Source: Veillonellaceae bacterium (GTDB lineage Bacteria; Bacillota; Negativicutes; Veillonellales; Negativicoccaceae). Taken from it: a DNA stretch of 37,019 bases. Under the pieces are notes generated by a model that had not been told where the DNA came from, ran no database searches, and was given only the letters and a program-made list of their open reading frames with translations. Positions 1-37,019 of this stretch are shown here, piece by piece. Both the position numbers and the translations under genes were made by a program. Positions within the stretch are counted from its first letter, which is position 1, and every line of letters starts with the position of its first letter. The DNA lies in assembly GCA_022771805.1 (NCBI GenBank), contig JALELM010000018.1, positions 1 to 37,019 of the forward strand, given 5' to 3'.

Positions 1-25
1 GGGAGCGCAAGCGAACTCAAGGAAT

Positions 26-139
26 TCAGTGGCGATAGCTGCGAGGGTCCACCTGTACCCATGCCGAACACAGCAGTTAAGCTCGCAAACGCCGAACCTA
101 CTTGGTGGGAGACTGCCCGGGAACATAGGTAGCCGCTGA
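26..139 (+). rRNA. rrf: 5S ribosomal RNA
   Basis: The closing helix CAGTGGC (27-33) pairs with GCCGCTG (132-138) with one G-U pair, and the interior contains the conserved 5S stretches around CCATGCCGAACAC and AAGTTAAGC-like AGTTAAGC. The length of about 114 nt fits 5S rRNA. It sits directly before two tRNA genes, the usual end of a rRNA operon whose 16S and 23S genes lie left of the window. Ends are set by the helix and may be off by a few bases. Confidence 0.95.
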
Positions 140-145
140 TTACAC

Positions 146-221
146 AGGGGTATAGCTCAATTGGTAGAGTAGCGGTCTCCAAAACCGTTGGTTGAGGGTT
201 CAAGTCCTTCTGCCCCTGCCA
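146..221 (+). tRNA. trnW: tRNA-Trp (anticodon CCA)
   Basis: The acceptor strands AGGGGTA (146-152) and TGCCCCT (211-217) pair with one G-T. The anticodon stem GCGGT/ACCGT encloses the loop CTCCAAA, giving CCA. The T-arm holds GGTTCAAGTCC and the CCA end is encoded. It lies 6 nt after 5S rRNA and is probably co-transcribed with it. Confidence 0.96.
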
Positions 222-228
222 ATTGCAT

Positions 229-305
229 GACTCAGTAGCTCAGCTGGATAGAGCGTTTGACTACGAATCAAAAGGTCGGGGGTTCGAATCCCTCCTGGGT
301 CACCA
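229..305 (+). tRNA. trnR: tRNA-Arg (anticodon ACG)
   Basis: The acceptor strands GACTCAG (229-235) and CTGGGTC (295-301) pair. The anticodon loop CTACGAA sits between TTTGA and TCAAA, giving ACG, whose first base is normally deaminated to inosine by TadA. CCA is encoded. It is the last gene of the rRNA/tRNA transcript, followed by a terminator. Confidence 0.96.
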
Positions 306-313
306 TTTTAGTA

Positions 314-340
314 AAAAGCCTTCTTCGGAAGGTTTTTTTA
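314..340 (+). terminator. Rho-independent terminator of the rRNA/tRNA operon
   Basis: CCTTC (319-323), loop TTCG, GAAGG (328-332), flanked by an A-run and followed by seven T. The UUCG tetraloop makes it a very stable hairpin. Confidence 0.9.
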
Positions 341-348
341 TTTACTCC

Positions 349-390
349 GTCAACTTGATGCGAATCGTTGTCAACTTGATGCGAAGCGTT
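349..390 (+). repeat. Two tandem 21-bp direct repeats
   Basis: GTCAACTTGATGCGAATCGTT (349-369) is followed immediately by a copy at 370-390 that differs at one base (AGCG for ATCG). There is no coding frame here. It could be a regulator site array or a minor duplication; its role is unknown. Confidence 0.85.
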
Positions 391-484
391 GCGGCCGAAT
401 GAGTTTTGAACCGGTTGCAGAAACTCTTTTTTCCCTTCACTGTAAGCTTTTGTAAGAGACAATGTACAATATTGGTCGGCGGAG

Positions 485-751
485 GTGAAGCCGGGTCATA
501 TTTACAATGTACCGATACAATTTATTTCCGAAGCGGATCCGCTGACTTTACGTAAAGGTGATGGACCGAATATTCGCGTCGATAAGGGGCACGAATCGTA
601 TGCCGATGCACCTTTGCTTGCGGATGTAAAAGGTTGTGCGAGTTTGGCAGTTGCTGCAAACGGTTTGAATGGAATCGGAGAGGAAGTCGTATTCCCGACA
701 GAAGATCCGAATACACTGCTAAATATTTTCGCCGCTTTCTTTTGTCACTGA
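485..751 (+). CDS. Hypothetical small protein (doubtful)
   Basis: This open frame of 88 codons starts with GTG. I do not recognise the protein. It is soluble-looking, with a hydrophobic C-terminal tail (LLNIFAAFF) and no signal peptide or known motif. The codon choice (many GCG, CCG, GGT, GAT) resembles that of neighbouring genes, which argues for a real or formerly real gene. Against it, the only strong Shine-Dalgarno match (GGAGGTGA, 481-488) overlaps the GTG start instead of preceding it, and no in-frame start lies further upstream because TAA occurs at 443. It ends 44 nt before a good terminator. It may be a genuine small gene with an unusual start, or the 3' remnant of a longer one. Confidence 0.35.
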   Translation: MKPGHIYNVPIQFISEADPLTLRKGDGPNIRVDKGHESYADAPLLADVKGCASLAVAANGLNGIGEEVVFPTEDPNTLLNIFAAFFCH

Positions 752-794
752 GTCGGAATCGGGATCGGCTCGCTCTATTTCGTCCGGCATGGAT

Positions 795-822
795 CAGCCC
801 CCGCGTTGCGGGGCTGTTTTAT
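795..822 (+). terminator. Rho-independent terminator
   Basis: CAGCCCC (795-801) pairs with GGGGCTG (810-816), followed by TTTTATTTT. It closes the short region at 485-751 and supports the idea that something upstream is transcribed. Confidence 0.85.
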
Positions 823-885
823 TTTGTCATTACTCTTTTGGGACAGAAATACTTCCCGATTTTTCCGCTCAGAACAGCGTTACTG

Positions 886-894
886 TGTTATAAT
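886..894 (+). promoter_or_regulatory. Extended -10 promoter for the DUF47/pit operon
   Basis: TGTTATAAT (TG-n-TATAAT) lies 47 nt before the DUF47 start. No good -35 box is visible at 16-18 bp, as expected for an extended -10 promoter. Confidence 0.6.
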
Positions 895-940
895 AGATAA
901 AAAGTGTGTTCGCAGCAATGCTGGTTTGCGGAGGATGATC

Positions 941-1570
941 ATGGCCTTTCAACTGAAGCCGAAGGAAGAAAAATTCTTTGCCTTACTGGAAAAACACGCC
1001 GAGCTCGGCGCGCAGGCAGGAGAGATACTGTATGCCTGCTTTGAGGGAAAAGTTTCCGCCGCGGAAGGGTTGGAAACGGTACGCCGGTTAAAAAAGGAAG
1101 GTGCCGCTATTCGGGCTAAGACGATGATGCGGTTGCATAAGACCTTCATTACGCCGATCGATCGGGAAGATATCCAGGCTGTTATCGAACAGTTGGACGG
1201 GACTTTGGATCAGATCAAGGAAATTATGGACAAGATGAGTATGTATAACCCCGGCGAACCGACGGCGGGGGCTGTTGCAATGGCGCAAATTGTAGCGCAA
1301 TGCATGCTGGAAATCCGTAAATCGGTCTCCTATATGCGTAATTTGAAGGATAATTATCTCAAGATTGAAGCCCGCAGCGAGAAGGTCAGTAATATGGAAT
1401 CGCAGGGCGATGTCTACTATCATGAGGAAATGGCGCGTTTATTCACGGAGTGCAAGGATCCCATTCATATTATTAAATGGAAAGAGATTTTAAGTGCGAT
1501 GGAAAATGTCGTGGATGATTGTGAAGTGCTGGTCAATCTGTTTCAGAGGGTTGTACTGAAATATGCATGA
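941..1570 (+). CDS. DUF47 family PhoU-like phosphate transport regulator
   Basis: This 209-aa, almost entirely helical, charged protein matches the DUF47/PhoU-like family (COG1392), which partners PiT phosphate permeases and is thought to gate or regulate them from the cytoplasmic side. It has the family's features: an N-terminal segment MAFQLKPKEEKFFALLEKHA, regular acidic helices (EDIQAVIEQLDGTLDQIKEIMDKM) and a C-terminal stretch with KEIL..MENVVDDCEVL. The length is the usual one of about 205-210 aa. The ATG at 941 is chosen because GGAGG (930-934) sits 6 nt before it; an in-frame ATG at 935 has no spacing. The last 8 nt overlap the PiT gene, so the two are translationally coupled. Family assignment is firm; the exact regulatory role is taken from family knowledge. 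Confidence 0.92.
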   Translation: MAFQLKPKEEKFFALLEKHAELGAQAGEILYACFEGKVSAAEGLETVRRLKKEGAAIRAKTMMRLHKTFITPIDREDIQAVIEQLDGTLDQIKEIMDKMSMYNPGEPTAGAVAMAQIVAQCMLEIRKSVSYMRNLKDNYLKIEARSEKVSNMESQGDVYYHEEMARLFTECKDPIHIIKWKEILSAMENVVDDCEVLVNLFQRVVLKYA

Positions 1571-2558
1571 GCAGTGGATATTGTGGGGAGTTATCTTTTT
1601 TGCGGTATTATTTGACTATATCAACGGTTTTCATGATACGGCTAACGCGGTAGCGACCTCTGTATCGACGCGGGCGATCCAACCGCGACATGCGATTGCG
1701 ATGGCGGCGATTTTGAACTTTGTCGGGGCGATGGTGAGCACCGGGGTTGCGAAAACGATCGGCGGCGGTATTGTTTTGTCGCCGATTTATGTTAATTCGC
1801 AGGTGTTGATTGCCGCACTGGTCGGCGCGAATGCCTGGAATCTGCTCAGTTGGTACTTCGGTATGCCGTCGAGTTCATCGCATGCGTTGGTCGGCGGTCT
1901 GATCGGCGCGGTCACGATCAGTACCGGGTCGTATGCGCTGGATTGGACAGGGATCGGCCATATTTTTTTGGCGTTGGTGTTGTCGCCTTTGGTTGCACTT
2001 ACCGGAGGCTACTTCGTGATGGTCTCCCTGTTGTGGATTTTCGGTAAGCGGGCACCGATCGATTTGAACAGGAAGTTTCGCCGTTTGCAATTGGTTTCGG
2101 CGGCAATGATGGCCTTTTCTCATGGTTCCAATGACGCGCAAAAGTCGATGGGGATCATTACGCTTGCGCTGTTGGCCGCCGGTGAGATTGCCGTGTTTGA
2201 AGTGCCTTTTTGGGCGAAGCTGACCTGCGCCACGGCGATGGGATTGGGAACCGCGGTCGGCGGGTGGCGGATTATTACCACTGTCGGTCGCAAGGTGTTC
2301 CGGATGGAGAGCATTAACGGCTTTGCCGCCGATTTGAACTCGGCGCTTGTCATTTCGACGGCGACATTCCTGCATATGCCGGTTTCAACGACACATGTCG
2401 TTTCCGGCTCGATCATGGGGGTCGGATCTGCCAAGCGAATTACGGCGGTCAATTGGGCGGTCGCGCGCAACATGGTGCTTACATGGGTGTCTACCATCCC
2501 GCTGAGCGGAGCGGTTTCCGCTTTGGTGTTTTGGTTAATGAAAGCATCCGGTTTATAA
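1563..2558 (+). CDS. pit: PiT family inorganic phosphate transporter
   Basis: This 331-aa polytopic membrane protein imports phosphate with H+ or a metal-phosphate complex. Both family signature repeats are visible: GFHDTANAVATSV near residue 22 and AFSHGSNDAQKSMG near residue 180, plus the GLGTAVGGWRII motif and PVSTTHVVSGSIMGVG near the C-terminus. Around ten hydrophobic segments are present. The length is typical of short bacterial PiT proteins. The start ATG overlaps the end of the DUF47 gene by 8 nt, which defines a two-gene phosphate-uptake operon. The stop codon lies in the loop of the following terminator. No Pho-type operator was recognised. Confidence 0.95.
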   Translation: MHEQWILWGVIFFAVLFDYINGFHDTANAVATSVSTRAIQPRHAIAMAAILNFVGAMVSTGVAKTIGGGIVLSPIYVNSQVLIAALVGANAWNLLSWYFGMPSSSSHALVGGLIGAVTISTGSYALDWTGIGHIFLALVLSPLVALTGGYFVMVSLLWIFGKRAPIDLNRKFRRLQLVSAAMMAFSHGSNDAQKSMGIITLALLAAGEIAVFEVPFWAKLTCATAMGLGTAVGGWRIITTVGRKVFRMESINGFAADLNSALVISTATFLHMPVSTTHVVSGSIMGVGSAKRITAVNWAVARNMVLTWVSTIPLSGAVSALVFWLMKASGL

Positions 2559-2571
2559 GGATGCTTTTTTA
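2541..2571 (+). terminator. Rho-independent terminator of the pit operon
   Basis: AAGCATCC (2542-2549) pairs with GGATGCTT (2559-2566), followed by a T-run. The pit stop codon lies inside the loop, so the hairpin forms partly from coding sequence. Confidence 0.92.
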
Positions 2572-2602
2572 TTTGAGCATTTCAGTTGCACAAAGGGAAG
2601 TA

Positions 2603-2611
2603 TGCTATACT
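2603..2611 (+). promoter_or_regulatory. Extended -10 promoter of the CydB-like gene
   Basis: TGCTATACT (TG-n-TATACT), with TTGCAC upstream at 2586-2591 but at a short 14-bp spacing. It lies 40 nt before the start codon. Confidence 0.55.
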
Positions 2612-2650
2612 GATACGTAAATAAAATGAGCATATTTTGAGGTGATACTC

Positions 2651-3673
2651 ATGACAATGTACGATATGGGGCGGTATTTGCCGTTTTTGGAGCAATGGCA
2701 AAGTGCTGATATGGTTATCTTCAGTATTTTCTATCTCGGTATGTATCTGTGGCTGGAAGCAACGAGTTTGGGGGCGTCCATGATTGCGCCGCTCGTTTTG
2801 AAAAACGAAGCGGATAAGACGGCAGCGGTACGGGCGTTCACACCGGTGTTTCAGGCGAATGAGCTTTGGGCTGTGGCCGGGATATGGTGGCTGGTGACGA
2901 TGTTTCCCGCGTCGATGCCGGCGTACGGTTCGGCGCTGTATATCGGCGGTGTCTTGGTGTTCGGCGGTATGGTATTGCGGCAATGGGGAGCCCGGGGCGC
3001 GGTGGAAGGTTTTTTGGCGCGTGTCCGTAGGGGCTTGAATGTGGTATTGGCCTTGGGAACGGTGTTTTTCCTGTTCACGGCGGCATTTGCGCTCCTGCTG
3101 AATGCCGACTCCGGTTCGGTATTCGGCGGCGCGCTGTTTTGGACGCCGTTGGGAGCACTTGCCGGCGTGTGGGCATGCTTGGGATTCGGCGCTTGCGGTG
3201 CGCTGTTTCTGGCGTGGAAATCGCAAAACCCGTTGGGGGAACGAGCGCGGGCGACTTCGTTGGTCATCGGCGCATTGTACATCCCGGTTCATGTGGCATT
3301 TTTGGTGACACTGTATGCGGTCGGCAATATACCGCAGGAGTTGTCGCTTTACTTTTTCGCGGCGGCGGTATTGACACTGGTCTTGTATGTTGCGGCTTTT
3401 GTCGCGGCACGGCGGCGCAAGCCGGGACAGGCGTATGTCTGCGCCATGCTGTCCGGGCCAGTCATCGCGGCCATGTATTTATCTTGGCTTCATCGCTTGC
3501 TGCAGGATATTTCGACAGCACCGCTTTGGGGAGATGTCGCGCCGCAGATTCCGGCATGGTTTCTGTTGCTTCCGGCAGCGGCGCTGCTTGCGGGTATTGC
3601 GGGAACGATTGCCCGTATGCGGCGAGTGCCGGAAGAAAGACAGCGGGAATTCGGTTGGCGAAAGAACGGCTGA
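2651..3673 (+). CDS. Orphan CydB-like integral membrane protein
   Basis: This 340-aa protein has about nine or ten hydrophobic segments. Its N-terminal third aligns by eye with cytochrome bd oxidase subunit II (CydB). After the first helix comes a loop with R-AFTPVFQANELWAVAGIWWLVTMFPA, the counterpart of the CydB stretch around PVWDGNEVWLI..FAAFP, followed by a helix ending in VLRQWG where CydB has LILRG. The CydB signature GFDLGVG in helix 1 is degenerate (ATSLGAS), losing the acidic residue. No cydA is next to it; it is a single gene between its own promoter and terminator. CydB carries no haem of its own, so this protein alone cannot be an oxidase. It may pair with an unlinked CydA-like partner or have diverged in function. 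The start ATG is chosen for GAGGTGAT at 2639-2646. Confidence 0.6.
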   Translation: MTMYDMGRYLPFLEQWQSADMVIFSIFYLGMYLWLEATSLGASMIAPLVLKNEADKTAAVRAFTPVFQANELWAVAGIWWLVTMFPASMPAYGSALYIGGVLVFGGMVLRQWGARGAVEGFLARVRRGLNVVLALGTVFFLFTAAFALLLNADSGSVFGGALFWTPLGALAGVWACLGFGACGALFLAWKSQNPLGERARATSLVIGALYIPVHVAFLVTLYAVGNIPQELSLYFFAAAVLTLVLYVAAFVAARRRKPGQAYVCAMLSGPVIAAMYLSWLHRLLQDISTAPLWGDVAPQIPAWFLLLPAAALLAGIAGTIARMRRVPEERQREFGWRKNG

Positions 3674-3676
3674 AAG

Positions 3677-3708
3677 AAAATGACGCTTCCGCGGAAGTGT
3701 CATTTTTT
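3677..3708 (+). terminator. Rho-independent terminator
   Basis: AAAATGAC-G-CTTCC/GGAAG-T-GTCATTTTTT forms a long, nearly perfect palindrome just after the CydB-like stop codon and ends in a T-run. The symmetric A- and T-runs mean it could also work on the minus strand. Confidence 0.9.
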
Positions 3709-3836
3709 ATATATGGAGTACCGCCGGATTCTGTTGCAATGGCGCAGCTACTCGGCTCGGAAATATAGAAGTTAGTATAGAAATTGTCGGAATATACAAA
3801 TATTGACTATTTTTGATTTTGCTTTTCTGGAATTTA

Positions 3837-3845
3837 TGCTATAAT
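3837..3845 (+). promoter_or_regulatory. Extended -10 promoter of the B6-salvage leader
   Basis: TGCTATAAT preceded by a T-rich stretch; a TTGACT at 3803 is too far upstream to serve as its -35. This promoter lies about 240 nt before the first gene, leaving room for a long leader RNA. A second TATAAT occurs at 4060-4065, right before the gene, and could be an independent start downstream of the leader terminator. Confidence 0.6.
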
Positions 3846-3849
3846 ATGT

Positions 3850-3990
3850 ATGTACAGTTCTTACTGTACCCGGGCGCACACCCGGAAGCTTCTTTGATGA
3901 TATTTTCCCTGATTATCAAAGAAGCGTTGGCATTCTTCTCCTCTATGGATGTCAACAGCAAAGAGGCGGTCTGCGGATCGCCTCTTTTGC
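3850..3990 (+). ncRNA. Structured leader RNA with a terminator, upstream of pdxK
   Basis: Five hairpins can be drawn in a row: P1 GTACAGT/ACTGTAC (3852-3869); P2 CCGGG/CCCGG (3870-3885); P3, a 14-bp stem with one G-U pair (3888-3901 with 3912-3925); P4 GTTGGCAT/ATGTCAAC (3926-3933 with 3949-3956); and P5 AAAGAGGCG/CGCCTCTTT (3960-3987), which ends in TTTT and looks like an intrinsic terminator. The loop of P4 contains CCTCT (3940-3944), complementary to AGAGG (3962-3966) in the P5 left arm, so a terminator/antiterminator choice is possible. I could not match it to TPP, THF, preQ1, ZTP, guanidine, T-box, SRP or 6S RNA. It may be a cis-regulator of the B6 genes or a free-standing small RNA. Confidence 0.45.
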
Positions 3991-4084
3991 GTGCTGAAAA
4001 ATAATCTGTCATGGTGGAGGAGGGAGTATCTGACACTGGTCGCATGTCAAAAAGGCAATTATAATGGGCGAAGGTGGTGAAAAT

Positions 4085-4942
4085 ATGAACGATACAATAC
4101 GAAACGGTTTACCGACCTGTTTGGCGGCGCATGATTTGAGCGGTGTAGGGCGTTGCGCGCTGACGGTCGTCCTGCCGGTTCTTGCGGCACTGAAGGTGCA
4201 GACGCATGTGCTGCCGACAGGGTTATTCAGCAATCATTTGGCTCTGGCGCAGCCGGTAATATATGATTTTACCGCGGAAATGCAGGCTTGGTTGCAAGCT
4301 TGGGATGTGAACGGAGTTCGCCCGGACAGTATTTACAGCGGGTTTTTAACCGGACCCGAGCAGGCGGAAATAGTCAAGGGGATCGCGGCGCGCTATCCGA
4401 CGGCAAGCCATGTGCTGGTGGATCCGGCGATGGCGGATCATGGTGCATTGTACAGCAGCGTACCGACGGAAATGATCGATGCAATGCGGGGCTTGCTGCG
4501 GCAAGCCGATTGGACGACGCCGAACTACACGGAGGCCTGCTTTTTGACGGGCACGCAATACGGTGAAGCGGCGATTCCCTATGAACGGGCACGGCGGTTG
4601 GCGGAGCAGCTGGCTCTGCTCGGCCCGGAGCGGATCGTTATTACTTCCGTGCCGGGAGAAGACGGTACCTTGTACAATTATTTGTTTGAGCAGGCAAATG
4701 AACATGCCGAGGCTTTTCCGTTTATACCGGTCGGCTTGAGCACGGTCGGTACCGGTGATCTGTTCGCCGCGGCGTTGTGGGGACAGGTTTTGCACGGCAC
4801 GGCGGCGGCGATGGCGGTGCGGCGGGCGGGGCAATTTGTGCGGCGGGCGGTTGAGCTGCTGGCGCAAAGCGGCGCGGATCCGCGGTTTGGTGTTCCTTTC
4901 GAAGCGATTTTGACGGAGTGGGCCGGTGAGGTGGCAATATGA
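4085..4942 (+). CDS. pdxK: Pyridoxal/pyridoxamine kinase (PfkB/ribokinase superfamily)
   Basis: This 285-aa protein is related to PdxK/PdxY kinases, which phosphorylate pyridoxal, pyridoxine or pyridoxamine with ATP in the vitamin B6 salvage pathway. Visible landmarks are the N-terminal HDLSGVGRCALTVVLPVLAALK (the family's S-x-VGxxA region), the YSGFLTG segment, VDPAMADHGALY (the family's DPVMGD-like motif), TPNYTEACFLTG near residue 145 and GTGDLFAAALWG with the catalytic Asp at about residue 225. The ATG at 4085 follows AAGGTGGTGA. The frame overlaps the downstream ECF S-component gene by 4 nt, which strongly supports a B6 context. The gene follows a long structured leader (3850-3990). Assignment is based on family resemblance; the exact vitamer is not readable. 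Confidence 0.88.
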   Translation: MNDTIRNGLPTCLAAHDLSGVGRCALTVVLPVLAALKVQTHVLPTGLFSNHLALAQPVIYDFTAEMQAWLQAWDVNGVRPDSIYSGFLTGPEQAEIVKGIAARYPTASHVLVDPAMADHGALYSSVPTEMIDAMRGLLRQADWTTPNYTEACFLTGTQYGEAAIPYERARRLAEQLALLGPERIVITSVPGEDGTLYNYLFEQANEHAEAFPFIPVGLSTVGTGDLFAAALWGQVLHGTAAAMAVRRAGQFVRRAVELLAQSGADPRFGVPFEAILTEWAGEVAI

Positions 4943-5451
4943 ACGACAAAAAAATTCAAACCGTGGTATACATGGGCGTAGCGGCCGCGCTGTGTGCGGC
5001 GGCAACCTTTATTCTGATTCCGGGTCCGAACGGCGCCTTGATTCATCTGGGGTCGGCGGCAATTTATACCGTGGCCGTTGTGTTCGGCAAACGGATCGGT
5101 GCCGTCGGCGGCGGGATCGGATCCATGCTGTTTGATGCCTTGGTGGGCTTTTCGGGCTATACTTTGTTTTCGTTGGTCATCAAAGGCGGGGCAGGTTATC
5201 TCGTCGGCCGCTTGACGGAGAAAGACAATAATCCGACGCGGCTTCGGGTTCTGTTTGCAACCGTGGCGGCATCGGTCTGGACTTTGGTCGGGTATATCAT
5301 TGCTTGGCGCGCGGTTATCGGCAGCTGGGCGGCGGCGTTCGCCAATATCCCGTTTTCGTTGCTGACTTCGGCACTGGGGATCGTGGTGGCGGTGGCGGCA
5401 GCGCCTAAGTTGCGGGAAATTGTGCGGAGCCGAACGGAGAAAAGGGATTAA
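4939..5451 (+). CDS. ECF transporter S component, probably for a vitamin B6 compound
   Basis: This 170-aa, about six-helix membrane protein has the build of an energy-coupling-factor substrate-binding (S) subunit: an N-terminal QTVVYMGVAAALCAAATFILIP, an NGALIHLGSAAIYTVAVVFGKRIGAVGGGIGSMLFDAL stretch and the small-residue-rich helix that contacts the T subunit. Such PdxU-like proteins often sit beside pdxK. It overlaps pdxK by 4 nt (ATGA). No EcfA, EcfA' or EcfT genes are in the window, so it would rely on a shared module. The substrate (pyridoxine, pyridoxal or hydroxymethylpyrimidine) is inferred from the neighbour only. Confidence 0.8.
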   Translation: MNDKKIQTVVYMGVAAALCAAATFILIPGPNGALIHLGSAAIYTVAVVFGKRIGAVGGGIGSMLFDALVGFSGYTLFSLVIKGGAGYLVGRLTEKDNNPTRLRVLFATVAASVWTLVGYIIAWRAVIGSWAAAFANIPFSLLTSALGIVVAVAAAPKLREIVRSRTEKRD

Positions 5452-5477
5452 ATCAAATATAGAATCGAATAATGGAG

Positions 5478-5520
5478 ATAAATAAAGAGGAATCGTTCCG
5501 ATTTCCTCTTTATTTATTTT
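5478..5520 (+). terminator. Rho-independent terminator of the B6 operon
   Basis: A 15-bp perfect stem (5478-5492 with 5503-5517, core AAAGAGGAA/TTCCTCTTT) is followed by T-rich sequence. It is AT-rich and symmetrical, and an ATG inside it should not be taken as the guaD start. Confidence 0.88.
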
Positions 5521-5529
5521 CAACGCTAT

Positions 5530-5548
5530 GTAATAATAAAATTATTAC
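5530..5548 (+). promoter_or_regulatory. Palindromic operator candidate before guaD
   Basis: GTAATAAT-AAA-ATTATTAC is a perfect 8-bp inverted repeat with a 3-bp spacer, 19 nt before the guaD start codon and overlapping AT-rich sequence suited to a -10 box. This is typical of a dimeric repressor site; the regulator is unknown. Confidence 0.5.
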
Positions 5549-5567
5549 GGATGAAGGGGAGCAGGAT

Positions 5568-6953
5568 ATGACAGAGAAAAACTATACGGCAGTCCTCCGC
5601 GGAACCGCTTTTCATACACCGGTATGGGGCGAGGCGGAAGTGCTGGAAGATTGTCTGTTTGCCGTGGATGCGAAAGGCGAAGTCGCCGCGGTCTATCATC
5701 CGCATGATGCGGAATACGGCGATGTCCTGCGGCGATATGAGAAAACGGATATATATCGGGCACTTGCGCCCGGGCAATACCTGTTGCCGGGATTTGTCGA
5801 TTTACATATTCATGCGCCGCAATGGACAAATATGGGCAAGGCGCTGCATGTGCCGTTGGCGACTTGGTTGCAGGAATATACTTTCCCGCTCGAACGAAAA
5901 TTGGCGGAAGCGACTACGGCAAGAGAAGTATACCGGGAGATCGTGACGACGACGCTGGCTCACGGCACAACGACGGCCGTCTATTTCGGTTCGCAAGATA
6001 CCGCCGGAACCTTGCTGCTCGCGGAGATTTGTGCGGCGCTGGGGCAACGCGGTGCTTGCGGCAAAGTGGTGATGGACAATCCCGAAGAATGCCCGCCCTA
6101 CTACCGGGATGCGGACAGCGCGGCCGCACTTCGGGCGACGCGGGAATTTATCGAAGCGGTGCGGGCAATCGGCAATTCTTGTCCGCAGGGGGCATGGCCC
6201 GTGATCACGCCTCGGTTTGTGCCTTCCTGTACGGATGCGACACTGGCGGGGCTCGGTGAATTGGCGGCGGAGTACGGCGTACCGATCCAGACGCATATCG
6301 CGGAGTCGGATTGGGAGGCGGGATATGCCTATGAGCGTTTCGGCAAATCGGATGCGGAAGTATTGGATATGTTCGGGCTGTTGACGAAAAAGTCGGTGGT
6401 GGCACACGGCACCCAGCTGCGAGACGAAGATGCGGCGTTATTGGCGGAGCGCGGATCTACTGTGGCGCATTGCCCGCTGTCCAATGCGTTTTTCGGTAAC
6501 GGGGTGTATCCCGTTCGGCGCCGTTTCGCCCAAGGCGTGCGGGCGGGTCTCGGTACGGATGTTTCCGGCGGGTATTCGCCTTCGCTGTATGACAATATCC
6601 GGCAGGCGGTCGTCGTAAGCCGGATGTTGGAGGACGGAGTCGATGCCCGGCGACCGGCGGCGGAACGGGGCGTACCGGAGTCTCGGATCGATTACCGCCA
6701 TGCCCTGTATATGGCGACGACGGCCGGCGGCGAAGCGCTCGGGAGCAAATTGGGGCTGTTCCGCCCCGTCTATGCTTTCGATGCGCAGCTCATCGACACG
6801 CGCGTGCCGCATTCCGACATTCATATCTATTCGGGCGATACGCCGGAAGATGTTTTGCAAAAGATACTGTTCTTGGCGAATCGAGCCAATTTGACCGCCC
6901 TGTGGGTGCAGGGGCGCGAAGTATTACATGGTACGGGAGGACGGCATGAGTAA
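5568..6953 (+). CDS. guaD: Guanine deaminase
   Basis: This 461-aa amidohydrolase converts guanine to xanthine and ammonia in purine salvage or catabolism. The metal-binding HxH is in GFVDLHIHAPQW (His80, His82). Further ligands and substrate residues lie in the IQTHIAESDWE segment, in VVAHGTQLRDED and VAHCPLSNAFFGNGVYPVRR, and in the GLGTDVSGGYSPSLYDNIR motif with the catalytic Asp. These match GuaD rather than other amidohydrolases. The length is normal. The ATG at 5568 follows GGGGAG; longer in-frame starts lie in the upstream terminator and are rejected. The last 8 nt overlap the NCS2 permease gene, forming a two-gene purine operon behind a palindromic operator candidate. Confidence 0.93.
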   Translation: MTEKNYTAVLRGTAFHTPVWGEAEVLEDCLFAVDAKGEVAAVYHPHDAEYGDVLRRYEKTDIYRALAPGQYLLPGFVDLHIHAPQWTNMGKALHVPLATWLQEYTFPLERKLAEATTAREVYREIVTTTLAHGTTTAVYFGSQDTAGTLLLAEICAALGQRGACGKVVMDNPEECPPYYRDADSAAALRATREFIEAVRAIGNSCPQGAWPVITPRFVPSCTDATLAGLGELAAEYGVPIQTHIAESDWEAGYAYERFGKSDAEVLDMFGLLTKKSVVAHGTQLRDEDAALLAERGSTVAHCPLSNAFFGNGVYPVRRRFAQGVRAGLGTDVSGGYSPSLYDNIRQAVVVSRMLEDGVDARRPAAERGVPESRIDYRHALYMATTAGGEALGSKLGLFRPVYAFDAQLIDTRVPHSDIHIYSGDTPEDVLQKILFLANRANLTALWVQGREVLHGTGGRHE

Positions 6954-8298
6954 CAAAGCGTATGAGGGGCATTTGCTTGTCGGGCCGGAAGAAAAACTGC
7001 CGCCGGTCAAAGCGATTTTTATGGGGCTGCAGCATGTGCTGGCGATGGATGTGTATGTCGTGCCTTTTGTCATCGCATCCATTCTGGGGTTGAGCTTGGC
7101 GGAGTCTTCAACATTGATTCAGGCGACCTTTTTCGCGGCCGGCCTGGCCACCATCATCCAAGCGTATTTCTGCATGCGGCTGCCGATTGCACAGGGGCCG
7201 AGCTATGTACCGATCGGTGCGATCGTGGGGATTTCTCTGGCGGCGGGCTCGGGGGCAAGCGGGTTGCCGGAGGTATTCGGCGCGACCATGCTGGCTTCGC
7301 TGCTGTTGGTGGCGCTCGGCCTCACCGGCCTGTTTCGCCGTCTGATCGATGCTTTGGTACCGCGTCTGGTCGGCGGTACGATTATTTTGGTCATCGGGCT
7401 TTCGCTGTTGCCGGTGGCGTTGGATGCGAATATTTATGCGATTTACGGCAATGAAACGGTGACGGAAAATATTGTGCTGGCGCTGATTTCGATTGTCGTC
7501 CTGATTGCCTGTGTGACGATCGGCATCCGCTTGGGACACAAGGGCGAATGGCTGCGGACGGGCGCGGTTATTTTTGCGTTGGCCGCCAGTTGTTTGGCGG
7601 CGCAGTTCTACGGTCGTTTTCAGTGGGCGGCGGTTGCGGCGGCACCGTGGTTTGCTCGGCCGCATGTGGTCGGCATCGACTACGCGTTCCGCTTTTCGCC
7701 ATCCGCGGTTCTGACGATGATCTTTGTCCTTTTCGTGCTGATGGCGGAGACGACCGGTACCTGGTTTGCCATCGGTTCGGTGATCAACCGGGAATTGGAA
7801 GATAAGCAGATCAACCGCGGTGTTGTCGGGGAGGGGATCGGGTGCTTCCTGGCCTCGCTGTTCGGGTCGACGCCGGTGACGGGCTACTCGACGAATGCCG
7901 GGCTCATCTCCATCACCGGTGTGGCCAGCCGATACGCCTTTTACAGTGCGGCGGGAGGGCTGGTTCTCTTCGGCCTGTCGGGGAAACTGGCGACGCTGAT
8001 TGCGGCCGTTCCGGCGCCGGTCATCGGCGGGGTATTCGTCATCGTTTGCGCGATTATTTCCCTGTCCGGGGTTCGGATTTTGCGGGAAGTGCCGCTCACG
8101 GAACGGAATATGTTCGTCATCGGTGTACCGATGGTCGTCTCGCTTGCGTTGTACCTGTTGCCGAAAGAATACTTACAGACGTTGCCGGAGTTGGCACAGT
8201 ACATCCTCGGCTCGACGGTGGCGACGGCGGCACTTGTCAGTATTATCCTGAATAAGATTTTGCCGGAAGCGAAAGACGAGAGCTCGCCGTCGAAATAA
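6946..8298 (+). CDS. NCS2 family purine (xanthine/uracil-type) permease
   Basis: This 450-aa membrane protein has about 14 hydrophobic segments and the NCS2 family landmarks: GLQHVLAMDVYVVPFVIA near the N-terminus, QGPSYVPIGA in the third helix region, the AETTGTWFAIGSVINREL stretch with the substrate-binding acidic residue and STPVTGYSTNAGLISITGVASR. The RBS GGGAGG (6935-6940) sits 5 nt before ATG 6946. The overlap with guaD suggests that it imports guanine or xanthine for the deaminase; the substrate is inferred from context. It is terminated by a strong hairpin straight after the stop codon. Confidence 0.9.
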   Translation: MSNKAYEGHLLVGPEEKLPPVKAIFMGLQHVLAMDVYVVPFVIASILGLSLAESSTLIQATFFAAGLATIIQAYFCMRLPIAQGPSYVPIGAIVGISLAAGSGASGLPEVFGATMLASLLLVALGLTGLFRRLIDALVPRLVGGTIILVIGLSLLPVALDANIYAIYGNETVTENIVLALISIVVLIACVTIGIRLGHKGEWLRTGAVIFALAASCLAAQFYGRFQWAAVAAAPWFARPHVVGIDYAFRFSPSAVLTMIFVLFVLMAETTGTWFAIGSVINRELEDKQINRGVVGEGIGCFLASLFGSTPVTGYSTNAGLISITGVASRYAFYSAAGGLVLFGLSGKLATLIAAVPAPVIGGVFVIVCAIISLSGVRILREVPLTERNMFVIGVPMVVSLALYLLPKEYLQTLPELAQYILGSTVATAALVSIILNKILPEAKDESSPSK

Positions 8299-8321
8299 AA
8301 CGCCCTGCGGGGCGTTTTTTT
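8297..8321 (+). terminator. Rho-independent terminator of the guaD operon
   Basis: ACGCCC/GGGCGT stem with a TGCG loop, followed by seven T, immediately after the permease stop codon. Confidence 0.93.
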
Positions 8322-8329
8322 CTTGATGG

Positions 8330-8335
8330 TATAAT
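8330..8335 (+). promoter_or_regulatory. -10 box of the recG promoter
   Basis: TATAAT 28 nt before the recG start. The region where a -35 would lie is the T-run of the preceding terminator, with no clear consensus. Confidence 0.5.
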
Positions 8336-8362
8336 GGAGCAAATGAAGGGAAAGGAGCGGGC

Positions 8363-10402
8363 ATGAGTATACAGACAACGGATGCGGTTACGGTAATCAA
8401 AGGAATCGGCCCGCGAGCGGCGCAGCGTCTGGCCGTGCTCGGGATTCGGACGGTGGGAGATCTGCTGATGCATTTTCCGCGCAGTTACATCGACTATTCC
8501 GTGCAGCTGCCTCTGCGTGAATTGCGCGAGGGAATGGATGTTACCGTCGGCGGGCGGATCCTTGCGGTGGAGGAGCGCCGCCCGCGGGCGCGTCTTTCCA
8601 TTCTTACGGTGACGATCAGCGACGATACCGGTCTCGCCGAGCTGGTGTATTTCAATCAGCCGTTTCGGCGCAAACTCTTTCGTGAGGGAGAGCGAGTGGT
8701 CGCGTCCGGCAAGGTGAAGGCGGGGTATCGGCAATGGCAAATCGCCAATGCGGAAGTGGAGTTCCCTGCGCCCGGGGAGCGGGTGCGCGGTCGTATCCGG
8801 CCGGTGTATCCCTTGACGGAAGGGTTGCGGGCCGGCGCGCTGGAGGAATGGATCTCCCGGGCATTGACGGCGACGGCAGACCCGGACGACACGTTGCCGG
8901 CGGAATTGCGGGCAAGGCTCGGCTTTTCCTCCCGGCGAGAGTCGCTGCGGAAAATTCATCGGCCGACGACGGTGGCGGAGTATGAAGCGGCGCGGCATGA
9001 GCTGGCTTTTGACGAGTTGTTTTATTTACAGCTCGGCGTGCTGCGCTTGCGTCGGCGACGGGAACAGGGTACGCAGGGCATCAAGTGTGCGCCGAACGGG
9101 GAGTTGACGGCGGCCTTGTATCGTCGCTTGCCGTATCGGTTGACGGGAGATCAATTGCGGGCGTTGCAGGATATTTGTGACGATATGGAAAGCCTGCTGC
9201 CGATGCGCCGGCTGTTGCAGGGCGATGTCGGCTCGGGCAAGACGGCCGTGGCGGCACTGGCGATGGCAAAGGCCGTGGAAAACGGCTACCAGGCCGTGTT
9301 GATGGCGCCGACGGAAATCCTTGCCAAGCAGCACGAAGAAAGTCTGCGGGAGATGTTCGCCGGTCTGCCGGTGCGGATCGATTGCCTGACGGGACGGCTG
9401 CCGGCGGCGGAACGCGAGGAAGTGTTGGCGCGTCTGCGCCGCCATGAAACGGATCTTGTCGTCGGTACGCACGCACTGTTCGGTGACGAGGTCGAGCTGC
9501 CCGCGCTCGGTCTGGTCATTACGGACGAGCAGCATCGTTTCGGCGTGCGGCAGCGAATGGCGCTGGAACAAAAAGGCCAACTGCCGCATACACTGGTCAT
9601 GACGGCGACACCGATCCCGCGCACCTTGACGCTGTCCGTGTACGGCGATTTGGATGTGTCGCTGATCCGGGAAATGCCGCCGGGGCGAAAACCGGTCGGC
9701 ACGTATGTCGCAAGGCGTGCGAAAATGCCGAAAATACTGCGTTTTATCGAGCAGGAAATGGCCAAGGGGCAGCGGGTATACTTGGTGTGCCCGCTTGTTG
9801 AAGAAAGCGAAAAAATGGATTTGAAGGCGGCGCAGCAGGTGTATGCCGAGATGAGCGAGCACTTTGCCGCCTATGGTGCGGGGCTGGTCTACGGCAGCAT
9901 GGCGAGCGCGGCGAAAGAGGCCGTCATGGCGGATTTTGCGAGCGGCCGCATCCGTCTGCTGGTAGCTACCAGTGTCGTGGAGGTCGGCGTGAATGTGCCG
10001 GAGGCTACCGTGATGCTGATCGACAGTGCGGAGCGTTTCGGCTTGTCGCAGCTGCATCAGCTGCGCGGGCGCGTCGGGCGCGGTACGGCGCAATCATACT
10101 GCATCCTGATCAGCGATACCCGCAACGAGGTTGCCCTGCAACGGTTGCACTATATGGAAACGATTCAGGACGGGTTTTTACTGGCGGAGAAGGATTTGTT
10201 GTTGCGCGGCAGCGGGGAACTCTTCGGTTATCGTCAACACGGTCTGCCGGATCTGCACATAGCGGACTTGGTTCGAGATCTGCCGCTGCTGGTGGAGGCG
10301 CGCCGGGAAGCGGCGCATTATGTTGACAGTCCGGCGCCGTACTTACAAAAAGAACTCGAACGCCGTTTCGGCGCCGAGTTCTTGGAATTGCTGTATCATT
10401 GA
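8363..10402 (+). CDS. recG: ATP-dependent DNA helicase RecG
   Basis: This 679-aa superfamily 2 helicase reverses stalled replication forks and processes branched DNA. The N-terminal wedge/OB domain (about 1-230) begins VIKGIGPRAAQRLAVLGI and carries PRSYIDYS. The Walker A GDVGSGKT is at 287-294 and the DEQH box is in ITDEQHRFGVRQR. Motif III is TATPIPRTL, motifs V/VI include ATSVVEVGVNVPEATVM and QLRGRVGRG, and the RecG C-terminal hook is present. The length is normal. AAAGGAG precedes ATG 8363 by 5 nt. The gene is monocistronic and converges with the acyl-CoA ligase gene; the two coding ends overlap by 7 nt. Confidence 0.97.
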   Translation: MSIQTTDAVTVIKGIGPRAAQRLAVLGIRTVGDLLMHFPRSYIDYSVQLPLRELREGMDVTVGGRILAVEERRPRARLSILTVTISDDTGLAELVYFNQPFRRKLFREGERVVASGKVKAGYRQWQIANAEVEFPAPGERVRGRIRPVYPLTEGLRAGALEEWISRALTATADPDDTLPAELRARLGFSSRRESLRKIHRPTTVAEYEAARHELAFDELFYLQLGVLRLRRRREQGTQGIKCAPNGELTAALYRRLPYRLTGDQLRALQDICDDMESLLPMRRLLQGDVGSGKTAVAALAMAKAVENGYQAVLMAPTEILAKQHEESLREMFAGLPVRIDCLTGRLPAAEREEVLARLRRHETDLVVGTHALFGDEVELPALGLVITDEQHRFGVRQRMALEQKGQLPHTLVMTATPIPRTLTLSVYGDLDVSLIREMPPGRKPVGTYVARRAKMPKILRFIEQEMAKGQRVYLVCPLVEESEKMDLKAAQQVYAEMSEHFAAYGAGLVYGSMASAAKEAVMADFASGRIRLLVATSVVEVGVNVPEATVMLIDSAERFGLSQLHQLRGRVGRGTAQSYCILISDTRNEVALQRLHYMETIQDGFLLAEKDLLLRGSGELFGYRQHGLPDLHIADLVRDLPLLVEARREAAHYVDSPAPYLQKELERRFGAEFLELLYH

Positions 10403-11673
10403 TCCCCTGCGGGGGATTTTTTCTTGCCGTATTCTTCCCGCCAACGACGTTGCAGTTGCGGCAGGTCGATTTTGGAGCAGGAATTGAGGGGCAGAGCGGC
10501 ATATCGCAGCCAGTACCGCGGCCGTTCGAGCGGGGTCAGTCCGGCGGTTGCCGAGGCCGGGGACGGTTGCATCGCCGGGTCTGCCGGTACGTAGGCGGCG
10601 GCCGGCACTTCGCCGCGCAGGGGATCGGGGACGGCGAATACCGCTACATCCGCAAAGACGGGGAGGCGGCGCAGCGCCGCTTCGATCGCGGGAACGGAAA
10701 GTGTTTTCCCGCCGCAGTTGATGACGGCCTCGCTGCGACCGCTGAAGCGGAGCATGCCGGTGGCGGTCCATTCGCCGCGGTCGCCGATATCCGCGCGCGG
10801 TTGTGTGCCGATCACGCCGTAGGGCGTGGTCACGAGAATGCGGTCACCCTCGATTGCGACCGTGACGGAAGGAAACGGACGACCGACAATGCCCAGCTCC
10901 CGTTCCCATTCGGCGAGGCTGCAATGCGTAATATGACTGAGTTCGCCGGCACCGTAGTACAGGGTGCAACGGGCATTCGGGAACAGGCGGTGCAGCGCCG
11001 CGGCAAGTCCCGGATCCAAGGCCTGCGAGCCAGTGAAAAGAGAACGGATCTGCGGCGCCGGTTCGTTAAGCAGTACCCACTGGCGAAGTTTTACGGGCAG
11101 GAGGTAGAGCGTATCCGCTCCTTCCGAGCGAATCGCACGCAGCCAGGCGCGCGGATGATGGCGGCGGACGGTGACTCCCGCCCCACCGGCAAAAAAGACG
11201 GCGGTCAGGGCATTCAGATTGCCGGTGAAGCCGAGCGAGCCGTGGAAGAACAGGCGCGAATCGGAACGGATGCCGAAAACGGCATTCTGTTCGGGGTAGC
11301 CGTCCGTCCAGGAGGTTTCCGTGCGCCAAAGCAATTTCGGTTTGCCGGTCGTACCCGAGGAGAGAATACCGAAATCGGCAGCGGGAGGCGGTTCGCTTGC
11401 GGCAAGCGCGGCGCAGTCCGCCTCACTCATGTCGGGATGACAGATAATCGGTCGCCGTCCGACTGCCAGACCGGCAAGAAAACGGAGCCATTGCTCCGTA
11501 ACGGAGGTGGTGCGTATCGGCAGCGGTTGGCGATTGTTTGCCAGTGTGGCGGCCGTTTCGTCAACGGCCTGCAACAGTTCGGCATAGTTGTACCGCACCT
11601 CATCCGCCGACCAGGCCGGCGCTGTGGGGGCGTTTGCCGCCCGGGTGCGTAAATGCTCGTAGAAAATACTCAC
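10396..11673 (-). CDS. AMP-forming acyl-CoA ligase (YhfT-like)
   Basis: This 425-aa member of the ANL superfamily activates a carboxylic acid with ATP to an acyl-AMP and then an acyl-CoA. The phosphate-binding loop SSGTTGKPK is at 105-113, the YYGAGELSHI motif corresponds to the A5 YGxxE region, the A7/A8 region reads GDRGEW followed by LRFSGRSEAVINCGGKTLS, and the likely catalytic Lys401 is in SCSKIDLPQL. It is shorter than typical family members (about 500 aa). The start is GTG 11673, overlapping the thiolase stop as GTGA and preceded by GGAG. In B. subtilis the BirA-controlled yhfUTS operon pairs BioY with a ligase and a thiolase, and this gene fits that role. Its substrate is unknown. Confidence 0.85.
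   Translation of the reverse strand: MSIFYEHLRTRAANAPTAPAWSADEVRYNYAELLQAVDETAATLANNRQPLPIRTTSVTEQWLRFLAGLAVGRRPIICHPDMSEADCAALAASEPPPAADFGILSSGTTGKPKLLWRTETSWTDGYPEQNAVFGIRSDSRLFFHGSLGFTGNLNALTAVFFAGGAGVTVRRHHPRAWLRAIRSEGADTLYLLPVKLRQWVLLNEPAPQIRSLFTGSQALDPGLAAALHRLFPNARCTLYYGAGELSHITHCSLAEWERELGIVGRPFPSVTVAIEGDRILVTTPYGVIGTQPRADIGDRGEWTATGMLRFSGRSEAVINCGGKTLSVPAIEAALRRLPVFADVAVFAVPDPLRGEVPAAAYVPADPAMQPSPASATAGLTPLERPRYWLRYAALPLNSCSKIDLPQLQRRWREEYGKKKSPAGDQ
10401..10422 (+). terminator. Rho-independent terminator of recG
   Basis: GATCCCC/GGGGGATT stem with a TGC loop and six T. It lies inside the last codons of the convergent ligase gene on the minus strand, where it encodes the C-terminal KKKSPAGDQ tail. 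Confidence 0.88.
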
Positions 11674-12800
11674 GGCAGACGCTCCACGATGATCGCCATC
11701 CCCGTGCCGCCGGCACCGGCAATGGCGGCCAAACCGTAGCGGCCTTCGATCTGTTGCAGACGAGCCAGCAGATGGGTGAGAATGATTGCCCCGGAAGCGC
11801 CGTAGGGATGACCGTAGGCGAGAGCGCCGCCGAGAGCGTTGTAACGATCGACGAGCGTCGGATAGTGCCGGGCAAAGAGCACGTCGATTACGGCGAAGGC
11901 TTCGTTCCATTCCACGGCCGCCATATCGGTCATCTGCAGGCCGGCTTGCCGCAAAGCGATCTCGCTGACATGGCGGACACCGAGCGGCGAAAGCAGCGGC
12001 GCCGCAGCACCGGCGGCGAGCGTGACTATGCGCGCTATCGGCTTGCGATCCGACCGCCGGGCGGTTTCGCCGTCCGCCAGCGCGACGTAGGCGGTGCCGT
12101 CATGGATCAGACAGGCGTTGCCGGCCGTGATTTGGCTGCCTTCGCCAAGCAGCGCCGGCATGCGCGCCAGCAATTTGGCGGAAAGACGCGGGCGCAAGCC
12201 CTCATCCTGCGCGAGTTCGGGGAAGGGGAGAATGTAGTCTTGCAGCACGCCGTCGCCCGCAGCCTGTACGGCGCGCCGGTGACTGGCGAGAGCGGCCGCA
12301 TCCAATTCCTCGCGGGTGGCACCGCAGTGCTCGACGGCGCGTTGGGCACCGCGCAGCATGGCTTGCGGATCGTTTTCCGTCGGCGAGAACTGGGCGACCG
12401 TGTAGCTGCCTTGGCGGGAATCCGCCGCCGCATAGGTACGCAGGGGCTGCAGCGAGGCACTTTCCGCACCGCCGGCAAGCACCGTGCGGGCGAGACCTGC
12501 CGAAATGCGTGCCGCCCCGTCGGCTATAGCCGCCAGAGCGGAAGCACATTGCATATCGATTGTCCAGGCGGGTACCTGTTCGCCGAGACGGCTGTAGAGC
12601 AGGCTCAGGCGGGTGATATTGCCGCCGGGTCCTACGGCATTGCCGCCGATAACGGCATCGATTCCCGGCGTGCCGAGGCGCTCGTGCAATGCGTCCAGGA
12701 GCGGCGCGGTCAGCCGTTCCGGTCCGAGAGTCGCCAAGCATCCGCCCCTCGCACCGATCGGGGAACGCAGGGCATCGAGGATGTATACTTCGTTATTCAT
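11670..12800 (-). CDS. Thiolase-family protein (YhfS-like) lacking the second catalytic Cys
   Basis: This 376-aa thiolase-fold protein belongs to the family of acetyl-CoA C-acetyltransferases, which make or split beta-ketoacyl-CoA. The nucleophile Cys85 is in DMQCASALAAI, the NEAFA motif is present and His331 lies in GGALAYGHPYGASGA. At the place of the usual C-terminal CxGGGxG, however, the sequence reads AIAGAGGTGMA, so the base cysteine is replaced by alanine (Ala361). A complete Claisen condensation or thiolysis may therefore be impaired, or the enzyme may use only the acyl-transfer half-reaction. It starts with ATG 12800, overlapping the bioY stop as ATGA, and overlaps the ligase by 4 nt. 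It is a member of the BirA-controlled operon. Confidence 0.85.
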   Translation of the reverse strand: MNNEVYILDALRSPIGARGGCLATLGPERLTAPLLDALHERLGTPGIDAVIGGNAVGPGGNITRLSLLYSRLGEQVPAWTIDMQCASALAAIADGAARISAGLARTVLAGGAESASLQPLRTYAAADSRQGSYTVAQFSPTENDPQAMLRGAQRAVEHCGATREELDAAALASHRRAVQAAGDGVLQDYILPFPELAQDEGLRPRLSAKLLARMPALLGEGSQITAGNACLIHDGTAYVALADGETARRSDRKPIARIVTLAAGAAAPLLSPLGVRHVSEIALRQAGLQMTDMAAVEWNEAFAVIDVLFARHYPTLVDRYNALGGALAYGHPYGASGAIILTHLLARLQQIEGRYGLAAIAGAGGTGMAIIVERLP

Positions 12801-13315
12801 GCGGGAACCTTGAGGGCAATGTAAGCGGCGACGATGACTTTCAGAATATCACCGGGGATAAAGGGAAGCGCAGCACCGGCGATGGCCGGCCACAGACCGA
12901 TATCCAATACGAGCATCATTCCGGCAACCCCACCGATATAGGTCAGCGGTATGCCGATGAGCGTGCCGACCAGGACATAGCGCCAAAAAGAACGAGCGGA
13001 TCCTTTGAACAGACTGACCAAGGGATAGGCGACACAAAAAGCGAAGATAAAACCGCCCGTCGGGCCGAATAATTTTCCCAAGCCGCCGACGCCGCCGCTG
13101 AAAACAGGCAAGCCCGCCGCCCCGCAAAGCAGGTAGACGAGGGAAACGATGAGCATCTGTTTCGGGGTCAGCAAAAACGCGGCCAGATTAAAGACGAGCG
13201 TTGTCAGCGTGATCATTGCCACGGTAAAAGGCAAGGGGATGGCGATATACGCCGAGACGAAAAGCAGTGCTACCAAGAGTGCCATTTTAGTTAAATCTTT
13301 GGCTCGAATTTCCAT
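12797..13315 (-). CDS. bioY: Biotin ECF transporter S component BioY
   Basis: This 172-aa, six-helix membrane protein binds biotin and imports it, alone or with a shared ECF module. The family's hallmarks are visible: an N-terminal MALLVALLFVSAYIAIPLPFTVAMITLTTLVFNLAAFLLTPKQ, the YLLCGAAGLPVFSGGVGGLGKLFGPTGGFIFAF block with conserved GGxxxLxGPTGGY-like residues and a C-terminal LPFIPGDILKVIVAAYIALKV. Start ATG 13315 overlaps the stop codon of the upstream hot-dog gene as TGATG. It is the second gene of an operon preceded by a BirA operator, which is the expected control for biotin uptake. No biotin synthesis genes (bioA, B, D, F, W) are in the window. Confidence 0.95.
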   Translation of the reverse strand: MEIRAKDLTKMALLVALLFVSAYIAIPLPFTVAMITLTTLVFNLAAFLLTPKQMLIVSLVYLLCGAAGLPVFSGGVGGLGKLFGPTGGFIFAFCVAYPLVSLFKGSARSFWRYVLVGTLIGIPLTYIGGVAGMMLVLDIGLWPAIAGAALPFIPGDILKVIVAAYIALKVPA

Positions 13316-13830
13316 CAGTTCAATTCCTCCTCATACGTCAGATCAAATACCGGCCCGCTTGCGGTATAACCGCGGATATGCCCGGGTGCGGAGAGACGGT
13401 AGACGTCCTCATTTGCGTATGTCGGCCGGTGAAAGCGTATAGCCGCGCGCCGGACAGGCAAATTGCCCAGACAGGCGCGAAAAATCTGGTAGCCGGGTAC
13501 CAGCGGACGCTCGGTTCGGTGCAGGGGATTGCGGTCGCCGAGTCGCTCGACAAAGGAACGCACTTCCTGCGGCGAAAAGCGAAAGGCATATGTCGCCCCG
13601 GGCGGAATCTTTGCCGGCAGTGTTGTATCCCGTTGCTTTTCCTGCACGGGCAGGAGCGACATTTCCAGTCGGCCGGACGAGTCGCAGGCGGTGAGCCGGA
13701 TCAGTTGCCGCCGCACCTGCACATCCACCTGCGGCGCGGCCGGTATGTGCTCGAATACCAGGCGGCCGATGACGGTACGCCGGGCTTCGGGCACGTCGGC
13801 ATTCACTAAAGCGCGATATAATGAATCCAT
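13315..13830 (-). CDS. MaoC/hot-dog hydratase-like protein
   Basis: This 171-aa protein has a C-terminal half (about 82-171) resembling a MaoC-type hot-dog domain: FRFSPQEVRSFVERLGDRNPLHR followed by LVPGYQIF and later AAIRFHRPTYANEDVY. It keeps the hydratase motif D-x-N-P-x-H (Asp99, Asn101, His104), which in R-specific enoyl-CoA hydratases adds water across a trans-2-enoyl-CoA. The N-terminal half is not recognised and may be a second, degenerate hot-dog half. The ATG at 13830 is chosen for AAAGGAG 6 nt upstream. It is the first gene of the BirA-controlled operon, so its chemistry is probably linked to the thiolase and ligase that follow. Substrate and activity are unknown. Confidence 0.65.
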   Translation of the reverse strand: MDSLYRALVNADVPEARRTVIGRLVFEHIPAAPQVDVQVRRQLIRLTACDSSGRLEMSLLPVQEKQRDTTLPAKIPPGATYAFRFSPQEVRSFVERLGDRNPLHRTERPLVPGYQIFRACLGNLPVRRAAIRFHRPTYANEDVYRLSAPGHIRGYTASGPVFDLTYEEELN

Positions 13831-13854
13831 CGGAACTCCTTTCATATGAGTATG

Positions 13855-13883
13855 ATTATAAAAGAAAGCGGGCGTGTAGTCAA
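13855..13883 (-). promoter_or_regulatory. Consensus promoter of the BirA-controlled operon
   Basis: On the minus strand, TTGACT (13883-13878), 17 bp and TATAAT (13860-13855), 25 nt from the first start codon. The -35 hexamer lies inside one half-site of the BirA operator, so repressor binding would block RNA polymerase directly. Confidence 0.88.
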
Positions 13884-13910
13884 CCGGCAAGCGAGACCGG
13901 TGGTTAACAA
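13877..13910 (-). promoter_or_regulatory. BirA (biotin repressor) operator
   Basis: TAGTCAACC (13877-13885), 16 bp, GGTTAACAA (13902-13910). The right half matches the known BirA consensus GTTAACC/GGTTAAC fully and the left half at 7 of 9 positions; the spacing is within the known 14-16 bp. It overlaps the -35 box of the bioY operon and lies upstream of the divergent kinase promoter. Confidence 0.85.
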
Positions 13911-13929
13911 AAGAAAGCGGAGCGAAACA

Positions 13930-13938
13930 TGCTATAAT
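13930..13938 (+). promoter_or_regulatory. Extended -10 promoter of the nucleoside kinase gene
   Basis: TGCTATAAT, 24 nt before the start codon, with no clear -35. The BirA operator ends 19 bp upstream of it, so the divergent gene could be affected by BirA. Confidence 0.6.
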
Positions 13939-13962
13939 GGGTGCAATGAGGGGAGGAACGAT

Positions 13963-15594
13963 ATGTATACAATACGTTGCGGGGAAAGCGAACTGCAGGT
14001 TCGACCGGGTACGACGATAGCGGATTTGGCAACGCAGATCGATATGTCGCAGGCGATTCTCACGCGCTGGCGGGGAGAACTTGTCGCTTGGGATACGGAA
14101 ATTACGGCCGACGGGGAATTGGAGCTGCTGTCCTTGCAGACGAAGGAAGGGAACTTGGCATACCAGCGCGGACTGATCCTGTTGCTGGCGACGGCGGTAC
14201 AGGAGATGTATCCCGCGGGTCGGGTGTTTATCGAGCATTCACTCGGGCGGGCGCTGTACGGCCGGATTGATGCGGGGCATCCGCTCACCCATCATGATAT
14301 TGAAGATGTGGAGGAGCATATGCGGGAGATTGTGCGCCAATGCCGCCCGTTTGTGCACTTGGCGAACAATCGCCGGGTGGCTCTCAATATCCTGGAAAAT
14401 GAGGGGCGCATCGCCGCCGCCCGCCGCATGGAGGAAATTCGCACCGAGCGGGTGGATCTGTATGCCTGCGGCTCGTTTTACGACTACTACTTCGGACTGC
14501 TGCCGGCACATACCGGTGTGCTGACGACATTTGACTTGCATTCGTATGCGCCGGGATTTTTGCTGCGGTTTCCGGATGAGTTTTCCGGTACGGAGATTCC
14601 CGAGTATGTGGAATTGCGACGGTTTGCGCGCGTGTTCTTCGAAGCGACCGATTGGAGCGAGCGGATCGGTTGCCGCTATGTGAGTGATCTGAACGCCGCG
14701 ATCCGAAACGGCAGAATCGGCCATATCATTGCGATGGCGGAGGCGCTGTACGAGAAGAACTTGGCTCGCATCGCCGACCTGGTGGCGGGCAGCAATCCGG
14801 GCATTCGGCTGATTACGCTGGCGGGACCGTCCTCGGCGGGGAAAACGACCACGATGCAGCGCCTGCGCGTGCAGTTGGAAGTCAACGGTTTGTCGACGGT
14901 GCTGATTTCGTTGGACAATTATTACCGCAATCGCAGTGAGCGGCAGATTTTCACGAGTGACGGTGAGGTCGATTACGAGTCGGTGGATGCGCTGGATCTG
15001 AACTTGCTTGAAGTGCAGCTGATGAGCTTACTGGCGGGCGAACCGGTACGTCTGGCGCGCTTCGATTTTGTCAAAGGCGAGCGTTATTTCGATGCGGAGC
15101 CGACCGTCTTGAAAGCGGAACAGCTGCTCGTCATGGAAGGCCTGCACGCGCTGAATCCGAAAGTATCGCGCGGCGTGCCGGCATATCAATGCCTGCATAT
15201 CTACATCAGCGCACTGACACAGCTCACCGTGAGCGCCCGCAATCGTATTTCGACGACCGATGCGCGTCTTTTGCGGCGGTTGGTACGCGATCAGCGTGAT
15301 CGTGCGCATGATGCCGCGGACACCTTGGCAATGTGGAGCAGCGTACGCAAAGGCGAGGAATCCTACATTTTCCCGTTCCAGGAACAGGCGGACATCATTT
15401 TCAACACGGCACTCATCTATGAAATTCCCGTGCTGAAGACATTGGCGCAGCCGTTGCTGGCGGCAATCGAGCCGGGGCATCCCGCCTATTCGCAAGCGCA
15501 ACGCCTGCTTCGCTTCCTGGATCTGTTTGAAGCGCTCGATCCGGAAATGGTTCCGGGCAATTCGCTGCTGCGTGAATTTATCGGCAAAAAATAA
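13963..15594 (+). CDS. TGS/ThrRS-like domain fused to a uridine-kinase-like P-loop kinase
   Basis: This 543-aa protein has the architecture of the clostridial/thermotogal nucleoside kinases. The N-terminal about 60 residues resemble a TGS domain (YTIRCGESELQVRPGTTIADLA). Residues of about 70-220 resemble the threonyl-tRNA synthetase second additional/editing domain (FIEHSLGRALYG, GHPLTHHDIEDVEEHMREIV). The C-terminal half is a uridine-kinase-type P-loop kinase with GPSSAGKTTT at 288-297, LISLDNYYRN and VMEGLHALNP. It probably phosphorylates a nucleoside with ATP or GTP; the substrate is not readable. GGGGAGG lies 6 nt before ATG 13963. It is monocistronic, with its own promoter and terminator, and divergent from the BirA-controlled operon. 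Confidence 0.85.
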   Translation: MYTIRCGESELQVRPGTTIADLATQIDMSQAILTRWRGELVAWDTEITADGELELLSLQTKEGNLAYQRGLILLLATAVQEMYPAGRVFIEHSLGRALYGRIDAGHPLTHHDIEDVEEHMREIVRQCRPFVHLANNRRVALNILENEGRIAAARRMEEIRTERVDLYACGSFYDYYFGLLPAHTGVLTTFDLHSYAPGFLLRFPDEFSGTEIPEYVELRRFARVFFEATDWSERIGCRYVSDLNAAIRNGRIGHIIAMAEALYEKNLARIADLVAGSNPGIRLITLAGPSSAGKTTTMQRLRVQLEVNGLSTVLISLDNYYRNRSERQIFTSDGEVDYESVDALDLNLLEVQLMSLLAGEPVRLARFDFVKGERYFDAEPTVLKAEQLLVMEGLHALNPKVSRGVPAYQCLHIYISALTQLTVSARNRISTTDARLLRRLVRDQRDRAHDAADTLAMWSSVRKGEESYIFPFQEQADIIFNTALIYEIPVLKTLAQPLLAAIEPGHPAYSQAQRLLRFLDLFEALDPEMVPGNSLLREFIGKK

Positions 15595-15596
15595 AA

Positions 15597-15626
15597 AACC
15601 GTCCCGCAAGGGACGGCTTTTGTTTA
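15597..15626 (+). terminator. Rho-independent terminator, probably shared by convergent genes
   Basis: AACCGTCCC (15598-15606), loop GCAA, GGGACGGCTTTTGTTT. A run of A upstream of the stem lets it also terminate the xre gene on the minus strand. Confidence 0.9.
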
Positions 15627-15646
15627 CCGTAAAATCCGAGCCGCTT

Positions 15647-15970
15647 TCAATCATCCAAAGATACGAGACGATTGCTGCGAATATGCTTTTCCAGGTACTC
15701 GACATTACGACGGCTTTGCAAAAATTTACGTACGAGCTCGGGGAATTCGGCCGGCTTGATGTCGTCGCCGCGCAACAGGTAGTCGGTGGAGACACCGAGC
15801 ACTTTGGCAACTTTTTCCACGGTGCGAAGTTTGGGCTTTTTGAAAACATCGTTTTCGAGTCGCGAGATGGTGACATGACTCTTGAACCCGGCTGCGCGGG
15901 TAAGTTCGGTCTGAGTCAGATTCTTGAGAATACGCAAATCTCGAATGCGTGTACCGATCGTTTCCGTCAT
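15647..15970 (-). CDS. XRE-family transcriptional regulator
   Basis: This 107-aa protein has an N-terminal Cro/CI-type helix-turn-helix (about 8-68): IRDLRILKNLTQTELTRAAGFKSHVTISRLEND, then VEKVAKVLGVSTDYLL. The C-terminal about 35 residues (PELVRKFLQSRRNVEYLEKHIRSNR) are charged and helical, perhaps a dimerisation tail. It is a stand-alone DNA-binding protein with no toxin or membrane partner nearby. Start ATG 15970 is preceded by AGGAAGGAG. It is divergent from dnaE; the intergenic inverted repeat ATACCA/TGGTAT (16043-16069) is a candidate binding site. Targets and signal are unknown. Confidence 0.9.
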   Translation of the reverse strand: MTETIGTRIRDLRILKNLTQTELTRAAGFKSHVTISRLENDVFKKPKLRTVEKVAKVLGVSTDYLLRGDDIKPAEFPELVRKFLQSRRNVEYLEKHIRSNRLVSLDD

Positions 15971-15992
15971 GGTATCGCTCCTTCCTGTACTT

Positions 15993-16020
15993 ATTATAGC
16001 AAGCCGCCCGCGCGGGTCAA
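15993..16020 (-). promoter_or_regulatory. Promoter of the xre gene
   Basis: On the minus strand, TTGACC (16020-16015), 16 bp and TATAAT (15998-15993), also with a TGC extended -10. It lies 23 nt from the start codon. Confidence 0.85.
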
Positions 16021-16042
16021 GAGTGGCGGCGCCGGATATATC

Positions 16043-16072
16043 ATACCAATCGCCGGGCGCCTATGGTATCAT
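16043..16072 (+). promoter_or_regulatory. Inverted repeat over an extended -10 before dnaE
   Basis: ATACCA (16043-16048) and TGGTAT (16064-16069) form a 6-bp inverted repeat 15 bp apart. The right arm overlaps TGGTATCAT, a possible extended -10 for the dnaE operon. It could be the target of the divergent XRE protein. Confidence 0.35.
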
Positions 16073-16094
16073 TATTATATTAAGGAGGATTTCG

Positions 16095-19000
16095 ATGAGC
16101 GGTTTTGTCCATTTACACACGCATACGGAATACAGCCTGTTTGACGGGATCAGCCGCATCCGCGATCTGGTGACGTATGTCAAGGAACTGGGGCAGCCGG
16201 CGGTGGCGATTACCGATCACGGCGTGATGTACGGTGCGGTATACCTGTACAAGGAAGCCAAAGCGCAGGGGGTTCATCCTGTAATCGGTTGCGAGATGTA
16301 CGTGACGGAACGGGCCTTGGACGATGACGGCGCGGGGGAACGCGAGAAGTTGCGGCATCTCATTTTGTTGTGCGAAACAAATGAGGGCTATCGCAATTTG
16401 GCAAAGCTGGATACATTGGCCAATACGGTCGGCTTTCGACGCAAACCGCGCATCAATCGGGAAGCCCTCGCCGCCCATGCCGAAGGGTTGATCGCCCTTT
16501 CCGCCTGCGTGCAGGGGGAATTGCCGCAATACCTGCTGGCCGGCGACGAAGCGAGCGCACGAGAGACGATCGAATGGTACATCCGTACGTTCGGGCGCGA
16601 GAATTATTTCATCGAGCTGCAAGATCACGGCTTGCCGGATGAGCGGCGGATACGCGCGGATTTAATACGCCTGGCGCGGGAGTACGGCGTGGGTTTGGTG
16701 GCGACGAACGATTTTCATTATATCCGCAAAGAAGATGCCGGCGCGCAGAATATTCGCCTGTGCATTTCCACGGGTCAGACGCTGGATAATCAGAATTTCA
16801 AGTTTCCGAACGAAGAGTTTTATTGTAAATCCACGGAGGAAATGACGGCGCTGTTTGCCGATGTGCCGGAAGCGATCGAGAATACCGTGCGGATCGCGAC
16901 ACGCTGCCAGGTGGAATTCCGTTTCGGGGAGCACCATTTGCCGGCGTTTACGGTGCCGGCCGGCGAGACGGCGGCCTCCTACTTGCGCCGTCTCTGCGAA
17001 GAAGCGTTGCCGCAACGGTACCGAGTGATTTCCGCGGCGGTGCGGGAACGGTTGGATTATGAGCTGGGGATTATCGAAAGCATGGGCTTTTGTGATTATT
17101 TCCTCATCGTCATGGACTTCATTCGCTATGCCCGCTCCCAGGACATTGCGGTCGGCCCGGGGCGCGGCTCGGCGGCGGGTTCGATTGTGGCGTACCTGCT
17201 CGGCATTACCAACCTGGATCCGCTTGCTTTCGGTTTGCTCTTCGAACGCTTTTTGAACCCGGAACGCATCAGCATGCCGGATATTGATACGGATATAGAT
17301 TACAAGGGGCGCGGCGAGGTCATCGCCTACCTGGCGCGCAAGTACGGCGCGGAACATGTCGCGCAGATCATTACTTTCGGGACGATGGCGGCGCGCGCCG
17401 TGGTGCGCGATGTCGGGCGGGTGATGAACCTGCCCTACGGCGATGTGGATCGGATCGCCCGCATGATTCCCGGCGGCCCGGGGATCACGCTGGCGGATAC
17501 ACTGGCTAAAATTCCCGAATTTCGCAAAGAGTATGAGGACGACGCCACGGTACGTCAGCTGGTGGACTATGCGCTGGCGCTGGAGGGGCTGAGTCGGCAT
17601 GCGGGCACGCATGCGGCGGGCATCGTCATCAGTGCGGAGCCGGTGGCGGAGCATGTGCCGCTGCAGCGCTCGGCGGATGAATACTTGCAGACACAGTTCG
17701 AGAAAGATACGGTGGAAGAACTCGGTCTGCTGAAAATGGATTTGCTCGGTTTGCGAAACCTGACCGTCATTCAGGAAACGGTGGAACATATCCGAGCCAA
17801 TCGCGGCCTGGACATCGATCCGAATGCCTTGCCGACGGAAGACCCGGAAACCTGCGCCATGCTCTGTGCGGGTGATACGGTCGGCGTGTTCCAGTCGGAA
17901 TCGCCAGGTTTCACCGCGCTGTTGAAACAATTGCGACCGGAACGCTTCGAGGATCTGATCCCGATGGTGGCGCTGTACCGACCGGGTCCGCTGGGCAGCG
18001 GCATGGCGGAAGATTTCATCCGGCGGCGGCACGGCGAAACGCCGGTCGAATACCTGCACCCGCTGTTGGAGCCGATCTTGAAGGAGACCTTCGGGGTGAT
18101 CCTGTACCAGGAGCAGGTCATGCAGATTTCCTCCGTGATGGGCGGCTTTACACTCGGCGAAGCGGATTTGTTGCGCCGCGCCATGGGGAAGAAAAAGGAA
18201 GCCGAGCTGCAGGCGCAACGCGGCAAATTCCTCGCCGGCGCCAAGGCGAAAGGCGTGAACGAGCCGATTGCCGACCATGTCTTCGAGCAAATGCTGTACT
18301 TCGCCGGCTACGGCTTCAATAAATCGCACTCCGCCTGCTACGGCTATATTGCCTGGCAAACGGCATACTTGAAAGCGCATTATCGGCCGGAATTTATGGC
18401 GGCGATGATGTCGAGCTATAAAGAAAATACGGACAAACTCATTCATTATATCGGCGATTGCCGCCTGCACGGCATTCGGGTGTTGGCGCCCGACTTGAAC
18501 CGAAGCGATCGGGACTTTACCGTGGAGGGGCAGGCGATCCGTTTCGGCTTGGCCGCCGTTCGCAATGTAGGTGACGGCCTGGCGGAGATGCTGATTGCCG
18601 GGCGGGAGAAGCTGCAAGCCGAGCAACGGGCGGCAGGGGAAGAAGTGCGCGGCTATACCTCATTGGTGGATGTGGCGGCGCAGACCACGATCAATCGCCG
18701 CTCGTTTGAAGCGCTGATCAAGGCGGGAGCTTGCGACGGTCTCGCCCCGGGGATCAATCGTGCGCAGCTGACGGCGGCGGTTCCGGAAGCGTTGCGGCTC
18801 GGCGCGATGGAACGGGAGAACAACAATTCCCTGCAGGGCGGCCTGTTCGACGACCTGACACTGGCGCAGCCGGTGCTGCAGTACCCGGATCTGCCGGCTT
18901 GGGGTATGCAGCAGCTGCTTGCCGGCGAGAAAGACACGCTCGGCTACTTCGTGAGCGGCCATCCGCTGGATCGCTTCGCCGCGATCATGCGGCAGCTGAC

Positions 19001-19574
19001 GCCGATTCACGAGTTAAAGGAAAATGCCGTGTTGTACGACGGCAAGACGGTACGCATCGGCGGAACGGTTGTCAACAGCCGCAGTATTTTTACCCGTAAG
19101 AATGAACGGATGGGCTTTGTGCGAACGGAAGATTACGGTGCCAGTATCGAAGCGGTGCTGTTCCCTTCGGTCTGGCAGGCGGCTTCATCGCTGATCGCCA
19201 CCGATGCGGCGCTGGGTATTGAGGGGCGTCTGCAGGCGGATGAGCGGGAGACGAAGATCATCGCACAAAAGGTGTACCCGCTGGAAATGATCCTGCCGCC
19301 GGAAACGAACGAGCGGGCGCAGCGGCCGCGGGCTGCCGCCACGGGACGTGTGCATCTGCACATAGATCCGCAGCACGAGGGGCAATCCGTCACGGACGGT
19401 CTGGCAAAGATTATCGCCGCACATCGGGGCAAGGTGCCGGTGACCTTGTACATCGAGCGCAGCGGCATGACGATCCCGATGAGTGAAGCGTACTATATTG
19501 ACGGCAAACCGGAAACATTGGCTCAATTGGAATTGCTGTTGGGGAACCCGGTTCGGGTGGAGGAGGTACCATGA
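16095..19574 (+). CDS. dnaE: DNA polymerase III subunit alpha DnaE
   Basis: This 1159-aa family C polymerase catalyses DNA synthesis at the replication fork. Domains in order: a PHP domain (starts FVHLHTHTEYSLFDG), then palm and thumb with the GPGRGSAAGSIVAYLL motif and MPDIDTDID carrying catalytic Asp396 and Asp398. The third Asp549 is in LLKMDLLGLRN. The fingers contain GVILYQEQVMQI and GYGFNKSHSACYGYIAWQTAYLK, with a helix-hairpin-helix region and an OB-fold (VRIGGTVVNSRSIFTRKNERMGFVRTEDY) near the C-terminus. The length is usual for DnaE. The start ATG follows TAAGGAGG by 6 nt. It overlaps etfB by 4 nt. In many Bacillota dnaE is followed by pfkA and pyk; here etfB and etfA occupy that place. 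Confidence 0.97.
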   Translation: MSGFVHLHTHTEYSLFDGISRIRDLVTYVKELGQPAVAITDHGVMYGAVYLYKEAKAQGVHPVIGCEMYVTERALDDDGAGEREKLRHLILLCETNEGYRNLAKLDTLANTVGFRRKPRINREALAAHAEGLIALSACVQGELPQYLLAGDEASARETIEWYIRTFGRENYFIELQDHGLPDERRIRADLIRLAREYGVGLVATNDFHYIRKEDAGAQNIRLCISTGQTLDNQNFKFPNEEFYCKSTEEMTALFADVPEAIENTVRIATRCQVEFRFGEHHLPAFTVPAGETAASYLRRLCEEALPQRYRVISAAVRERLDYELGIIESMGFCDYFLIVMDFIRYARSQDIAVGPGRGSAAGSIVAYLLGITNLDPLAFGLLFERFLNPERISMPDIDTDIDYKGRGEVIAYLARKYGAEHVAQIITFGTMAARAVVRDVGRVMNLPYGDVDRIARMIPGGPGITLADTLAKIPEFRKEYEDDATVRQLVDYALALEGLSRHAGTHAAGIVISAEPVAEHVPLQRSADEYLQTQFEKDTVEELGLLKMDLLGLRNLTVIQETVEHIRANRGLDIDPNALPTEDPETCAMLCAGDTVGVFQSESPGFTALLKQLRPERFEDLIPMVALYRPGPLGSGMAEDFIRRRHGETPVEYLHPLLEPILKETFGVILYQEQVMQISSVMGGFTLGEADLLRRAMGKKKEAELQAQRGKFLAGAKAKGVNEPIADHVFEQMLYFAGYGFNKSHSACYGYIAWQTAYLKAHYRPEFMAAMMSSYKENTDKLIHYIGDCRLHGIRVLAPDLNRSDRDFTVEGQAIRFGLAAVRNVGDGLAEMLIAGREKLQAEQRAAGEEVRGYTSLVDVAAQTTINRRSFEALIKAGACDGLAPGINRAQLTAAVPEALRLGAMERENNNSLQGGLFDDLTLAQPVLQYPDLPAWGMQQLLAGEKDTLGYFVSGHPLDRFAAIMRQLTPIHELKENAVLYDGKTVRIGGTVVNSRSIFTRKNERMGFVRTEDYGASIEAVLFPSVWQAASSLIATDAALGIEGRLQADERETKIIAQKVYPLEMILPPETNERAQRPRAAATGRVHLHIDPQHEGQSVTDGLAKIIAAHRGKVPVTLYIERSGMTIPMSEAYYIDGKPETLAQLELLLGNPVRVEEVP

Positions 19575-20374
19575 ATATTTTGGTCTGTGTAAAGCAAGTG
19601 CCGGATACGGCAAAAGTCAAGCTGGATCCGCAGACAAATCGTCTGCAACGGGCGGGCGTACCGAATATTTTAAATCCGTTTGACGAACACGCGGTGGAAG
19701 CCGCCCTCGCCTTGCGGGACGAATTCGGCGGCCGGGTGACGGTCTTGTCGATGGGGCCGCCGCAGGCTGCGGACGCGCTGCGGGAATGCCTAGCGCGCGG
19801 GGTCGATGCGGCGTACCTGCTGAGTGATCGCGCTTTCGGCGGGGCGGATACATTGGCGACGGCGTACACGCTGAGCACGGGGATTCGACACCTCGGCGAA
19901 TTCGATTTGATTCTTTGCGGGAAACAGGCAATCGACGGCGACACGGCGCAAGTCGGTTCGCAGATTGCGGAAATGCTGGACATCCCGCAGGTATCGGCGG
20001 CGGTAAAACTGAGCGTGAAAGATGGCGCGGCCACCGTAGTGCGCGAGCACGAAGACGGCTATGAAACGCTGCGGGTCGCCCTGCCGGCGTTGATTACCGC
20101 GACGAAAAATCTGAACACACCGCGCTACCCGTCGATCCGGGGTTTGCTGGCTTCGCGCACGGCGGAAATACCGGTCTTGGGAGCGGCGGATATCGGGGCG
20201 GCTCCGGAGCGGATCGGCATCAAGGGCTCGCCGACACAGGTGCGGCGCACGCGTACACCGCAGGCGCGCAAACAGGGTAGGATCATTCGTGACCGGACGG
20301 CCGATGAGGCGGTCGCCGAACTGTTTGCCGCTTGGCGGGGAGAGGATGTACAGGAAGGAGGTCGGGCGGAATGA
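19571..20374 (+). CDS. etfB: Electron transfer flavoprotein beta subunit
   Basis: This 267-aa subunit binds AMP or FAD and shuttles electrons from dehydrogenases. The family's features are the N-terminal MNILVCVKQVPDTAKVKLDPQTNRLQRAG, the NPFDEHAVEAAL motif, GADTLATAYTLS and LCGKQAIDGDTAQVGSQIAEML near residue 120, and TATKNLNTPRYPSIRGLLASR, the EtfB recognition signature region. It starts with ATG overlapping the dnaE stop (ATGA), after GGAGGAGGTACC, and overlaps etfA by 4 nt. It belongs to the dnaE-etfB-etfA-pyk unit. The partner dehydrogenase is not in the window, so whether it is a bifurcating or a simple ETF cannot be decided. Confidence 0.95.
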   Translation: MNILVCVKQVPDTAKVKLDPQTNRLQRAGVPNILNPFDEHAVEAALALRDEFGGRVTVLSMGPPQAADALRECLARGVDAAYLLSDRAFGGADTLATAYTLSTGIRHLGEFDLILCGKQAIDGDTAQVGSQIAEMLDIPQVSAAVKLSVKDGAATVVREHEDGYETLRVALPALITATKNLNTPRYPSIRGLLASRTAEIPVLGAADIGAAPERIGIKGSPTQVRRTRTPQARKQGRIIRDRTADEAVAELFAAWRGEDVQEGGRAE

Positions 20375-21369
20375 GTCGGCACATATATGTGATTGCGGAA
20401 CATTTTGACGGGAAATTGCGTCCCGTGACGAAAGAATTGGTCGGCAAGGCGCAGGAATTGGCGGCGACTGTCGGCCAGGAAGCGCACGCGATCCTGCTCG
20501 GTCATGAGGCGGAAGGCCTGGCCGAGGAACTGATTGCCTGCGGGGCGGATGTTGTCCATTATGCCGACGCGCCCGAATTGGCGGAATATACTACGGAAGG
20601 ATACACATATGTGATCGCCGAGTTTTTGAGGGAGCGGGAACCGAATGCGGTACTCATCGGCGCGACGAGCAACGGTCGCGACCTGGCGCCGCGGCTTTCG
20701 GCGCGTCTGCGTTGCGGCGTGACGGCGGATTGCACGGGTATGGCGGCGGAAGCGGAGACCGGGCTCATTACTTGGACGCGCCCGGCGCTCGGCGGCAATA
20801 TTTTGGCGGACATCGTCTGCCCGACTACCCGGCCGCAAATGGGGACGGTGCGGCCGAATGTATTCCCTAAACCGACGGCCGACCCGACACGCCAAGGACG
20901 GGTGGAGCGGTTGACGGTTGCGATTCCGGCGGGAACGATCCGGACGGAACGACTTGCCTTTGAGCGGGTAGAAGGCGACGAAGTCAACTTGGAAGATGCG
21001 GAGATCATCGTGAGCGGCGGCCGCGGCATGGGCACGGCGGAGCAGTATAACCGCCTGCACCGGCTGGCGCAGCTGCTCGGCGGCAGCGTGGCGGCATCCC
21101 GTGCCGCAGTCGAAGCGGGCTGGGCGCCGTCCATTCATCAGGTCGGCCAGACGGGTAAAAACGTCGGCCCGAAAATCTATTTCGCCTTCGGGATCTCCGG
21201 TGCCATTCAGCACCTTGCCGGCATCGGCGGCAGCGATACGGTGATCGCGATCAATAAAGATGCGGCCGCGCCGATTTTCGAGGTAGCGGATTACGGCATC
21301 GTCGGCGACGTGCATGAGGTACTGGAAGCCATGATCGCCAAGCTGGAAGCGGGGGAACGCTTGTGCTGA
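20371..21369 (+). CDS. etfA: Electron transfer flavoprotein alpha subunit
   Basis: This 332-aa subunit carries the main FAD. The N-terminal domain begins SRHIYVIAEHFDGKLRPVTKELVGKAQELA. The C-terminal FAD-binding domain contains VSGGRGMGTAEQYNRLHRLAQLLGGSVAASRAAVEAGWAP, the HQVGQTGKNVGPKIYFAFGISGAIQHLAGI block and IVAINKD-like VIAINKDAAAPIFEVADYGIVGDVHEVL, the ETF-alpha signature. There is no N-terminal ferredoxin domain, unlike some ETF-alphas. RBS GGAAGGAGG lies 9 nt before ATG 20371. It overlaps etfB by 4 nt and pyk by 7 nt. Confidence 0.96.
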   Translation: MSRHIYVIAEHFDGKLRPVTKELVGKAQELAATVGQEAHAILLGHEAEGLAEELIACGADVVHYADAPELAEYTTEGYTYVIAEFLREREPNAVLIGATSNGRDLAPRLSARLRCGVTADCTGMAAEAETGLITWTRPALGGNILADIVCPTTRPQMGTVRPNVFPKPTADPTRQGRVERLTVAIPAGTIRTERLAFERVEGDEVNLEDAEIIVSGGRGMGTAEQYNRLHRLAQLLGGSVAASRAAVEAGWAPSIHQVGQTGKNVGPKIYFAFGISGAIQHLAGIGGSDTVIAINKDAAAPIFEVADYGIVGDVHEVLEAMIAKLEAGERLC

Positions 21370-23120
21370 CACCGCAAAACAAACGGACGAAAGTTGTCTG
21401 CACGGTCGGACCGGGGACGGACGCGCCGGGAGTGTTGGAGCGCATGATTGCCTCGGGTATGAATGTGGCCCGTTTCAATTTTTCACACGGCACGCATGCC
21501 GAGCACGGTGAGCGGATGGCGGCTGTCCGCCGGGCGGCGACGATACTGCAGGCGCCGATCGCATTGCTGCTGGATACGCGCGGCCCGGAAATGCGGCTCG
21601 GCCTGTTTCAAGACGGACAGGCGCTGCTCGCGGAAGGAAGCACGTTCACACTCTATAGTGAGGAACGAATGGGTGATGCCCGCGGCGCGACCATTTCGCA
21701 TGCGACGCTTTGGAAGCAGCTGAAACCGGGTCAGGCGATTTTGCTGAATGACGGCTACGTTCGCCTGCAAGTCCGGGATGTGCGTCCGGGGGAAATCGAG
21801 ACGGTGGTCGAGAACACGGGAGAAATGAGCGACCGCAAGCGAGTCGCCTGCCCCGGCGTGCCGATCCTGTTGCCGCCGCTGTCGGCGCAGGATGAGGCGG
21901 ATATTCTCTACGGCATCGGGCAGGATGTGGATTATATTGCGGCATCCTTTGTCCAACGGGCGGAGGATATCGTGGAAATCAAACGCTTTCTCGAGGAACA
22001 TCAGGCGGCACATATTCATGTCATCGCCAAGGTGGAAAACGAGGAAGGCGTACGCAATCTGAAACCGATTCTGCAAATAGCGGACGGGCTGATGGTCGCT
22101 CGCGGAGATCTCGGCGTGGAAATTCCTGCGGAACAGGTGCCCGTTTTACAAAAACATATGATTTCGCTATGTAATGAATTGGGCAAGCCGGTCATTACCG
22201 CCACGCAAATGCTGGAATCGATGGTGCACAACCCGCGACCGACGCGGGCGGAGACCAGCGATGTGGCGAATGCCATTCTTGACGGCACGGATGCCGTCAT
22301 GCTGAGCGCGGAGACGGCGACGGGGCAATATCCTGTCGCGGCGGTGGAGACGATGACCCGGGTAGCGCTGCACACCGAAGTGAGCCGGATGTATCGCAGC
22401 CGCAACCGCCGGGATCTGGCCGCTGAAGCGGTGACGACGGAAGCGATCAGCTATTCGACCGTGCGGATCTCGGAGACCTTGCAGGCCAAGGCGATTCTTA
22501 CCTCCAGTGAATCGGGCAGAACGGCGCGAATGGTCTCCAAGTATCGCCCGCATTGCCCGATCGTGATGGTGTCGCCGCACCTGCGCTCGCTGCGCCGGGC
22601 GGCGCTGTATTGGGGTGTGGTGCCGGTCTTGGGCACGGCGACACAGGATACCGATACGATGGTTCGCAGCTCGATCCATGCGGCGCTGCGCCAACGCCTG
22701 ATCGAAAACGGCTCGCTGGTAGTCATCACCGCCGGCGTGCCGTCCGGGATTGAAGGCAGCACGAATATGATCCGCGTCCATGTAGTGGGCGAGGCGGCTG
22801 TCCGCGGCACCGGTATCGGCGACGGCTCGGCGACGGGCGAGGCGTTCTTTGCCACGGGATCGCCGGCAGAGTTCCGGCCGGGAAGCATCCTGGTGGTGGA
22901 CTCGCTGACACCGGAATGGGCGGCCTGCGCGCAAGAGGCGGCCGGCCTGATCGCGGTTGAGGGCGGCCTGACATCCGCCGCCGCCATTGCCGGCTTGACC
23001 TTGGGGATACCGACCGTCATCGGCGTGCAGGACGCGTTTCACGATTTTGCCGCCAGAGAAATGATTACGATTGATGCGGTGCGAGGACTGATTTTCCGCG
23101 GGGAAGTCAATGCGCGCTGA
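21363..23120 (+). CDS. pyk: Pyruvate kinase with C-terminal PEP-mobile-domain extension
   Basis: This 585-aa enzyme transfers phosphate from phosphoenolpyruvate to ADP in glycolysis. The N-terminal barrel shows TKVVCTVGPGTD, NVARFNFSHGTHAEH, LDTRGPEMRLG, VIAKVENEEGV and ITATQMLESM, the pyruvate kinase signature. The extra about 110 residues after the allosteric domain resemble the PEP-utilising mobile domain common in Bacillota pyruvate kinases. In its motif EGGLTSAAAIAGLTLGIP the usual His of TSHA is replaced by Ala. The start is GTG 21363 in the last codons of etfA, with GGGGG upstream. It is the last gene of the dnaE operon. Confidence 0.96.
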   Translation: MLTPQNKRTKVVCTVGPGTDAPGVLERMIASGMNVARFNFSHGTHAEHGERMAAVRRAATILQAPIALLLDTRGPEMRLGLFQDGQALLAEGSTFTLYSEERMGDARGATISHATLWKQLKPGQAILLNDGYVRLQVRDVRPGEIETVVENTGEMSDRKRVACPGVPILLPPLSAQDEADILYGIGQDVDYIAASFVQRAEDIVEIKRFLEEHQAAHIHVIAKVENEEGVRNLKPILQIADGLMVARGDLGVEIPAEQVPVLQKHMISLCNELGKPVITATQMLESMVHNPRPTRAETSDVANAILDGTDAVMLSAETATGQYPVAAVETMTRVALHTEVSRMYRSRNRRDLAAEAVTTEAISYSTVRISETLQAKAILTSSESGRTARMVSKYRPHCPIVMVSPHLRSLRRAALYWGVVPVLGTATQDTDTMVRSSIHAALRQRLIENGSLVVITAGVPSGIEGSTNMIRVHVVGEAAVRGTGIGDGSATGEAFFATGSPAEFRPGSILVVDSLTPEWAACAQEAAGLIAVEGGLTSAAAIAGLTLGIPTVIGVQDAFHDFAAREMITIDAVRGLIFRGEVNAR

Positions 23121-23124
23121 GGTT

Positions 23125-23153
23125 TTGACATCAATTCGGTGAGGTCGTATAAT
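23125..23153 (+). promoter_or_regulatory. Fully consensus sigma-70 promoter of dat
   Basis: TTGACA (23125-23130), 17 bp, TATAAT (23148-23153), a perfect match in sequence and spacing, about 40 nt before the start codon. It implies strong constitutive expression. A second TATAAT lies just downstream. Confidence 0.93.
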
Positions 23154-23191
23154 CAAAAGAAAGCATATAATAGATGAAACAAGGAGGGTGT

Positions 23192-24058
23192 ATGGTGGAA
23201 TTAAATACAACAGTTGCTTTTTACAATCATGAATTCACCACATTGGATAAAGTACAAATCAGTCCCTTGGATCGCGGCTACTACTTCGGCGACGGCGTTT
23301 ACGAAGTAACGAAAGTGCACAACGGCCGTTGCTTTGCGGCATCCTACCACTTGGATCGCCTGTACCGCTCAATGCGGCTGATGGAGATCCCGGCGACGAT
23401 TGCCCCGGACGAATTGACCGAACTGCATGATACATTGGTGCAGGAAAGCGGCATCCGCGAAGGCTCGGTCTACCTGCAAGTCACGCGCGGCACCGCCCCG
23501 CGTACGCATGCTTATCCGGATCGGATGACACCGAATATCTTGATGTATGTGACGGAAGCGAACGCGGCCAAGGAAGAATTGGCACAAACGGGCGCCAAAG
23601 TCATTACGCTGGAAGACATTCGCTGGCAGCATTGCGATATCAAAAGCCTGAATCTGATTCCGAATATTCTCGGAGCGCAGAAAGCGAAGAAAAAACGTGC
23701 GGCGGAAGCGTTCTTTTTCCGCGGCGATGAATTGATTGAGGGAACGAGTTCTAATGTATTCATGGTACGCGACGGCATTCTCTGGACGAGAGCGGCGGAC
23801 GACCTCATGCTGAAAGGCATCACCCGGCAACTCATTTTGACCCGCGTGGCGCCGACTTGCGGTGTGACCTGCATCGAACGGAAAATCGACCGCGACCTGC
23901 TGCTGAAAGCCGACGAAGTATTCTACACCAGCACGACGGCCGGTATCGTACCGGTCACGCAGATTGATAAAGAAACCGTCGCCAACGGCGAGATCGGACA
24001 TGTCACCCGCTCCTTGCAGGAAGCCTATGCACATCTCATGGAGGACGGCTTGCCGTAA
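23192..24058 (+). CDS. dat: D-amino-acid transaminase (D-alanine aminotransferase)
   Basis: This 288-aa class IV PLP aminotransferase probably makes D-glutamate from D-alanine and 2-oxoglutarate for peptidoglycan. The family signatures are SPLDRGYYFGDGVYEV near residue 25, the PLP lysine Lys151 in CDIKSLNLIPNILG, which is the arrangement of D-amino-acid enzymes more than of branched-chain ones, EGTSSNVFMV and the C-terminal STTAGIVPVTQID. The start ATG 23192 follows AAGGAGGG; an upstream in-frame ATG at 23174 overlaps the RBS and is rejected. It is a single gene with its own promoter and terminator. Branched-chain aminotransferase or aminodeoxychorismate lyase are less likely alternatives. 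Confidence 0.88.
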   Translation: MVELNTTVAFYNHEFTTLDKVQISPLDRGYYFGDGVYEVTKVHNGRCFAASYHLDRLYRSMRLMEIPATIAPDELTELHDTLVQESGIREGSVYLQVTRGTAPRTHAYPDRMTPNILMYVTEANAAKEELAQTGAKVITLEDIRWQHCDIKSLNLIPNILGAQKAKKKRAAEAFFFRGDELIEGTSSNVFMVRDGILWTRAADDLMLKGITRQLILTRVAPTCGVTCIERKIDRDLLLKADEVFYTSTTAGIVPVTQIDKETVANGEIGHVTRSLQEAYAHLMEDGLP

Positions 24059-24088
24059 GGCGGCATCCGCGATGCGGACTGTCTTTGC

Positions 24089-24118
24089 ACACTCCCGCCG
24101 GGAACGACGGGAGTGTTT
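24089..24118 (+). terminator. Rho-independent terminator of dat
   Basis: CACTCCCG pairs with CGGGAGTG across the loop CCGGGAACGA, followed by TTTCCTTT. The stem is strong but the T-run is interrupted. Confidence 0.75.
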
Positions 24119-24153
24119 CCTTTCGAGACCGTGTTGACGGCTTTATTATTCGC

Positions 24154-24182
24154 TTTACACGGAAACGGAATTGTGATACACT
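24154..24182 (+). promoter_or_regulatory. Promoter of rpsO
   Basis: TTTACA (24154-24159), 17 bp, TACACT (24177-24182), with a TG extension before the -10. It lies 84 nt from the start codon, leaving a leader with the 6-bp pair CCCGGC (24198-24203)/GCCGGG (24235-24240) that might be an S15 autoregulation site. Confidence 0.75.
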
Positions 24183-24266
24183 TACGTGGTGAGTCAACCC
24201 GGCGCGGTTATTCGATACTCCGACGGATTACTTGGCCGGGCGTTGGTAGAAAAAGGAGGAATTACC

Positions 24267-24533
24267 ATGTTGACAGTTGAACAGAAAAAAGAGTTGATCG
24301 AACAGAATCGTACGCACGAATCGGATACGGGATCTCCGGAAGTGCAGGTGGCCATCCTGACGGCGCGCATCAATTACCTGACGGAACACCTGAAAGAGCA
24401 CGAAAAGGATCATCATTCCCGCCGCGGTTTGTTGAAGTTGGTCGGGCAGCGTCGCGGCTTGCTGGACTATCTGCGCCGCAAAGACATTGAACGTTATCGT
24501 GCGCTGATCGAAAAACTCGGTTTGCGTAAGTAA
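24267..24533 (+). CDS. rpsO: 30S ribosomal protein S15
   Basis: This 88-aa protein binds the 16S rRNA central-domain three-way junction early in 30S assembly. It has the complete S15 signature: [57 protein letters not shown]. The length is standard. ATG 24267 follows AAAAGGAGG. It is transcribed alone from the promoter at 24154-24182 to the terminator at 24536-24566; pnp, its usual neighbour, is absent. Confidence 0.98.
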
Positions 24534-24535
24534 GG

Positions 24536-24566
24536 AAAAGGCGATGCCGTACGGCATCGCCTTTTT
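24536..24566 (+). terminator. Rho-independent terminator of rpsO
   Basis: AAAAGGCGATGCCG/CGGCATCGCCTTTTT, a long perfect stem with a TA centre, immediately after the rpsO stop. Confidence 0.95.
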
Positions 24567-24642
24567 GGTGCGTAAAAGAGAACACAAAGCGGTGTGAGTA
24601 AATAAAATCATACATATACAAAATATTTAATGAAAATATTTC

Positions 24643-24672
24643 TTGCGAGCCGGAGAGAGTGTAGGGTATAAT
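24643..24672 (+). promoter_or_regulatory. Promoter of the fapR-fab operon
   Basis: TTGCGA (24643-24648), 18 bp, TATAAT (24667-24672). Upstream sequence (24600-24640) is very AT-rich and could act as an UP element. The FapR box starts about 14 bp downstream of the -10. Confidence 0.8.
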
Positions 24673-24685
24673 TTAAGTACAGATG

Positions 24686-24702
24686 TTAACACCAGGTAAT
24701 AA
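24686..24702 (+). promoter_or_regulatory. FapR operator
   Basis: TTAACACCAGGTAATAA agrees at 14 of 17 positions with the FapR palindrome TTAGTACCAGGTACTAA. It covers the start of the transcript, just before the fapR RBS, as in other Bacillota where FapR represses its own operon until malonyl-CoA binds. Confidence 0.8.
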
Positions 24703-24720
24703 CCGGAAAGGAGAACGCGA

Positions 24721-25263
24721 ATGAAAGAGCGACGGCGCAAGCGGTTGCAGGAAATGCTGGCGGCGGAGCCGTTCCTGAAAGATGCGGAATTGGCGCTTCG
24801 GCTGCAGGTATCGGTTGCGACCATTCGACTGGATCGGGCGGCCTTGGGCATCCCGGAATTGCGCGTACGTCTGCGGACGGCCGTCGCAGCGGCGGATGAG
24901 GATAGCCGCCCCGCGTTTTCCTGCGGAGAAATTCTGGAATTGCGACCGCAGCGATCCGCCATGTCGTTGGTGATGACGACCCCTGCCATGACGGATGCCA
25001 CGGGATATGTACCGGCTCAGGTGCTGTACGGGATTGCTCAGAGCCTGGCGACGAAAGTGCTCGGCACGGCGAAGCTGTTCTGTACGGTGGGAAATGTGAA
25101 GTACAAGGCTCCCGTGCGAAGCGGCGAGCGGCTGCTCGTGATGCTTTCCGTGATGCGTACGCGCGGTGCGGAGACATATTTTTTGATGAAGTGTTTGCGG
25201 GATTGCACGGAAGTGTTCCGCACGAAATGTATTATTAAATCATACGAAGAGGTGCAGGCATGA
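24721..25263 (+). CDS. fapR: Fatty acid and phospholipid biosynthesis regulator FapR
   Basis: This 180-aa repressor has an N-terminal DeoR-like HTH (about 1-50: KERRRKRLQEMLAAEPFLKDAELALRLQVSVATIRLDRAALGIPELR) joined to a hot-dog domain (about 65-178) that binds malonyl-CoA. The second domain shows SLVMTTPAMTDATGYVPAQVLYGIAQSLA and the VKYKAPVRSGERLLV strand. The length is usual for FapR. AAAGGAG lies before ATG 24721. It overlaps plsX by 4 nt. It is expected to repress the downstream fatty-acid genes and itself through the box at 24686-24702. Confidence 0.93.
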   Translation: MKERRRKRLQEMLAAEPFLKDAELALRLQVSVATIRLDRAALGIPELRVRLRTAVAAADEDSRPAFSCGEILELRPQRSAMSLVMTTPAMTDATGYVPAQVLYGIAQSLATKVLGTAKLFCTVGNVKYKAPVRSGERLLVMLSVMRTRGAETYFLMKCLRDCTEVFRTKCIIKSYEEVQA

Positions 25264-26279
25264 AAAAGATAGCTGTCGATGCCATGGGTGGCGATTACGC
25301 ACCGGAGGAAATCGTTTACGGCGCCTTGCAGGCGGTGAAAAATTGGCAAATTCCGGTGATCCTCGTCGGGGATTCGGAGCGGATCGCGCCGCTGGTCGAC
25401 GAGGCGGGAATGACCGACTCTCCCCTGGTGGAGTTGCACCATGCCGCTGAGGTCATCGGGATGGATGAGCACCCGGGAATGGCGTATCGAAAGAAGAAAG
25501 ATGCTTCGATTGTCCAATGCGCGAAATTGGTCAAAGCCGGTACCGCCGGTGCGATCGTGGCGCCCGGCTCGACGGGAGCGGCGGTGACGGCTGGGCTGTT
25601 CGGTCTCGGGCGGATTCCCGGGTTTAAGCGCCCGGCGATTGCAACGCCCCTGCCGCGGGCGGACGGCGGCGTAACCTTATTATTGGATTCGGGGGCAAGC
25701 GCCGATCCCGAGTTGGAGAGCGTCTTGCAAAATGCGGTACTCGGCCATTTCTTTATGAAAGAAGTGTACGACATTTCCGAACCGAAAATCGGTTTGTTGA
25801 ATATCGGTACGGAAGAAATCAAAGGGAAACCGCTCGTGACGCAGGCGTTTGCCGCGATGCGCGAGCAGTCGCTGTATCGCTTTGTCGGGAACGTGGAAGG
25901 TCGCGACATTCTGACGGGTCAAGCCGATGTGGTGGTCTGTGACGGGTTCACGGGCAATGCGGTACTGAAATTCGGTGAAGGCGTGGCGAAGTTGATCGGC
26001 ACGCTGCTGAAAGAAGGAATTCGTAACGGCGGCCTGCGGGAGAAGCTGGGTGCCTGGCTGCTGGCGCCGGCATTGCGCGGCATGCTGCGGCGGGTCGACT
26101 ATGCCGAATACGGCGGCGCACCGCTCCTGGGCATACAGGGCGGTCTGGTGATTTGTCACGGCGCATCCAAGCGCAAGGCGATTGCCAATGCAACAAAATT
26201 GGCCTCGGCCATTGCGGAGGCGGACTTGTCCGCACGCGTACAGGCGGCGGTCGCGGGAGGTGTACATGGAGATGAATGA
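25260..26279 (+). CDS. plsX: Phosphate acyltransferase PlsX
   Basis: This 339-aa peripheral membrane enzyme converts acyl-ACP and phosphate into acyl-phosphate, the donor for PlsY in phosphatidic acid synthesis. The family pattern is clear: IAVDAMGGDYAPEEIVYGALQ at the N-terminus, MAYRKKKDASIVQC, VAPGSTGAAVTAGLFGLGRIPGFKRPAIATPLP and LNIGTEEIKGK, then GFTGNAVLKFGEGVAK and YGGAPLLGIQGGLVICHGASKRKAI near the end. ATG overlaps the fapR stop (ATGA). The gene overlaps fabH by 14 nt. Confidence 0.96.
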   Translation: MKKIAVDAMGGDYAPEEIVYGALQAVKNWQIPVILVGDSERIAPLVDEAGMTDSPLVELHHAAEVIGMDEHPGMAYRKKKDASIVQCAKLVKAGTAGAIVAPGSTGAAVTAGLFGLGRIPGFKRPAIATPLPRADGGVTLLLDSGASADPELESVLQNAVLGHFFMKEVYDISEPKIGLLNIGTEEIKGKPLVTQAFAAMREQSLYRFVGNVEGRDILTGQADVVVCDGFTGNAVLKFGEGVAKLIGTLLKEGIRNGGLREKLGAWLLAPALRGMLRRVDYAEYGGAPLLGIQGGLVICHGASKRKAIANATKLASAIAEADLSARVQAAVAGGVHGDE

Positions 26280-27258
26280 CATCCGGCGCGCGGGAATTCT
26301 GGGAACGGGCTCCTATGTACCGGAGAAAGTATTGACGAATGCGGATCTGGAACAAATGGTCGATACATCCGACGAATGGATCCGCGCCCGGACGGGTATC
26401 CGGGAACGGCGAACAGTCGAGCCGGGAACGACGACGGCATCCTTGGCCGCAGCCGCCGGCAAGCGGGCGCTGGAGGCGGCGGGAGTCACGGCGGACGATA
26501 TCGATATGGTCATCGTGGCGACCTGTACGCCGGATTCGATCGCACCTTCGACGGCCTGTGTCGTGCAGGATCTGCTCGGCATCAAGCGGGCGGGGGCATT
26601 TGATCTGGCGGCCGGTTGCAGCGGTTTTGTGTATGCCGGCGCGGTCGCTTCGCAACTCATTGCCGGCGGTATGTGTCGGTATGTCCTGGTCATCGGTGCG
26701 GAGGTGCTGACGCGTTTCGTCGATTGGACGGATCGCAATACCTGCGTGCTCTTCGGCGATGGTGCCGGAGCCGCGGTGTTCGGCCCGGCGGCAGCGGGCG
26801 GAGTGCTCGGCGCCGACCTCGGTTCGGACGGCGGCGGCCGGGATATGCTCGGCATTTTCGGCGGTCAGTTTACGGGCGCTTCTCGCGTCGGAGATGCCGC
26901 CCTGCGGGCGCAGATTCGGATGGACGGCAAAGAAGTGTTCAAATTTGCCGTACAGGTGGCCGGTGAATCGGCGCTGCGAGCGCTGAAAGCCGCCGGCAAA
27001 GACGAGGCTGCGATTGATCTGTACATTCCGCATCAGGCGAATTATCGTATCATCAAAGCGGCGGCCAAACGGATAGGGCTGACACCGGATAAAGTATTTG
27101 TTAATGTGGAAAAATACGGCAATACCTCCGGCGCTTCGGTCGGTATCGCCTTGGACGAAGCGGTACGCGAAGGCAAAATCGGTCGTGGTGATACCGTGGT
27201 GTTGACGGGATTCGGAGCCGGCTTGACTTGGGCGAGTCTCGTTGTAGAATGGGAGTGA
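26266..27258 (+). CDS. fabH: Beta-ketoacyl-ACP synthase III FabH
   Basis: This 330-aa enzyme starts fatty-acid chains by condensing acetyl-CoA with malonyl-ACP. The catalytic triad is visible: Cys118 in AAGCSGFVYAGA, His in IPHQANYRI and Asn in VEKYGNTSGASV. GTGSYVPEKVLTNADLE and TSDEWIRARTGIRERR are further family landmarks. ATG 26266 lies 5 nt after GGGAGG (26255-26260); the in-frame ATG at 26272 is less well spaced. It overlaps plsX and is followed after 5 nt by fabK. Confidence 0.97.
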   Translation: MEMNDIRRAGILGTGSYVPEKVLTNADLEQMVDTSDEWIRARTGIRERRTVEPGTTTASLAAAAGKRALEAAGVTADDIDMVIVATCTPDSIAPSTACVVQDLLGIKRAGAFDLAAGCSGFVYAGAVASQLIAGGMCRYVLVIGAEVLTRFVDWTDRNTCVLFGDGAGAAVFGPAAAGGVLGADLGSDGGGRDMLGIFGGQFTGASRVGDAALRAQIRMDGKEVFKFAVQVAGESALRALKAAGKDEAAIDLYIPHQANYRIIKAAAKRIGLTPDKVFVNVEKYGNTSGASVGIALDEAVREGKIGRGDTVVLTGFGAGLTWASLVVEWE

Positions 27259-27263
27259 ACGGA

Positions 27264-28193
27264 ATGAAGGAACGCATTACGGAATTACTGGGGATCCGCT
27301 ATCCGATTTTGCAAGGCGGTATGGCCTGGCTGGGTACTTGGGAGCTGGCGGCGGCCGTGTCGAACGGCGGCGGGCTTGGGATCATCGGTGCGGGGAATAT
27401 GCCGGGAGAAGTATTGCGCGAGCAAATCCGGCATGCGAAAGCGGCGACGGACAAACCGTTCGGCGTAAACCTGATGTTGCGCTCACCCTTTGCGGAGGAA
27501 TGTGTGGACGTCGTGTGTGAAGAACGGGTACCCGTCATCACAACGGGCGCGGGGAATCCGGGGAAATATATCGCCCGGTTTCGCGAATCGGGAGCCAAAG
27601 TCATTCCCGTGGTGTCGTCGTCGGCCTTGGCGAAACGCTTGGAACAGACCGGCGTGGATGCGCTGATTGCGGAGGGCTTGGAAAGCGGCGGCCATGTCGG
27701 CAAGGTGACGACACTGACGCTGGTTCCGCAAGTGGTCGATGCCGTGCAAATACCGGTCATTGCGGCCGGCGGGATTGCGGACGGTCGCGGCATGCTGGCG
27801 GCGTTCGCTCTCGGTGCGGAAGGCATTCAGATGGGGACGCGTTTTGTCGCGACGACGGAATGCATCGCCCACCCGGCGTACAAAGAGGCCGTTCTGCGGG
27901 CGAAAGACCGCTCGACGGTGGTGACCGGCGTGACGACGGGGCATCCCGTGCGGGTGATCGCCAATGCGCTCTCGCGCGAATATGAAAAACTGGAAGCGGC
28001 CGGAGCGCCGGTGGAAGTGATCGAGGGTCTCGGTACGGGCGCATTGCGGCGCGCCGCGATCGACGGCGACATCAAGCGCGGGTCCGTAATGGCCGGACAA
28101 AGCGCGGGGTTGGTGCACGACATCCGCCCGGCGGCGGCAGTGGTGGAAGCCATAATGGCGGAAGCGGACGCATTGTTACAGCGTCTGCGGTAA
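27264..28193 (+). CDS. fabK: Enoyl-ACP reductase II FabK (FMN-dependent)
   Basis: This 309-aa flavoprotein of the nitronate monooxygenase/FabK fold reduces trans-2-enoyl-ACP with NAD(P)H. The family pattern is GIRYPILQGGMAWLGTWELAAAVSNGGGLGIIGAGNMPGE, PFGVNLMLRSPFAEE, PVITTGAGNPGKYI and IAEGLESGGHVGKVTTLTLVPQVVDAVQIPVIAAGGIADGRG, then ALGAEGIQMGTRFVATTECIAHPAYKEAV. It replaces FabI in many anaerobic Bacillota and is triclosan-insensitive. ATG 27264 follows GGGAG; an in-frame ATG at 27249 is a less likely start. It is placed between fabH and fabD. Confidence 0.95.
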   Translation: MKERITELLGIRYPILQGGMAWLGTWELAAAVSNGGGLGIIGAGNMPGEVLREQIRHAKAATDKPFGVNLMLRSPFAEECVDVVCEERVPVITTGAGNPGKYIARFRESGAKVIPVVSSSALAKRLEQTGVDALIAEGLESGGHVGKVTTLTLVPQVVDAVQIPVIAAGGIADGRGMLAAFALGAEGIQMGTRFVATTECIAHPAYKEAVLRAKDRSTVVTGVTTGHPVRVIANALSREYEKLEAAGAPVEVIEGLGTGALRRAAIDGDIKRGSVMAGQSAGLVHDIRPAAAVVEAIMAEADALLQRLR

Positions 28194-28204
28194 TGAGGTG
28201 AAAC

Positions 28205-29143
28205 ATGAAACAGGCATTTGTATTTCCCGGCCAGGGTTCGCAACAGGTCGGTATGATGCGCGACTTGTATGATGCGCACGCCACGGTGCGGGAACGGTTT
28301 GCGGAAGCGGATGAGGCGCTCGGATTTCGTTTGTCGGATCTGATCTTTGAAGGTCCGGCGGAAAAACTAATGCAGACGGAATTCACGCAGCCCGCTATCC
28401 TGACGGCGAGTGTGGCGGCGTATGAACTGCTGGCGGCGGCCGGTTTGCAGCCGGATGTCGTGGCGGGACACAGCCTCGGCGAGTATTCGGCATTGGTTGC
28501 GGCGCAGGCGTTGTCGTTTGCCGATGCGGTGCGTACCGTGCATGCCCGCGGTCGGTTCATGCAGGAAGCGGTGCCGCTCGGTACGGGCGGCATGGCGGCG
28601 GTAGTCCGGCTCGATCGGGAGACGATCATAGCGATTTGTGACGAAGTGAGCCGGCCGGATCATGTGGTGCAGGCGGTGAACTTCAACTGCCCGGGACAGG
28701 TGGTCATTGCCGGTCATTTGCCGGCGGTGGAAGAAGCCGGCGCCGAGATGAAAGAAGCGGGCGCCGGTCGGGTACTGATGCTGCCGGTCAGCGCGCCGTT
28801 TCACAGCAGCCTGATGGAACCCGCCGCAGTCAAGCTCGCCGAAGTATTGGCCGCGGTGGATATCCGCCCGGCGCGCGTTCCGGTCATCGCCAATGTCGAT
28901 GCCCGGCCGTTGACGGAGGCGGCGGAAATCCGCGACGCATTGGTTCGCCAGGCGGCGCACCCCGTTCTTTGGGAAGATTCCGTGCGCTACATGCTGGCGG
29001 AAGGTTTGCAGGTGCAGACGGAGGTGGGACCGGGAACGGTACTCACCGGATTCATGCGCAAGATCGGCCGCAGCGTGACGACCCATGCGGTTCATGATGC
29101 GGAAAGCTTGGCGCAGACAGTGGCAGCATTGCAGGAGGGATGA
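28205..29143 (+). CDS. fabD: Malonyl-CoA:ACP transacylase FabD
   Basis: This 312-aa enzyme loads malonate on ACP. The signature FPGQGSQQVGM is at the N-terminus, the catalytic Ser90 is in AGHSLGEYSAL, the malonate-binding Arg lies in VHARGRFMQEAVP, and the catalytic His is in PVSAPFHSSLM. The length is normal. ATG 28205 follows GAGGTGA. It is separated from fabG by 2 nt. Confidence 0.97.
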   Translation: MKQAFVFPGQGSQQVGMMRDLYDAHATVRERFAEADEALGFRLSDLIFEGPAEKLMQTEFTQPAILTASVAAYELLAAAGLQPDVVAGHSLGEYSALVAAQALSFADAVRTVHARGRFMQEAVPLGTGGMAAVVRLDRETIIAICDEVSRPDHVVQAVNFNCPGQVVIAGHLPAVEEAGAEMKEAGAGRVLMLPVSAPFHSSLMEPAAVKLAEVLAAVDIRPARVPVIANVDARPLTEAAEIRDALVRQAAHPVLWEDSVRYMLAEGLQVQTEVGPGTVLTGFMRKIGRSVTTHAVHDAESLAQTVAALQEG

Positions 29144-29145
29144 CG

Positions 29146-29883
29146 ATGGCAAATAAGACGGCATTGGTGACCGGTGCATCGCGCGGTATCGGCCGCGCAA
29201 CGGCCTTGGCATTGGCGGCCGCAGGGATGAATATTGTCCTGAACTACGCCGGCAACGAACAGGCCGCTGCCGAAACGGCGGCGGCGATAGAAGAGCTTGG
29301 AGTGCAGGTATTGAAAGTCCGGGCGGATGTTGCGGATAAAGCGGCGGTCGAAGCGATGGTCGCACAGGCGACGGAAACATTCGGCACGATCGACGTGCTC
29401 GTGAATAATGCGGGGATCACGCGCGATACGCTCGTCCGGCGCATGAAAGAGGAAGACTGGGATGCGGTACTGGCGACGAATCTGAAAGGCGTTTTCTTGG
29501 TGACACAGGCGGTTGTCGCGGTCATGTTCAAACAACGCAGCGGCGCCATCATCAACATGAGCTCCATCGTCGGCGTAACCGGCAACACGGGTCAGGCCAA
29601 CTATGCCGCCGCGAAAGCCGGTGTCATCGGCCTGACGAAAGCGAACGCCAAGGAATTTGCCGCCCGCGGGATTACGGTCAATGCGGTGGCACCCGGCTTT
29701 ATCGAAACGGATATGACCGCCGTTTTGAATGATAAGATCAAAGAAAGTATTATTTCGCAGGTTCCGTTGCAACGCATGGGGCGGCCGGAGGAGATTGCGG
29801 CGGCGGTCGTGTACCTCGCTTCCGACGGGGCACGCTACGTGACGGGACAGGTGCTGCAGGTCAACGGCGGCATGGCGATGTAA
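29146..29883 (+). CDS. fabG: 3-oxoacyl-ACP reductase FabG
   Basis: This 245-aa short-chain dehydrogenase reduces 3-oxoacyl-ACP with NADPH. The cofactor motif is TGASRGIGRA, NNAGITRD follows near residue 88, and the Ser-Tyr-Lys triad lies in INMSSIVG and GQANYAAAKAG. The end VTGQVLQVNGGMAM is typical. ATG 29146 lies 6 nt after GGAGGG (29134-29139); an ATG at 29140 has no spacing. Confidence 0.97.
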   Translation: MANKTALVTGASRGIGRATALALAAAGMNIVLNYAGNEQAAAETAAAIEELGVQVLKVRADVADKAAVEAMVAQATETFGTIDVLVNNAGITRDTLVRRMKEEDWDAVLATNLKGVFLVTQAVVAVMFKQRSGAIINMSSIVGVTGNTGQANYAAAKAGVIGLTKANAKEFAARGITVNAVAPGFIETDMTAVLNDKIKESIISQVPLQRMGRPEEIAAAVVYLASDGARYVTGQVLQVNGGMAM

Positions 29884-29897
29884 ATTTCCGGCAAGAA

Positions 29898-29926
29898 TTG
29901 AAATGAATGTCGAGATGTAATATAAT
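29898..29926 (+). promoter_or_regulatory. Internal promoter for acpP
   Basis: TTGAAA (29898-29903), 17 bp, TATAAT (29921-29926), lying between fabG and acpP. It allows extra ACP to be made independently of the FapR-controlled promoter. Confidence 0.88.
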
Positions 29927-29957
29927 GTAGTAACGAATATGAAAGGTGGTGAAATGC

Positions 29958-30191
29958 ATGAACACTTTCGAAAAAGTACGCGCCATCGTGGTGGAACAGC
30001 TGGGCGTGGATGAAGCCGATGTACAAATCGAATCTACGTTCATTGATGATTTGGGAGCCGACTCGTTGGATATCGTCGAATTGATCATGGCGTTTGAAGA
30101 AGAGTTTGAGATCGAAATTCCCGATGATGTAGCGGAAAAAATTAAAACTGTTAAAGATACGGTCGACTACATCGACAAAAATATCGCGTAA
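29958..30191 (+). CDS. acpP: Acyl carrier protein
   Basis: This 77-aa acidic carrier of acyl chains has the phosphopantetheine attachment site Ser36 in the motif [11 protein letters not shown]. The rest reads as a typical four-helix ACP ([31 protein letters not shown]). ATG 29958 is 6 nt after AAAGGTGGTG; the ATG at 29954 is out of frame. It has its own promoter upstream and a hairpin terminator downstream. Confidence 0.98.
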
Positions 30192-30202
30192 GCGAGGCCG
30201 AC

Positions 30203-30231
30203 ACCGGGGGGCATGGCCTCCCGGTTCTTTT
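30203..30231 (+). terminator. Terminator or attenuator after acpP
   Basis: A 10-bp stem ACCGGGGGGC (30203-30212) with GCCTCCCGGT (30216-30225), including one G-U pair, and an ATG triloop, followed by TCTTTT. It would separate the acpP message from fabF, which has no clear promoter of its own, so readthrough is likely. Confidence 0.8.
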
Positions 30232-30328
30232 ATGCCGCGCGTATACCGGAGTCAGTCTCGCGAGGCGGGCTGCGGTACGCGCGTGTCGTGTCGCCGGACG
30301 GCAGACATGCGGAATATGAGGTGAAAGA

Positions 30329-31570
30329 ATGAAAAAACGGGTTGCAGTGACAGGGCTCGGCGTGGTATCGCCGGTAGGCAACGGAAAAGAAGAATTTTGG
30401 CAGAACTTATTGGCGGGAGTTTCCGGGATCGGACAGATTACCGCTTTTGATACGACCGGTTTTGATGTGACGATTGCGGGCGAAGTGAAGGATTTCGATC
30501 CGGGAATGTACATGGACAAAAAAGCGGCGCGGAAAATGGATCGCTTTACCCAGTTTGCCGTCGCCGCCGCAGGGATGGCGATTCAAGATGCCGGTCTGGA
30601 TATGGCGGCGGAGGATGCCGATCGGATCGGCGCGGTGGTGGGCTCCGGTATCGGCGGTATCGGCACGATCGAAGATCTCTCGGAACGGATTCGCGACCGC
30701 GGCCCGAGCCGGGTAAGCCCGTTTTCGGTGCCCATGATGATCGCCAATATGGCAGCCGGGCAAATCAGTATCGAATTCGGTATACAGGGGCCGGTCATTA
30801 CCGATGTGACAGCCTGTGCATCAGGGACGAATGCGATCGGCGACGCGTTGCGGATGATCCGCTACGGCGATGCGGATGTGGTCATTGCCGGCGGCACGGA
30901 AGCGGCGGTCACGCCCTTGCCGATGGCGGGGTTTGCCGCGATGAAAGCACTGTCCACCCGCAATGACGATCCCGAGCACGCTTCCCGACCGTTTGACGCG
31001 GAGCGCGACGGCTTCGTCCTCGGCGAGGGAGCGGGAATGCTGGTGCTGGAAGATTGGGATCATGCGTTGGCTCGCGGCGCGCATATTTATGCGGAACTTT
31101 GCGGCTACGGTTCCAATGCGGACGCGTACCATATTACCGCGCCGGCGCCGGAAGGTCGGCAGGCGAAAAAATGCATGGAAATAGCGCTTGCGGATGCGGC
31201 TATGCAGCCGGAAGATATCGACTACATCAATGCCCACGGCACATCGACCGCCTTGAATGATAAGAATGAAACACTGGCGATCCGTGCTCTGTTCGGAGCG
31301 CATGCGGATAAGTTGCTGGTCAATTCGACGAAGTCGATGACAGGCCACCTGCTCGGAGCGGCGGGGGCGATTGAAGCCATCGTGCTCGCCTTGTCGCTGC
31401 AGGAAAGCAAAGTGCATATGACGCGCAACCTGCAGAACCCGGATCCGGATTGCGATTTGGACTATGTGGCGGAAGGCGCGCGGGATGCCCGTTTACGCGC
31501 CGGCATCTCGAACTCGTTCGGCTTCGGCGGGCAGAATGCGGTCATCGTCATGCGCAAGTACGAGGCGTAA
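30329..31570 (+). CDS. fabF: Beta-ketoacyl-ACP synthase II FabF
   Basis: This 413-aa enzyme elongates acyl-ACP with malonyl-ACP. Landmarks are KRVAVTGLGVVSPVGNGKEEFW, the nucleophile Cys in VTACASGTNAIGDAL, the two catalytic His in NAHGTSTALNDKNE and NSTKSMTGHLLGAAGAIEA, and the terminal NSFGFGGQNAVIVMRKY. ATG 30329 follows GAGGTGA. It is followed after 1 nt by rnc. Together with fabH, K, D, G and acpP it gives most of the elongation cycle; fabZ and the acetyl-CoA carboxylase genes are not in the window. Confidence 0.97.
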   Translation: MKKRVAVTGLGVVSPVGNGKEEFWQNLLAGVSGIGQITAFDTTGFDVTIAGEVKDFDPGMYMDKKAARKMDRFTQFAVAAAGMAIQDAGLDMAAEDADRIGAVVGSGIGGIGTIEDLSERIRDRGPSRVSPFSVPMMIANMAAGQISIEFGIQGPVITDVTACASGTNAIGDALRMIRYGDADVVIAGGTEAAVTPLPMAGFAAMKALSTRNDDPEHASRPFDAERDGFVLGEGAGMLVLEDWDHALARGAHIYAELCGYGSNADAYHITAPAPEGRQAKKCMEIALADAAMQPEDIDYINAHGTSTALNDKNETLAIRALFGAHADKLLVNSTKSMTGHLLGAAGAIEAIVLALSLQESKVHMTRNLQNPDPDCDLDYVAEGARDARLRAGISNSFGFGGQNAVIVMRKYEA

Positions 31571-31571
31571 C

Positions 31572-32300
31572 ATGACACCTCACGAAGTGCGCTTGCGTAA
31601 AGTGAAGGAGTACATTGCCGAGTACGGGATCCCGATCGGAAACCCGGAATTGCTGAGCACCGCGTTGACGCATACATCCTATGCCAACGAACATCGGTAC
31701 GGTGAATTGAAGGACAATGAGCGCTTGGAATTCCTCGGCGATGCGATCCTGGATTTGGTTGTCGGGGAATACCTGTTTCTGAAGTATCCCGATTGGGCGG
31801 AAGGCGACCTCACGCGGGCAAAAGCCAGCGCCGTCTGCGAAAAAGCCTTGGCGGATTGTGCGGCGCGTATCGACATCGGTCGCGTGCTTCTGCTCGGCAA
31901 GGGCGAGGAGCAAACCGGCGGGCGCGAACGTCCGTCCATTTTGGCGGATGCCTTCGAAGCAATGGTCGGAGCCATGTATCTCGACACATCGTATGAGCGG
32001 GTGCAGGAATTCGTTTTGGCGCATTTGGATAAGTATTTAGCGCGCATCGATACCGGCGCCTACAGCCGCGATTACAAGACCGAACTGCAGGAGTTCTTGC
32101 AGCAGGAAGGTGATGTGGACCTGTACTATCGTCTCCTGCGTGACGAAGGGCCGGATCACGATAAAACATTTTATATCCAGGTGGAGCAGAGCGGCGTGCC
32201 GTTGGGGCAGGGAGTCGGCAAGAGCAAGAAGGAAGCCGCGCAGGCTGCCGCACAGATGGCGTTGCAACAATTACAAGGAAAGGACACGGCGCAGGCGTAA
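31572..32300 (+). CDS. rnc: Ribonuclease III
   Basis: This 242-aa double-strand-specific endoribonuclease processes rRNA precursors and structured mRNAs. The RNase III signature is NERLEFLGDAILDLVVGEYLF, the second acidic site is in ILADAFEAMVGAMYLD, and the C-terminal half is a double-stranded-RNA-binding domain (YKTELQEFLQQEG to KKEAAQAAAQMALQQL). ATG 31572 has GAGG 6 nt upstream and starts 1 nt after the fabF stop; longer in-frame starts inside fabF are rejected. The stop codon lies in the loop of the following terminator. Confidence 0.97.
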   Translation: MTPHEVRLRKVKEYIAEYGIPIGNPELLSTALTHTSYANEHRYGELKDNERLEFLGDAILDLVVGEYLFLKYPDWAEGDLTRAKASAVCEKALADCAARIDIGRVLLLGKGEEQTGGRERPSILADAFEAMVGAMYLDTSYERVQEFVLAHLDKYLARIDTGAYSRDYKTELQEFLQQEGDVDLYYRLLRDEGPDHDKTFYIQVEQSGVPLGQGVGKSKKEAAQAAAQMALQQLQGKDTAQA

Positions 32301-32315
32301 GCTGCGCCGATTTTT
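32287..32315 (+). terminator. Rho-independent terminator overlapping the rnc stop codon
   Basis: CGGCGCAG (32287-32294) pairs perfectly with CTGCGCCG (32302-32309), loop GCGTAAG with the rnc stop inside, followed by ATTTTT whose last T touches the ATG of the next gene. Confidence 0.82.
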
Positions 32316-33374
32316 ATGAAACAGGCAATTATTCCGTTATTCATTCCGCACGACGGTTGCCCGTACCGCTGCACCTTCTGCAATCAGTGGCGGCTTACCG
32401 ATCGGACACATTCGGTCACCACGGCGGAAGTGGCGGCGATCATCGCCGCTTACCGAGCGAGCGCAAAACGGCCGTACCGCTGGGAAGCGGCTTTTTACGG
32501 CGGCTCGTTTACGGCGCTGCCCGAAGTGCGGCAGGCGGCGTTGCTGGCGCCGGCGACGGCGGCATTGCGCCGCGGCGAATTGGCGGCGATCCGGCTTTCC
32601 ACACGACCGGATTGTGTCGATGCCGCTACTGCCGAACGGTTGGCCGCAGCCGGCGTGACGACGGTGGAACTCGGCGTGCAGAGTATGGCGGACAGCGTGC
32701 TTGCCGCTACTCGCCGCGGTCACGACTCGGCGGCAGTGGCGCCGGCCGTGGCGGCCTTGCGGCAGGCGGGGTTGCAGGTGGGCATTCAGTTGCTGCCGGG
32801 GCTGCCCGGTGAAACATGGGCGACATTGCGGCATACCTTGCGCGCGGTGTTGGCACTGCGGCCGGATTGCGTCCGGATCTACCCGGCGCTGGTCATGGCG
32901 GACACGGAATTGGCCGCAATCTATGCGGCAGGGAAGTATCGCCCCTTGACCATGGCACAGGTGGTAACGGTGGCGGCGTGGTGGCGGCGTGCTTTTGCGC
33001 GGGCAGGAATACCGGTCATCCGCATGGGGCTCCAAGCGAGCACCGAATTGGAAGCCGGCCTTGTCGCCGGACCCTATGCGCCGGATTTCGGGGAAAGGGT
33101 TCACAGCCGCATTCTGCGGTACGGCGTGCATCGAGCCTTGCGCGGCGGGAAGGGAGCCGTTCGGATTCGTATCTGCCCGGCGGACGTGAGCAAACTGTAC
33201 GGCCATCGGCGGGAAAACATCGCGCGCATTCGTGCGCGGTATGCCGGCGAGGTGGAAGTGGAAATCGACTCGGCGGTTTCCCGCGGGACGGCAGATATTC
33301 TGCGCGGCGACAGCGTACGGACGGTGTGTATCGCGACCGGAGCCGTGCGGGATGGGGAAAGCACGGCGGAGTGA
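32316..33374 (+). CDS. Radical SAM protein (Elp3/MiaB-like core, function unknown)
   Basis: This 352-aa radical S-adenosylmethionine protein has the 4Fe-4S motif CPYRCTFC (Cys15, Cys19, Cys22) near its N-terminus, then AFYGGSFTALP and LSTRPDCVD, TTVELGVQSM and VGIQLLPGLPGE. These are characteristic of the Elp3-like radical SAM core, but the acetyltransferase domain of Elp3 is absent. Genes of this type are often found beside rnc and smc in Bacillota; the substrate is unknown, possibly tRNA. ATG 32316 is kept because the protein begins as the family usually does (KQAIIPLFIPHDGCPYRC). It has no visible Shine-Dalgarno, and the preceding bases are the T-run of a terminator. Confidence 0.87.
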   Translation: MKQAIIPLFIPHDGCPYRCTFCNQWRLTDRTHSVTTAEVAAIIAAYRASAKRPYRWEAAFYGGSFTALPEVRQAALLAPATAALRRGELAAIRLSTRPDCVDAATAERLAAAGVTTVELGVQSMADSVLAATRRGHDSAAVAPAVAALRQAGLQVGIQLLPGLPGETWATLRHTLRAVLALRPDCVRIYPALVMADTELAAIYAAGKYRPLTMAQVVTVAAWWRRAFARAGIPVIRMGLQASTELEAGLVAGPYAPDFGERVHSRILRYGVHRALRGGKGAVRIRICPADVSKLYGHRRENIARIRARYAGEVEVEIDSAVSRGTADILRGDSVRTVCIATGAVRDGESTAE

Positions 33375-33427
33375 GCCGTGCGGCTTGCCCCACAGCGGCG
33401 GGAGAATCCGGACGTTGGCAGCAGATA

Positions 33428-33436
33428 TGATATAAT
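33428..33436 (+). promoter_or_regulatory. Extended -10 promoter of mltG
   Basis: TGATATAAT, 43 nt before the mltG start, preceded by TTGGCA at a non-optimal distance. It begins a separate unit after the radical SAM gene. Confidence 0.6.
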
Positions 33437-33479
33437 AAAATAACAGTTATTTCGAGGAAATTCGAATACGAGGAGGAGT

Positions 33480-34484
33480 ATGCGAAAAGCAGCAACGGTT
33501 ACCTTGGTACTGTGCCTGATCCCGGTACTGGTTATCGGCTTCGGCTACTTCGGCGCGAAGCCGTGGGGCGAAAAGCACGGCATTCGCATCGCCGTCGCGC
33601 CGCAGGCCACGGGTGCGGAGATCGCGGAACAATTGACGCGGGAGGGAGTCATCATGCATCCGCTCCCGTTCAAGCTGGCGTTGCGTGCCTTGGGGAAAGA
33701 AAATGCGCTGCAGGCCGGCATTTACCACTTAGAAACAAACAGTTCCGTCGCCCGGACGGTGGAGGCCTTGCAAAAAGGCAAGCCCGCTGCCCGGACGGTG
33801 ACGATCCCGGAAGGATTTTCGATTCCGCAGCTTGCCGAGCGACTGGACACGGCGGGAATCGCCAAAAAAGAAGATGTCTTGGCGGCAGCGAAAGCATTTC
33901 GCCCCGCGGCGGAATTGCAGGTACCGGTGAATCCGGACGTGCCGTACCCGGCGGAAGGCTTTCTTTTCCCTTCCACCTATGATGTACCGGACGGCTCGTC
34001 CGTGCAGGATATTCTTGAGCACATGCACAACGAGTTCTTGAAACGCTTGACACCCGCCCGCCGCCAGGCCATGCAGGCGCAGCACTTGAGCGCTTATGAA
34101 ACGATCGTGTTGGCTTCTCTGGTGGAGCGGGAAGCCTTGCTGCCGGAAGACCGGCCGATCATTGCGGCGGTATTTCGCAAACGCCTGGCGATCGGCATGC
34201 CGCTGCAGTCCTGCGCCAGCATCCAATTTATTTTGGGCGAGCCGAAACAATTTCTGAGCTTGGCCGATACACAAATCCCCTCGCCGTATAACACATACCT
34301 GCACACGGGCTTGCCGCCGGGGCCGGTAGCCGCACCGGGGGAAGCGGCACTGGATGCGGTGCTGTTTGCGCCGGCGACGGAGTACCTCTACTTTGTCGCC
34401 CAGCGGGACGGCCGGCATCGGTTCTCCAAGACCTATGAGGAACACACGGCGAATGTCGATGAAATCTACGGTAACGAACAATAA
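33480..34484 (+). CDS. mltG: Endolytic peptidoglycan transglycosylase MltG (YceG-like)
   Basis: This 334-aa protein is anchored by one N-terminal membrane helix (about 5-25, TVTLVLCLIPVLVIGFGYFG) with the rest outside the membrane. It cuts nascent glycan strands and helps set their length. After a LysM-like region (IAVAPQATGAEIAEQLTREGVI) comes the YceG domain with AEGFLFPSTYDVP and the catalytic Glu in ASLVEREALLPEDRPIIAAVFRKRLAIGMPLQS, followed by the SPYNTYLHTGLPPGPVAAPG motif. The family's usual DPT after LQS reads CAS here. AGGAGGAGT precedes the ATG. It is the first gene of a four-gene unit, with the next frame overlapping its end. Confidence 0.94.
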   Translation: MRKAATVTLVLCLIPVLVIGFGYFGAKPWGEKHGIRIAVAPQATGAEIAEQLTREGVIMHPLPFKLALRALGKENALQAGIYHLETNSSVARTVEALQKGKPAARTVTIPEGFSIPQLAERLDTAGIAKKEDVLAAAKAFRPAAELQVPVNPDVPYPAEGFLFPSTYDVPDGSSVQDILEHMHNEFLKRLTPARRQAMQAQHLSAYETIVLASLVEREALLPEDRPIIAAVFRKRLAIGMPLQSCASIQFILGEPKQFLSLADTQIPSPYNTYLHTGLPPGPVAAPGEAALDAVLFAPATEYLYFVAQRDGRHRFSKTYEEHTANVDEIYGNEQ

Positions 34485-35097
34485 AGAGGCGCACTTGCGA
34501 CATCTTGCGGAGGAGCAGCGGATCCCGCTTTTACGCAAGACGGAAGAAGCACTGTTCATCCGTGCCGTGCAGGCGGCACACCCGCGGCGCATCCTGGAAA
34601 TCGGGACGGGGATCGGGTACACGGCGCTCTTGCTGGCAAACTGCGCGCCGCAGGCGGAAATCGTCACGGTCGAATCCTTTCCGGTGCGGTATGCGGAGGC
34701 GTGCCGCCGGTTGCGGGAAGCGGGCGTGGCGGCACGGGTGCAAGTCATTTGCGGCCGGGCGGAGGCGGTCTTGCCGAAGCTGCACGGACCTTTCGATTTA
34801 TTGTGGCTCGACGGGCCGAAAGGACATTACTTGGCACATTTGCGGCTGGCAGAGCCGCTGCTGACGAAAAACGCCACGGTGCTGGCGGATAATGTGCTGT
34901 TTCGAGGCTACGTGGAAGGAACGGCGGCCGTACCGCGGCGAATGCGAACCATCGCCTACCGGATGCGCGAATTTCTCGCTTACGTGCAGGATGCGCGCCG
35001 GTATGAAACCGTATTGTATCGAGCGGGGGACGGCCTGACGGTATCGCGCAGAAAGGATATAGATGAAGAAATTGGAACTGCTGGCACCGGCCGGTAA
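34459..35097 (+). CDS. trmR: tRNA 5-hydroxyuridine O-methyltransferase TrmR
   Basis: This 212-aa SAM-dependent O-methyltransferase of the COG4122 family has motif I EIGTGIGYTALLLA and motif II VTVESFPVRYAEACRRL, followed by FDLLWLDGPKGHYLAHL and VLADNVLFRGYV, the metal-binding site. In B. subtilis the orthologous yrrM (trmR), next to mltG and the U32 genes yrrN/yrrO, methylates 5-hydroxyuridine at tRNA position 34 to 5-methoxyuridine; the gene order here supports the same role. The start is taken as ATG 34459; ATG 34453 is also in frame, and neither has a strong RBS. It overlaps the mltG end by 26 nt and trhP by 35 nt. Confidence 0.87.
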   Translation: MKSTVTNNKEAHLRHLAEEQRIPLLRKTEEALFIRAVQAAHPRRILEIGTGIGYTALLLANCAPQAEIVTVESFPVRYAEACRRLREAGVAARVQVICGRAEAVLPKLHGPFDLLWLDGPKGHYLAHLRLAEPLLTKNATVLADNVLFRGYVEGTAAVPRRMRTIAYRMREFLAYVQDARRYETVLYRAGDGLTVSRRKDIDEEIGTAGTGR

Positions 35098-36286
35098 CGA
35101 GGAGAAATTGCGCTTTGCGTTGGAATACGGAGCCGATGCCGTCTACCTGGGCGGGAAAGCGTTCGGCCTGCGCGCTTACGGGGGAAACTTCGGCGAAAGC
35201 GAGATGCGGGAAGCCGTACGCTTTGCACATAGTTTGGGCAAAAAAGTATATGTTACGGTAAATATCATTGCCCATAATGAAGACCTCGATGAGTTGCCGG
35301 ATTATGTGCGCAGCTTGGCGGAGATCGGTGTCGATGCGGCCATCGTGGCGGATGCGGGCGTATTCCGCTTGGCGCGACAGGTTGCGCCGACATTGCCCCT
35401 GCATGTATCGACACAGGCCAGCACGGCCAACTGGTCGGCTGCGGCGTTTTGGCATGAGCTCGGGGCGACACGGGTCGTCCTGGCGCGCGAGGTGTCGCTG
35501 GCACAGACGCGCGAGATCGCCGCGCGCGTTCCGGTGGAGATCGAGGGCTTCGTGCACGGCGCGATGTGCATTTCGTATTCGGGGCGTTGCCTGCTGAGCA
35601 ATTATTTTTCCGAGACGCGGGACTCGAACCGGGGACAATGCATTCAGGCCTGCCGTTACAAGTACAGTGTGGTCGAGGAGCAGCGGCCGGGACAGTATTT
35701 CCCGATCGAAGAAGACAAACGCGGCACGTATATTTTTAACTCGAAAGATCTCTGTCTCCTGCCCTTCATTCCGCAAATGGCGGCGGCGGGTATCAGCAGC
35801 TTCAAGATCGAAGGCCGGATGAAGAGCGCACACTATGTCGCAACGGTTACCGGTGTATATCGGCAGGCGTTGGATGCATACATGCGTGAGGGTGAGGCAT
35901 ACTATGTGCGGCCCGAATGGTACCGGGAACTGGAAAAAATCTCGCACCGCCCGTACACGACCGGTTTCGCCGTCGGGCGGCCGTCCGAGCAGGATCAGGT
36001 GTACACGGGATCTTCCAACACCCGGACGCATGACTTCATCGGTTTGGTGCTGGATTACGACGAACACACGGGCACGGCACTGGTGGAGCAACGCAACCAT
36101 TTCGCAGTCGGGGAGACCGTCGAATTTCGCACGCCGGAAGGCGATGTGTTCGCCCAGGTGCTGCAGGAATTGCGGGATGAAGCCGGCGCGACCATCGAGC
36201 GGGCGGCGCATCCGCGGATGCAGGTGCGCTTGCGCACAGTGCGCCCCGTGAGCCGCCACAGCCTGATGCGGCGCGAGGTGAACTGA
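35063..36286 (+). CDS. trhP: U32 family protein, tRNA uridine-34 hydroxylase TrhP
   Basis: This 407-aa member of the peptidase U32 family, despite that name, belongs with TrhP/RlhA, which hydroxylate RNA using prephenate. Landmarks are LLAPAGNEEKLRFALEYGADAVYLGGKAFGLRA, VYVTVNIIAHNEDL, LHVSTQASTANW and EGFVHGAMCISYSGRCLLSNYFSETRDSNRGQCIQACRY, the U32 signature with clustered Cys, then FKIEGRMKSAHYVA. The C-terminal about 80 residues form the beta-barrel extension. Together with TrmR it would convert U34 to mo5U. ATG 35063 follows AAAGGAT; it ends in TGATG with the next gene. B. subtilis has two copies (yrrN, yrrO); only one is seen here. Confidence 0.9.
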   Translation: MKKLELLAPAGNEEKLRFALEYGADAVYLGGKAFGLRAYGGNFGESEMREAVRFAHSLGKKVYVTVNIIAHNEDLDELPDYVRSLAEIGVDAAIVADAGVFRLARQVAPTLPLHVSTQASTANWSAAAFWHELGATRVVLAREVSLAQTREIAARVPVEIEGFVHGAMCISYSGRCLLSNYFSETRDSNRGQCIQACRYKYSVVEEQRPGQYFPIEEDKRGTYIFNSKDLCLLPFIPQMAAAGISSFKIEGRMKSAHYVATVTGVYRQALDAYMREGEAYYVRPEWYRELEKISHRPYTTGFAVGRPSEQDQVYTGSSNTRTHDFIGLVLDYDEHTGTALVEQRNHFAVGETVEFRTPEGDVFAQVLQELRDEAGATIERAAHPRMQVRLRTVRPVSRHSLMRREVN

Positions 36287-36531
36287 TGGACGTCTATTTT
36301 CAAACGGAAAAACGCTACATCACCTATGTCGTTCGGATCTTGGAGGGCTACGAACACCTCGGGGTCGTCACCACGACGGATCCGGCGGCGGGGATTGCCC
36401 GTGTGCGGGCGACTTCGGACACCGCGGCAACGGTGCGGGAGATTTTACAATCCTTGGCGATTCCGCTCACGCTGTTGCCGGAAAATATTGCAGCAAAGAC
36501 TAGCCAAACGAAGAAAGATGTGGTAGAATAA
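36286..36531 (+). CDS. DUF4911 family protein
   Basis: This 81-aa protein resembles the small DUF4911 family. It reads as one alpha-beta domain (VYFQTEKRYITYVVRILEGYEHLGVVTTTDPAAGIARVRATSDTAATVREILQSL), which could be ACT-like in fold, followed by a short charged tail. It overlaps the trhP stop by 1 nt (TGATG), so it is translationally coupled and may be a partner of the tRNA hydroxylation system. The function is unknown. Confidence 0.75.
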   Translation: MDVYFQTEKRYITYVVRILEGYEHLGVVTTTDPAAGIARVRATSDTAATVREILQSLAIPLTLLPENIAAKTSQTKKDVVE

Positions 36532-36563
36532 CATAGTCAGCAAAACGAGAGCGAAAGCAATGC

Positions 36564-36593
36564 TTGACAAGAACCCACAATTTCGCTTATAAT
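36564..36593 (+). promoter_or_regulatory. Strong promoter of the tRNA cluster
   Basis: TTGACA (36564-36569), 18 bp, TATAAT (36588-36593), 15 nt before the first tRNA. Both hexamers are consensus. Confidence 0.92.
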
Positions 36594-36608
36594 GAGTTTT
36601 GTTATGAC

Positions 36609-36684
36609 GCTGGCGTAGCTCAATCGGTAGAGCAACTGATTTGTAATCAGTAGGTTGTGGGTTCAAGTCCTATCGCCAGCTCCA
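36609..36684 (+). tRNA. trnT: tRNA-Thr (anticodon TGT)
   Basis: The acceptor strands GCTGGCG/CGCCAGC pair; anticodon stem ACTGA/TCAGT with loop TTTGTAA gives UGU. CCA is encoded. Its U34 is a likely substrate for the TrhP/TrmR pair encoded 80 nt upstream. Confidence 0.96.
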
Positions 36685-36690
36685 GAATGT

Positions 36691-36776
36691 GGAGGAATTC
36701 CCGAGCGGCCAAAGGGAGCAGACTGTAAATCTGCCGGTTTATACCTTCGAAGGTTCGAATCCTTCTTCCTCCACCA
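36691..36776 (+). tRNA. trnY: tRNA-Tyr (anticodon GTA)
   Basis: The acceptor strands GGAGGAA/TTCCTCC pair. There is a long variable arm, as for class II tRNAs. The anticodon loop between CAGA and TCTG contains CTGTAAA, giving GTA. CCA is encoded. Confidence 0.96.
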
Positions 36777-36783
36777 CTTACAT

Positions 36784-36859
<76 letters not shown>

Positions 36860-36861
36860 AA

Positions 36862-36885
36862 TTTTTTTACTGCAAGGTAAAAAAA
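36862..36885 (+). other. AT-rich hairpin within the tRNA cluster
   Basis: TTTTTTTAC (36862-36870) pairs with GTAAAAAAA (36877-36885) around TGCAAG. It could be a weak terminator or processing element between tRNA-fMet and the next tRNA; it has no GC core. Confidence 0.35.
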
Positions 36886-36917
36886 CAACTTCATAATTGG
36901 CTTTGACCAGTTCATAA

Positions 36918-36993
36918 GCTGTTGTAGCTCAGTCGGTAGAGCGTATCCTTGGTAAGGATAAGGTCACCGGTTCAATCCCGGTCAATAGCTCCA
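36918..36993 (+). tRNA. trnT: tRNA-Thr (anticodon GGT)
   Basis: The acceptor strands GCTGTTG/CAATAGC pair with one G-T; the anticodon stem TATCC/GGATA encloses TTGGTAA, giving GGU. The T-arm GGTTCAATCCC is normal and CCA is encoded. It is a second Thr isoacceptor in the same cluster. Confidence 0.95.
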
Positions 36994-36998
36994 CACAT

Positions 36999-37019
36999 GG
37001 CGGCTTAGCTCAGTTGGCT
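36999..37019 (+). tRNA. 5' end of a fifth tRNA (truncated by the window edge)
   Basis: GGCGGCTTAGCTCAGTTGGCT reads as an acceptor 5' strand followed by a D-arm. The anticodon is beyond the window; the start resembles elongator tRNA-Met, but identity cannot be decided. Confidence 0.8.

Follow-up and report, generated by a model that had tools for sequence, protein, structure and literature searches.

A BirA-type operon joining the biotin transporter component BioY to a hotdog dehydratase, a YhfS-type thiolase and an acyl-CoA ligase: a candidate module for coping with biotin scarcity

What does a bacterium gain from transcribing the gene of a biotin importer together with the genes of three enzymes that handle acyl-CoA? 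The question is raised by an operon in the window analysed here, a stretch of 37,019 nucleotides which is contig 11 in a draft genome of 1.44 Mb, 95% complete and assembled in 20 contigs, from a family of the Negativicutes. The operon lies on the minus strand and comprises four overlapping genes, encoding in order a hotdog-fold protein of 171 aa (gene 1; 13315..13830), BioY, the S component of an ECF transporter, of 172 aa (12797..13315), a thiolase-fold condensing enzyme of the YhfS type of 376 aa (11670..12800; PF00108/PF02803) and an AMP-forming acyl-CoA ligase of 425 aa with a GTG start (10396..11673; PF00501/PF13193). As the initial annotation had described, the genes are coupled by overlapping stop and start codons on this strand, namely TGATG between the hotdog gene and bioY, ATGA between bioY and the thiolase gene, and GTGA between the thiolase and ligase genes. 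The promoter it had proposed can likewise be read directly from the sequence at 13855..13883, again on the minus strand, with TTGACT (13883-13878) and TATAAT (13860-13855) separated by 17 bp.

Upstream of gene 1, this promoter is associated with a palindrome that had been interpreted as an operator of the biotin repressor BirA. Members of the BirA regulon are recognized by a palindrome of the form TTGTTAACC-N(about 14-16)-GGTTAACAA at the promoter, and such a site is present here: when up to three mismatches to TTGTTAACC-N16-GGTTAACAA were allowed, the only match in the 37 kb was found at 13877-13910, with two mismatches and 0.02 matches expected in the window. On the minus strand it reads TTGTTAACC-N16-GGTTGACTA, and the -35 box sits inside its downstream half-site. 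The genome also encodes a BirA protein with an N-terminal DNA-binding domain (L003; HTH_11 at 8e-16, followed by BPL_LplA_LipB and BPL_C). Among relatives, the best site has at most four mismatches in 22 of 39 cluster loci, compared with 3.4% of random stretches of equal length, and it is mostly located 45-57 bp 5' of the first gene; six loci of a family which we label Paenibacillus-like by inference (family f50; G548, G713, G672, G666, G590 and G705) have operators with one or two mismatches, and in L182-L184 birA itself is divergent to the operon. No operator is visible at the Mitsuokella loci L042 and L046, nor in the Paenibacillus-like G141, G738 and G680. The conserved operator and the HTH_11-containing BirA together argue for control of the operon by BirA, which would make its transcription dependent on biotin in vivo.

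The function of gene 1 is the least obvious from database models, since neither a Pfam nor an NCBIfam family, including the MaoC family PF01575, matches the window protein above cut-off; its homologue L131 scores 26.5 against a cut-off of 27 for PF01575. The profile of the hotdog family matches HTD2 (7.5e-6) and PhaJ (2.4e-5), and a structure model (pLDDT 94.8) finds HtdX as its best fold match, with a Z score of 15.4 over residues 1-169. Profile, model and fold search thus agree with the earlier description of a hydratase-like hotdog protein, and gene 1 is predicted to encode a compact double-hotdog (R)-3-hydroxyacyl-thioester dehydratase or hydratase of the MaoC/HtdX kind. The protein combines the hotdog fold with the Asp and His of the D-x-N-P-x-H motif of MaoC and hydratase 2 (putative catalytic residues D99 and H104), and each of the 92 copies located beside a thiolase retains Asp, Asn and His in the corresponding alignment columns. 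In five genomes of genus g10, probably owing to a single event, the His is replaced by Tyr, and neither a thiolase nor a ligase gene is found nearby. While HtdX and MaoC double-hotdogs share the fold over its whole length and the D-x-N-x-x-H motif, they are about 250 aa long rather than 171 aa, the window protein is without a Pfam match, and, unlike them, it adjoins BioY or a YhfS-type thiolase in all examined loci but one.

The remaining three genes belong to recognizable families. BioY matches PF02632 at 2e-31 (109 bits, cut-off 25) and 4dve at an E value of 8e-8, and its alignment contains the PGDxxK stretch of the L. lactis protein, which is missing from a second BioY encoded next to bioD-bioA elsewhere in the genome. 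The ligase contains an AMP-binding domain (1e-21) and the associated C-terminal domain (3e-7); its best equivalog is PRK07638 (YhfT) at 81.8 bits, far below the cut-off of 518 bits, and judged by these matches it is best described as a distant relative of YhfT. The thiolase (Thiolase_N 4e-33, Thiolase_C 1e-25) has PRK06690 (YhfS) as its best equivalog, at 232.7 bits and below the 498-bit cut-off. It retains C85, N299 and H331, and the second catalytic Cys, which canonical acetyl-CoA acyltransferases have in addition to the first, is replaced by Ala361. This residue is absent from 43 of 43 YhfS-type sequences and from none of 28 other thiolases, and the 43 sequences, which include the Bacillus-type YhfS and with it the window enzyme, form one side of a branch with 100/100 support in a tree whose root is not fixed. 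In ordinary thiolases the second Cys is the base that acts on the acetyl-CoA carbon. Because it is missing, ordinary condensation with, or thiolysis to, acetyl-CoA is doubtful for these enzymes, and a decarboxylating extender would be a possible partner.

Relatives of gene 1 occur in 41 of 120 related genomes. Counting the window, BioY adjoins the hotdog gene in 38 of 39 loci and the thiolase is present in 32 of 39. A scan of genome contigs retained 80 named loci, from Veillonella, Selenomonas, Mitsuokella, Anaerovibrio, Acidaminococcus, Clostridium, Clostridioides and others, some of which have the thiolase without an adjacent hotdog or BioY gene. The cluster and its gene order are thus kept across the Negativicutes and beyond, with recurrent reductions: rumen Selenomonadaceae often have hotdog, thiolase and ligase genes without an adjacent BioY, and some genomes of the Veillonella family keep the hotdog-BioY pair alone. 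Among the clustered neighbours in the 108 cluster loci compared, no reductase recurs in the Negativicutes.

The complete module is found in the Paenibacillus-like family. In L177, L180 and L182 the operon reads BioY-ligase-thiolase-hotA-hotB-SDR-EcfA-EcfA'-EcfT-FabK-like, and other loci of the family have the complete set with small differences. Within one such operon (G141), TIGR01830 FabG is the top model for the SDR and TIGR03151 FabK for the NMO-type protein, and hotB scores best with MaoC/HadB models. The FabK-like reductase is often, though not always, present (G682 and G680 are without it); a YhhQ-type gene replaces BioY in G141 and G738, BioY is not in place in G680, G672 has neither BioY nor Ecf genes in the operon, and G705 is without hotdogs and SDR. 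In L185-L187, a more distant group, ligase, thiolase, SDR and Ecf genes occur together with an amidohydrolase-like gene, and BioY is absent. The complete set identifies the missing activities: a dehydratase, a ketoreductase and an enoyl reductase. The earlier observation that the window holds neither a ketoreductase nor biotin synthesis genes is correct within its limits, but both exist beyond them, the ketoreductase in the cluster of this other bacterial family and the synthesis genes, bioD-bioA and bioB, elsewhere in the same genome.

The distribution of biotin synthesis genes among the carriers is uneven. Beside its bioA, bioD and bioB, the window's genome contains no bioF or bioW above cut-off, and the same holds for three further members of its family (G000-G003), of which G002 is a single-contig assembly; both genes are also absent from G011, G063, G088 and G108. 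Most carriers of the Veillonella type hold bioW and bioF. The initial annotation had suggested looking for co-occurrence with the bio genes, and many carriers have bioW and bioF; the overlap with bioW is loose (32 of 41 hotdog carriers versus 43 of 79 others among the 120 relatives, a comparison confounded by kinship), and the window's own family has neither gene. Furthermore, 14 Paenibacillus-like genomes with a YhfS-type thiolase and most of the module, or of close relatives of the module, have no bioB above cut-off, and in ten of them (G141, G548, G552, G590, G658, G668, G672, G680, G694 and G705) bioF matches are only weak and aminotransferase-like. The whole operon was read in a subset of these carrier loci; G548, G590 and G672 combine the chemistry and a good BirA-like operator with the absence of bioB and bioF above cut-off. 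These absences depend on the cut-offs of the models used, and the assemblies, some of them drafts, are 95-100% complete. BioB was called with TIGR00433, as ThiH-type proteins share the BATS domain and counts of that domain alone overstate bioB, and matches to the bioF model of 1e-104 to 1e-125 that stayed under the curated cut-off, some of which may be glycine C-acetyltransferases, were left uncounted.

These observations uphold the earlier suggestion that biotin uptake is linked to an acyl-CoA route, all functions being predicted from sequence and from modelled structure. The reading we favour, though tentatively, is that of a BirA-repressed biotin-scarcity operon which couples BioY-mediated uptake to reductive C2 elongation of a carboxylic acid activated with CoA. 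Under biotin limitation, BirA would dissociate from the operator that overlaps the -35 box, and transcription of the operon would follow; BioY and the ECF module would import biotin or a biotin-like vitamer, and the ligase would convert the imported acid to its CoA thioester. The YhfS-type enzyme would then add two carbons, for which malonyl-CoA or malonyl-ACP may be the donor; a malonyl-type extender is proposed because the acetyl-CoA-activating residue of ordinary thiolases is missing. FabG/FabK-type reductases, which in Negativicutes would need to be supplied from elsewhere in the genome and in the Paenibacillus-like family are encoded in the operon, would complete the cycle together with the hotdog dehydratase. 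The direction of the cycle, the extender unit and the substrate are thus proposed from gene content and residues: the reductive partners, the R-type dehydratase and the missing second Cys speak for building rather than degrading, and BirA control and the coupling to BioY speak for a substrate related to biotin. Probably, the enzyme set serves to repair or salvage damaged biotin, or to spare biotin, rather than to provide a pimeloyl building block.

The most economical substrate would be biotin with a shortened side chain, such as the beta-oxidation product bisnorbiotin, which would be restored to biotin. Bisnorbiotin is a human biotin metabolite and accounts for 13-23% of total urinary biotin (PMC9106636). 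It is conceivable, at a lower confidence than the general scheme, that bisnorbiotin-type vitamers are imported and their valeryl chain rebuilt, under the control of BirA, in one FAS-like round of C2 elongation on CoA thioesters, bacteria unable to make biotin included, and that YhfS/YhfT of Bacillus and Staphylococcus take part in the same process. Such side-chain repair fits both the building direction and the biotin link, suits auxotrophs and is our best guess. The literature searched contained nothing linking these genes to bisnorbiotin salvage, and the Veillonella-type carriers with bioW and bioF count against salvage, as a role in synthesis is possible there.

Several loci sit uneasily with the general scheme and count against it: the clusters of G141, G738 and G680 without BioY or operator, the operator-less Mitsuokella loci, the BioY-less clusters of rumen Selenomonadaceae, the Veillonella-family genomes that keep the hotdog-BioY pair only, and the want of a recurrent reductase in Negativicutes.

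The main rival to side-chain repair is a biotin-sparing use of lipids, in which, with biotin and acetyl-CoA carboxylase short, the ligase would activate exogenous fatty acids, thiolase, dehydratase and host reductases would elongate or adapt them, and BioY would merely be a co-regulated neighbour. In its favour, the yhfS-yhfT genes that BirA controls in S. aureus carry the annotation of a fatty acid ligase operon, and biotin limitation in that species affects Acc and membrane fluidity; the FabG/FabK/HadAB-like partners are enzymes of fatty acid type, and an adjacent BioY is missing in some clusters. We nevertheless regard this explanation as rather unlikely, since the clade-wide loss of the second Cys makes a carboxylase-free elongation with acetyl-CoA improbable and the tight coupling to BioY, in the Paenibacillus-like family also to EcfAA'T, hints at the imported compound as the substrate. 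The missing Cys, together with the retained acyl-accepting Cys, Asn and His and the Negativicutes clusters without reductases, would also suit a mere activation with CoA, of biotin or of some other acid, for example for trapping or signalling, with the thiolase acting as an acyltransferase only. This seems improbable, as it leaves both the conserved dehydratase active site and the FabG/FabK-like genes of the Paenibacillus-like operons unexplained.

Two further roles had been put forward by the initial annotation, and neither finds general support. In the supply of a pimeloyl-type precursor, glutaryl-CoA or a similar acid would be elongated to pimeloyl-CoA for BioF, resembling the BioZ route to pimeloyl-ACP, in which a condensing enzyme of biotin metabolism likewise extends a short acid by C2, BioZ acting on glutaryl-CoA and malonyl-ACP. 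The chemistry fits and many carriers have bioW and bioF, but BioZ is a relative of FabH that serves BioF, and many carriers of the window-type cluster are without bioF. A pimeloyl-CoA pathway presupposes BioF in the same genome, which is missing from G000-G003 as well as from G548, G590 and G672. Because the latter and similar genomes have neither bioB nor bioF, and the window's genome neither bioF nor bioW, pimeloyl supply is ruled out as the general role; it could survive only in bioF carriers, where, moreover, the BioW of Veillonella-type genomes already makes pimeloyl-CoA from free pimelate. We consider it quite improbable. The degradation of the biotin side chain by beta-oxidation is even harder to defend and, in our estimate, very improbable: ligase, hydratase and thiolase are activities of this type, yet no acyl-CoA dehydrogenase family appears among the recurrent neighbours in the 108 loci, the partners are reductive, the dehydratase fold is R-specific, the thiolase has lost its second Cys, the module occurs in biotin auxotrophs, and a catabolic pathway would not be expected to be repressed at high biotin.

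The link between BirA, BioY and YhfS/YhfT is already known. In Bacillus yhfU(bioY)-yhfT-yhfS and in Staphylococcus yhfS-yhfT, BirA control, BioY, ligase and thiolase are likewise associated, and BirA control of yhfS-yhfT was demonstrated experimentally in S. aureus in a study that gives no role for the enzymes (PMC6391492). YhfS of the Bacillus-like G424 also lacks the second Cys; unlike the window operon, G424 has no dehydratase gene, and the window thiolase and ligase stay under the YhfS/YhfT equivalog cut-offs (233/498 and 82/518 bits). Use of vitamers when biotin is lacking is likewise known from biotin auxotrophs, which are reported to use desthiobiotin (PMC9561691). The salvage step in that case is BioB; here the side chain, and not the sulfur ring, would be repaired. 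Literature searches, whether they paired BioY with a ligase or thiolase or looked for pimeloyl together with glutaryl-CoA and a thiolase, returned nothing on the operon. New are the dehydratase in the BirA/BioY/YhfST setting, the complete cycle in the module and its occurrence in biotin auxotrophs. The BirA-controlled yhfS-yhfT genes occur in model Firmicutes, and the literature searched gave no established role for them. With pimelate supply removed as the general answer and the missing activities named by the complete set, a vague association is replaced by a specific test with few candidate acids, which bears on how gut and soil bacteria may compete for biotin and its breakdown products.

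The intergenic region carrying the BirA-like operator of the hotdog-BioY-thiolase-ligase operon is shared with a divergent PRK/uridine-kinase-type gene (window 13846-15594, plus strand), whose start likely lies near 13963. The hotdog gene also stands alone, with its Asp/Asn/His triad intact, at L051:6383-6958 (genome G061), where BioY, thiolase and ligase are all absent nearby. Negativicutes-like hotdog-thiolase-ligase genes were furthermore seen on L207 and L220, contigs that carry the labels Streptococcus vestibularis and Streptococcus sp., respectively, and are suspected to be contamination.

At loci L185, L186 and L187, genes for an SDR, a ligase, a thiolase in which the second Cys is missing and an amidohydrolase-like protein are located beside EcfA-EcfA'-EcfT, and BioY is absent; these may form a sister module acting on another compound. 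Three BATS-domain genes (337-366 aa) within ~3 kb, found at G012:C2:200843-204120, G015:C1:1838468-1840925 and G030:C141:16996-20076, are possibly tandem bioB copies.

A small membrane protein of ~160 aa immediately 5' of bioW-bioF (L138:8856-9356, L142:5236-5715 and the cut copy L140:29-334) is a candidate pimelate transporter; L138 and L142 each show BirA-like sites upstream of it, and the L138 copy had no Pfam or NCBIfam match. The window's own genome, which is without bioF and bioW, encodes another BioY, with bioD and bioA next in line (L035:7754-10393, contig 17), behind a BirA-like site with 4 mismatches. Because PDFILC replaces PGDxxK in this BioY, its cargo may be a precursor, for example KAPA.
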